Below, piece after piece: positions 1 to 64,000 of a stretch of 64,000 nucleotides of DNA (positions are counted from its first letter, which is position 1; every line of letters starts with the position of its first letter). The translations under genes and the position numbers were made by a program. The notes beneath the pieces are model-generated. The model was given only the letters and a program-made list of their open reading frames with translations. It was not told the origin of the DNA and ran no database searches. Source of the DNA: Nipponacmea schrenckii (lineage: Eukaryota; Mollusca; Gastropoda; Lottiidae); contig CM060200.1 of NCBI GenBank assembly GCA_030562195.1, positions 28,807,023-28,871,022 on the forward strand, in the 5' to 3' direction.

Positions 1-713
1 TTAGAAGTAGATGAAATGATAAAACATATCGGATGAACTACATTTGAAATTGAATTTTCTCGAAAATTGCAGATCTATATACACTTCCCAGAAAGAAGAT
101 TCCGACAATTGCTACTCAACGAAGTTAATATATTTTTTCACAATTTGGTTCTTCGTCTGTAATGGTTATAATGATTAAAATTAGATACAGTTTCTTTGAA
201 TGTCGTGCTTTGTTTAAGCCTTCAGAAAAAAACTTTCAATACACCCTTCATTCAGATATCTTAATAGAAACAAACAAAATACTCAATCACCATTTCTGAG
301 CAGTTTTAGATTAATTTGAGGTTTCATAATTTTGTGGAGCTAGAGGTATTTGCAATTTTATGACAATAAAATCTTCTGTAAAATTAATCGATTAAGCCAA
401 CTAAATTTTGAAAAATATAACCAATAGCAATAATCTATTCACTTCAATTCCCAATTCATTTAGATTTAGGTCCACTTGACAAATATATTTAAAATATTCT
501 AATATTATCTAGTTTGTCTTAATCTTTAGAATAGATGGATATTTGTGGTAACGTAAATTATGGCAAAACTATCCTGATACGTGGATATAATGGTAAATTT
601 GTTCAATCGATTAACCTGATGCAAAGATTTGGGCCATAATTCAGACACTTCTACTTATAAAATGACGTCATATTGCTTAAAATATTATCCATTAAAAACA
701 AAATTTTACTTAC
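1..713 (-). other. Start of GPCR intron 2
   Basis: This AT-rich sequence follows the exon 2 donor on the minus strand. I see no exon, repeat or open frame of note. Exon 3 must lie beyond the window edge. Confidence 0.6.
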
Positions 714-837
714 CATAACATGGAATGTTGGCGAGGATAATAACAGAGCTATCAACCAAACTCCAGGAAGAATCTTTTTGGTATTACCCAATGTACACCA
801 GGCTCTTGACAATATTGGATGCACTATAACTGTATAT
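714..837 (-). CDS. Class A GPCR, exon 2: intracellular loop 2 and TM4
   Basis: This 124-bp exon continues the receptor that starts at 31159. Its acceptor is a long pyrimidine tract ending TTTTTCAG|A. The first base completes the split Arg codon (AG|A). The next 41 codons read Tyr-Thr-Val-Ile-Val-His-Pro, the normal continuation of an E-R-Y box, followed by a basic loop with a C-T pair and TM4, including GVWLIALLLSSP (W = 4.50). The exon ends ATG|GTAAGT, a consensus donor in phase 0. Phase, reading frame and domain order all match exon 1, so I treat the two as one gene despite the 29.8-kb gap. Exons for TM5-TM7 are not in the window; transcription runs leftward off position 1. A short open frame on the opposite strand (673-861) is only its shadow. 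Confidence 0.88.
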
Positions 838-995
838 CTGAAAAAGAAAACAATGAAGTAAAACACTATATTCAATATTTTTTTATCAGATTGAAAAATC
901 ATATGATTCATTTTATATATTTTTAAAAGAACCTCATTTCAGTTTTAAAATGAACAATCTCTAGTTCTTGATTGTTCCTGTAAATAATTATATTA

Positions 996-2003
996 AGGCC
1001 CGGTCAGACAGGCTTCCGCGAGTTGATCACGTGTAATTTTGCTATTAATTTTGCAATTTTTTTCTACACGCGGTGAAAATCAGCCAATTTGTCTCAAACG
1101 TGCTGGACACGCGAATGACAAGTGTGTCCGTGTGTCCGTGTGTCCATCGCGTGTCTACCACGAGTCATCCGTGTGTGAGCGCTTGTGATCAGAAAATGGG
1201 GTCACAAGTGATCACACGCAGCGCGTGTGTATCACTTGTGCTCCGCGTGTGAATCACGTGCCGATCACTTGTGCTCCGCTTGCCGCCCGCGTGTATAAAA
1301 GCCGCCGCTGAACCTGAAGAAGCTGGTTCTGATGTTGCTGGAACAGCATAACCAAAGCATTACGATGTGCCGGATCCATGTTGCCTCTTCAACGTCTTGA
1401 TCACAACTGATGAAAATGGCCAACACGCGATCTTTTTATAGCAGAAATAACTAGTGGTACAAACGAGATTGGGTCGTGGACGACACGCGAATCAGTCGTG
1501 GTTCAATCGCGATTCAACGCGAAAACACGCGAATGGCCCGCGGATGACTCGTGACACAATCCCTGAGAAAGCCTTATACACGCGGAGCACACGCTATCAC
1601 AGGTGCTAGGAATGCTGTAGACACGCGGAACACAAGTGGATGACAAGTGCTACACACGCAATCACACGAAGAAATTTTGCGTATGCCCGCGAGTGACCAC
1701 TTGTCGTCCACTTGTGATCCGCGAGTGTACCGCGTGTTATCGCGTTTGGTCCGGGTTTGTACCGCGTTTACACCACGTGTGCGAAACGCGGTGGCCATTG
1801 CGCCTAATTTTTGAGCAGCTCAAAAATAAAATCGGGTTCCGAGCGCGTGTAAAATGTTTCGCGCGTGTGCGCACTTGTTATTCGCGAGTCATCCGCGTTT
1901 CATTCGCGTGTCATTCACTTGTGACCGCGTTTACTTCGCGTTTGACAGTTTTTCCTCGCGATACACTCGTGATCAACTCGCGGAAGCCTGTCTGACCGGC
2001 CCT
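996..2003 (-). mobile_element. Non-autonomous PIF/Harbinger-type DNA transposon (1008 bp)
   Basis: The element has terminal inverted repeats of about 33 bp: the left end starts AGGCCCGGTCAGACAG and the right end, read inward, starts AGGGCCGGTCAGACAG; both continue CTTCCGCGAGTTGATCAC. It is flanked by TTA on both sides (993-995 and 2004-2006), the 3-bp TWA target duplication of the PIF/Harbinger superfamily. The interior is strikingly GC- and CpG-rich against an AT-rich background. It is built largely from short degenerate CGCGTGT / ACACGCG / CACTTGTG motifs in both orientations, so the element should fold extensively. A short transposase-like open frame (1254-1379, minus) suggests it derives by deletion from an autonomous copy. 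The open frames at 1574-1798 and 1636-1995 are products of the GC-rich repeats and not genes. Confidence 0.88.
1254..1379 (-). pseudogene. Remnant of Harbinger transposase first exon
   Basis: This 41-codon open frame lies inside the Harbinger-type element. It starts MDPAHRNALVMLFQQHQNQ and continues LLQVQRRLL before running into the GC-rich repeat sequence. The Gln/Leu/Arg-rich N-terminus resembles the start of Harbinger transposases, which often begin with such a helix before the nuclease domain. No DDE nuclease domain follows, so it is probably what remains of the first exon after an internal deletion. Being so short, it could also be chance, but its position inside a Harbinger-type element supports the call. 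Confidence 0.5.
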
Positions 2004-2991
2004 TTATGTTGAGTATAATCTGTGTTAACATTTATATCTCAATAAAACAAGTTACTGAATAAAAAAACGATGAAATTTGAATAAAAAGGTGATCAATTTC
2101 ACCATTTATAACAAGTTTCTGTCATTGTTTTTTTTATTATTGATAATGATTTTATCATTATTCATAACAAATCCATGTCAGCAATTCAGTATAAATCAGC
2201 AGGGACTAGAAATGCTGATATTTTTTCTTCTTGGCATCTTAGATTTTTTATTTTTTATTCTTTTTCTTTAATTTATCATTATCTTATTCTTAAATTTAAA
2301 TGGCAATTTTGAAATATGTATTTTATAGTCGATCTGGAAATAAAGGTTAATTATAAGTGGGTGCAAATTGAAAATGTATTTGCTTTCACATGCTGATTTG
2401 TTGTAGGCTATCAATGATCAAGAATTATAAAATAAGATTTCTGCATGTAAATGATCATGATGCAATACTGTACTACAGGTTGCATTTAGATCATTTTCTA
2501 CAAGGATTTCTCTCACCAATTTATGCAGACACATTAACAAACCTACAAAATTATTTGCTGTATAATACATATTTGTTTCTAGCCAACTGTTACTGTTGTT
2601 CATAAATGTACGCGAAGATCCTTAACGTGTGTCATTGGAATTCTTTCGCACTTTCAAACTATTAAAACTTGATTCTTAATAATCCTTAAGGACGATAGAC
2701 TCTGAATATCAATGTAATTTTAATAAAACTGACTTTTAGAACACACAAATCAAATTTAATATAATTAATGTAATATAATACAACACTTCTCCAGACTGAA
2801 TTTCTTGATGCCATAGACCTGTCACATCGACGATTATACCAGCTCATACCAATCTTATGAAAGATTTGTCGACTACGCTTTCGCACGTGGAACACCTTAT
2901 GGGTTCATTTGGTAAAAGCTAAAAATCGAAGAGAACAACAACAAAAGGTTCGAACATTTTTGTAATTTTACCAAATTTTTGTGGGTCACAT

Positions 2992-3139
2992 CATGTCGAT
3001 TAAGCCAGTTACGGGCTGCTCATCACACCATGTCGATTAAGCCAGTTTCGGGCTGCTTATCACACCATGTCGATTAAGCCGGTGTCGGGCAGCTTACCAC
3101 ACCATGTCGATAAGGCCAGTGTCGGGTGGCTTATCAAAA
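2992..3139. repeat. Four tandem copies of a 37-bp repeat
   Basis: Copies start at 2992, 3029, 3066 and 3103, exactly 37 bp apart. Each begins CATGTCGATTAAGCCAG and continues through CGGGCTGCTTATCACAC, with a few substitutions. There are no unique spacers, so this is a minisatellite and not a CRISPR array. Confidence 0.9.
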
Positions 3140-3656
3140 TTTCTCAAAAACACTGACATACCGTTAACTATCGATTTGAATTATGTTTAATTATAATATG
3201 ATATGTGTTTCATCCGTAATATAGCATTTATTAGCGTTTTAAAAAAAAAACTTAGATGCGCAATGACCAGATAGTCATGGTTTCGGAACGGTTTCCTTGT
3301 CTCTGTTTAAGAAATGGTGATTGTTTTAAACGAACCAAAAAGACCATATCTGAATCGTACACATTATCGGAAGGATGTTAAATCAAACTTGTAAATAACG
3401 ATACAATTTTACTTTTACTAAAAGCAGGATTGTTAGTTTTGATTTTTAATATTCAAGTTGAATCTTGAATGTTGACCTATAGTCTGGTATTCTAATAGTC
3501 TAACAGGTAAAGTAACTCACCAGATTATCATGATTTCCTGTGGTAACGATATCATTGACTGAATTCTATTACCGATATTTTAGTTTTATTGACATGTCCT
3601 TGTAATTTGTCAGGGTAAGAAACTCGACAAAACAGTACCCGTAATTGTTTATCATT

Positions 3657-4236
3657 TCATGTACATGTTAAGTTATGGTTCTGCATTTTTGTGCGATAAT
3701 ATAAAGCACCAGCTTTTGTGCTAGGACACAAAAGTATGCCTTGTGCATCCATTGACCACACCGAAACACTATCGTCTTCAGAACCTTTTCCCTTATCGGC
3801 TGACTTTTCGGTTTGAGCCTTTTCTTTAGCATCTAATGTCTTTGGTGTTCTTCAGCACTCACATGACCCATCTTGGCAGAAAAACCAAAGTCACATTGAT
3901 CATTTCGTGGTGAAAACACTGACATATTTAGCTTTTCGAATGTGTTTTTGAAGAATGTCAACCAAACAGCTCTTGTATCGGCTTTCTCGGCATCTTGTGT
4001 GTAAATATCATGTAAGTGTATTATTATCTTTGTTTCTAGTTCTAAAAACCTTTTATCTTTGTATGCTGAGCTTTTTTTTGCGGTAGTTTGAATCCACAAA
4101 TGGAACATTCCTCTTTGGATTGACCTGGTAAAGATACCTGTACAGTTTCATGCAGCCAATCATTAATAGTTCTATCAGGCATTCCTAAGGTTGAGCATTT
4201 TCTTGCATACCTGTACTTATCTTTCCATGTGCACAC
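3657..4236 (-). pseudogene. Broken transposase-like gene of an uncharacterised invertebrate family
   Basis: Three consecutive minus-strand blocks in different frames read as one protein. The first (4236-4042) contains LGMPDRTINDWL and a Cys pair (ECSICGF). The second (4108-3833) contains VWLTFFKNTFEKLNMSVFSP, a CDFGF motif and SAEEHQRH. After a frameshift near 3833 the third (to a stop at 3657) contains VWSMDAQGILLCPSTKAGAL, followed by YYRTKMQNHNL. The last block is the hallmark of a multi-copy transposase-like family in which an Asp (M-D-x-Q) starts a suspected RNase H-fold catalytic domain. The rest of that domain is missing. At least two frame changes make it non-functional. It lies in the GPCR intron in the same orientation as that gene. 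Confidence 0.6.
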
Positions 4237-7200
4237 TTAAGACAATGTTTACGTTTATTATCATTTTTGTTACATTTTTTCTGTTTTTTCTCAACCGTTG
4301 CAATTAATGTTTTAACAACACTTTTTCGTTCATCCCATGACTTCATTTTCCAGCAGTTTTGTCTGTAACTATATCACCATTTTTGAGCTTTGATTATGCA
4401 AAACATAATTAAGTTGCCCATAACCTCTTGTTGCGTCTTTTTTTAATAAAAAAAATTACATGGTTCGTCCCAATTATGTATACGTTCCACATGTAGTTTT
4501 TGATGGCATTTGACAACTATTTGATGTTGAGATAAAATCTTTTTTTATTTTAAAAGGAATTGATACTAGTAGTTCACACAACACCACAAAAACGAAACAA
4601 AACTATGAATCACATATCGATCTGCTTTCCATATAGTATATTGGTTATACTTTAAGTCAATTTTCAAAATTGATTTTTTTTTTCACTTGTTCAATTAAAG
4701 TTTCAATTTACGTCGCACAATTTATTTCGCAGGCATAACAAAGAGTTGCTGGTTTCGCGCTTAAATCATATATCTAAAGGGATTGTTAAAGAGGTTTTCT
4801 ACACAAATGAAAGTGCACCGGGGACTGCAGCGTTCAAATTTCCACTCACACGTCTGAGGTTCATGCAATTCCACTAAAATAAATGGTTGATGACGTTACT
4901 AAACACAAAATATGCTTTATCACATAAAACCTTTTGCGATTAGTAAAGTCATAAAACACTTATTTTTAGTGGAATTGGTAGAATCACAAAATTGGAATGT
5001 TGCAAATTGATCCTATCATTGTCTCCAACATGATATTTAATACTGTCATGTATCATCAATGTGAACGACAGATTATCGTATGATCCATACTAAACACATG
5101 GTAAGCAGGTCCGCGAGAACGTATGTTGGAATCTATATAATTAAAATTTCATTATTATATCAAATAATAATGTTAGGAGTGTCGAATGGCTTCACGGAGA
5201 CAAAAATTGCATGTTATGTATGACCAGAGATTAGCAGAGATAAATAACAGTAAAGACAACCATGAAAACAAGAAGAAACTATGGTATCCTCCTTATATGT
5301 TCTCAGGTTTAACCTCATACTATACAATTACCACCACCACCCCTTCTTCATTTCATCTGATGACGACACTTGTAAATTGTATTGAAACGTGCTTTGCTTA
5401 TAAGGCCTGGATTATATCATAATATTTCCTTTTTGTTTTTCTTTAGGTATGTAAAATATTTTAAAATGTGAAATAGATACTATATGAATTTAATAAAGCC
5501 GTTAGATTTGTAATCAATTTCATTTCATCTTAAAGTCAACCCAGAAGTAATATTTGAGGCGATAATAATGTATGTGGTTGATAATTGAGTTACTAACTTG
5601 CAAAATTCTATGAACTGCATTGCAGACAAAATTATACAACCCAGTAAACTTTAAACACTAAGGTATATGGATGTAGTACTTTTTACTTTATTACATACTA
5701 CGTTTCAAAAAACATATACAGGTAACCGTATCAAGTAAAATGATTACGAACAAAATCAATAACAATATATCTTCTTCAGTGGTAACATGTTAAAAACCAT
5801 GCCAGAAGCTGGTGACTGAATCACCAATCCTGCACCCGACCCAAAAGGAGTAATTTATATGATACTTTGCGATATCAATGAGATTTATTTAGGAAAACCG
5901 TCAGAGTGAGACTCCAAGAAAACCATACAGCAGTCAATAACGGGATGAAAACAAATCAGCGTTGATTAAGCGTTTTTGAAAAATGACTTAGTTTTGTGAG
6001 TTTTTCAGATTTTAAGAATTCTGTTACTTGATGACACCTGGTAAGTTAACTGAATATATACACAATATGTACTCATTTTGTGCTCGTTTATGAACTTAAA
6101 TTATGTTCATGCTAAGACACAGTATCCCTTTAATATGTGTGTTTTCCTTTGTTTGTTATTACTCTTCTCAACCTCCCCTTTGATCTTTGGAATGGCTTTC
6201 AAGATTTTCCTACATATAGTCGTTGCTTTTTTGTTGTTCATTATTTTACATGATAACGTTACATGTATGTGTTTCGAAACGTATGTAATACGTAAGTACA
6301 TCCATATGTCTTAGTGTTTTATGTAACTTGCTTACTTCTATATGTTTTATAAACAATAAATTCAATAAACTATTATATCTTTATCAATAATATATCAAAA
6401 TATACAATCAAAATTGTACCATTAAACCAACCTAATGATAAAACTGATGTGTGTTTAAGATTTTGTTACTGTGACCTGATTACAAAAATAACAAATGTGG
6501 TTCGTGTTTCTCCATACCAAATCTCTAATAAATACAGTGAACCAATCTGGTAGTGGACATGACTATAATCCAAATATCTCCTTAATAATTTTCTTAATTT
6601 TATTTTTTCTGAACAGCAACTCAATGTCTAGTAACATATAATAATAATAATAATATTAAAAATAATAATAATAATAACAAAAATAACAATAATAATAATA
6701 ATAATAATGATAATAATAATAATAATATGTTGCACGAGGCCATCTTCCCTGGGATCTTTGAATGAATGTATTCAATCCATTTTCAGTACCATAACAGTAG
6801 TGGCATGGAGATGTTTCTCTGTTACTGTGCACAAGTACATCAATAACAATATATACGCAACACCATTTGTGCCAAAGCTGAAAAACATTAGGCTTCTTCA
6901 CCCGTAACTGGCTTATTCTGTCGAACGAAAATGGAGAAGCATAACAACATCAAGTAGGTGCCTCATGGCCGAAATTTCTAATTGACGCTCCCAGGACTAA
7001 ACCTCATGCTAATAATCATGTCAGATTTTTTCTAGTTTCATATATTAAATACAATAGATGCCACTCAATGAAATAGTGATCAAATGATGAAAAATATTTA
7101 AAGTTGAATTTTCCATGATTTTCAGTGTGATTTCTGTTTTTGATCATCTAAGAATTTTAACCTAACTGAAAAATAATAACAAAAATGAAAGTAAATAAAA

Positions 7201-10200
7201 ATAGTGGATTTGTCGATATAATTATAAAAATGATATCTGGTATTTGCTTGGTACTTGAACCAGACTGAAACTATTTCATAGATATTAGGTTTGAAGTAGA
7301 GGTGAAGTGGTATTTAGATATTAAGTTATTTGTTAGATAACTTGTTAAAGTACTCAGTGATATTGATTCTGACTTATTTCTCTATGTAGACATCCAAGAT
7401 ATAACCCAGAAAACTGTTTAATCTGTCAGATTTATTCGACATCTACCATCTTCAATAAAAAAAATCATTAAGTAAAGAAGGAAAGTTCGTCATGTAACAC
7501 ATTTAACAAGACGTATTATCTTTGCTTGAACTATTGATATTGAAATGTAATGAGTTTTACGTCCTACTCTTCAGCACTTGAAGACGGCTATTGATTCCGA
7601 AAGATTAAGCTTAAATCGATATATGTAAAATGAAATCATTTTAGTACAGATTCCATCCGACTGAGATCTTACAGGAATTTGATAAAACAGGGTAAACGGT
7701 TTATTATATGAGCATTAATTAGTAAAACCAGGTCCCATTAGGTTGATTTTTAAACCATTTGAGGCTGGAGTTTCAATTCAGATTGATAATGTCACCGAAA
7801 GATTTTTTTTAATTTCAAAATTCTGGATAATTAATTAACCTACTCTCTACTTCATAACTCTTAATGAATCAACATTAATTGCTCGTATGTTTTTTTCATG
7901 TCTTAAATTAACTGATTTGGCTTAATATGTTCCAAGTCTTATGAATTGCGGAGAAAGTAACCTTACATGTACTCAATATGGTTGAATAGTGTCAAATTTG
8001 ACCATTGATTCCGGTGCTCTAGTTTACGCGCAGGCTTGTTATAATATTTTATAATATCAAATGTTTATAAATATATGCTTTTAAAACTTAGATTACGCTA
8101 GATTTCTATTACATATAACGAGTCAATAATATTATTTGAAATGTGATTTTTCTTTCATGCTTTATCCCACTTTAATGGCATGTTAATGCAATCTAATGGC
8201 CAGAATTCTTTTAAATGTCTTTGAAGGCAAATAGACGTTGTATCCTTCATTAGTTTAGATCAATTGAAAGGTCTACTAGACAGATTTAGAAGCGTTAACA
8301 ATTTAAGAAAGGTCTAATGTAGGATAACCCTTCTGCTTACTAATGCCCAATTCTCCTAATAAATTCGAGTACTACAGAAATAGATACATTGGTGATATAT
8401 TGGGCTATGTACAAAAGATTATCTGGTTGCACCTCGGCATTTTGATAATTAAACAACTATATGTGTATATACACCAAAAATAGCTAACAAGTTACCCTCT
8501 GAAAGACAATTCAAAAAAGGTTGCCCAAAAACCTAAAACACTAGCATATTTATGTTCAAACCAAAATAGTTTTCCTAAATTTTGTCAGATTTTCGCTGAA
8601 TATTTTTTGAAGAGGTATACGATACATTTGTTACATAAATAATAGCCCATTAAAGATAAATATCGAGATATTACAATATTTTATATACTGTAATAATACT
8701 TATTGTTTTCTTATATTGATCGACTCAAAATAAAAAACTCTTTTTAACAACATTTCTATTTTCTTCACATCAAAAAACAGATCTTAGTTCGTTTGTCAGG
8801 TAAATCTTTAAACGTCATGTAAAGGAATAATATTATTGCATTGTTTTTTGTCTTTCAACAGTTTATAACTGATAACGTAGATTTGGTATCTGAGGGAATT
8901 TTATATCATACTGATTGATCGAACACAGCATATCATGTCCTTTGAATCTGGTTTAAATTGATATATTTAAATACACATTAATACAGGAACAATCGTATTT
9001 CTATTAATAGATTATATATAAATGTGTGTGTGTGTAATAGGAATGTAAATAAGACAAAGCCAAATTAACATAGCCCTACAACCTGATATCCTTGTTCACA
9101 GTTACTTAATCATTGATTACTTCCATTATTGACTAACCATTGCCATTTATATCAATGAATGTTAGGGTCATTAAAAAGTTATATCTAAGCCCTTTAGCAT
9201 TTTTTGTTGTCATTACATTTCATTTATAGATCATCGATTTAAGAATTAGTTTACAGATTATATATTATTATGATCATCTTATATATATTTTTAGGGGTAC
9301 TATGGAATTTCTTTTTGTCATAATATCCCCAACATTTTTTCTTGTGATCAGTGCTTTCTGTTGAAAAGTAACTTGCTGATTCTCAAACAGCCTAACCAAT
9401 AGTAAGTTAATATTTCAAAGACACTTGTACCATTGACCCAATATTCCATATTTTTTTTTGTTCAAGATCATAATATCAGACGTTGTAAATACAATGACAT
9501 CATATGATATTTGCTTGTGTATCTACAAGTTCTAGATATTCATTATCTAGCCGGTGTAGCTTATTGTGAGAATCACGTTAAACTACGTGCGAACATAATG
9601 CAACCAAGGAGTCTGCGAGAAATGAAGATATAATATCAAAGCCGACCACTTCAAATTGATTCTTCATGACTTTTATTGTATATAATCGTGAATGTATTAA
9701 TTTCGGATCACTACTTGCCTCTAATATTACAATATACTGTTGCAACCATTCAGTAAATGAAATATAACAGCTTAGATAGGGATGTTGTACAAGAAGCGTT
9801 GTACTTTAATACTGATAGTCTCGATGATAGAACGCGAAGAATGTGGAACATGATGCACTAGCATTAACAAGTCCTGAGCTTTGTGTGTAGATAGTTCTCA
9901 AAAGATCGCCACAAATTGTGTTAGAAACAAATGATCATTCTGAAACCATACATTGAATTAATTCATAGAACCAATAACAATATCATAAAGATCCATGACT
10001 TGAATGCCTGTAGTAATATTCTTCAAGCAAAATAAATAATTCAGTCGCAAAGTCCACCAATCTTGTCAAAATAGAAGAAAAAGAATTTTCATGAAGAATT
10101 ATTATTAACAAATGTTATAAAACCAAAGGCGTCATTATTAATATATACAAAGTTGGTTTTTAAATGAATCAAGATTTCGCCTAGAGACTCATTATAGGTT

Positions 10201-12359
10201 AAACATCAACGTTTGTACTCTTCCTGCCCACGATATTGACCTAAATCCATGCTCTCTACATAATTCTTGGTTTATAATTAAACTGCATAGAACTAATAGC
10301 AGTTAGATGCGTTACTATATGTTTTAGCAAATTCTTTAACTTAACGATAACATTAATTATCTGAAGAATTCTTAACATGTGTTGAGCAGCATTCAATATA
10401 AAATATTACAGGATTGTGGTAGAAGTCAAGCTGCCGTTTAGTGACTTCATATCACGATCCACTTTATGCCAATAAACGACGTTCTTCATACGATATTTTC
10501 ATTCAAGCAAAACAAATCGTTTAGAAAATCACGTGACATCATAAGTATGTATTATCCCAGGCACTTCAACGAAGTTTATTTGCTGAAGAGAAACACAGTG
10601 CAAATGTGAATAGACGATGACTGTCATAAGCCATACCTATACTCAAAGCTGGTCACACTAATAATGATTTAACATTCGAAAGACTAAGGTGCGCTCTTGT
10701 AATTAAAATAAGTTTTACATAATTTGTAACATCTTGGTATTAGTGTTAATTAATAAGGCTAAAAATGCTTCAGTTCTTAATTTGTGTGAAGAGGAAGAGG
10801 AGACATAAAAACACATCAACTGTAAAATAATTGACAGTATTTCTGAGAATTCGTGGTTTGCAGACATGAAGCTTTTTTGAAGATATCAATCTATTGTTGC
10901 TGTTCTATTGTTGCTAATGATTTCCAATTCCATGACGATTTTGTTAAAGTTTTTTTGGTGAATTCCTTAAAAAATCTCATTTAAACATGTAGGTAAATCA
11001 ATTAACCCACGTCAGTTATTGCTGTAGAATAATAATTTCCTCCACTTATGATAAATTATCTAGAAAACTTCTTAACTTGCATCAGAGTTTCAAGTTATAT
11101 TTTGGTATTAGTCTGGTATTTTACGTAATAAATGATTTTAGTGACAGTACAATCACTAGTATGAAGAGACCATGCAGTCAGTGAATTTTCCAAAACGGTA
11201 TCGTAATGAAGGTTAAATACATTTAGTAATGAAGTCATCTTTTGATGTTTGTCCAATTGCCCATAAACTTTAATCTCGTTTGATCACACCTATGATTAGA
11301 AAGTGGTTAAGGGTGTTATGCTCTCCTATAGAAGCACTGGCCTTGGTCACTAGCAGAGACTATGCTTTTGTAAGCAGTTACCAAACGTTTGGTATAGATA
11401 TTAGGGAATTCATCATTTAGTTCTTTATAAAAGCGTTTCACAATCACAGAGGCATTATTAACTGTAGAATTGTATTTACAATATTTAGTTGGGATTCTAC
11501 TTCAAAACATAGTCCTCGCGATTTTGAATGACACAGCAATTGTCCTTGTCACTTTTGTGGTGTGTTAATATACAAGGGAGATAATGACAACTATCATGGT
11601 CGCTTAATCGACGGACTCGGTCCACCAATTTATTTGCCATCTGTTTCTATGTTAAATTACGAAATTCAACCTTCCATAAGTTTTTCCAGAAATCTCGTTG
11701 AAAACTTTCCTATATGTCACATAAAGGCCTGGGCAATACTTGGTTTCTGTACAAAATTTTAATATAGCATGACCATAAAAATTTTGAACTAAACAAAATT
11801 AAAGTAAACTAGTTCAAGATCCGCTTGACTGTCACTGCACACAAAGCCACTACTTTTAGAAATAACCTTCCGTCAATAAAATTTCTCATTATCTCAGAAA
11901 TTCTGATAGACAATGCAATTTCAGACATCGAATTTCAAATCCAGACCAAAAATTAGTCAAAAATGGACATGCAAAAATCTAAAAGGAAGGGACAAAGAGG
12001 GTTTAAAAAAAAAGCTCGGACTAAATATACAATCATTAGCATAAAATATACCATCATTAGCGTAAAATGTTTTTGTGGCCCGAGTCCTATACGACATTTT
12101 TGGTGTCGCTGGATTGAAAAAAAAACCATGGACGCTGGAAGCGTAATAAGTTGATGGCTTCATCATATAAAAAAGATAAAGGAGTGGAAGGGAAAAGAAA
12201 ACAGCAAATAGTGATAAGACAAACTTTAAAAAATTCAGATCGCTAATCTACTTCAGAATAACATTGATAGATTTTGCCTCATCCGGGTACTAATGTGCGG
12301 AATGTCAAGTTGCTATAATTTCTTAGAAAAACTCTTCTGCTTTCCTTTGGTCACCTTAT
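4237..12359. other. Intronic stretch with little recognisable content
   Basis: This is AT-rich intron sequence. A basic minus-strand stretch around 4250-4370 may be the N-terminal end of the transposase-like pseudogene. An (AAT)n microsatellite lies at 6639-6726. A short local duplication (atcattagc-taaaatata) lies at 12030-12070. Otherwise I see nothing I can name. Confidence 0.5.
6639..6726. repeat. (AAT)n microsatellite
   Basis: An interrupted run of AAT/ATA triplets, broken by short A runs and single C or G substitutions. It generates spurious Tyr-rich or Ile-rich open frames. Confidence 0.9.
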
Positions 12360-12700
12360 CATAATAATAATACAATCTTTATTAGGTTGAAAACTTAGAC
12401 CTGGTCTTTTTACAATTATTGTTAACATTAAAGGAACACAAGGTTTACCAAATGAAATGGGTTAATGAAGACGGGCAACGCCATGCAGTGTGCTATGAGG
12501 GCAATTTTGCTAGGACAGCGGCATTAGCCTGCTTTTTTTCGATTTCCAATAACTGTCGAGGGATCTTTAACGTGCACAGCCTGTAGCACACGGGGCCTCG
12601 GTTTATTGTCCCATCCGAACGACTAGACGCCTTTTCCATGTCAGTCTCTCCGATCTGCATCACTGACGAGGGGAAACCGGTCTGCAAAATCCGAAGGTTA
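12360..12700 (-). repeat. SINE-like or LINE 3'-tail repeat with conserved core
   Basis: Read on the minus strand, this repeat contains GACATGGAAAAGGCGTCTAG, a core with GGCTGTGCACGTTAAAGATC, and a 3' end AATAAAGATTGTATTATTAT with a short ATT microsatellite, the usual end of a LINE-mobilised element. The same core occurs at 16838-16965 and 34021-34100, so it is a dispersed family. The conserved core resembles those shared by many invertebrate SINEs (for example the Nin domain), but I cannot confirm which. It may also be the 3' tail of the LINE remnant at 13073-14340, which lies on the same strand. Confidence 0.6.
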
Positions 12701-13072
12701 ATCTCGAGGTATAAGAAAGAGAACAACAACTATGAACACTTATATACATTTATCATTCCAATAGATGATGTCGCTCTAGGTTTTCAACTAGGAAATGAGC
12801 TGTTCTTTAAAATTGGCGAAAACCTAGAGATGTTCATTTTTTAGGGGCCTTTGTAATTCAAACTATTCTTATATATTGATTAAAGAGGTTCAGGAATATG
12901 GAATCGCTGATAAATTTGGTCATAAGAAGTGTTTTATAATAGAGGATATTTTAAAGATAGTCTAGACAATAACGATTTGCTATTTTAAAGAGAAAAATGT
13001 ATTTCTTTACTAAATGACGTTTTTGCACTGAAAGAATATTTTAATGATGTGTTATAAAGGAGAAGACTTCAA

Positions 13073-14340
13073 TTATGTTCCATTATTAAGTCTAAAAGCC
13101 AAACTTTGTCTATCAACGGATGTTGAAGAATACCTATTATTAGTAACCCAGATTGTAACCAATGTAGGTTGAATATAAGCAAAAAAGGACATTGTAATAA
13201 GGTTTGGAGGAAGTAGAGGTTGAATCTTTCTCATCTGAAATAATTTTCTATTTATAATTTTACAGATATAATTAACATGTTTATTCCAATGAAAATTTTG
13301 ATCTAAAATAACACCCAATAGTTTAAATTCGGTACCATTTTTATTTCGAGATTTCAATAATTTTTTTAATTTAATTTAATAGATTTAGTACTCGATTCGT
13401 ATATGACAGTCAGTAGTATAATTTGACGAAAAGCGACTTCTGACAAAATCGTTTAAAACACGAACAATAGACGTACTTCAAGAATTACTTATTAAGTTTT
13501 GAGAAACATTGATAAAATAATTATGAAATGTTTCAGGGTCGATAAAGGGTTTAGACAGGGAACTATTAATACCGGCTGCCTTACTTATCGCTTTCTAAAT
13601 TTGCATACTATTCTTTCTAAATGTTTTCACTAGACCATATTGCAGTTTTGACATCGTTTCTCACTTTTATATATTAAAAGTTATCATCCTTTTCCTAAGG
13701 TAATATCAGTATATGTATTAGAACACAAAAACCACTCAGGCTTAGAACTATTTTGGGCACGTTTTATTCTTATGGGGTCATGTCTATTTAGGATGGGGAT
13801 TAGTATTTCATAAAATACTGAAAAGGGCTAAATTTGGATATACTTATGGAAAACAAAACCATATAAAAATTTTGAAAGGAACTGTATAAATTATTAAAAA
13901 ATGTTTTTTTTTTAGGGAAACAGGTTTTTTTCTGACAGTTAAAGCATATAGGATAGTGATCAGAAACTGCAAAGTAAGGTACATGTATTCTGGTTTCTTT
14001 TATATGATCAGGGTCAGGTACAATTATATGATCGTCGATCAATGTTCTTGTTTTATCAGTAACGCGTGACCTAACTTAATCCAAAAGATCCTAGGAGGTC
14101 GGTCGAATATGTATTTTTCATTTTTGAATACATCAACATTTAAGTCACCAAACATACAAGTGGTATTCCAAGCAGTTACCATCATTTGTGAATCTAGCCA
14201 GATAAGAATCGAATTAAACTTTTTTTTTTTGTTCAAGGTCAATTCGACGATGAAGGTAAAAATGTCCTTTCATTTAAGTAAAGAGGAACCTAAGTTTGAA
14301 CTATCTTTTCTGGAAGGGATGTGGTATCCGGGAATAATTA
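13073..14340 (-). pseudogene. CR1/jockey-like LINE remnant (endonuclease plus RT C-terminus)
   Basis: On the minus strand, 14242-14039 contains MFGDLNVDVFK, the GD(L/F)N motif of the APE-type endonuclease. After a frameshift, 14042-13800 contains IVPDPDHIKETR and AVSDHYPICF, the SDH motif that closes the endonuclease. A further block (13357-13073) reads FKLLGVILDQNFHWNKHV, the conserved segment after the reverse-transcriptase active site, then a thumb-like region ending near IQPTLV. The central reverse transcriptase (palm with the catalytic Asp residues) is missing or unrecognisable between about 13357 and 13800. It is therefore an internally deleted dead copy in the GPCR intron. The clade is uncertain. 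Confidence 0.8.
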
Positions 14341-14559
14341 AATAATTGCTACTACTATAGGAGTGAAACGAGATTCATAAATAGCAAATTTACCTATTTT
14401 TTGTATAAATAGACTCAATCCTGGGAGCTTATTAAAGAGATGTCGAACAATTAAATGGCCCACGTGTAGACCCTAGGATACAAACACAAAACTAATAATG
14501 GAAATCATAAACAATAACAAAGTGTAATCTTTGAATGACATTTAGAAGTAGATCGAACA

Positions 14560-14733
14560 TTAAATTACAACACTTTTATGGGTATACTACTCCTTCCTTT
14601 AATATTTGCAACGTTTCAATTCACATACAGGAATCTTTAGTTTGTGCTTGATAAAGATTCCTGTATGTGAATTGAAACGTTGCAAATATTAAAGGAAGGA
14701 GTAGTTTATTCATAATAGTGTTGTAATTTAATA
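14560..14733. repeat. Long palindrome: perfect 54-bp inverted repeat, 12-nt loop
   Basis: The left arm 14586-14639 (starting ACTACTCCTTCC) is an exact reverse complement of the right arm 14652-14705. The loop is 14640-14651. Outside these arms a further 20-odd bp pair imperfectly (left from 14560, right to 14733). This could be a foldback element, a hairpin RNA source, or a product of template switching during replication or sequencing. Confidence 0.9.
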
Positions 14734-15661
14734 ACAAAGTGGTTTAAAACAAACATACAATGCTAAGACAAGTCATTAGTACAAATTCACTGAGATTAGA
14801 ACTTGTTTGGCCAATTCCTTTATAGGTATTACTTACAGTTATCTCAAGATGGTTAACAGGTGGTCGACCCTAAAGACATTATATACCAACACCTACTTTA
14901 GATAGGTATTTCATTCTCGACCTTGATATTTCACTACTATCATTGAATATATCAGATAAAGAAAGGTTACGTATTTTGACATGATTATTTATCTTATTTT
15001 ATGACATTATTTATCATCAGCTCACAACTTATCGCATCCGAATTGAGATTGATTTGGCTACTGAGAGGCCAACCATTGCGGTTTTAAAAAATAACGTTTT
15101 CAGTACATAATGTTAAAAATCGAAATTTTACATTATATTCTTCAAAACCTGCATAACGATACCAGAATAACCCGAACTTTAAACAAAGGCCCTTCAAAAT
15201 ACATTAAGGTGCTTTTTTCTTGATGAAAGACATATTGGAAATCAATCTTGTTCTTTTATAAATGGTTTTCCTTATAAGTCAGCATTCCATCAAAAAATGT
15301 ATCCTCATTACATCAATACCTAGGGGATAAAAAAGACTGTTACTAAGTTCAACAAATAGGTAGACTGAGAAAGACACCTTAGATGTGGTACTTTTGGTCA
15401 ATGATTTTTACACCCATGCGAAGATTTACATGTAGAGTACATTACACCTCGTCAAGTTTTGTTTTGGTGTCCCATGGCGAATAAATAGTAAAAGTCTGGA
15501 AGGTATTCAGTTGATCAAGGTCACTTCATGGGAATGGTCAAATTTGCAAAAGCGTATCGATTTTTTGCTGAAAATGTGCATATAAACTTGAAATGATCTA
15601 TTGAAGGGACTTCGATTCAGGATTTGTGGAATCATTGAACAATTAATTATATACATATTTA

Positions 15662-15764
15662 AGAATTAAACGTTGGTCTCATTAGCATTATTGTAAACGC
15701 AAGTGATCAAGTGACAAACTACTCTATATTGCGTTTACCTCTATTGAGACCAACGTTTAATTCT
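15662..15764. repeat. Second inverted repeat (20-bp plus 9-bp paired arms)
   Basis: Bases 15662-15681 (AGAATTAAACGTTGGTCTCA) are an exact reverse complement of 15745-15764. A second inner pairing links 15694-15702 with 15729-15737 (taaacgcaa / ttgcgttta). It lies about 1 kb from the larger palindrome but shares no sequence with it. Confidence 0.8.
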
Positions 15765-16837
15765 GATTTATATTTAAGATACTTTCATTAATGTAAATTT
15801 GTGAAAGATTGGTTATTTGAATTTGTAACGAATCTTATATGAGTTATGGCCGTGCTTTTGTCCCGTGACAAAGTACATTTTATCGAAATGTAAATATTAT
15901 TTGTTATGATTTGTTATGGGTATCTCTATATTTATTAGATCTATCTAAACGGAATAGATCTAATGAAGATAATAACATTTTTCGATAATGTTTCAATTAT
16001 AGAAAAATTTTTTTATTCATTTTTTAACCCTTACTCTCAGGGTATCTTTTCATGTTTTCTCCATTTTGGTTTGTTATTTGTCTCTAACGAAGGCATCAAA
16101 TTTGACAAAATGAACTAGTGTCATCTACAATAGTGACAGACTGTCATAATTTTTGATTGGCTTTCTCATTAAAGTTTGATCTCTATCTCCAGAGACGAAT
16201 ATCTTTTTTTTATATCTCAAATTGTGCTATGGATTGCGAATGTACGATGTGGCCTTCATATTCGAGAATATGACATAAACCTACATTACGATAATACAAC
16301 AATTTATATAAAAAAAACTGACGCCGAATTAAATACAGGCATATTGTCGTTTTCATTCGCTTTCAAAATGGTATATAATTATCGGCCCCATAACATTATT
16401 TTTAATGATTCTTCATCAATGAATTTAGAGGTGTATAAGGAGGAATAATTTAAGGACATCTTGGGAAGAAAATCGATGAACATTTACGAGTAATGAAATA
16501 GACTTGAATTACCTTATTTGATGAAAGTTTTACCATAATAATCTCTCACTTAATTTAGGAATCAAGACAGAGTTTTAGAGATAAGGAAGATAATTATATT
16601 CAGGACAGATATCCCCAACTTTAAATGATCAATACAACTATATTTTATAATTATTAAAGTGTCTTTTAGGAACTAGTACTGGTCAGTTTACCATTTCAAT
16701 CAAGTTCATAAGTAATACAAGATATTGTTAGGAACATACTTCCTGGAAAACTATTATTTTTTTTATATAATCAGTTTATACCGTGTAATTCCTTAACTTT
16801 TAAAGACAGTCATCTTTATTCGCCTGTGTACAATAGT

Positions 16838-16965
16838 GGGACTGTCGCAGGGATGCTGGCATGGAAAAGGCGTCTTGTTGTTCGGATGAAAAAAAATCCA
16901 AACAAACAGAGGCCCAATGTGCTAGAGGCTGTGCACGTTAAAGATACCTCGAGTATGGTATGTTA
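16838..16965 (+). repeat. Second copy of the SINE-like core repeat
   Basis: It contains GGCATGGAAAAGGCGTCTTG, a GTTCGGATG segment, and GGCTGTGCACGTTAAAGATA, in the same order as the minus-strand reading of 12500-12690. It sits in the plus orientation, opposite to that copy. The 3' tail is not recognisable. Confidence 0.7.
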
Positions 16966-19900
16966 GTATACCACCACACGGTAGACCTTGAATGTTCCGC
17001 TTTTCATAATATGATAAAAAATCAATAATGACAATGCATAAGTAAATACCTGTTTTATCCTTTAAAATGGCTCTAAAGTCACGGACTCTTGTTCGTAATA
17101 TAACCCAATTGGCATATAATTGCAATATGCTCAAAGAAAATGAAATGCCCCACTCGTTACCGAGACACATTTAGTTTATTACTTTACTATAAATACCGAG
17201 GATTGCCGAATGATAACCCACTCGTCAGGAGCAGGTGGTGCTGTATTGTTACCAACTGCAAGATACAAAACCATAAATAGTGGAATAGGAAGATTCGATA
17301 ATCGATAATATTCTAAACGTCAGTCGTAATCAAGCTTTAGTTGTTAACCATTTCTAAATCATTTAGTGTATTAATTGTTAAAACAATGTTCCTAAGTTTC
17401 TTAAGTGGAAGTTACTGGACTAATGTCATTTAAATTTATTTTAGAATGATTTAAACAAAAACAAGTTCAATACATAAAGCTTCAAGGGTATAAGTAAGCA
17501 AGCAATCTGAACAATATTTACTGAAATTGTTGTAAAAAACACAGTCTTCGACTAGGAAGAGCAAAGGTTCAGACATTCACAGGATATAAGATTCAATTAT
17601 GTTCTTTTTTCTTCAAATGCTTTTGGCAACCGTGCTGTTAAATGTTCAAGCTCCTTATCATTCTATTCCATGCAGATTATTTACAACATCTAGCAACTAC
17701 TGGCATCTGACAATATCTAGCCCGAAAGTTGCCAGGGCCCAATGAATTGCTTCGAGCTACAGAATTGTTGTAAGAGCAAAATTAATATTACAGTTAAATA
17801 ATTTTTTGCCAAGCAATGGCATAAACTATAACATGCCCATGCTCATTTTCGTGCAATGTTCTACATCCGTTTTACCTTTATACCGATCCAAAAATACATC
17901 ATCTTGTTTTCTTTACCTGTAGAACTATTCTGTGTGAGCAGTTTGCTTCTATTCGTACTGTAACCTTTCAAAATGCGTTGATTCGGAATAATGGCGAGAA
18001 ACTCGGCATGTAATGTTGTATTGCAAGACAAAAGATATAATTTGTGGATCATGTTGGATATTTAATCCAGGAGGAGAAAAAGCTTTCAGTTGGTTGATCT
18101 ACAAGCTCCCCTTGTTTAGTCTTGATGTTTTTGTGGTTGATGTCTTCCTCTAATATACTATGTACGTTTCCCATCTGAAATAATTTCTTATAGTACCCGA
18201 GTACTTCTAGGTACGAAGTATATCATGTATCCGAGTGTGAGTCATTTTGTTTTTTTTCTTATCTACTTAGCTATTCGTTTCTGTCACATCTGGACAGCAT
18301 TTAGTCTGCAAACATCAAAATCACTGATGAAAAAGTCAAACATTATACCTTCAGAATTAGCATCATCGTGATCTACACGTCAATATAGAGCGGTATGGGA
18401 ATAGTAATCCAATAATGTATTGTAATTTGACACAAGGTTCGGAAAGGTTATTTATAGTCTATAATGATTACATAAAAAATAAGTAATTCAAGGTTGAATG
18501 GAGTATTTATCATTTTTAATAAAATTTATCTTATTAATTCAGTCGGTTGACTACAATTTAATAATACAATCGTCCGATAAACAAAATAGTGATACACTAT
18601 GTTGTCACTCAAGATTTAATCAAATAAGCTTTTATTCTGTCAAACATTCTCACAATATACTTCTCACAGCATCCGCTTGACATTTCTAGTTCTTCTATAA
18701 AGACTTTTAATATTTTCAAGTAAAAAATCTATCCTGCTTTACATGAAATGTTTTATTTTTACTTTTATCACACAAAAGTAAAACATCAAACAGAGTTGCG
18801 TTTTTTAATTGTATTTTTAAAGAGATAGTAAGTACTCTGGCTGTTATTGGAAACACTTAATTATAAGTTATAAGAATCAATTATGATGTAGCCTTATCTT
18901 GAGATCGTTATGCTAAATATAGTGCTTTAATTCTTGCTTGAAAGTATTATATGGTTTTGTTATATTTAGAATATCATAGAAGAGAACAAACAGCTGGTCC
19001 CTTATTAAACTTCATTGGATTCATTGATTATTGTATCATTGTATATTATTATGTAAGTATTAGAATAGAGAGGCACTAATAAGAAACTCCGGAAGTTTTA
19101 GATGTAAGGTAATTTCCGAGACATAACGGCAGTAAAATTAAATTAATTAGTATCCACTGTTCAGAGAAAAATCACTGTCAATCCCAGTTAGCATTTGAAT
19201 TCTTTTGATCGTCGTCCAACACGGCAATAAGTCAATCAGTCTATCTCAACTATTTTCTCATGAACTAATTGGTTTTTGTCGAAAACTGGTCACAAGTTGA
19301 TCTTTATTAATGGTTTTCAAACCTGTCGAAATGTGTTTCTGAATTTTATGCCTTTGATATGGAAATGGGTACTGGAAGGGCGTGGACTTCTACCGAATTA
19401 ATAGTCGATAAAGAAATTAGTGCAAACTACAGCGTTGTTTTGAGGAAGTTTTTATTATGTGTCTGTGTGTCAAGGATAAAGTTCTTAACAAAGTGTTCAT
19501 TTTTTTTATGTCAAGAATTTGAAGTAGAACAGCATGTACAATTAAACCCAGAAGAATGCTAACTAAAGTATTTTATAACAATTTATTTTCTTTTTGCATA
19601 TGACTTGAAACAAATGAACAGTTGTTTTATCGTTAATATGAGATCGTAGTATTACCGGAAATCTCTGATTCAGATTCGCAGGTTATCAGCAAATGATGTA
19701 TACTAAATATATGTATATATGTATACCCATATACTAAATCTATATTTCTTCAATATCAATGCTACATATACTACTAGAGTTCATAGCACATAAAAGAATT
19801 TAGATGATTAAAGTCACTTTTTAGACTAGCCTACATATGCTGGTACAACCCAAATGTTACAATTGACAAATTATCACCAATAAATTAATGTATATAAAAG

Positions 19901-20206
19901 TGGTAATTTCTAATTGTATTGATCTAGCTTTGAAAATAAGTATGGAGTTTCAATTTGTACATTTATACATAATTTTCTATCTTCAGTTGTTAGAGCAATG
20001 AGGAGAAGTTTGGTACAATACAATTAACTTGTAATAAATCACTAACATTAAATCACGATCCTACCAGTATGATTAATTAGCTCTTTTCTATCTCAACTCA
20101 TTTTGTTGAAGTTTTTGACAAATAATAAGAAATTCAATAACTTATCTGAAATTCGTTCAAGTTGCCATCTTGAAATCTCCTCTTCTCCATTTGGCATTCA
20201 TGTAAG
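16966..20206. other. Intronic stretch, nothing recognised
   Basis: AT-rich sequence without a convincing coding or repeat signal on either strand. The short open frames here have no recognisable motifs. Confidence 0.5.
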
Positions 20207-21606
20207 TTTTTATACGCCCACATGTAGACGTATATTGTCGTCGCCCCTGTCCGTCGGTCCGTCGGTTTGTTGTAGACACTATAGAAGCTACAATTTTATA
20301 TGGACCTTAATGAAACTTGATATGTGCATTGGAATTGATAAGACGGCGGTCAAGTTTGATTTTGAAGTTTTTCGATGAACGGTTTTTGAGTTATTGTCCC
20401 TGCCTCTATATTTGTTGTAGACAATAGAAGCTGCAATTTTCAATTGATTTGAATGAAACTTGGTGTGAGCATTAGAATTGATAAGACAGCGGTTAACTTC
20501 GAATTTAACGATTTTTCAATGAACGGTTCTCGAGTTATTGCCCTTGACGTAGTAAAATCGCGTCAAAATTTTATTGTAAGTGCAATAAAACCTACAATAT
20601 TTAATGGATTTTGATGGAACTTATTGTGAGGATTCGAATTGATAAAACGTCAAGTGAGAATATGACTCTTTTTCGAAGAATGGTTTGCGAGTTATTGCCC
20701 TTGATTTAGTAAATTAGCGTCAAAATTTTATTGGGGGTGCAATAGAGGCTACTATTTCTAATGGATGTCGATGAAACTTGGTGTTAGCATTGAAATTGAT
20801 AAGATAGATGGCGAACAAGTTCGAATTTGACGATTTTTTTATGCACGGCTTGAGAGCTATTTTGCTTGACTTAGTAAAATCGCGTCGCATTTTATTGTGG
20901 GTGCAAAAGAGGCTACAATTTTCAATGGATTTGGATGAAACTTAGTATGAGCATTGAAATTGATAAGGCAGTGGTTAAGTTCGAATTTGACGATTTCTCT
21001 ATGAACAGTTAATACCCTTGACTAAGTAAAATTGAGTAAAAATTGTTATTGTGGGCGCCATAAAAGCTACAATTTTCAATGGATTTGATGAAACTTGGTA
21101 TGAGTATTAAAATTGATGAACATTTTTTTATTTATTGCCCTTAACTTAGTAAAATTGCGTCATAAAAGATACAATTTGAATGGATTTTGATGAACCTTGG
21201 TGTGAGCATTGAAATTGATAAGATAGATGGCGAACATCTTGACTTTGGTCAAGTTCGAATTGGACGATTTTTTGGATGAACAGTTTTTGAGATATTGCCC
21301 TTGACTTAGTAAAATCTTGTTATAATTTTCCTACAATTTTCAAAGTATTTGGATGAAACTTGGTGTGAGCATTGGAATGGATTAGACCTCGGTCAAGTTT
21401 GAATTTGACAATTTTTCAATGAACGGTTTTGAGTTATTACTCTCGACTTAGTAAAATTGCGTCAAAATTCTACTTTTTTTAATGAATGTTTTTTTAGTTT
21501 TTACCCTTGACTTCAATATTCAGTTAATGTTTTATTAGTTTTTGCTCAATTTATTATTCAAATTCAATGCTGCAAGTGGGCGTATGTTACCTTGCCTGGC
21601 AAGCTA
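20207..21606 (+). repeat. Inverted-end element carrying about eight 145-165-bp tandem units
   Basis: The left end reads TTTTTATACGCCCACATG, then TATTGTCGTCG and a GTCCGTCG microsatellite-like run. The right end reads AAGTGGGCGTATGTTACCTTG, so TACGCCCAC is present as an inverted repeat at the two ends. Between them are about eight diverged units, each containing variants of GCTACAATTTTCAATGGATT, a GATGAAACTTGGTGTGAGCA segment, GAGTTATTGCCCTTGACTTA and GTAAAATCGCGTCAAAATT. Copies with the same ends occur at 24129-24303 (about one unit) and 35009-39194 (several units). No protein is encoded, so it must depend on enzymes supplied in trans. The superfamily is undetermined. Confidence 0.8.
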
Positions 21607-24128
21607 TCTTTAAAAATGAAGTAGATTCTAAAAAGATACAATTGTAGAATTTTTAATTGAAGAGTGATGTATTCTATTTTACTTATGAGTGACTAGCTTT
21701 AAAACATTCTATACAAACCGAATTCCAAATTACACAGATGATGGTCTCCAAATAGGAATGATTCTCCTGAAACTTATTTGTTTCGAATTGTATCTGATTG
21801 CAAAGTAAGTCGAGAGAATCTGGAATCGTGTAATTTTATGGGGTCGAACACTATAAATAACAAGTTTATTTCGGAGAAAACTTTTTATCGGATTTTTTTG
21901 TTAAGAAGCAGTCTGTGTCTCATATATATATAATAAATAAAAACAGTTTGTGTAAAAGGTTTAAGAAGTGCTTGTAACATTTTATTCTTGTCTCGGTTAA
22001 TTTCTTTAAAAATGAACATTAGATAACTCGACACTGTGGTGGGACTTCCTCAGACTAATCACACATCTGCGGAATAACGTGGGTACTATTAAGAACATTA
22101 AAACAATAGTTATGTCTCTACTTGTGGTTAAATCTGGTTTGACGCACAAATGTATCTAAATGTTTCCTTAAAGTGGTTGCTAAGGCGTCAATCAAATGAC
22201 TGAAAACCGATTATTACAAACTCATAATCATTATGTCGTCCAAAACGATTAAAAAAAAGACATTAAAAAAGCTGTTTTTTTTTTCATTTTAAACTAGGTT
22301 TCTCGTTTCATCAACACACACAATGAAATGACTTGGTGTTATATGTTCGTCGTTTAATGGTATCAAATAGTGCACAGAATAACTTATTTATCAGATGGTT
22401 TTGCACTATAATAGAGCTTATTATAATTTTCACATTTTCAAGTAAATTGTAAGTTTACCAATTGTCCCCGATTTCAAACTATTTATAGAACAAAGGGTCA
22501 TTTAAACATTGGATGTTTGTCTAAAAGAACTTAATTACAGCACAACCAGGGTCCAATTCTCCTACAATATAACATTAACATACGGCTGTCGCAACTTTAA
22601 GAGCGTTTTATTAATCACTCATTGTCCAATAAATGACCCTGTAGCTTATTATTGTTGAATGGTAAGATGATGTATTTTACGTATGTAGAAAATGTCCAGC
22701 TGAATGAATTCGGGGAAAAGATTGTAAGTTCTATTTGGATGAAAGTAACAAGATCATGTAAATTATAATGACTACTGACATAGTCTTTAATTGCCAAATA
22801 ATGTTTAATTGGGTATAATTAATGTAATTTATGTATAAAGACGTGGTAGATAATACTATTAAGGGGAATAGATATTAACCAGGTGACTAAAATCAATGTA
22901 CAAATATTTCTACTAACATGACCATTAACATCAATTATCTCATTTGGTTGACTAGAGTACCAGCTGGCTTACCGATTCATTCTTAAGAGAAAATGGCAAC
23001 AGTTTTAAGAGCTTGAAATTTAGTATATCATCTCCCACTGGGCAACAGATTAACCTGATATTTTCTGTCCATTATGATCGACTTATGGAGTTTTGTTGCT
23101 GTTTCTGTCAATATTTCTTGTAGGTGCCTTAGTGTCGATGCATAACGGATCGCAACATATTTATTACAATTGAGACCAGACATACTTTTAACAAAAAATC
23201 GTCATGGCTTAATCCGCTATAGCACTGATGCACAAATTAATATAAAACGCCTCCCGACAATGCTTCGGCTTTCATTTAAAAAAAACCGATGAAGTTTCTC
23301 CCCTATTCATTCAGGATAAAGCAATTAACCCAAGAGCAATAAGTTGAATGCCATTCCACATACATGCTCATTTACTACCTGGAAATAGAAATGAAGGTGA
23401 AATGGCCATTGTCAAACATAACTAACTGTGTTAGCAGTTCGGTTGTAAAGAACTAAATATGATAAGCGTACAGTACGGTAGTAATGAAAATCGATCGATC
23501 ATCTATAGATATCAATGAAAGATATCCTTGTGGTTGAAATAGCCTATTCTTCATAAATTTTCTCAGGAATGTCCATTTTAATGTCACGATATCATGATCA
23601 GTAGTTAGCAGCAATCAACACAAACAACTTAATAAAATGAAACAAGTGAATACTAAGGTTAAGTCCTTCATGTGTCTTTCAACACTTTCAAACGTCAACC
23701 TCTATAATATACACATTAAAAAGGCGATAACGGTAACATATTTATATTTTAAAAACAAAGAATTTCTTATCTTAAAATTCAGCTTCATTTGCTTCAACAA
23801 GTAAATGTATTTCCTGAATAATTACAAAGGAAATTGTTGCCTAATGGCCGTATTACAGTTTAATGAGCATAGGAAAAAACTTATTTTGGAAGGAAATTTA
23901 AATCAGCTATCAGTTTTAAAAGAAAGAGGCAATAATTGAAGTGTGTAAGTAAATACTACTTGAAAAAAATCATCGTCAAGAAATTGGTAGCCCAGAGTAA
24001 AATAGAATTCTATAATAATTACAATACTCCTTCAGACCAAAAATCAGATTTAATTATTCAAATGATGTAAATGTTCGTTGTAAATGTATTAATGGTGAAT
24101 AATTGAGCATGGCATTAAAATAAATAAA
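21607..24128. other. Intronic stretch, nothing recognised
   Basis: AT-rich sequence with no recognisable gene, repeat or transposon ends. Confidence 0.5.
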
Positions 24129-24303
24129 GATAGCTTGCCTGGCACGGTAACATACGCCAACAGATCAGCATTGATTTATTAATGTCACTGCTGAAGACCA
24201 TGTTTCATCATAATAATTATAAATTGTAGTTTCTATTTCAACCACAATAAAAGTTTGACTTGATTTTACATACGACGACATATTCATGTGGGCGTATAAA
24301 AAC
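24129..24303 (-). repeat. Short single-unit copy of the inverted-end element
   Basis: The left end, GATAGCTTGCCTGGCACGGT then AACATACGCC, matches the right end of 20207-21606 in reverse complement. The right end, ATTCATGTGGGCGTATAAAAA, matches its left end. Only about one internal unit is present. It shows that the number of units between the conserved ends varies widely. Confidence 0.8.
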
Positions 24304-27300
24304 CAATTATTTTTCATTGGAATCTGATTAGACTGTTATTATCTGTTGTACGTTTGATTTAATTTTATTATGCGGAAGATCTTATTATATATGATGTCTT
24401 ATTATCGTTTCTTGCTATACAGTCGATTTTTCTGAGAGATCTGTCATTCAGTATAACTACTGCCACAAATTATTGTTGATATGGTCATTAACTGTTTATA
24501 TTTATCCCCAGGCTCGAAAACTCTATATTTCATTGCCCTCCTAACGGAAATACTACGACTTACATTTTACTTGAAATGAGCCTGGAACTCTTGAGCCAGG
24601 ATACGGATATTTAACCTCATTGTACAATAGACAGAAATAATTTAAAAAATCCGAGGGAAGCTTCATTCTCTTCATTGTTTTCTTCAATTTTTAATAGATG
24701 TAGACTTTAGAAAAGTAACAATTTCTACTAAAACATTTTAAACACAAAAACCACATCATTATAACCGTCTGAACAAAAAAAAAAAAACCATTACCCGTCT
24801 AATCCACAAAAACCGTTCACTGGCTGAAATGCAGTGTTAAAGTAGATTTTGAACCTGTACATTTTATGTCATTTTATAATATCAAAAAAGAAAAGGACCC
24901 AACTGTCATTAAATTGAAAGTTTATATTGCTACGAGCATTCGTATTTGACATGTTTAAATCTCTATGGAACTATTATATTCAATTATTATATTCAATTTC
25001 AGATTCATTTTTACCTGGCGGCAAATAGTGTGATTGTATATTCTTTATAATGGGAGACATGGAGATTTCCACTGTTGTTTTATAATAATGAATCACAGTA
25101 ATGACTTTCATCTTGCAGAGCACAATTATAGTGCCTTTAGTATGCATCCATGCACCAACCTATTACATGTAGTTTCAAATTTAGTTTTCAATATTATCTG
25201 TGTGGTTTAAATATACTTGTATCATTGAATTCACTCAGAAAATTATCAGAGGACTGTATGGAAAAAAGTACTTCTATCATCATAATCAATGCATCAGTTG
25301 GTTTTGAGATTTATCATTAGTTATAAATCATATAGAAAAAGATAAAAGATAAGATCTATTTCTTAAATCTATGGTCCCAATAGTATGGTCTTTGTTTTTA
25401 AAATTTCAGAAACCAAAAACGGTCGGAAAAGAGCAAAAAAATTGTGTCCCGAATACTTTAAATATTGAAGCAAATTGGAGAGCAAGTACAGTCATTCTAA
25501 TGTGTAAATCATAATAAATTGTAGATTACCATCAGTTCCAATTTTCCATACGATACTAGATAACGTAACTAAGCCAAACTAATCCAATGAGTTCCATCCA
25601 AAAAGAATGATCATAACGAGTGTGCCAACTACCACAACTTAATATACCAACTACTGTATCTAGTCTGTTCTATCCAGTTTAGTATCAGTAACACCTTTAC
25701 TCAGCTTTGTGAGATGTTTCCTTATATATGCATTATGGTAATTATAAAAAGCTTTCACAGTTATACAATCCAATTATAAACCTATTAAATGTTATATACA
25801 TGCAGGCCTATTTTCAATCTGTTATCAGCAATTAATTTCAGGAATTGAATCTTTTTAAAAAATTTATCTCAGTTGTCAAAACTGATGAGAAAACTGAAAT
25901 AACTTAAGTCGGTTACTTATGTGGTTTATTTCTAAGCAATAAACCGATTTATATAGGTTCATATATGAGTAAATAACACGTTATAGTGTGTTCACTTCAA
26001 TGTTCATAAAGATTCAATCTCATCAATAGCCTTTTGAGGATGCACTAGAAAATTGCCTCAATATAATTCAGTTAAATCTAATTGAACTCTAGAAGAGGTG
26101 ACATAGTGGCGCAGATTTGCGGTATGATGTTTACAAACTAAAAACTAAGTGAGTAGAAATCTATGAGTCAACAGAAGTGTCTACACCGACTGTAAACTCT
26201 CTCCCTTCATACCAGTGTTTAATTGTTAACATGGACAACGCACGCGTAACCACAAATTGCAATTAGAATCCTTGACTTTTGGTTTACTATGCAATTGGAC
26301 AATTTAAAATTATTTTAGCAGTTGGAAAACAACTGAAAAAGTAAAGGATCAAGATACACGGATAACCTACTTTCTCTGTTATAAGTTTAATGTATTTAAG
26401 AAAAGTGCCACAAGCCAGGTATCTTAAATAAACATGACTTATCTCATACAGATATATACATACCCAGGAGCTTCTTTTAATCTGGGAAATGCCCAAAGTG
26501 GATTTTTCGACGTCAATAGCTCTTTTGTGAACTATTAAGTACAATATAAGAAATGTAGGCGTTAGTAGGGATTGCATGTAATTTAAGATTTGGTTTAGCA
26601 TTTTTATAGCAAGTCGATATAAATGTGATATTATGTGTCCAGCTGGATTAATTTTTCATGCCCCATCCACAGGTATTATCAAATCAGTTAAAGATTTATC
26701 AGCAATATCGAAAATTTACCGACATAGGTTGTCTCGTTACATTTTCTTTACATCAAGAATGAAATTTATTAGGTTTAAATTGTTCATCTTGAAATCTTTT
26801 AATTACTGAAGTATCAGTGTTGAAATATAGGTATAACAGTTTTACAATCCTTCATATTTCAGTGCTGCGAAGTCAGCCAATTACACGTCTGTCATCTAGA
26901 TTTCAAACAAATATATCCTCTTGGTGTATACTTCGAAATGTGAGCATCATTACTTCACTGTTGGTATTGAAATTAGATTACAAGTCTACATTTCGTTTGA
27001 TATCATTAACATAAGGTTGGTTTATAGTAAAGTATTTTAAAATGGTTTACAGAAAGATATTTCATTGCATTTCTTAAATCACTTTTAATGAACTTTCAAT
27101 ATCGTTTCCATTCTTGAACTGATCTACTAAGTATAGTGTTAATGGTACCAACTCAAGACTTCAATTGGATTTTATGGCCATTTAAAATCATTTTAAGGCG
27201 AACTTGGCTCAACTTTTTGAAGTATTGATTAATAACAAGTCTTTAATATAACATTAATGCACATACTTTAAGTTTTAAGATTGTTGTTTGTTATGTTAAA

Positions 27301-27499
27301 TTGTAATGAGTCGGATAAAAGCACTGACATTTGTTGTTTTAGACGTTAGCTTAACGTGTGATACAATTCCCATTAGCTTGAAATGTTCCTTAATTAAGAC
27401 CAGATTGTCGTGGCCGCTATGGAGACATTCTTGTTGCAAGTCTTACAATAAGAAAGCATAGAAACAGCTGAGTTTTAGCATTGATACACTATGCACCTT
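24304..27499. other. Intronic stretch, nothing recognised
   Basis: AT-rich sequence. Minus-strand open frame 26287-26601 has no recognisable domain and was not accepted as a gene. Confidence 0.5.
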
Positions 27500-28062
27500 G
27501 TCCTTTTGTCTCTGATACTTCCGTGTGAAAGAGCCTCCATCTCCACAGCAGAACTCGTTGCCATTTTACAGGCACTTAAGTTTTTTCAGTCTGCATCATC
27601 ATTAAAAAATGCATTTATTCTGATTCCCTGTCCGCATTACAAGCTATAAATAACAATCAGCTTGTGCACCCCATAATCGAAGATATTTACAAGCTCTCTG
27701 TGCCAAGTCACATGGATATTCAGGGGAGTGAACAGGCAGATGCGGCTAAGACTGCTTTGTCACCGCCTGTCTCCCCCTCTTCCTTGCCTTACACCGATGA
27801 TAAGGACTTTTGTTTGCAACGATGGGGGCAAAAATTGGATGCTGCAGATAAACAACAAATTTCAAGCCATCAAGCTTTTCTTGGAGGACTGACCATTCTC
27901 CTATTGTGCCAACTGGAGAAATGTTGTTTTGGGTCGCTCTCGACTTGAACATACTCACCTTACCAACTGCTATCTGCTCAAGCGAGAGCCTCAACCAGTC
28001 TGTGAGCACTGCCAGGTTCGCCTGACAGTGAAACACATTCTGATTGAGTGCATGCATCTGAA
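27500..28062 (+). pseudogene. RNase H-domain remnant of a non-LTR retrotransposon
   Basis: Plus-strand blocks in shifting frames read as the RNase H domain and C-terminus of a LINE polyprotein: STAELVAILQALKFFQ (conserved Glu), YSDSLSALQAI (conserved Asp), VPSHMDIQGSEQADAAK (the SHxxIxGNExAD block), LPYTD, then after another frameshift LEHTHLTNCYLLKREPQPVC and EHCQVRLTVKHILIEC, the Cys/His finger typical after RNase H. At least two frameshifts and the absence of upstream reverse transcriptase show that it is dead. It is cut off by the hAT-like element at 28067. Confidence 0.8.
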
Positions 28063-28066
28063 AGCC

Positions 28067-28203
28067 CAGGGGCGCAGATCGCTTTTTTAATGTGGGGGGA
28101 CCAGTGGCGTACCCAGGATTTACTCAAAAGGGGTCGGCATGAGAACGTTTCAATTGAGCTTGTGGCACCGCTACCCCCCCCCCCCCCTGGATCTGCGCCC
28201 CTG
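28067..28203. mobile_element. hAT-like MITE, 137 bp
   Basis: Perfect 14-bp terminal inverted repeats: CAGGGGCGCAGATC at 28067-28080 and its reverse complement at 28190-28203. CAGGGGCG starts are typical of hAT ends. A degenerate 8-bp duplication may flank it (TGAAAGCC on the left, TGAAACCT from 28205). A second hAT-end-like motif, CAGTGGCGTACCCAGGATTT, lies inside at about 28101, so two related elements may be nested. It contains a 14-nt C run around 28174-28187. It is inserted at the end of the LINE RNase H remnant. Confidence 0.7.
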
Positions 28204-28489
28204 CTGAAACCTATAAGATCACAGCTTCAGCTTTTTGCGCAACCTTCTTTTATTGAGAAGGTCGTCGCGGGTTATAAAACAGACTAATCTGTATTTTAAA
28301 TCTTAAAATATATTTGTTGCTGCTACTTGTAGGTTTTGCGCCCTTTTTGGGTTCTGTGATACTGTTTTTAAAGTTGTTCTTGTCGTCTCTTTTAGTGCTT
28401 CTGTGAATATTGTGTTATTACAACCTCCGGTGTATGTAAGAAATTAGTACAAAAGTTATATATATAAATATATATCAGGCATAATTAGA

Positions 28490-28990
28490 ACCCAATTAGA
28501 GGAAAAAATTCTAACCGGAAGTAAAACTTCATGTGTTATCACAGAACGGTGACATTTAGCAAAATTTTAATAAGTCCGCTAATTTTTCTCCGATTTGTAT
28601 GATTTTGTGTTTTTTGAAACCTTGTTACTTTATCTAAAATTTGATGGGAACAGAATTTTCATTTTCAAATTTAATTTTTTTTTCAATTTTCAAGCCCAAT
28701 TGATTTTTAAAAAAAAATAAAAGGCTATATCAAATGACCTTGACCTTCAATGACCGTGAACTTTTACAAGTAGAATGTTCTTGACATTAGCTATCCACAC
28801 ATAGTCCAATAATGGTCGACAACAATTTTATTGTACCCGTTTTAGTTTTTAAAAAAATTCAAAAGGCTATATCAAGTGACCTTGACCTTCAATTACCTTA
28901 ATAAAATGTGCTTGACCTAAGCTGTCCATACATATACTTATACGGTTGACCTTGTATCAAGTGGCTCCATAGGGGTTGTTTGCCTCTCAG
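28490..28990. repeat. Dispersed repeat with a 142-bp direct duplication
   Basis: AAGGCTATATCA with a downstream GACCTTGACCTTCAAT occurs at 28721 and again at 28863, a spacing of 142 bp. The segment also contains AACCGGAAGTAAAACTTC near its left end, a motif also seen near 50070-50140, so the two may belong to one dispersed family. Confidence 0.6.
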
Positions 28991-29215
28991 TACTGTTCAC
29001 AGTTCTAGCCTTTTTTTGTTTTTAATCGTACTCAGGTGTTATATAGTCCAGTTATATTTCCATGTAAAAGAATCAATGGGTGAGATATGATGTACGAAAT
29101 GATGAAACTTTCTGTTAATATTTAGTACTGTATACAATATTTTCTGTGCTCTGTACCATATGCATAAAACACGTGTTATGTACAATTATACGTGTTATTT
29201 GTTGGGTAATTATAT

Positions 29216-29780
29216 TTTGTGTTATATCTTTGTGAAGTTTGATATGTTATCATACTTATTTACATCTGTTTGAAGTGTGATGTATAACTATACATGTGAT
29301 ATAATAGTGTATTGTGTAATTATATGTGTTATATCTTTGTGAAGTGTGATATGTTATCATACTTATTTACATCTGTTTGAAGTGTGATGTATAACTATAC
29401 ATGTGATATAATAGTGTATTGTGTAATTATATGTGTTATATCTTTGTGAAGTGTGATATGTTATCATACTTATTTACATCTGTTTGAAGTGTGATGTATA
29501 ACTATACATGTGATATATAGTGTATTGTGTAATTATATGTGTTATATCTTTGTGAAGTGTGATATGTTATCATACTTATTTACATCTGTTTGAAGTGTGA
29601 TGTATAACTATACATGTGATATAATAGTGTATTGTGTAATTATATGTGTTATATCTTTGTGAAGTGTGATATGTTATCATACTTATTTACATCTGTTTGA
29701 AGTGTGATGTATAACTATACATGTGATATAATAGTGTATTGTGTAATTATATGTGTTATGTCTTTGTGAAGTGTGATGTG
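29216..29780. repeat. 107-bp satellite, five nearly identical tandem units
   Basis: GATATGTTATCATACTTATT recurs at 29241, 29348, 29455, 29561 and 29668, giving a 107-bp period with one 106-bp unit caused by a 1-2-base deletion near 29517. Units look nearly identical. To the right (to about 30020) the same words (gaagtgtgat, gttatatct, gtaattatat) continue in degenerate form with shorter periods, as if the long unit evolved from a shorter repeat. Confidence 0.92.
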
Positions 29781-30020
29781 TAAGTATACTTGTTATATTT
29801 TTTGAAGTGTGATATATAATGATAAGTGTTTTATCTTTGAGAAGTGTAATATGGAACACATGTGATATATCTTTTGAAGTGTATTGTGTAATTATATTTG
29901 TTATATCTTTGTGAAGTGTGATGTGTAATTATATGTTATATCTCTGAGAAGTATATTGTGTTTGTATACATGTTATGTTTTTTTTTAGTTTGATATGTGT
30001 AATATCTTAGTTTGATGTGT

Positions 30021-30686
30021 AAGGCATAAGGTTTTGTCTTAATTGGTCTAATGTATTATCATATATTTTTCTTGATGTATGTATTGTATAATTAATGATT
30101 GTTATGTGGGAGTACAGATGATATATTTAGACCCGTTTCATTTTGAATTACTTGAGTTGGCTATTTCCTTATACATTGGGTAATGTTTCTCTCTGCCAAG
30201 TGTGGATATAGGCACTGAGGGAAAGTTCAAAAATGTAAAAGAATACTAATCCCTTCTCCCTGTTGGACACCGACAATTTAGCACGTATGATGTACAAATT
30301 ACGTAAATCGACGGAATCGACTATCAGCCAGCTTACAGAGTTAGGCAAATATGGATCTAACATTCATCAGCATAAAAAGTGAATAAATCGATTCATAAAA
30401 TAAGCATGTATCAGTCTGTAAACTGATACTTGCCACAGTCTTTCTAATAATAGTAAATGTCAATTGATAGTCAGTTTTTTTTCTTTTTTTTTTTGTCGTA
30501 TCAGCTTTTGGTTATGTTTTTAAAACAAATCCATGGACTGTCTGAATGGATAATTATCTTAAGGGGTATATGAAATTATTCGATACATAACTCACATAGG
30601 TTATCTTAATATGACAAAAGAAAAGTAATTACTCAAATGAGTTATGGGGGAGGGGGTCTATCTTTTCAATAAAAACAAATTCTTAC
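30021..30686. other. Intronic stretch next to exon 1
   Basis: No gene or transposon recognised. It ends in the exon 1 donor. Confidence 0.5.
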
Positions 30687-31159
30687 CTTTCTATTGATAC
30701 GGCTGTTAAATTCAAAACTGAGGCCAAGGCTGATAGCATTTCTACATATCCGGATAATTTACATAGAAATGGCCCAATTTCCCAATGTCCTATAAAATAT
30801 CTGGAAGTTTCAAATGGGACACACACCATAAGATAAAGCAGGTCTGCTATGGCTAAACTAACCATAAATGATGCCGTAACGCTTCTTGATTTTCTGTCAC
30901 CTAACATGGCAAAAATTACTAAGGTATTTCCAATCAATCCGATGAGAAATGCCGCTCCATATATAGTGACAACTGGAATAAAGTGGGGTTCGTGAATCCA
31001 TGGCTTTCGGAGGTTATCCAAATCACCTTCATAATAAAATTCATAATCACCGGTTCCAGTATTGTCGTAATAATCTGTTTTAGAATCCCCGTACAACAGA
31101 TCTTCAACGGTTGAAACGTTACCACTGTCCAAAGACACATTTACATCCGTCAAAGTCAT
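30687..31159 (-). CDS. Class A (rhodopsin-like) GPCR, exon 1: N-terminus to TM3
   Basis: This exon encodes the first 157 residues and two bases of codon 158 of a seven-transmembrane receptor, probably a plasma-membrane receptor for a peptide. The N-terminus (residues 1-58) is acidic and tyrosine-rich (DYYDN, DYEFYYEGD), with N-X-S sequons at N7 and N14, so glycosylation and tyrosine sulfation are plausible. TM1 is about 60-86 with the GN motif (N78 = 1.50). TM2 is about 94-117 with SLAIADLL (D106 = 2.50). W126 lies in the first extracellular loop, C133 starts TM3, and TM3 ends in SIER. The ATG at 31159 is followed by an uninterrupted frame. The exon ends at GAAAG|GTAAGA, a strong donor, in phase 2, inside the Arg codon of the E/D-R-Y box. 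Exon 2 at 714-837 supplies the last base of that codon and the Tyr. The ligand is unknown; the TM and loop pattern suggests the peptide-receptor group near growth-hormone-secretagogue, TRH or neuromedin-U receptors, which is a weak inference. An upstream noncoding exon is possible. Confidence 0.93.
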
Positions 31160-34020
31160 AGTGTTTCAATTACGACAACAATTTACAGTTATTTTCCATT
31201 AGTTTAAAATTGAAACAATCTACATGTATTCATTTACTGGAATCATAAAACTTTCCAAACAAAATCTTTCGCAAGCTATAATTAACACGAGTTCTTTCTG
31301 ACTTGAACTGTTGAATATTTAACTTGAAATGCTTTATAGATGAGGTGGGCTAACGATACTTATCCTCCTGTAAGTTATTGATTATGGTTTCCATATACAG
31401 ATTTAACGGTTTCAAATTTTACTCCTTATCAGATTTCATTACAAAAAAAAATCTATTCCAACAAATACGTCGCAAGAATATAATGAAATATATAGCAATA
31501 GGCTAGAGCATTATATCGCATTTTAATCATTTTTCGTTCATTTCATTCTTGAGACATATTCCAACAGATTAAGTTTTTATACCACCAGAAATTGTAAATA
31601 GTTATAAATTCCTATACGAATCACATATATTCCAATTTAATTAGGACCATATTCCATATGACCCTATTTTCAACAATAAATGATTCAATATGTTTCTTCG
31701 GAAACTTTTTTTTATATCGGACTCTGGTTAGCAGAACTTTAGAAAACTTCCTTCCAATTGTAGTAGTAAGACTTCTCTTCTCAATTGACTTCAGTGATTA
31801 AGTTATCGCACAGTAGAAGAGAGGAAGCGTGGAAACCTATAAATTTATAGACGAGAGACTATAAGATCATCAGGTGGTTAAAGTACTGCCAGCGTTTTCA
31901 ATATGTTGATATAAGTTATATAGTCATGAGAATCCAGTTTAGAGGCAAATTCAGTAGAAACTTGCAACGTAAGTGCTTAAAAGCTAATATATCTTCGTTC
32001 ATACTATATAGACAATTGCTCGTACTAATAGCAATGAAATACAAACTCGGGGACACCCTTTTTTTTTTATAAAGAATAGATTCATCGATAATTCAGTAAT
32101 AATTGCTGTTCTGTATAAGTACACACCTTCACATAAAGACGCATATTATTCAAAGCGTACTGTAATTGCTTATCTTATTCTAATGTAGTATCATCCCAAC
32201 CAATCTAAAACACACTTACAATCATACAATGCATGTAATAATCTTTCATATTCCATTGGCGTCTACTATGTTGAGTTAAATATGATTGTTTAATAGCAAT
32301 TCTACGTTAACACATTCTACTGACTGGTACCATATAATTCTATACACACGTGTTTCACATTTAACCACACCTTCACGCGTTGTATTGTACCTGGAATGTA
32401 TAGAACATCTAATTAATTTTTAACCAGAATATATCATCCACTTCAATTTACTCAATATAAAGCGAATGTATTAAATATAATCGACACATTTCAATGATAT
32501 TTAAAAACCCGTATACCCAGGGAAGGGATTTTAAAAAAAGAATTTACAAAAGGAAGTCTGGTTTTTATATCGGCAATTCAAATAAGGGGCAAAACTCCTG
32601 CCTATAAAAGTAGGTCAAGCTTAGAGGTCGACCGGTGATCTAGACTTACTATTCATTACATTATACAATTAAAGTACACATAATAATGACCGTGTGTCAA
32701 AGAATGTTAGTATACTGCACCTAACAGGAGGCATTAAACTGCTCGCTAGTTTGGTTTATGAGTTCGAAGCAATCCGTAGGGAAAGAGGTGTATCTCTTAT
32801 CTTAAATATTTTACCAAAATCACCCCCGAACAAGATGGTTTTCTTAGATTTACTCTTAGTCAACCACACCCTGGTGTTTGGGCATCACCGCTACATTTCA
32901 TTCAGATTTCATTTAATTTTATTTAAAAAATAAAGTGGCATAAATGATGAAGGGGAAAATGATTGAACTGATACAAAAAAAACAAAACAAAAAAAAACAT
33001 TCAGAATATATCGGTATTCAAACCCCCGCACCTTCATTACCTTTATTGTCGATTGTCAGTTTACATTAAATTTATTAAACCCATTCCATATAATAACTTA
33101 TTGATACGGTGACTTGATAAATTGCAAACTTTCATTATGTTAGATCCACGATGTTAATGAGTTCCATCCTGCAAAAGTCACTGTCTTAATGTCCCTAATT
33201 TTAATATTTTGTCTATTCTCTAATCATGATTGTGTCAGTTTTTCCTAAGGTGCATTTTATCTTCAGCGAGTTAAGTCATTAACCCCCCCCCCCCTCAACT
33301 TCCCCGACCCTGGAATTTGTTTATATTTCAACTAATATTGCTTACACCGTCTTACTATGTAATTTTACCTTTCCAAATATTTTGTATATTTGTAAACTTT
33401 TGCATTAGAATATGATTTTTTATAGACATTTTTTGTCGTTTTGTTACTTCCAATTTACGTTCAAAACTTTATAAAGTTTCGAAATTTAGTGTGGGTGTTT
33501 ACTTTGGTCAGAATTTGACATAAATTATTTCCAAACTTTAAAATTTTGCATTTTAGTTAATTGTTATCACATCTTTAAAAAGGACAGTTGTCTAATTTGA
33601 ATTTCAAATGATCATTGTGTTCCGACTGCTCAGGTTTATGAATAGATCAAATTTTGGCTTAAAAATGGAATTTTCCAGTTGCTTTTAGATTTTGTCAGTC
33701 GAAGAACTGACCGAATGAAAATGTACGCATTAAACTTTGGAGTACCATAAAAAGCAGCTGTTCACATAGTTCCCCAGTTAAAGACAATTTGTCTTATTAG
33801 TAGTAAGAACAAGCTTTATACAACTTTGTTACCTCATACAGAATACCAATTAATGTAGCAAGTAGCGAGCGCCACATCTGTTATAAAAATAACCTAAGGT
33901 TTTACAGTTCAACCCAATATAAAATAATTATAACACCAGAGAATTAGTTGTAAGTTTATCATTTAGAAAAAAAATGACGAGTTTTACAGCGGCTTCAATA
34001 TTTTTTCGATATCAATCTTC
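31160..34020. other. Upstream flank of the GPCR gene
   Basis: This AT-rich region is 5' of the GPCR start codon and should hold the promoter and any noncoding first exon. I could not locate a convincing promoter or splice site for the gene. A TATA-like CCTATAAAAG at about 32600 points the other way. A 12-nt C run lies near 33283. The open frame at 32694-32933 has no recognisable domain. Confidence 0.4.
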
Positions 34021-34100
34021 CGATGGATCTTTAACGTGCACAGCCTGTACCACACGGGACCACCCGAACGACTAAAGGCTTTTTCCATGTCAGTCTCAGT
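34021..34100 (-). repeat. Third copy (fragment) of the SINE-like core repeat
   Basis: The plus strand reads GGATCTTTAACGTGCACAGC, CTGTACCACACGGGACC, CCCGAACGACTA and TTTTCCATGTCAGTCTC, matching the core of the repeat at 12360-12700 in the same orientation but shortened. Confidence 0.7.
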
Positions 34101-35008
34101 TTATTCATTAGAAGCAAAACACAGGTTTTCTATTTTACATTCTGTTACAATGAAATATTATTTTGTATTCTGTACAGCTTTTGTGGCGACCTGTTTGAAT
34201 AATAATATAAGAGAAAAAAAAAACATATTTTAAAGTTATGGGTTACCACCTGGCTTCGGAGATATGATATTTATTTAACGTAAAGTTTTTAGTAGAAAAG
34301 CTGATATTTTTGATAATAGATCCCGTTTTTACATAAAGAGAGCGTTTAATGTGTATTTTTTAATATGAACCATTATATGCCAGTAGATTAAAAGGGGATT
34401 CTTGATGATCCGAATGCATCCTAATGCTTTGGATGGGTATCGAATGTAATATATACATGACTAGTTGGCACTGAATGGTTACTTTGGAAATATTTGGAAA
34501 TGTCACAAGAAAAGTTGCCGACGTCGATTGAAATTTGTGGAATGTGAAAAGGTCGTTGAATCTTGTTAATACATGGAATGAGTAGATCAAGTCGAAATTC
34601 GTAGACTAATTTACAAGTTGGTATAACAAAATCATCTGATTGGCACATGGAAAAAATTAAAAACAAAAACAAAAACGAAAAAATTATATAATCTCCAAGC
34701 TTTCGTGGAAATAGCTGCATTTATTAATGTATCGAAGAATTAGCAACAAAAAGACGTAAATAATATTTTAGGTAATTAATGACTAAACGTTATCGAGTAG
34801 GCTATTGTTGGTCATAGTTCGCTAAAGAATAGTAGCAATAAAGCCAATTTTGTTTAGATGTGATTTTACTACTTGACAAATTACGTGTCAGAAAAAACAT
34901 TTTGTTTAATGGTGTAAATATACCTTAATAGGCCTACTATATTTACAACATCAGTAAGGAGCGACCGTAGACCATATATCCCGTTTGTGATCAGAAAGGG
35001 AACAAGCG
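34101..35008. other. Intergenic, nothing recognised
   Basis: AT-rich. Two overlapping minus-strand open frames (34360-34590, 34421-34720) have no recognisable motif and look like chance. Confidence 0.5.
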
Positions 35009-35637
35009 GTTGCCTAGCAAGATACGCCCACTTTAAAATATATTTTATGTTTTAACACAGGCAGAAACTCCAACATTATTTAGGTCTAATCCAAGTTCTC
35101 ATCAATATAAATGTTCACACCAAATTTGATTCAAATCAGATGAAACATATTCTCTATTGTATTTACTAGCTAATTCAAGGGCAATAACTCAAATATAGTT
35201 CATCGAAAATTAGCAAATACTGAACTTGTTCAAGATTTCAGCAATAAAAATGATCACATCAAATTTCATTCAAATCAGATGAAAACTGTATTATCTATTG
35301 CAATCACAAGCCAATTTCGCAGTGTTTTGACTAAGTCAAGTGCAATAACTCAAAAACAGTTTATCAAAAAATCGTCAATTTTGTACTTGACCAAGATCTC
35401 ATCAACTTCAATGATCACACCAAGTTTTTGTTTTGCTTTTCTACATTATTGTTAGTGTTATTTAATTAATATATATTTTTGCATTTTTCACTTATATTTT
35501 CATCTTTCTTTATTTCCAACACCCAAACCGTCTTCTTTTGCATACCTGATTCCTACATTTTACGCTAACATATTAAAATTTCACAATTATTTAAATACAA
35601 CTGAACATTCCCCTTCTAACCTAGACTTATTTTCATT

Positions 35638-36279
35638 ATGCTCCACAACTTTGACAACCACTGGCAAGAAGCCAGACATCGCAACACTTATCGCCATCCA
35701 AACCAACATCACGAACCCTATAACGGCCCAGTATTCCATCGACCTCTACCATCTACCAATCGCCGACCACCAACCAATCAAGCCATTTATATCCCACCAC
35801 ACCAACGACCTACCCACAACACTGCCTATTCATCCAGAGATAACCATCGACCTACCCACAACACAGCCTACCCATCCAAAAATAACCACCGGCCTCTGGT
35901 GATCATTCTGCATGTAGGCCTCAACAATCGTGACCAGTTAGCCAAAACCTCATTTAACCAAGCCCAGAAATTAATTTCCACAGCCAACCAAACCTTTCCT
36001 AGCTCCAAGATCATCTTTTCTTGTATACCTATCTCTAATAAAATCTCTAAGAAAGCCCAGCAGAATCTTAAGACATTCAACGATATGATGATGAACTCCG
36101 ACACTGAGAACGCAACAATCCTGTCACCCTACGAAGAAGAATTCGAACCAGTTGATAATCTTCATTGGTCTCCGGAAACAGCCAACAATATATACTTGTT
36201 TTGGATACACCAGCTTCAAGCACCGGGTAAGTCTTTAAACAAATTACTGGGGATAAAAATATTGAGAGGCCGCCGCTAG
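35638..36279 (+). CDS. Penelope ORF1: repeat-rich N-terminus and SGNH-hydrolase-like domain
   Basis: This is a 213-residue protein upstream of the reverse transcriptase. Residues 1-85 are rich in Pro, His, Asn and Arg and include two copies of a 14-residue repeat, RPTHNTAYSSRDNH at 57-70 and RPTHNTAYPSKNNH at 71-84. Residues 86-190 resemble an SGNH/GDSL hydrolase: a strand then HVGLNNRD (block III, G94 and N96), a helix, IIFSCIPIS, and DNLHWSPETANN (block V, D173 and H176). The Ser-bearing block I (GDS) is not seen, so this copy may lack the N-terminal part or be catalytically dead. An in-frame stop at 35617 makes the ATG at 35638 the first available start. Comparable esterase-like domains are known in ORF1 of CR1-type LINEs. 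The final codons overlap ORF2 in the -1 frame. Confidence 0.75.
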   Translation: MLHNFDNHWQEARHRNTYRHPNQHHEPYNGPVFHRPLPSTNRRPPTNQAIYIPPHQRPTHNTAYSSRDNHRPTHNTAYPSKNNHRPLVIILHVGLNNRDQLAKTSFNQAQKLISTANQTFPSSKIIFSCIPISNKISKKAQQNLKTFNDMMMNSDTENATILSPYEEEFEPVDNLHWSPETANNIYLFWIHQLQAPGKSLNKLLGIKILRGRR

Positions 36280-38501
36280 GCCAAACCGTCGTTAACTTAA
36301 GCCGAAAAATTCTCACACCCCTCCAGCATTCAATCTTAGACCGTGGACTTAAATTTATTCCGACTCCTAACTTACCTAACCTTGATTATCTTCAACCGTC
36401 TATTCAACGATTTCAACGGAATCTCAGTTGCACATACTTTTTTCGAAACCACCCTCCACGCGGTGCTAGAACAATGTTTATTCCTAAATCCACGTGGAAA
36501 CCACCTAAAACCGCTATCCATCCAGAAATATTAAACGTATTTACAAGTATGAATAACCAAATATCAAATCTTTCCATAACACACGAGAAGCCTAATCTAA
36601 CGCGAGTAGAACGTGAAGCATTAAATGTACTTAAAAAAGACGATAGCATTGTAATTAAAAAGAGTGACAAAGGTTCATGTTGCGTTATATTAAATAGGGA
36701 AGATTATATTGCAGAAGCAGAGCATCAATTGAATAATCCTAAACACTATGCAATTTTACCGGAGCCGATTTTTAAAGAAACTGCTAATATGATAAACAAT
36801 ATTCTTGCCGACTTAGTTAAAACAAGTCATTTAAAACAGAAACAATATGACTATCTTTCTGCCAAACCTGATTGCCGCGAGAGACACTTATACACTTTGC
36901 CGAAAATTCATAAGAATCCTACCAAGGATTGGTTCATGCCTAATAGAATCCCTAAAGGCCGCCCGATTATCTCTGACTGTGGTAGTGAGTCTTATGCAGT
37001 GTCAGAATACATCGATCATTTCTTACTACCACTAGCATGTCAACATCGAGCCTACCTTAAGGACACAACTGACTTTGTCAATAAAATGAAAAACCTTCAA
37101 GTCCCTTCAAATGCTATTCTAATTTCAATAGACGTAACTTCTATGTACACCTATATCGACAACACTACTGGCCTAATGGCAGTTCGCAAAGCTTTTGATA
37201 GAAACCCAGATCCAGACAGACCCGACGATGCAATTCTACAGCTTTTAGAGATTTGTCTTAGTCGCAATGATTTCACATTTAATGGTAAAACATATCTACA
37301 AACCTCAGGTACAGCTATGGGCAAACGATTCGCCCCTTCATACGCAAACCTTTTCATGGCAGAGTGGGAACGTGAGGTATTACCCCTTTGTCCATTTGAC
37401 CCACTTTTCTATGGACGCTTCTTAGATGACATTTTCATGGTTTGGACTTACTCCATAGAACAATTTTGGCAATTTTTTGAAATCCTCAACAACCACCACC
37501 CGTCCATCAAACTAACAGCCAGTGTCAGTCACAAAAGCATAGATTTTCTCGATACTACTGTTTTTAAAGGTGATTCCATAGCGGAGACTAATAAATTAGA
37601 TATTAAAGTATATTTCAAAGAAACCGACACTCATCAACTTTTGCATAAGAGCTCATTTCATCCAAAACATACATTTTCTGGAATTATTAAGTCACAAGTT
37701 TTACGATTTCACCGAATTTGCACAAGGCCTTCTGATTTCAACCAAGCCTGTACGATTGTTTTCTCAAAACTGAAAGAGCGTGGATACTCTAAACTTTTTT
37801 TACGAAACATAAAAAATTCCACATTAGCACAGTTAGCAGCTAAAAATAGACTTTATGCCGAAGGGCCTCTAGGTTTAAGGAGTGCCCCATGTATGTCAAC
37901 CAGATGCAAAACATGTCCCTTTATATCAGAAACGCATTATTTTCAAAGTAACTCTACGAATAAAAGATACCCGATCCAAGAGCACCTAACATGTGAAAAC
38001 TCGAATGTAATATACTTAATTTCATGTAAAAAATGTCCCAAACAATATATCGGGGAAACAAAGAACAAATTACGCACTCGTTTTAATGCTCACAGATCAG
38101 ATATTAAATTAAAAAAAGACAAGCCTGTTTCTAACCATTTCAATCTTGACGACCATTCACTTGACGATCTCACCCTAACCCCAATTGAGCGCATAGAAAT
38201 CGACTTGCCCGAAGATGAAACTACCAAATTCCGTCAATCTAGAGAAGCCCATTGGATTGAGACATTGAATACAGCAAGACCCATAGGACTTAATATTCAC
38301 CACAGTGTAGGCATAGCACCCTTTGTAGTTCCATTTAATACAACCAGTAATAAAGCAAGTAAGATAGTTCAAACCCATTATAAGAGTCTTCAAGAGAAAT
38401 TTCCTCATGTCTATAAACAGAAAATGATAGTGGCATATTCAAAAAATCAGAACTTAAATGACAACCTTGTTCATAGCAAACTAAAAATAATCTGTACTTA
38501 A
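36231..38501 (+). CDS. Penelope ORF2: reverse transcriptase plus GIY-YIG endonuclease
   Basis: This 756-codon open frame drives target-primed reverse transcription. The first ATG is at 36474, but the 81 codons before it are open and include GLKFIPTPNLPN and QRFQRNLSCTYFF, conserved at the start of Penelope proteins, so translation must enter upstream. Numbering from the ATG: KSDKGSCCVILNREDYI (64-79, RT0-like), LYTLPKIHK (139-147), GRPIISDCGS (162-171), ISIDVTSMYTYI (motif A, D220), TSGTAMGKRFAPSYAN (motif B, 278-292), YGRFLDDIFMVW (motif C, D318-D319), IDFLDTTVF, and a Cys cluster (CKTC, 478-481). The endonuclease begins NVIYLISCKKC (511-521) and QYIGETKNKLRTRF (524-537), a GIY-YIG core with the catalytic Arg region, and ends near HWIETL. 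No stop or frameshift interrupts it. It overlaps ORF1 by 49 nt, which includes a slippery heptamer. Confidence 0.93.
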   Translation, partial: VFKQITGDKNIERPPLGQTVVNLSRKILTPLQHSILDRGLKFIPTPNLPNLDYLQPSIQRFQRNLSCTYFFRNHPPRGARTMFIPKSTWKPPKTAIHPEILNVFTSMNNQISNLSITHEKPNLTRVEREALNVLKKDDSIVIKKSDKGSCCVILNREDYIAEAEHQLNNPKHYAILPEPIFKETANMINNILADLVKTSHLKQKQYDYLSAKPDCRERHLYTLPKIHKNPTKDWFMPNRIPKGRPIISDCGSESYAVSEYIDHFLLPLACQHRAYLKDTTDFVNKMKNLQVPSNAILISIDVTSMYTYIDNTTGLMAVRKAFDRNPDPDRPDDAILQLLEICLSRNDFTFNGKTYLQTSGTAMGKRFAPSYANLFMAEWEREVLPLCPFDPLFYGRFLDDIFMVWTYSIEQFWQFFEILNNHHPSIKLTASVSHKSIDFLDTTVFKGDSIAETNKLDIKVYFKETDTHQLLHKSSFHPKHTFSGIIKSQVLRFHRICTRPSDFNQACTIVFSKLKERGYSKLFLRNIKNSTLAQLAAKNRLYAEGPLGLRSAPCMSTRCKTCPFISETHYFQSNSTNKRYPIQEHLTCENSNVIYLISCKKCPKQYIGETKNKLRTRFNAHRSDIKLKKDKPVSNHFNLDDHSLDDLTLTPIERIEIDLPEDETTKFRQSREAHWIETLNTARPIGLNIHHSVGIAPFVVPFNTTSNKASKIVQTHYKSLQEKFPHVYKQKMIVAYSKNQNLNDNLVHSKLKIICT
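36234..36240 (+). promoter_or_regulatory. Candidate -1 ribosomal frameshift site (T TTA AAC)
   Basis: In ORF1 phase the codons are TCT TTA AAC, so the heptamer T TTA AAC fits the X XXY YYZ rule for tandem -1 slippage. It starts 4 nt after the last stop in the ORF2 frame (TAA, 36228-36230) and lies 36 nt before the ORF1 stop codon. Slippage at this point enters ORF2 directly. A GC-rich hairpin-capable segment (GGCC GCCGCTA GGCC, about 36268-36282) follows, but at a longer spacing than the usual 5-9 nt, so the stimulator is uncertain. Confidence 0.65.
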
Positions 38502-38514
38502 CAGGTACTATACT

Positions 38515-38533
38515 ACTCGCTCATCGGGCGAGT
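38515..38533 (+). other. Stem-loop in the Penelope 3' UTR
   Basis: ACTCGC-TCATCGG-GCGAGT forms a 6-bp stem with a 7-nt loop, 13 nt after the ORF2 stop and followed by a T-rich stretch. It could be a 3'-end recognition structure. It lacks the CTGANGA/GAAA core of a hammerhead ribozyme. Confidence 0.5.
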
Positions 38534-39194
38534 TATTTTATTTTTTCTAATTTCAGATCAGAAGAGAAGAAAATCATCCAACAGATCCAGATCCCAATTT
38601 CTCAATAAGATATTTGTTCCACCCTAGGCCTGTACATTTGGGAGATTCAATCCCTCCCTTCCCCGAAATCAAAAACCGTTCATCGAAAAATCGCCTATTT
38701 TGAATTAATCCAAGATCTCATCAATATAAATGATCACAGCAAGTTTCATTCAAATCAATTCAAATTTTCATTCAATGACAAAAGTAGTCTCTATAGCGTT
38801 TACAAGCCAATTTTAACGCGTTTTGACTAAGTCAAGGTCAATAACTCAAAAACTGTTCGTTGAAAAATGGCCAATTTCGAATTTGTCCAAGATCTCATCA
38901 ATATAAATGATCACAGCAAGTTTCATTCAAATCCGAAAGAAACTGTAGTCTCTATCGCGTTCACAAGCCAATTTATGACGTGTTTTGACTAAGTCAAGTG
39001 CAATAACTCAAAAACCGTTCATCGAAAAATCGCCAAATTCGAACTTGTCCGAGATATCAACTATATAAATGATCAAAACAAAATCCGACAAAAACTGTAG
39101 TCTCTATCGCGTTCACAAGCAATTGAGGACGGACGGACGGACGGGGGTGACGACAATATACGACCACATTATAATGTGGGCGTATAAAAAAAAC

Positions 39195-41870
39195 ACACTA
39201 CAAAAAAAAAATCACCATTACACACTAAATAGATATTCCACAAAAAAGGACAAACTTCGTAAACCTAATAATAATTCTATGAAATGACAGATAATGAAAA
39301 GCAAAAAAACAGTTTTTAACAGTATTGTGTTCATAGATTAGATTATTAATTTTTATAGGATTCTTAGCATGCAATATTTGAAATAAATGCAAGATATAGG
39401 TGCAGCAATATTCTTTTTACGTAAAACTTACAAAGGTAACATCAAAGAAGGAACGAACAAAGAGAACAAATCGGAAATATGTATTAATACATGTTCTGGT
39501 AATTTTCGATTCCGGCTGAACAGGAACTATTGATCAAAGTCCTCGAGAAAAAATAACTTCCGTAAGCCGGTGATTGTAAATGGACGTAGCTCTATCATTC
39601 GAATTAAACTGAACCTTTCATATCAACTTATCCTTGATTGATTCCGGACCTCCAATTGGTACACAGACATTCCTCGAGTGATCGAGTGCACGGTACAGGC
39701 CCGAAAGAGAACAGCTTCTCTCGTGAGTGAGCTGTCTTCTAAAGTTGTTCGGTCGATGTTTTGGTCATATGTAGGCGAAGGTTGACGAAGAGAGCCTCGG
39801 GAAACCGAATATAAACGATTTTTGGATGAGGAGTAGGGTATCGAAAAAGGGATCGGGATGTTTTTAAACATGTTGTGTCTTCACGTCTATGATTCCACCA
39901 CGCAAGCCGTGTTCCATTTTTCGGTATTCAGTCGGGTAAAAAAGAGGCAATACGGGATGATTAGAGGCGTTTCAGGTCGACAATCGGTAACTATCTGTTG
40001 AGATCGGGTCGGTCAACAAAAAAACAGTAGCCGATCACTTACAGCTTATCTATCGGAATTCAAAATTTTAACCTGGATACACTGATAAGTATGATATCAA
40101 ACTTTTCTCAGAAAAAAATAGCCTTGCAAAGCTAAGTGACATACGCCTTCCAGCAGCTTTGAAGTACAAGTTATCCATTATAACTAACACAATGAAAACG
40201 CGAACATAAGTCGGATGCAATATTTCAGTGAAAAATTATCAGATCTTTACGAAAATCAATATTGATCATCTAAATAATAACAATAACCTTCCAAATAAAA
40301 ATGAAAAGAATCCATAGAGAACTGTTGCCTGTAGAGTGAGCACGAGTTGCACCCTATAGCTGGAGTGAAAATCGCTAAGCAGACACGATATTTCGGATGG
40401 AAGGACCGCCGGGGCCCCGGTGCCTAGTTAAAGTCCTCTTCTGCTTAATTATTTGTTACATACAGTACAGATCAACGAGAGCAAAGTATAAGTAGACTTA
40501 TCTTTAAGAGAACCAAGCTTCAGAAGTGAAATTCCTTTGAAGAAATTAGAGATTTTCATATAGTTACTGTTACGTCTGCAGGTAATTAACATACATGTAT
40601 TATATTTAAGACCTTAATCAGCCTGAGTGTTGAACCAGGACCTCTTTATGATTTTAGCTTCCATTTTACTGAATACATCTTAATAAATATATAGAAAACA
40701 GCACAATGTTAACCGAAGATATAATCGATCAGATTTAGTTTATTATGCTGCCATGTTTTATAACAAAGTTATGCACACAAAAAATCATCAACTTCCGTCA
40801 AGATTTCGCACGCATTACAAACCATTAGTCAATTATTATAATCCAGAGCACGCAAATGTATTTGAATCTTTATATTTCCATTAAATCCACGGAACTATTT
40901 TGAATTTAGTGTAAAAAAACATTATGATAGGCAGGGAAGAGGAATGGCGTTATTTTTTCACATGATGAAATTTGTCAGAATAATGATTGTATATCACGTA
41001 CTTGTAAAGGAAGCCTGGAACCATCACGTACTCGGAAATTAAAATCCACCAAAGCCGACAAGGGATAAAGTTTAATTGATTTTGGGTCAAAACATTTTAT
41101 GTTTAAGAAATCAAACGATTTGTTAGAAACAGGAAGAGAAGAAAATAACTAGGAAGATCATTAGTGAGTATCATTGATAACCTGATCTCGTCATCAATAA
41201 TCATAACTTATATAAATAATCTTAAATGTTAGAAAAGGTGGTGGTGGTAACGTAGTTAACGTCCTTGCCAGCTTTGGCTGATTTTATAGACTAGGTAGTT
41301 TCATTTTTGTGTTCGTGGTAGTGGTATAAGAATCAATTGGATGATTAGGAAACTGTTGGTTCGGTGGTTTCAGAAATCGTACGATCAGGTCGGAACGAAT
41401 GTCATGGCGGTGGTGTTAAAAATAAGTTCCCATGAACTTGTATCAAAAGTAACTAGATAAAGCTAATCTAAAGAGAATTTACAATTTATCACAACGTGAA
41501 ATAAAAAGAAAAGGTAGAGAAAATAACAAAATCTTAAAAAATAATTGATGCATGTCACTTTGAAGAACCTAAGAATTTTCATGACCAAGAAATTTTATAA
41601 CACTGGTCTATGCTTTGTAAAATTATAGCAATAAAGTTTTGTTTTCTGATATTTTTCTCCATTGTAATCTATTACGTTTCTTACTTCAGTCCAGTTCTAA
41701 AAAAGTAATTTTTTTACCTATCAATGCGTGTCCATCTCTTGAATATCATGACGCATTGTGAGACCAAAGTGACAGTCATATAGTTATGTGGCCATACACA
41801 CCTCGTAGAAGTATTCTCTTTGATGTTGTCCAACGATATTGGACATATTACCCCAATGATGACGTCACCA
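39195..41870. other. Intergenic, nothing recognised
   Basis: Mostly AT-rich. The segment 39500-40050 is less AT-rich and holds an 82-codon minus-strand open frame (39623-39871) without any recognisable domain, so no gene is called. Confidence 0.4.
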
Positions 41871-41872
41871 GG

Positions 41873-41918
41873 GGGTGATACCTGATATCATTCCTAGGGA
41901 TGATATCTGATATCACCC
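41873..41918. repeat. Inverted repeat with GATATC motifs
   Basis: GGGTGATACCTGATATCAT (41873-41891) pairs with ATGATATCTGATATCACCC (41900-41918), 17 of 19 positions, around an 8-nt loop. A TGACGTCA palindrome lies just before it. It lies about 100 bp beyond the Crypton-like fragment and could be part of that element's end. Confidence 0.6.
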
Positions 41919-42007
41919 TCTGACAAGGAAATTAAAAAAACATTGTAAAGCTATTTTATTTTGATATTATATTAACATATATACACAGTAAGTATATAAT
42001 AAACGAT

Positions 42008-42450
42008 TCACTTGTACAAATCTTCAAATTCCGGATTGCGTAAAATATCCACGTTGGATTTTCTTACCAGACGTAAATGAGAAACCAATCCCATAACAAG
42101 GCTGAAAATTGAGTTTGGTGGGTAAAAATCTCTATTGGTTTTTTGACTTTCACAAAAAATATACTCAGCCAACAGTTTAAATCCGTGTTATCCATAAAAC
42201 CCAAATCACTTAATATTTTCCTATATCCTTCTTTGCGTTCGCCATATTGCCTACATTTTGAAAGTGTTTATCGAACCATTAATTCCATCTCAGTTTATTA
42301 TAGAAACTGATGACTGGGCAAATTCCAAAATGTCTTCATCCTTGGATACTTAGAAACGTTCATCATGATCGTCCACGGGTTCTGCATCCGATATATCCGA
42401 ATAAATGTCCATGTTATTATCAATATTGGTTTCCAGTATAGAATCCAAAA
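42008..42450 (-). pseudogene. Crypton/DUF3504-like tyrosine-recombinase-related fragment
   Basis: One minus-strand frame (42177 to the stop at 42008) reads LLAEYIFCESQKTNRDFYPP, then SIFSLVMGLVSHLR and NVDILRNPEFEDLYK. This pattern (C-x-E-x-(R/Q)K-x-NG, YPP-x-(S/T)(I/L)Y, GLxRHLR, Fxxx(R/L)) precedes the recombinase domain in Crypton-derived DUF3504 / KIAA1958-like proteins. Upstream (42251-42290) NTFKM and AIWRTQR, interrupted by stops, fit the segment before it. Further upstream is an acidic stretch (YSDISDAEPVDDHDER). The catalytic recombinase domain is absent. Several stops make it a dead fragment. Confidence 0.55.
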
Positions 42451-43170
42451 ATTCCACTTTTTGTCTGAATAAGTTGGTCCAGTACATTCTATTATTCTAT
42501 TATGCTTCATACGAGTCTTTTGTTGTTCACTGCACGTTCATGTTTATTTAAGTGTCACGTGTTATTAATCAACCTGTGCATAATAGTACTCAATGAGTAA
42601 ATAACTACAAAACAAACAAGGGATGATACGGAAGAGCCCATGTGGAATATAGGGATGATTAAAATATTACTAGTTTAAATGCTATGTCGATGTGTATGTA
42701 AAATATTACCCTCTTGCCCTCGGTTAAATATTAGAAATATTCGAGGTTAATATTTACTACATATACTGGACAGTTTCGACACTAGGCTTCTCATTTGAAT
42801 GTGAAAAATGATAGCTGAGATTCTGTGATCCTACGAAATCTTGTATTGCGAAGTACGATATGGTCATTTCAAGTATTTACTTAGTCTTGAGTTAGTCTGA
42901 AAGCGTTGAATGCAGAATAGGAAAATCGAATAAAAGTCCAAAAAATAAATATCCAAATATTTCCAAATATATCCGTATTTCTGAATATACATGAACAAAT
43001 GTATGAAATAGGCAACAACGATAATAAGGCTATCCATATTATAATGCAGGTGTATAAGATTACCTTATCAACATTTATTTATTTGACTTTGATTATAGAT
43101 AATTTTTTGAATACAATATTTTATTTTTTTTATTATTTGGTACATTCAAACCAGAATTTATGTTGAGAAG

Positions 43171-44660
43171 ATGTTGCGTCTTTTCATATTAATCTGCTCC
43201 TTTTCTGAATCATTCGGGAAGGGAATGCTTTATCCGAAAAGTTCAGAAAGCAGAAAGATGCAGTATTTGGATGGAATGTGGAATTTTAGAGCGGACAACT
43301 CACCTACCAGAAATACAGGTTTTAAAGACAACTGGCAAACTCAACCATTATTCAGAACAGGTCCAGTGATTCCAATGTGATTCCAATGGCAGTGCCATCC
43401 AGCTACAATGACATAACAGGTGATAAAAATCTACGAGATTTTGTAGGATGGGCTTGATATGATACATAGTTCTTTATTTCGAAAGATTGGCCAAGTCGTC
43501 GAATTGTTGCAAGATTTCACAGTTCACATTACTATTCTATTGTGTATGTAAATGATCAACAAGGCATGACTCATGCTGGTGGACTTCTTCCCTTCGAAAC
43601 CAAAATTAACAATTTCATCCATGTGGATCAACCTAACAGCTTAACGCTAGCACTGAACAACACACTGAGTCTTACAACATTGCCACCGAATACTATTAAG
43701 TATAAGACCGATACAAGTAAATATCCTGATGGATACTTCGTCCAGAAATGGATTTCTTTTACTAATCTGGTATTCACAGGCATGTGCGCATCTACTTGAA
43801 GCAAGAAACATATATTGATAATATAACTGTTACCTCTGATATCGATTTTAATCGTAATTTGGGAATATTAAATTATGAAACAACTTACAACTAATGGTGC
43901 CAATCCCGGGAAATTGCTAGTGGAGCTGTTGGATAAAGATGGTTCAGTTGTATCTGAATCGGGAAATGGCCATATACTATGAACCTTCAAGACCCTGGAT
44001 ACTTGTATACAATGAAAGTGACTATTCAAGGACATCATTCAGATGTTTATAGACTTCCAGTGGGTATCAGAACTGTTAATGTCACAACGGATCAATTTCT
44101 TATCAACTAAAGACCATTCTATTGTCATGATGTAGACAAGCATGACGATGCTGATATAAGAGGCAAAGGTTTAGACTATGATTTGATTGCACGAGATTTT
44201 AGTATGTTGAAAGGGTTAGGGGTAAATTGTTTTAGAACATGGCACTACCCCTATGCTGAAGAAATATTAGACCAAGCGATCAACAAGGTAAAGTTGTTAT
44301 AGACGAGAGTTCTGGTGTAGGTATCAGGAGCAAAAACTTTGGAAATGAATCACTTAATTTCCGAAAAAAATGAGAATCGTCCTAGTGTCTGCATGTGGTC
44401 GGTAGCCAATGAACCCGAAATTAATATTAACGAAGCTGTGCCATATTTTAAAAGTGTTATTGATTATACCAGAAAATTAGATCCAACACGGCCAGTAAGC
44501 TTTGCATATTCTCATAATTACCATAGTGATAAGGTAGTACCATTTGTGGATGTGAGCATGATCAACAAATATTATGGGTGGTATGGTGATACTGGTCATG
44601 CAGATACAACCGAAACAAGCTGCCCATTTGGTTAGAGCACGGTATTATTCCATGTCTCTC
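43171..44660 (+). pseudogene. GUSB: Beta-glucuronidase (GH2) pseudogene, intronless and internally deleted
   Basis: Beta-glucuronidase is a lysosomal or secreted enzyme that removes glucuronic acid from glycosaminoglycans. Plus-strand blocks follow its order closely: a hydrophobic leader then GMLYPKSSESRK and LDGMWNFRAD (from 43171), VPSSYNDITGD, a GGLLPFET sugar-binding block, [41 protein letters not shown], and MWSVANEPE with the acid/base Glu (44411-44413). An 11-bp tandem duplication (GTGATTCCAAT, 43366-43387) shifts the frame; in-frame stops follow at 43455 and 43467, with more shifts later. After GDTGHADT the sequence jumps to QPKQAAHLVRARYY (about 44604-44645), which is the protein's C-terminus, so about 100 residues including the nucleophile Glu are missing. 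The absence of introns suggests a retrocopy, though no poly(A) tail is visible. Confidence 0.88.
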
Positions 44661-47600
44661 TACATTGGTCTGAGAGAAGTTATTGTCCATATAAATTTGG
44701 TTGTCATTAAAATACTCAAAGTTATTCATATTTATATTTCATGTCAGTACCCAATTCAAAAAACGTTATTTTCATGAAATTGTCCATAATCTGTCAGAAT
44801 ATATACACAAAAGCAGGGACTATGTTTCTTAGACATGAAATAGTGTCTTCTTCATGAAATACTACCTTATCGAACGAATATAAAACTTGGACAATAAGAT
44901 TTTATATTCTTCTTTATTGGACTTATCCTGTGTCATAAAGAACAATGTCCCCAAATATTCTGAAACTAATGAAATATAAAGAGACTGTCAATGATTACTA
45001 GCGTTGTCTGGATTTATCGGAACATTGAGATAGTCTGCCGTAGTCTGCTAGTTAAGTCAACCGATGAATAAAATCTCATTTGCCAAGTATAAAATACATA
45101 ACCTTTTGATCATCTGAAGAGGCAGTATTCATTTAAATGGAACCGTTATAATGAAAGATTTTATAGTTTAGAAATCAAACGCAACTGATATCTGTCCGCT
45201 AAAACATTTCCGAGAGAAACGTGATACGAGCCTGGCAAATTGTAGGAATGACTAAACCTCACTTCAATAGCCTTTGGATTTGAATAGTATTTTTGAAGTA
45301 TAGACCGAATTGAAAATAGTCACTTCTCTCTTTAACCTCTCAAACGTAATTATATAGAACCAACCAGGGGCGTATCAAGAACATGCCTGAGAAGGGGGGG
45401 GGGGGGGTAGAGGGAGTACCGAAGTCGGGGGTCTCTAATCTGTCAGTGGCCTACTTGAAGTCGATTGCCTTGACTGTCGACGATACCCATCTCAAAGTTC
45501 TGTATGGTATATAATTTCGATCACTAGCTATTGTTTAATTACTTTCAGATAGATGTTTGGCATTTACATTGATAGTAATAACCTCAATGATAGTGGGGCA
45601 AAATATATTACAAGGATATAGTTTTTTATATACTAGCGACAACCCGTTAGCGTATATTTATTAATTTTCTTAGCGACAACTTGTCTACAAGAAGGAAGGG
45701 TGAAAAAATACAGTAAACAAGGTCATTTCCTTAACGATAACCATGTCAACACATTCGACTTCATTATATTGTTAACATTCAGATTATGTTTTGTTTTGTC
45801 ACACTTTACTTACATCATAATATCGTGAGTTTCATAAACAAAGTTAGTCAACTTACATATTATCAACACCCATTGCATTCAATCTTAAATCACATACTAT
45901 ATAACTGCCATTGCTGTTATCTTATAATGTAATATATTTCGATATTTGTTCGAAGAAGTCAAAACGTACAAAGTTATCAAGACTCAATTCAAACATCTGA
46001 TTGGTAATTTTAGAAACAGCAAGTATGAAATGAAAACATGGTAATGATGTTATGCCTTTTTCTTTTACACTTGACTCTACCTTTACCGGATTGTCAACAA
46101 AATGAAAGAGTATACGATTTTTCAAATTCTTTCTTTAACTAAATACAAATAAATAATGTTTGTTTTATATAAATAATTGGAATCTCATCACGTAATGCAC
46201 CTTTTAAGAAGAGTCAGAAGTAATAATGCTCTATGGCATTTGACAACTCATTACAAAGTCCTGAGTTTGATGTCGAGGGGCAAACGACATATTAAAATCT
46301 ATGCCAACGTGTTTAAATTGTGTGCTAAGAATTATAGTTGGAACAGTTGAGGGGTGGTCTCTGTCAAAATATGAAAGAAGCCATTGCTGGCACAGATAGC
46401 ATCTTAAGCAATTTTCAGCTTGAGCTATGAATGCAATGTGATATTTTGAATGCAGCTTAATTCAAGTGTAATTTTAAAGCTTTAAATTAATCATACAATA
46501 CAAAAAAGATATACATGTACGAAGTAATGAAGAACATATGAATTTGTTTGTAACCAAAAGAATTCCCTTACCTTTAAATAAACTTTAGTGATAATTATTT
46601 TTAATGCTTCACATCTGGTAGATAATTATGCACGCTTTGGTTTGAAGGTTGCTTTTAATACAATAAAACTAAGTAGATGATGGATTTCAAAGTCCTCAAC
46701 GATATAATCATTTCAAGGTCAATACGTTCCTATTACTAGTTACTAGTAGGCACATAATAGTTAAACCATACCTCGATCGTTGTTTGAACATTCCAATCCT
46801 TTTCTCATTTATATGTCATTTTGTCGTATGGTGACAAGGTGGCAATCTCTAAGTAGTTCAGATTTAAGTAAGAAACGTTTACAATTCGTCATCTGTAAAC
46901 ATTTTACTGTTATATTTGCTATGTTAAAACATTCAACCTTTGAGGTTAGCAAGTCAAAAACATTTTCGATATAAAATAGTTCGAAATGGTTTTCTAGCGA
47001 AAATTTTAACAAGTACAGGTATATAAGATGGATACTTTCATTCAACTGTAATGAACTGTTTTTTGACTTTTTGAAGATGAAGACTTTCACGAGTGCCTAC
47101 TTCAAAGTAGATGAAAAGTTCACTTTTGCTTAGATATAGAAATTCGCATCCCAATTGTGACTATTATTTTCGCAAATCAGAGCACATTAACACATTACAA
47201 TATTAGACTCGAACAAAGTGATAATAAGTGGGGATTTAAACGGAATCTACATTCGATTAACTCTAGAGGGTCGTAACACGTTCAGAATCAAATCTTTATG
47301 TGCAGGATTCACATTCAATTTGCCATTAAATTATGGACACGGGAAACCACCAATATTATAAAATAAACACATCCACTGTTTCAAATTTGAAAGGATGTCC
47401 CTTGTATGAACACAGGCGAAAACTAACGTCCATTATAAAAATTAAAGCCTTAAGGCCTGCCTGTTCAATAATATCAGAATGTACAGACACAATGAAAATG
47501 ACTTGAACCCATCTTCTTTACATTGATAGAGCACCCATATTTTTCATATTCTGTGTAAATGCATGACTGGTCAGTGGCCTTATCAAGATGTTTTCGCTGA

Positions 47601-49539
47601 TGTTTGCGTCATTTCGGAAATTTAGTTTAATATACAACTTTCATTATTAATTTTGTATTTCTTAAAACAAAGCTCATTCAAAAATCTAACATATGTAGTT
47701 AAATAAGTTAAAGGGCAAAAGTGTTAAATATACTATAATTAGTAGGCCTATGGCTACAGGCATACTCTATCCTTTAATATACACCAGATGACGGATACTG
47801 GGTTACTGTCAACTCGGCATTTTTTCCAGAAAGTCAACGTGGGTAGGTTATCTATATCGTATAATTATGAATCAACATCGTAGATTACTAAATAGAACTT
47901 GAGTCCAAACGTCATAACGTACCAACTGAAGAGAACGGCGGCCAGAGAAATGAAGAGAAAGAAAAACGCGTCATAAGTACAATATTATGTTTTTAATTTT
48001 TAGGCCACGAGTATAAGATTATATCATAGGTATTATCCGTACAGGGTATCAAATGTTAAATGACGTCAGTGTAGACTTTAATCTTTAGTACTTAACTCTA
48101 TCATAAAACAATCTCAACAGCCAGACTGTGGACGTTTATTGCCGTCGCTTCTGAAATGTATGAGGTATCATGGGTAAGCATTTTCATCACATCTACACTA
48201 AGCTCACTGACTAATAAAGACTACAATACACAAAAGTACTTGAATGGTGAAAAAATCAAACCTTTGGCAATGTAGAATTAAATTTCTTACTTCAATACAA
48301 AAATAGGTATCAAAAAGATTATATATCGTCTGAAATTCAAGATTCTGTCTACTCCTTACAGCTATGATATAATGTTTGAATTCGACTCGCAAACAGATAG
48401 ATGCAAGTTATAAGACACTATTCTTATATTGAACAATCAATTATCTATTACTAGATACAACGACAGATTTAAGAGAATTTTACTCGCTAGTAATACTAAA
48501 CTTAATTGAAACTCTGAAATGGATATTGAACGCCCTACAGAAGATATTTACATCTACATGTATATGTAAACTCAGTGAATTTGCAGGGTGGCATCGGGTG
48601 TTTCGGAAGAGCCAGTCAGTTTGTCCAGAGTATGGATGCTGGTTTGAAAGATCCCACAAACAAATCATCCTACTGTCTTATATTCCGTAAATAATATGTC
48701 AAACATCGTTACGGTTCTTGAGCTTGCTCATTACGTCAGTATTCATTGAGAGGTCGTGATAATGATATTCCAAAAAACCGTATACATCTGAAAGTGTCAT
48801 GTGATTTATTTAGTCTATTTTGCCAAATTGCCTGAACAAAAGCATGACGCCAATCGTTGAAATTCCACGATCGGCATATTATATATAGGCCTATGTCACT
48901 ATTCCCTGAAGACATTGGAAGTTGTTTTAGTAAAAATCAATATGGTACTCACAGCTAAATAAATTACAATTTATGTTTTTAGATGTATACTGTATAATAA
49001 CAATATATTGATCCATAATTACCATACCTCACTAATAATGTACCATTATTTGACTTTTAAAAAAGTAGACAAAGTAAATGCCTTAAGATATATTAATGGT
49101 ATGATTCTGCAGGAGTCATTATTAAAACTTTAAAAAAAAAAGAAATTTTAAAAAATCGACATAATTTGTTACATTGACAATGTTGCATTTGGTACAGAGT
49201 GAAAATAACCTGATTTAATTCACCATTAATCAAATTCGTATAGCTCTTCTTACACATCAAAATCTCTACAGACAAATCAATGAGTGATTCAACTAGGACC
49301 ACGAAGTACCACTCAATCTCTAGTCTGGAACTCCTTCTACAGTAACCTATTGTCTATGTCTGTTAGCATTTTCTATAATGTGAGTTCACTAGAATTATAC
49401 CCCACTTCGACATTCATGACATCACCGTTTACGTACAGACAGCGTAGAAAAAATCCACAAATAAACACAAAGATCACTAGAATTGCTTACAATTATGAAC
49501 GTATTTCGAGAGCCTTAAAATATTATAGGCTAAAGTTGC
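44661..49539. other. Intergenic, no gene recognised
   Basis: AT-rich sequence. Apart from a G run with a hAT-like end (45365-45407) and a weakly SINE-like segment at 48580-48670, nothing is recognisable. Confidence 0.45.
45365..45407. repeat. hAT-end-like motif with a 14-nt G run
   Basis: CAGGGGCGTATCAAGAACAT is similar to hAT element ends (compare 28067) and is followed by a run of 14 G. No matching opposite end was found, so this may be a fragment. Confidence 0.35.
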
Positions 49540-50470
49540 AATTACCTACATCTAGACAATATATTGAATATCATTTGACCTAGTTTTCAAAGTCATAAAA
49601 TAATTAGGTTACACCTTCCGTAACGGTTAATGATGGCGAAAATATGAAAATTATCAATTTTTGCTGTATTTAAGTACACTTATCTCTATGAATTTTTTAA
49701 GTAAGCCAAATTAAAAAATATCTACTCGTAGACAATATATTGAATATTATTTGACCTAATTTTCAAGGTCATAGATTAAGTGGGTCACACCTTCCGTACA
49801 CGTTAAAGTGACCTAATTTTGAAAAAATCGAAATTTAAATAATTCGAAAGAAAATACGAAATTTGAAAATCGGTCTCCAAGAAAAGGTAGATAATGTTCC
49901 ATTGTATCTATGTGCTAAATTTCATCAAAATCGGTCTATCAGTAGTGTCTGAATTTCGGATTTAAGAATTGTAACGAAAATTCAAAATGGCGGCCGATAT
50001 GGCAGCTTGACCTAATTATTTAGGTCAAATCAATTACTATTGACAAGTTATTTATAAAACAGTTTTCACTTTTCACCTAGCAGTTATAGACCGGAAGTTA
50101 CGTAATTACGTCATTTGAGGCTAAACCGGAAGTGGAATTTTTTTTTCACATTTTTTCAAAAATTATAAACATATCGCCTATCAACTGGTAAAGTTTCAAA
50201 ATTTTACCATTTATATTAAAGGAGAAATCACGGTCTGAAATTTTCAAATCTGAAAATCCGGTCAAAATCGAACTGAAAATAAACTTGCTAAAGCAAAAAA
50301 ACCTGAACTTCCGGTTCTCACTTCCTGTCAGAGATAGAACTTCAAGTTTTGTTTTATTTGATAATAGAAATCATTCTAAGATCAACTGTAGATTTAGAAT
50401 CCGCACCTTTTACCAGTTTGTCTGCAAACTCATCCAAGAATTACAAAAAAAAAAAAAAAAAAAAAAATAA
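49540..50470. repeat. Dispersed repeat region with internal direct duplication and A-run
   Basis: ATATTGAATATCATTTGACC (49560) with a following CACACCTTCCGTA-type block is repeated at about 49737-49805. It is followed by AAAATCGGTCTATCAGTAGT, AAAATGGCGGCC and several CCGGAAGT motifs, and ends at a 22-nt A run (about 50446-50467). The A tail suggests retroposition, and the CCGGAAGT motif recalls 28490-28990. Confidence 0.5.
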
Positions 50471-51229
50471 TCCGAACGATTACAATACGTTTTCGCCAAA
50501 GTCGAAATACGTAAAAATGGGGTCTGTATATGGTTGATTACTTATGTCTTCTTACACTTTCTTAGGGGGTATTCCGTTTCGAATGTTAACATTTTATTTA
50601 AAACTCAATTTTGTAAAAAATATGTCCATCTGAAATTGTAAATTTTATGTTACATAAATGTTTTAAGTTCGTTTACTTAATTGAGCTATATTATCGGATT
50701 TAATATTTATTAAGCATACTTTAATCTCGCGTTTTAATAACAATTATGGTTTTACAGGTACTTTATACTATTATCTAGTATCATTAAGTACTTCATTTTC
50801 ATCTCGCTAGAAGTGTGTTGTAACTTTTATAGTGCTTGTAATGTCGTTAAGACATAAAATATGTATACTAGTACACAAAAAAATAGAAATATTAATTGCA
50901 GTAGCATTTTACACACTCATAAATATCAATTTTTAATTCAGCTGTGATGAGATTATAAGCTATATTTCTCATGTCATTCCAATCCAAAATTTTGATAGTC
51001 AATTTGAGTGTGCTGAATTCAAATCAAAGTGTTTGTTTTTTTTTTTTTTGGTTTTTTTTTGCAAGCTTTAGATTTTTTCCAATTTCAGATTATTATCAAA
51101 AAAACCAAAAGAATCTTACCTTATATTACACCACAATGCAGTGAAAGCCACAGATCAATATAATGTTATAGACTCAAAAGTAGTCTATATCCAAATTATT
51201 GGATAAAAGTTATCAATTTCTGTCTGCAG
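50471..51229. other. Intergenic, nothing recognised
   Basis: AT-rich with a T run near 51038-51059. No coding signal seen. Confidence 0.5.
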
Positions 51230-51640
51230 TTTAGTCAGGCAGGTATTGGCGTTTGTACACCCCCCAGCATCATACATCTGTCCGAGCACCCTTGGTAGCG
51301 TATATGTATGATCTTTAGGTCTTGATGGAATTGCTCTCCCTGTTGACTCACAGGTCCCGACTTGTCAGGGAACTGATCAAGCTGGCTGTTCAAATAATGA
51401 TGCTAATGTTGCACCAAAGATCTAGAATAGCGAGGATCATTTTGTTCACAAGTTCATCGTAGCTACCCACCTTTTTGTTTCCAAGGAAGTTCTGAACGAC
51501 TGCCACAAAGGATATCCATGCTGTCCTCTCCAAGGCGGTTATCCGAACAAACTGATCATCACGGAGAGTTCGAATCTGTAGCTCATCATACACGCCTGCT
51601 TTGATCTTCTCAAATGATAACCATGGAATATCTGTGATAA
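51230..51640 (-). pseudogene. Broken gene of a multi-copy uncharacterised invertebrate family
   Basis: The minus-strand frame 51593-51390 reads VYDELQIRTLRDDQFV, TAWISFVAVVQNFLGNKKVG and SYDELVNKM. After a frameshift near 51395 it continues YLNSQLDQFPDKSGPVS and GEQFHQDLKII, then IRYQG. The series (FLGN-x-KA.NY, a S(H/Q)LD-x-FP block, GE-x-FHQD, RYQG) is a signature I recognise from a common uncharacterised family repeated in invertebrate genomes and often linked with transposons. Its function is unknown. The copy lacks its N-terminus, is frameshifted, and is on the same strand as the LINE and BEL remnants to its right. Confidence 0.55.
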
Positions 51641-51719
51641 TGTCTGACTGACTGACTGGTAGGCATGGTGTCTGCTTCGGTAATCAAAACCATATCGCGG
51701 ACGTTGAGTAAGGAGCGAC

Positions 51720-51960
51720 CTGCTCCTATGGCTTCTTCTATATCTTTACTCATCGTTCTTCTTCTGTATCTTCCTTCTTCGTTCTTCTTCTGTATCTTGA
51801 TTCTTCATTCTTCTTCTTCTGTAACTGTCTTCTTTCTTCTTATAGAGAGCGATGTGCTCTTATGGCTTCATCTGCCCTTCTGTAAAAAGCGATGTGCTCT
51901 TTAAACTTCTTCTGTCCTTCTGTGATTCTTCTTGACGTTTTACCGAAGAGCAGTTTTACC
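51720..51960. repeat. Pyrimidine-rich repeats (ttcttctgt) and a short duplicated block
   Basis: Repeated TTCTTCTGTATCTT words (51750-51840) are followed by two copies of AGCGATGTGCTCTT with TTCTGTCCTTCTG-type sequence (51845-51925). This lies just 3' of the LINE coding end at 51999 and may be its 3' UTR and tail. Confidence 0.6.
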
Positions 51961-51998
51961 GTTTTACAGATGAGCAGGACGCTCTTCTGATGTGCTAC

Positions 51999-54178
51999 CT
52001 AGGTGATCATTCCTATTTCTTTTAAGAAATAATAAACTGCTTCACAAATTGACGACATACCCTCTCCCGTATGTGACAGAATGTTTTTCAGATTATAGTC
52101 CAGCTTACGTTTATTCAATAAATCGACCAGAGTTTGTCTCTCTACCCTTAATTGCTCACAATGGATTAACAGATGTTCTGCGGTACCAGCTTCACCACAG
52201 GGACATAGCTTCAGTCTGTATTTGTGATTTGTTACCTCACCCAGCCTTCTCAGACGAGCGACCGATCGACAGATCTGTCAATTGGGATGGTGCAAAATTA
52301 CTTTACTGCTAATGCTATCGTTTAGTCTGAAGCGAAACGTATCAGCATCCACGAGAGTTACCTCCCATGCAGATTTGATGCTTTTACCGATGATGCTCCG
52401 GACTTCTGATAAGCTGTAGTCTATGGGCTCAATTTCCGTTAGATCTAGTCCTTGTTTTGCGAATTCACCTGCAATCTCATTTCCTTGTATGCCAACATGA
52501 GACGGGATCCATGCCAGCTCGATTGATTTGCCTTGACTATGTATTAATGAGCACGCTTGCCTGATTTCATCCACTAGCCCCTCGGGAACTCGAAGAGTCG
52601 TTAACAATCGACATCAGACTGCTAAGCGAGTCGCTTAATACTACATAATTCGGATTTTGGTGGCCTGCGGAATATTGCACCGCATAGAGGATTGCAAGCA
52701 TCTCTGAGTTATACACCGAACAGTTATTGGGTAGTCGCTTGATTATTCTTGTACTGCTCGAAGGGATATAAATCCCCAACCCGGTCGTACTATTTCCCGG
52801 GTTATGTGAACCATCAGTGTAGATACGGGTGCTTTCCGACCACCTAGCGTCCATATGAGTTAAAGCGATCATCCGAGCGATGCAGGGATCGTCCCGTTTC
52901 TTATCCAATCTAGTAGCGAGAGAGGTGTCGACAAGAGTCGTGATCGTCCAAGGAGCAATCTGGGGGAGAGCAAACTCTCTGATGGGCAACCTATCTAGCC
53001 CATATTTTCGAACGGATTCCCGAACTGCCTGGCCAAAGCGTATATTCTTTTTGGCTTGCCTGAAGCTAGTGATCTCGAGGTAGGTGGGAGATGATTCTCC
53101 AAGGTGCTTGCTCCTGTCTGCGGAGTTTGAGAGGGACCTCACCAACATCTTGGAGTAGCGACTCCGTTTTTATTCCGATACCTCCTCCGGTGGCTATGCG
53201 GAGTGCTTTGTGCTGCATTATATCAAGTTTTTGCAGAAGCATTGGTCTAGCAGTCATGAATGCCTGTGAACCGTAGTCCAAGATGGGCCGGATCAGCGCA
53301 CGATAGATCATCATGAGCGTCACCACATTGGCACCCCATTCATTGCCAGATATATTTCTCATTAAATTCAGCAAAGCTTGGCACCTGTGTTTGATATTTG
53401 TGATGTGGGGTCCCCATGAGAGTTTCCTATCGAAAGTTACACCAAGTAGCTTGGTTTCACCGACGAATCGGATAGGCTTGCCATCCAAAACTAGTCGCAT
53501 ATCGGTCACCTGGGGGTCTGCGCAGACCAACATTCCCACCGTTTTGGCTTTGGATATTCTAAATCCCCAGTCATTTGCCCACTTTGCAAAGCGATCCAAG
53601 CATAGTTGCATCCGTTCTTTTAGGTTTGTGTATAAGTAGCCATTGCTCCGAAAAGTGCTGTCGTCAGCAAACATCGCGATCTGAAATTGTTTGACAGGTA
53701 TTTGGAGTTGCGGATATCATTGACCATTATGCTAAACAAGGTGGGGCTAATGACTGAGCCTTGTGGCGTGCCATTTTTCAGACTGAATTCATCGCTGAAA
53801 CTCTTTCCAATGGTTACACGTATCTTCCTATCCGCAAGAAAACTTGCTATCTAGTTGTGTATACGGCCACCTATTCCTAGTTGGCGCAGCTTGTGCAATA
53901 ATCCATCTGTCCAGACCAAATCAAAAGCTTTTGTTAAGTCTATGAACACAGCACAGAGGAAACCAGAACTGTTCAATGTCTTAGACATTGTGTGTTGTAG
54001 TCTAACAATTTGATCCGTCGTAGATCGGAGCTTTCTGAAACCACTTTGATTATTGTCCAGAAGATTATTTCTTTCTAGGAAATACCGAAGACGATTTGTT
54101 ATCATCGTTTCGAGGATTTTGCAAAACGTGGATGTAAGCTAACGGGCACAAGAGTGTGATCCCGGGGTTTTACTCCGA
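51999..54178 (-). pseudogene. RNase H-bearing LINE (I-superfamily-like), 5'-truncated, broken
   Basis: Minus-strand blocks give an ordered LINE ORF2. The fingers and palm come first: LTSTFCKILETMITNRLRYF, NNQSGFRKLRSTTDQI, FIDLTKAFDLVW (motif A Asp, about 53900-53945). Then come NGTPQGSVISPTLFS (motif B) and MFADDST (motif C, about 53670). The thumb has TKLLGVTFDRKLSWGPHI and RPILDYGSQAF. RNase H has IYTDGSHNPG, VYNSEMLAILYAV, LSDSLSSL and WIPSHVGIQGNEIAGEFAKQ. A C-terminal CPCGEAGTAEHLLIHC finger is followed by a stop at 51999. Damage: a stop at 53852 (between RIHN and IASFL), a frameshift just before the FADD motif, and another near 52600. The endonuclease is missing because the element stops at the BEL junction near 54178. 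Confidence 0.9.
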
Positions 54179-55964
54179 AACCTAATGCTGGGCTAGAAAG
54201 GATCCACCCTACGGTTGTCTCTACGGCTATAGGGCCTTCCTCCCCGTTTGATTCTTCCAGTAGTAAAATTCCAGTAGTGATCTGAACCAATTAAAACGTG
54301 GATTTCTCCATTGGATCTCGGTTCTGGATAATCCGCAAGTTTTAAACCTGATAGGTGCTGGTATGTATCCTGGTATTTTGATAGATAATGACATGTTAAT
54401 GGTTGGCAGATCAGTGGTACGACAAATGCAGTAACAGTGGCCTTTCCTTGTGTGATTTCGATGGAGATCTTGACAACTTCTACTTCTGGTAGGGTTTTAT
54501 CTGTGAATCCAAAGTTCTTCAGCTTTATGGTTTTCCTTTGGAAAATCGTTGTGATATAAGTTCTTTGGCTTCCGGTGTCGAACAGGATTCTACAATTGGT
54601 TGGATTGCTGGGTGCGTCTTGATTAAAAACATTAGCGGTTTGGAGTAAAATTTCGTCATAACTGTGATTTGTGTGCATTACTGATGACTGAGTGGGTTCA
54701 TTGGTTTTTGGTCTTCATTCTTGTTTCTAGGGAGTCCGATCTGTTTTGGAATAGTTTACTGTTGATTGGTTATGGGCTTCTGGGCAAATACTTATATGGT
54801 GGCGTAAATGACACTTGGGACAAACTATGTTGCACTTTCTACTATATGAAGTATCTCTTGGATTTAATAAGTAATTTTTTCCTGTTCTCAATACTTGATA
54901 CAGTCTTGCAGGAGTTAGACGAGTGTTGTCCATGGCAGTATGTGCAAGTTGGTGTCCATTGGTTAGTGTTACTGGTGAATAGTGCTGCTGCTATTGATTG
55001 GTTAGAATAATGAGGTTTTCTTTGGAATAGGTTTGATTTTGCAAAATTATAGGATGGATATGATTGGTGGCAATTACTGGTCTTTCTCTAGCTTCAACTT
55101 CTCTTTCAATAATTTCTGAAATTTCATCGAGATCCCATTCGATCTCCTTCATCTCACGGCTTATTATTAACTGCAACTCACCGGGTAATTTCTCAATTAC
55201 AATAGGAGATAAAAGACTTCCAAAAGACTACGAAGGTATTCCCATGGACTTTAAACTTCCCACGTTGGCTTCGATGCTGTCGTAGAGTTGGCGAATGGCT
55301 CTCAGGTTTCTCATGTCGTGGATGATTTGTAATTTGACCAAATCTTCATATGACGTCCAATAATCTGTTGTCTGTTGCCAAATCGTTTTAGTAGAATGGT
55401 TGTGGCCTCCTGGTAATTAGATGATGGCAGGGCTAGTCCCGATACTGACTCAGCAGCAGGTCCCTCTAGATGTGTTGCCTTTGAATTTATTCAGATCTAA
55501 TTTTGGTAGCTTGATATTACTTTGAGATCTTTGGTTTGGGTTGTTTCCAGGTGAGGGAAGATGATTGGTGGCCCTGGCCTCGGATGTGCGATTTTTCTCT
55601 GGTTCACTGGGTGTTTGCTCGATGGCAGCTAAAGGCAGATTCAAATCATCAATTACCAGCCTTAATCTAACCAACAGGGCGTCAATAGCATATTTTATGT
55701 CGTCAGTTTGGTTAATTTCTGTTTCAATTTTTCCTCATCTATCAAATTTAGAATGTCTTTGTCCAAAATTGTAATGGTTTGTAATTTTTCTTCTAATGCT
55801 TGCTTTATTTGCGTCAGATTTGTTTTGAACTCCATCTTTTCTTCTGGGCTTAACTCTGATTGCTTTAGTTGCAGAAAACTTTCCGCTTTTGATTGGGTTT
55901 TTGTCATGGATGACCGATGTCCTGCACGAACTTGAATATGTCTTTTTAGTTGGGCGTCCGACAC
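54179..55964 (-). pseudogene. BEL/Pao LTR-retrotransposon gag-protease fragment
   Basis: Minus-strand blocks follow BEL/Pao order. Gag starts MSDAQLKRHIQVRAGHRSSM, with a coiled stretch LTQIKQALEEKLQ, then after a frameshift IKLPKLDLNKFKG (DUF1759 start), RAIRQLYDSIEANVGSL, LPGELQLIISRE, and two Cys/His knuckles (CTYCHGQHSSNSC and CPKCHLRHHISIC). The aspartic protease (DUF1758-like) has ILFDTGSQRTYITT and IHVLIGSDHYWNFTTG, ending GPIAVETTVGWILSSPALG. Reverse transcriptase, RNase H and integrase of this element are absent: the sequence passes straight into a LINE reverse transcriptase on the same strand. Several stops and frameshifts. No LTR or primer-binding site was identified to the right (55965-56260). 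Confidence 0.85.
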
Positions 55965-56261
55965 TTTGATTATTGGTCTAGGCTATGTCTACTTGACCTT
56001 GTTTTTATTGGCGTGGTTTATTGGGTGTGAAGTGAAAGTTACTTGGTTGTCAAATACCTGGTTTGCTTTGGTTTCATTGACGGATACGTCTTGTCGGACC
56101 ATGTAATAGATGTTGACTAAGTTTAGCCTCGGAATGGTTCGGAAAATGAAAAAACGGGTTTTAGGACTGTAAACATTAATACAAAAAAAACCTTACATGA
56201 TAATCGAGTGTTTTAACGGAATATAACTTCAATAACGGAGAGTCCCATAAGGGGAGGTAAA

Positions 56262-56866
56262 TCACACTTAAAAGACAACAAAATCAAATTCTATAACATA
56301 GATGATTACAAAGACTCACACCAAGTTTTATCAAAATCCATCAATAAACTAGATCTCTATCGTGTCCACAAAGAAATCAAGAATAAGGGAAATAACTCAT
56401 AGTATATAAATTTCGATTAGTTTGACTTTCAATAGGATATACACCAAATTTCACCAAAATCCATCTAGAAACCAGCTCTCTATCACGTCCACAAAGAATT
56501 CAAGAACCAAGGCAGGTGCGTTTTCAAGAACAAGGGCAATAACTCATATTAAATATTTTTCAATTGGTCTGATTTTTAATAGGGTTCATCCTTGTGTTAT
56601 AACATTCACACCATTCGTCAAAATTAATTAAGAAACCAGCTCTCTATCGTGTTCACAAAGAATTCAAGAACAAGGGCAATAACTCATAGAACATATTTTT
56701 CGAATGTTCTGAATTTTTAACAGGATTCATCCTTGGGTGATTACAATGACTCACACCAAGTTTCGTTGAAATCCTTCAAGAAACCAGCTCTCTGTCGCGT
56801 CCACGACCTTTTGGACGGACAGACAGACGAAGCGTCGACAATGTATGCCCACATTCATAAAAATAG
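56262..56866. repeat. Tandem-repeat element of the 'ATAACTC / GCCCACAT' kind
   Basis: Four diverged units contain ACTCACACCAAGTTT, CAAAATCCATC, ACCAGCTCTCTATCGTGTCC, ACAAAGAATTCAAGAACAAG and GGCAATAACTCAT. The right end has GGACGGACAGACAGACGAAG, GTCGACAATGTATG and CCCACATTCAT. The plan (units, then a (GGAC)n run, then a GCCCACAT end) copies that of 35009-39194 but the units differ, so it is a related, not identical, family. Confidence 0.7.
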
Positions 56867-57940
56867 GCGAGAATTATTGAATACTTCCTTTATATTTAAC
56901 TGGAAATGTACAGTGAATATCTGATACCAACAAAATAAATTTCACACATCAATTTCAGCGTATAAAGATGAAAATTCCTTGATCCCGTAATCTAGAACAT
57001 TTGCAGATTATGACTAAGCACATGAGTGACCAAATAATTGAAGCTTCTTCTCTTGACAAACAAAGTTGGTCTTCGCTTAGCCGCTTTCATTGTTGTTGAT
57101 AGCTGCCGAAGCCAAATATTACTTGACAGTAAGGCGGAAATGACTTTCGTGAACAGAAATTTGTTATCAGTGTAAAAATTGCTTGCTTCTTGCTTTCTGT
57201 CTTGCTAATTTTATTAAGATTTGAGCTCAACCATAGTCCTCCAAAATCTGTGTTTTGTAAAAGAGATTAGAATGATTGAAGGATTTTGGTATTGTTTACG
57301 TCTAGAACTTATTAGGAAGTACTTAGGTAAACTTATTGCTCAAGGACATCCACATTAATCATTCACCAACATGTCCTAGATGGCTTTACAGTTGACAGCA
57401 AGCTAAACTAACTTCGTTGAATTATGTCTGTAGATCACTGAGGGAAGGGTGAGATCGATATTATTATGCGCTTCGTCAACAGTTAGCCATCAATATAGCA
57501 TTATACAATTAGTAGCAACACTCTTTACCACCCACATTTATAGTTTTATATGGATACCGATATTGTATTACGTTACGTTAATGGAATATAAAATGCTTGG
57601 CCTGAGTTCACCTGTAATTGGACACTTGAGCATCTACAATGAGCTCTTCGTGAAATGTTCAAATTGAAAGTAATTCTTCATTAGTAAAGGGAGGTAATAT
57701 TCAACAATTTTTCTTGGTGGCAATGCCCTCTCTGACGATACTACAAACTATGATTAATGAACCTTCAGAGAAGTACAAAGTAAGATGGATAACTTGACAA
57801 GCATCTTATTTTATCAAGGCATGTTTTAAATTCATACCTATAGAAATAATGTAGTCATTAGTAACTAATGGAGAACGGAAGCAAGCCTTACTAAATGAGA
57901 CTATTTTTTCAGAACAGACAAGTTGATATGAAGTCTATTG
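56867..57940. other. Intergenic, nothing recognised
   Basis: AT-rich without coding or repeat signal. Confidence 0.5.
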
Positions 57941-57978
57941 TTTTTTTTTTTTTTTTTTTTTTTTTTTTGTTTTTTTTG
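57941..57978. repeat. T homopolymer tract
   Basis: A run of 28 T, a single G, then 8 T. It could be the antisense of a poly(A) tail, but no retrocopied sequence was recognised next to it. Confidence 0.85.
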
Positions 57979-58299
57979 ACACAAATCTGTATTAGGCACC
58001 TTGAGTTAGTTTGCCGTCAAGAGTCCATATGGAAAACCCAACACTAGAAAAAATAGCCTGTAACTTGATAGAAAAGAAATTTTTCTGTTATACAGTAATG
58101 ATATTAAATATAATTCTGACTAGTATATGAGTAGTTACAAAACAGATCGGCGGATTGTATTGTTTACGACACCTTGCAGACACCTGTATTTACTGGAACA
58201 ACCTATTTTCTTACAGCAATTTTGTCTGAAACAATTTTATGTTCCTCTAATTATATATGATGTTTTTGGTATATTTCATATCTAATAGGCAGGGTCAAG

Positions 58300-59275
58300 A
58301 TAAATATATGTAGAAGAATCCTGCCAAATAGAGTATTCAGATATATTCACTGTATGTAATCCTATTATATTGTATATAGAGACGCCTGCCAGATAGAGTA
58401 TTCAGATTGATGTGTATTTAATCTCAATATTTTATATATGAAAACGCCTGCCACATAAATTATTCAGACTGTAGTGTATTAAAATCTCATTATGTTGTAT
58501 ATAATGAATCCTGTCAGATAGAGTATTTAGATTGTAGTGTATTTAATCTTAATATTTTATTTATGGAGACGCCTGCAAGATAGATTATTCAGATTGTTGT
58601 GTATTTAATCTTAATATTTCATATATGAATAAGTCTGCCACATAAATTATTCAGACTGTAGTGTATTTAATCTTATTATGTTGTATATGACGAATACTGC
58701 CAGATAGATTATTCAGATTGTAGTGTATTAAATCTGAATATTTCATATATGGAGACGCCTGCCAGATAGATTATTCAGATTGTTGTGTATTTAATCTTAA
58801 TATTTTATATATGGAAACGCCTGCCAGATAGAGTATTCAGATTATAGTGTATTTAATCTTATTATATTGTACATAGAGACGCCTGCCAGAAAGAGTATTC
58901 AGATTATAGTGTATTTAATCTCAATATTTATTTATGGAGACGCCTGCCAGATACAGTATTCAGATTATAGTGTATTTAATCTTATTATAATGTATATGGA
59001 GACGCCTGCCAGATAGATTATTCAGATTGTAGTGTATTAAATCTGAATATTTTATATATGGAGACGCCTGCCAGATAGATTATTCAGATTGAAGTGTATT
59101 TAATCTTAATATTTATATATGGAGACGCCTCCCAGATAGATTATTCAGATTGTAGTGTATTTAATCTTAATATTTTATATATGGAGACGCCTCCCAGATA
59201 GATTATTCAGATTGTAGTGTATTTAATCTTAATATTTTATATATAGAGACGCCTGCCAGATAGATTATTCAGATG
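58300..59275. repeat. 62-bp satellite, about 16 tandem units
   Basis: GGAGACGCCTGCCAGATAGA with variants recurs about every 61-63 bp from about 58310 to 59246; each unit continues TTATTCAGATTGTAGTGTAT and TTAATCTTAATATTTTATAT. Right-hand units are more uniform than left-hand ones. Some units (near 58705 and 59030) contain the dyad TTCAGATT ... AATCTGAA, allowing a small hairpin. Confidence 0.93.
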
Positions 59276-60437
59276 CAAATGTACACTGAACGCAAATGCA
59301 AATAATAATTGTTCATTTTCCAAATGAATTTCACTTATATTCATCTTTTTGCTTGAAATTGCTCTACAATTATATCTGAATGCCGAGAAAATTTGAACTG
59401 TTGTTATTTCCATTGTCCGTGACGGGAAAATCACGATCGAGAAAACATATAGCAAGCAATATTCCTATTCTATTGTGAAATTTATATGAATCGCTAAAAC
59501 AGTCTATAATAGCCATGCCAGAATAGAACCCACTTTTAAATATTCAGAAACACAAGTATATCATTGCTTGGTCCACTGACTAATGGGAGATAACTCGGCT
59601 TTGAATCAGACATTCGAACAACATGGAATTCAGGTTTGCAAAATTACAATTTGTGTACAGCTTTTTTTTTTAAGTATGTTGGGTACAATTATACTTCAAC
59701 AGCATAAACCATTATGATTTCAACAATAAATTCTTAAGATGTTTTCGTTTTTCGGTTTTTCGGTTTTCGTTACTAGATTAGTATTTAACTTAACCTTAAA
59801 TTTTATTTGTGTGTTTAATATTAGTTGATTAACATTCGAATTCAAACTTGAGAAAGAAATGAAAACTGATGTTGATCATTCTGCTTACCGACCAGTATGA
59901 TTTCTAGTTATATATCCAAATAAACCAACTACCCAATACATGTATTTGTAAACCATGAATACATTTCCATAACATTGTATATTATATTTTATGTAAAATA
60001 TCGAATAACTTATTACAAGAGTGCAGCAGAGAACTAAAGTCAGCCTTAAATTAATCTGCCGATCCATTAAAACTTATTGAGAATTTACTTGGACAATATT
60101 GTACTGACCAGGCGTCAGTAAGATAACCAGTTCAACAAACACACATGAAGCTTCACTTCTTTAATGGTGAAAACTATGTATCTTTATTGACAAAATATGT
60201 GGTTAAAAGCTGGAAATAACAGAAAATCGAAATAGAATTATGTCTAAAAATATTTAACATTACTATAAATTATGCATGTCACGACTGGCGTTCCGTACTT
60301 TTTAAAGTATTTAGCATCTCCTTTAAAGGAATAATAAGCTTTATGCCAATAATACAATTTTACGGTTAAAAGACATGTTATAATTACGTCCAAACTATTA
60401 AATGACATATATTCACCGTCAAAATTAAATATTATAA
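59276..60437. other. Intergenic, nothing recognised
   Basis: AT-rich. Short minus-strand open frames (59237-59455, 59885-60067) carry no recognisable motif. Confidence 0.5.
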
Positions 60438-62372
60438 ATTCTTATTGTGACTTCTTCCATGAAGCAAAGCTGAGGAAGGGCATAGACGCTTTGCCATTCA
60501 AAACATCAGTTACAGAAACAGACAAAACAGGAGCATTAGAGGTGTCTTCTATAAATGTTCAGATTTGACAGCTGGCATCGCTACATTCCATGGGATTTCG
60601 AGATAAATAGTCACTGGGTATATTAAGCTGACCGGAAATATGTTGTAGATATACCTTATATCGGCTTAACGACGCTAAAAACGAGGACACTCGGGCACTA
60701 GACGAAAACTCACCTCGAATCAATTTTGCATGGGCTTGTATACAAGGTCTAGAGTCAGTTAATATTTGAGTTTGGTGAATAGAATCGAGGATATAGGGAC
60801 TCCAGTGATTAACGGCAGCGTGTATGGCCAAGGCTTCGACTTCGCAGGGGAGCCATTTCTGTTGGTTTGATTTTAATTTAGCGGAAAAGAATCCACCTAA
60901 AAGCATGCGATCACCACGCCTGATATATAGAACAGAACCGATCCCTGCATTCACAACGGCTCCATCATGAGTAATTATAAGTAGATCGTGGAATTGTAAT
61001 ACACTTGGGGGGTCCTTCAGGGCAGACTGAGCATCGTTGAATGAAGTGTCAAGCTCCTCAGTCCACTCAATATGCGTTGAAGAGGATTTTCCAGCGGCAG
61101 CAGATTCTAGGGCGGAAAGAAGTTTAGAATATCGTGGTATACAAGATTTGATATGTTTGAAAGCACCTAGCCAGGACCTAAGTCCTTTAACTGTTTTAGG
61201 TTTGTTACAGGTAGCTAAGGGATTAAGTTTTAGGGGGGAGACACTAATGGTGCCCGAAGACCATATCCATCCGAGCACAGTGGTAGAGGTAGGGCATATA
61301 ACAGTCTTACTAGCTGAAAGGCGTAAATTATTGTATGAACATAGTTTGTAACACCATTTCCCAATTCTGTAAAAGATCTGGCACATTTAGACCACCAACA
61401 TACAGATCGTCAGCTAACTTCATAACAAACCCTTTATGGATGAATTGACCCAATACTCGATACATTAACTCATCCAAAATTTCAGTGGAACCGGGCATTC
61501 CCATGGCAGCGCGCGTGTAAACACGAATTCCTTTAAATGGAGTAACTACACCTAAATATTTCATTGACGAGTGTTTCATAGGAAGTTGAAAAAATTGTTT
61601 AGTCATATCAGTCTTAATAATGTAACGCCACTGTGAAAGGAAGCGAAGTACGGCTTCTGTTTTGGTTTGGTGTAGTTTGCGATGTTATTAAAGGCTGTAA
61701 CAAGTCTAGTACCACAGTCGGGTTTTTTAACGAGAAAACTTGGAGAAACATATTCAACGGTCACATTAACATCTTCAGACTTAGCTAATACGCCTAACAT
61801 TTCTAATTCGTCCATCTTATTCTGCAATTCATCTAAATTCAAGCCCCCCTTTTTGCGGTGGGGGTTCTACGGGACCCATATTGATGGATGCTTTGATATT
61901 ACCTGAGGCACCATTGTACTTACCAATATTAGGATCAAATACAGAGTCGTATTGCGCGTTTAAAAAAAGCAAAAGATTGATTATCACAAAGCAGGAGTTT
62001 TTTGTTAGGATCAATTTGAATTGAACGAGAAAATGGCTCATCGGGTTTTGAAACACGGATTTCGGCACTCTGAGAAGACGTATTGTCATCTAAAGGTAAA
62101 ATATCTTCTTCGATAATATGCCGCACATGTGCAATATGTTGATTTTTTTTAATGGATATAATATGGTCGCTGTCATTGGGTATACAGATTTTACCAGCAA
62201 TGACCTTGGTGATGTCAGGAGACGGCCACGTTGAAAGAATAGAATCACATCGAGGTTCAATAGACACATCCGAGTCATGAAGCTCTAGAAATTCACCAGG
62301 GTGTAAAACATTGGTGGAACAGGCCCGTAACAGAAACGAATCTGTACGCCGAACAGTAGCTGAACGCGCTTC
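60438..62372 (-). pseudogene. Ty3-like retrotransposon fragment: linker, RT and RNase H
   Basis: Minus-strand blocks begin with the protease-RT linker (SIEPRCDSILSTWP, IGKYNGASGNIKASINMGPV). The RT fingers follow with VEYVSPSFLVKKPD and RLVTAFNNI, then the palm MTKQFFQLPM, a YLGVVTPFKGIRVYTRAAMG block and KLADDLYVGG (catalytic D-D). The connection has LRLSASKTVICPTSTTVLGW, and the RNase H has ITHDGAVVNAGIGSVLYI, CEVEALAIHAAVNHW and LTDSRPCIQAH, ending NPMECSDASCQI at 60559. Frames shift at least near 61603, 61840 and 61950. There is no integrase: homology to the sister fragment stops at 60438, after which sequence is unrelated. Gag and protease are also missing, because the 5' end meets the oppositely oriented fragment at about 62373. 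Confidence 0.85.
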
Positions 62373-62923
62373 TGATCATCTTATAATTACTCATGATGGA
62401 GCCGTTGTGAATGCAGGGATCGGTTCTGTTCTATATATCAGGCGTGGTGATCGCATGCTTTTAGGTGGATTCTTTTCCACTAAATTAAAATCACACCAAC
62501 AGAAATGGCTCCCCTGCGAAGTCGAAGCCTTGGCCATACACGCTGCCGTTAATCACTGGAGTCCCTATATCCTCGATTCTATTCACCAAACTCAAATATT
62601 AACTGACTCTAGACCTTGTATACAAGCCCATGCAAAATTGATTCGAGGTGAGTTTTCGTCTAGTGCCCGAGTGTCCTCGTTTTTATCGTCGTTAAGCCGA
62701 TATAAGGTATCTCTTCAACATATTTCCGGTCAGCTTAATATACCCAGTGACTATTTATCTCGAAATCCCATGGAATGTAGCGATGCCAGCTGTCAAATCT
62801 GAACATTTATAGAAGACACCTATAATGCTCCTGTTTTGTCTGTTTCTGTAACTGATGTTTTGAATGGCAAAGCGTCTATGCCCTTCCTCAGCTTTGCTTC
62901 ATGGAAGAAGTCACAATAAGAAT
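60438..62923. repeat. Inverted duplication of Ty3-like RNase H, 544-bp arms
   Basis: 60438-60981 and 62380-62923 are reverse complements of equal length (544 bp). I could spot about six mismatches, so identity is near 99%. The spacer of about 1.4 kb holds the RT and linker. A transcript across this region would form a long double-stranded hairpin. Confidence 0.9.
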
Positions 62924-63985
62924 GTCAACATCTTCATAGAGTATTCTCCCATCTCTCTCAAGGAACCCGTCCGTCTAAGAAAGTGACCATTGCTAAAGAT
63001 GTCAAGCTATATTTGCAATCTGCTTCTATCGGTCGTGATGGTGTCATTGTTGTACCACAGAAAGTAGTTTTTAGCGCTACTAGAAACCTCATAATCTTTC
63101 CTCGCCATGTATTACCCGGACTACTGACTGCTTTACATTTACGATTTGACCATCCATCAAAGTCTCAAATAGTAAAACTATTTAAAAGACATTTTTTCGC
63201 TTTAGATTCTGACAAAGAAATAACACCCACGACAGCTGGTTGTATGCTTCTCGTTACAGAAGGTTGTAAATGAACTTATTTTACAACTGTGACAAATGCA
63301 ACTACTCTCGGTACTCATTTTGCGTGTGATATATTGTGTCGAAGTCGTCAGAAGATATTTGATCTTAGAACTGGAAATGCTAGTGTTCGTGTTGACGGTG
63401 CACCGGGCTTTCAGTCCATCGTAAGTAGTCCCTTACTCCTACAGAATAAGCTTCGTTTAGAAGTTGGTCGTTTTAAAAATAATAACAAGAATCCAGTAGC
63501 GGAAAAGGCCATTCAAGAACTAGAAACTGAGTTGCGCAAAGCTTTTCCTGACGGTTGCTCTGTTACTTTTAGTCAATTAGCTACTGTTGTCGCCACATTA
63601 AATGGCCGTATTCGCAATCGTGGATTTTCTGCTCACGAAATCCTTTTTCAGCGTGATTTGATAACAGGAGAACAACTGAATTTTTACTGACAGTGCATTG
63701 GCCGATGCTCAATGCAACCTACGCAAGCTGAATCACGTGCCTAGTGCTAAATCTTAATGTCCAGATAAACGCATCCCTCCCGCATTACGAGTGTCACCTG
63801 GCGATCTTGTGTTCCTTAAATCTGACGGTAATAAACATACTGCGCGAGATATATATATAGTAGTGACTTGTGATCAAGATGATAGAGATTTTATTACTGT
63901 CCGTGAACTACATGGCTCCCAGTTCCGTACAAAACTATATGATGTGAAACTCACCGAGCTCTTACCCTGTATATTATTTTCATAG
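62373..63985 (+). pseudogene. Ty3-like retrotransposon fragment: RNase H and integrase
   Basis: This plus-strand fragment starts inside RNase H (HLIITHDGAVVNAGIGSVLY) and continues past NPMECSDASCQI at 62802 to integrase. Integrase blocks: KVTIAKDVKLYLQSASIG, IIFPRHVLPGLLTALHLRFD then HPSKSQIVKLFKRHFFALD (zinc-binding region start), RVDGAPGFQSIV, NNNKNPVAEKAIQELETEL (catalytic-core C-terminal half) and a C-terminal module VSPGDLVFLKSDGNKHTARD. A stop at about 63271 and a further break near 63690 disrupt it, and part of the catalytic core between about 63270 and 63380 looks deleted. The open frame from 62311 is a chimera: its first 20-odd codons are antisense linker of the neighbouring fragment. 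A 3' LTR would lie beyond the window. Confidence 0.85.
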
Positions 63986-64000
63986 TTCAATTATACTTTG

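Follow-up and report, generated by a model that had tools for sequence, protein, structure and literature searches.

The Penelope-like element (PLE) at approximately 35430..38670 of the window (the whole stretch of 64,000 nucleotides analysed here; all features described below are on its + strand) very likely uses -1 programmed ribosomal frameshifting to produce a fusion of an SGNH esterase with a reverse transcriptase (RT). The candidate slippery heptamer T TTA AAC lies in the short overlap of the two reading frames of the element. The initial annotation of this sequence had suggested frameshifting, and the suggestion is supported by the heptamer and the -1 relation in 66 of 68 junctions of the same family, in nine representatives of the PLE families of the host genome, and also in a contig belonging to a different host.

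In the proposed mechanism, ORF1, with its predicted helices and SGNH-esterase domain, would be translated from an ordinary ATG. At T TTA AAC, the tRNAs in the P- and A-sites would slip back by one base, from TTA AAC to TTT AAA. Without a slip, the ribosome would meet a stop codon (TAA, TAG or TGA) right after the heptamer, terminate and free the ORF1 protein; after a slip, it would continue into an ORF1-RT-GIY-YIG fusion in the Gag-Pol fashion. The sequences themselves show the two frames, the conserved heptamer with its stop codon, the G-rich block and, in six of the nine representatives, pairing stronger than codon constraint explains; slippage and its efficiency, a stimulator in the family of the window copy and the role of the fusion are inferred.

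The element in the window

The boundaries of the copy were set by matching of other copies. On the left, matches of L027 and L042 begin at about 35422-35437, and on the right the matching of most copies ends at 38668-38676. ORF1 (35638..36279, with ATG at 35638 and TAG at 36277-36279) has 213 codons, compared to 557 in the copy L003. ORF2 (36231..38501, 756 codons), encoding RT and GIY-YIG endonuclease, is in the -1 frame relative to ORF1 and opens after the last stop codon of its frame, TAA at 36228..36230. In the phase of ORF1, the heptamer (36234..36240) reads T TTA AAC; the ORF2 frame divides it as TTT AAA C. It is followed by the place of the ORF1 stop codon of the family (36241..36243), which is TAA in most copies and AAA in the window. 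The first ATG in the ORF2 frame (36474..36476) is codon 82. The two frames, the ORF2-frame stop, the heptamer, the -1 relation and this ATG had all been reported in the initial annotation and are indeed in the sequence. The 49-nt overlap that it described is present as well, but it is atypical, as it results from a point change of TAA to AAA; with TAA, the overlap in the family is 13 nt. Similarly, ORF1 is open at the positions given, but it is a deletion derivative lacking 356 codons.

The deletion junction is at 35897..35900, where 4 nt between positions 35896 and 35901 replace 1072 nt of the copies L003 and L037. The net loss of 1068 nt, or 356 ORF1 codons, keeps the frame. Seven of the fetched copies could be matched to the left and to the right of this interval, which is 1063-1072 nt long in six of them and 723 nt long in L027. 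The hexamer ACCGGC occurs at both breakpoint positions in L003. SGNH blocks 1 and 2 are missing from the window ORF1. The window copy, a deletion derivative that has kept the heptamer, is probably dead.

Judging by the combination of RT and GIY-YIG domains, the element is a PLE. The RVT_1 match (37080..37499) scores 23.2 bits, under the Pfam cut-off of 29.6, and the GIY-YIG match (38007..38273) scores 30.1 bits, over the cut-off of 22.6. Identity of the ORF2 homologues is 43-91% among the 120 listed out of 1548, and the best ones cover most of the length; they are named PLEs by their RT and GIY-YIG make-up. The named relatives of ORF1 are Lottia gigantea proteins with 69-87% identity over parts of ORF1, which points to a limpet-like gastropod as the probable host. 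Viral contigs scanned with ORF1, ORF2 and an alignment of 19 PLE proteins yielded no relative. No Rfam match to a hammerhead ribozyme was found at E values up to 1 in the region 33000-41000 of the damaged window copy. The hammerhead motif is present in many PLEs and is not strictly required.

In the 19-protein alignment, the conserved N-terminal stretch of the RT (residues 24-71, positions 36300..36443) is upstream of the first ORF2 ATG. It contains eight residues invariant in all aligned proteins: S24, L36, G39, L40, P44, P46, R63 and F71. This bears out the earlier claim that conserved N-terminal sequence precedes the first ATG.

The frameshift site in family A

A DNA search of the host genome (399 Mb) listed 47 matches, most of them 97-100% identical. 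The window and the fetched loci, with known duplicates dropped, make up 80 items, of which 68 are distinct junctions of the window's family, hereafter family A; L037, L063 and L068 were counted among them by hand because of indels. Of the 12 others, L046, L047, L048, L071 and L073 are truncated or carry deletions, and the rest belong to family B (L084-L088) or family C (L080, L082). Among the 68 family-A junctions, 66, including the window, have an unaltered heptamer, and in 62 it is followed by TAA (TTTAAAC-TAA; the window has TTTAAAC-AAA). The two exceptions are L038, where one base is changed, and L063, where both ORFs are in one frame at the junction. The heptamer of L063 is altered, and its ORF1 match contains three stop codons. 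Since most of the listed matches are 97-100% identical, the family-A count says little by itself. In composition shuffles of the 13-nt family overlap, any in-frame X XXY YYZ heptamer arises in about 0.8% of cases, and one right before the stop codon in 0.27%.

One observation concerns the counting of copies. The host contig C3 (59,252,672 bp) is exactly 2 x 29,626,336 bp long, and eight pairs of PLE matches in it are offset by 29,626,336; the four offset pairs that were fetched are identical where compared. It appears that a single chromosome sequence was entered in duplicate, with copy counts doubled in this contig.

Other PLE families of the host genome

Other PLE types were collected by protein searches of the host genome, with the heptamer disregarded. 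Nine representatives (A, B, C, D, Dp, E, F, G, H) were picked by hand to span the open-frame lengths. Their DNA identity is 46-89%; they have shared ancestry and hence are not independent tests. All nine contain T TTA AAC immediately followed by a stop codon, and in all nine ORF2 is in the -1 frame. The stop codon itself varies: TAA in A and G, TAG in B, D, Dp, E and F, and TGA in C and H. The alignment of copies proposed in the initial annotation as a check of its reading thus retains both the heptamer and the -1 relation, while the overlaps range in length between 13 and 142 nt.

The longest invariant run in the alignment of the nine representatives is TTTAAACT, 8 nt in 343 columns, and the next longest is 3 nt. 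Nearby synonymous sites have diverged: codons for the same residue differ in 72 of 119 cases and are identical in 47 (six pairs, with E excluded for a misplaced anchor). Given Leu-Asn, T+TTA+AAC would be used in approximately 4% of cases by the family codon usage; any joint figure would be only a rough guide, because the representatives share ancestry.

Among the 26 fetched non-A junction loci (L080, L082, L084-L088, L096-L114), 22 contain the heptamer followed by a stop codon. The four loci without it are L101 and L114, which look 5'-truncated, L100, whose upstream sequence is different, and L110, which has no visible PLE frame. Small indels just downstream of the heptamer place ORF2 out of the -1 register in three of the 22 loci (L086, L099, L108), and the other 19 stay in this register as far as examined.

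Homologues in other hosts

Scanning of prokaryotic genome contigs produced four PLE loci, filed under Epulopiscium (L120), Enterovibrio, a Bathymodiolus symbiont and a cyanobacterium MAG (L121-L123). These PLE loci in bacterial assemblies are probably eukaryotic contamination. L120 (46% identity) has an SGNH ORF1 of about 610 open codons with the blocks GDSN, SYPG and HLHW. Its junction contains T TTA AAC with a 0-frame stop codon 12 nt later, and its ORF2 is in the -1 frame. L121 also has an SGNH ORF1 and ORF2 in the -1 frame. It contains no X XXY YYZ heptamer; its junction reads G GAT TTA TGT TAG, which we take to resemble the MMTV pro-pol site. In L122 and L123, no SGNH ORF1 was seen upstream.

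Leu-Asn forms the C-terminus of four database ORF1 proteins whose sequence stops in the SGNH C-terminal region (P0002, P0003, P0016, P0143), with identity down to 40%. A Lottia gene model, P0013, stands outside these four: it spans the ORF1 C-terminal region and continues into another predicted exon. One of the four, P0143, is labelled Amphimedon queenslandica (sponge) and is 76% identical to ORF1 over 54% of its length; this is either horizontal transfer or contamination.

On the ORF2 side, all 120 homologues listed out of 1548 were scanned for an NLS-like motif, which was missing in 16. At least 10 residues precede the motif in 41 of the listed homologues, of which five were removed by eye, four because the motif was misplaced (P0069, P0075, P0087, P0113) and one as an in-frame fusion (P0114). 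In the resulting set of 36, Phe-Lys-Leu precedes the NLS motif in 13 proteins, compared to 0.12 on average, and never more than 2, in 2000 equal-length draws from the same proteins. In 12 of these 13, the residue after Phe-Lys-Leu is compatible with a 0-frame stop codon. Post hoc, Lys-Lys-Leu was found in three and Gly-Lys-Leu in two of the 36, as A AAA AAC and G GGA AAC, respectively, would yield. The three motifs pooled, again post hoc, account for 18 of 36, with the control mean 1.5 and maximum 7.

Alternative explanations

One alternative is separate initiation of ORF2, by reinitiation past the ORF1 stop codon, internal entry or a non-AUG codon. Five of the nine representatives (C, D, Dp, G, H) have an ATG in the ORF2 frame, four codons upstream of the heptamer, L121 has an ORF2-frame ATG right at the junction, and in L123, with no SGNH ORF1, ORF2 has its own upstream ATG. 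However, there is no such ATG in the examined stretch of A, B and E, and the single one in F lies downstream, at codon 25 counted from the slip. In A, initiation at the first ATG would omit all eight invariant residues, and the position of the heptamer right before the stop codon in all nine representatives would be left unexplained. We consider separate initiation quite unlikely.

On the evidence of the window alone, the strongest rival of frameshifting is splicing, and the initial annotation had named a spliced transcript as something that would overturn its reading. Retention of introns is known in PLEs. PMC3846280 mentions a spliceosomal intron in a PLE ORF. A possible donor of good quality, GTAAGT (GG/GTAAGT, where the slash marks the putative splice site), overlaps the start of ORF2 at 36227..36232 and is present in 61 of the 68 family-A junctions. 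An intron from 36227 to 36279 (53 nt) or 36339 (113 nt) would join ORF1 and ORF2 in frame, as by our reading of the sequence both acceptor AGs restore the frame. However, among the nine representatives this donor occurs in A only: in the other eight, no donor of the GTRAG type, the one tested, is present within the final 120 nt of ORF1. The 113-nt intron would delete the conserved RT residues S24 and L36, and the 53-nt intron has no pyrimidine-rich 3' end. Besides, splicing would leave unexplained why the heptamer, situated inside the intron, is invariant. The probability of this explanation seems very small.

The idea that the two frames arose by an indel in a dead copy, with the heptamer there by chance, deserves hardly any credence: the window copy is indeed decayed, with its 1068-nt deletion and lost stop codon, and the two ORFs of L063 share a frame at the junction, but the -1 layout is the norm, with the heptamer in 66 of 68 family-A junctions and nine of nine representatives, and L063 is altered in the heptamer itself and has three stops in its ORF1 match, so that this explanation is refuted by the copies examined. 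Related sequences with both ORFs in one frame, which the initial annotation had considered as evidence against frameshifting, are limited to the mutated L063 and the distant fusion protein P0114.

Candidate stimulator

Programmed frameshifting at T TTA AAC may be assisted by a downstream element, and a G-rich block 5-9 nt downstream of the heptamer is probably part of a stimulator. A block of at least five G occurs soon after the stop codon in the eight representatives other than A, and A carries CTGGGG. In the window, CTGGGG (36247..36252, 6 nt past the heptamer) and CTCCAG (36321..36326) are weak candidates for the 5' and 3' arms of a stem. In all seven representatives with alanine at the G-block position, this alanine is encoded by GCG, and the usage table has GCG in one of 42 alanine codons. 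The G-block of C, D, Dp, G and H can pair with a CTTTCTCCC-like sequence about 45 nt onward, forming 8-12 bp with a spacer of 5-7 nt.

Folding compared to mononucleotide shuffles gave nothing consistent, and therefore a codon-preserving null was used. The pairing is above this null in six of the nine representatives (B, C, D, Dp, G, H; p from 0.002 to 0.03) and is not above it in A (p = 0.20), E (p = 0.75) and F (p = 0.78). For none of the nine does the folding energy of the whole region fall under the null (p from 0.13 to 0.80). The initial annotation had called the stimulator uncertain, and for the family of the window the value of 0.20 agrees with that. It had also proposed prediction of a downstream pseudoknot; among the nine representatives no consistent pseudoknot was found: the search revealed no second stem in a register common to them, and it yielded nothing for F.

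The SGNH-esterase domain of ORF1

The intact ORF1 of L003 (557 codons) contains the blocks IIGSSNL, SYPG, HVGLNN and DNLHW; helices are predicted in the intact ORF1 at low confidence. No match was found in a Pfam search of ORF1. An AlphaFold model of the intact ORF1, constructed from a five-sequence alignment, has a mean pLDDT of 50.5, with approximately 80 in the domain. A Foldseek search with this model produced 38 PDB matches at E of at most 0.001, including PAF-acetylhydrolase (PAF-AH), TesA and SGNH esterases. By this model, the intact ORF1 has an SGNH-esterase-like domain. Such domains are already known in PLEs: PMC3905857 describes an SGNH esterase upstream of RT in CR1, RTEX and some Penelope-like elements.

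The protein P0114 (951 residues) combines an SGNH-like domain, identified by eye, with PLE RT and GIY-YIG in one frame. Since it is a natural in-frame SGNH-RT fusion, an ORF1-RT fusion is a plausible product.

Comparison with known systems

According to PMC5009743, U_UUA_AAC belongs to the heptamers at which mammalian ribosomes are most prone to shift. The retroviral and coronaviral U UUA AAC shifting covered there is similar to the PLE case in the heptamer itself, the -1 direction, the nearby stop codon and a candidate structure 5-9 nt downstream. The differences are that the element here is a Penelope-like retrotransposon, its ORF1 encodes an SGNH esterase rather than Gag or a polyprotein, no consistent pseudoknot was found, and the slip is deduced from the sequence. 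The part of PMC3905857 dealing with SGNH ORF1s of CR1, RTEX and PLE does not mention frameshifting, whereas here the esterase would join RT by the slip. PAc from Anolis, a Penelope/Poseidon element (PMC11167929), resembles the window element in having RT with a C-terminal GIY-YIG endonuclease. However, the PAc ORF has its own ATG and PAc carries a hammerhead ribozyme, whereas in the window element ORF1 precedes the RT frame and there is no hammerhead match.

The proposed mechanism is a known one, and as far as we found, it is unreported in PLEs within the literature searched. Programmed frameshifting in PLEs is not described in the available parts of PMC3846280, PMC11167929, PMC3905857, PMC5408684, PMC6431247, PMC5009743, PMC4465651 and PMC2678813; where the word frameshift occurs in the available text of PMC3846280 and PMC4465651, it denotes decay. 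Among the publications pairing Penelope with ribosomal frameshifting, none is on PLEs by title. The literature searched contained no report of programmed frameshifting in PLEs, and an earlier mention, e.g. in Craig et al. 2021, is possible.

Expression of PLE RT behind an ORF1 has hardly been described, as far as we found. If the frameshift is real, PLEs would be a third class of retroelements with control in the Gag-Pol style. It would also supply the true N-terminus of the RT for biochemistry and explain the truncated RT proteins produced by gene callers. The chances are about even that the frameshift sets the proportions of free ORF1 esterase and esterase-RT fusion in the manner of Gag and Gag-Pol, in elements that are neither LTR nor viral. 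Leu-Asn-stop in ORF1 and Phe-Lys-Leu before the NLS in ORF2 could serve as a signature for tracing frameshift-dependent PLEs across animals.

Surroundings of the element

The element in the window is bordered by related repeats at 35040-35430 and 38660-39130, which are absent beside the ends of many other copies. These are probably parts of a host repeat that received the insertion of the element. In L039 and L011, copies of the element are arranged head-to-tail with truncated copies.
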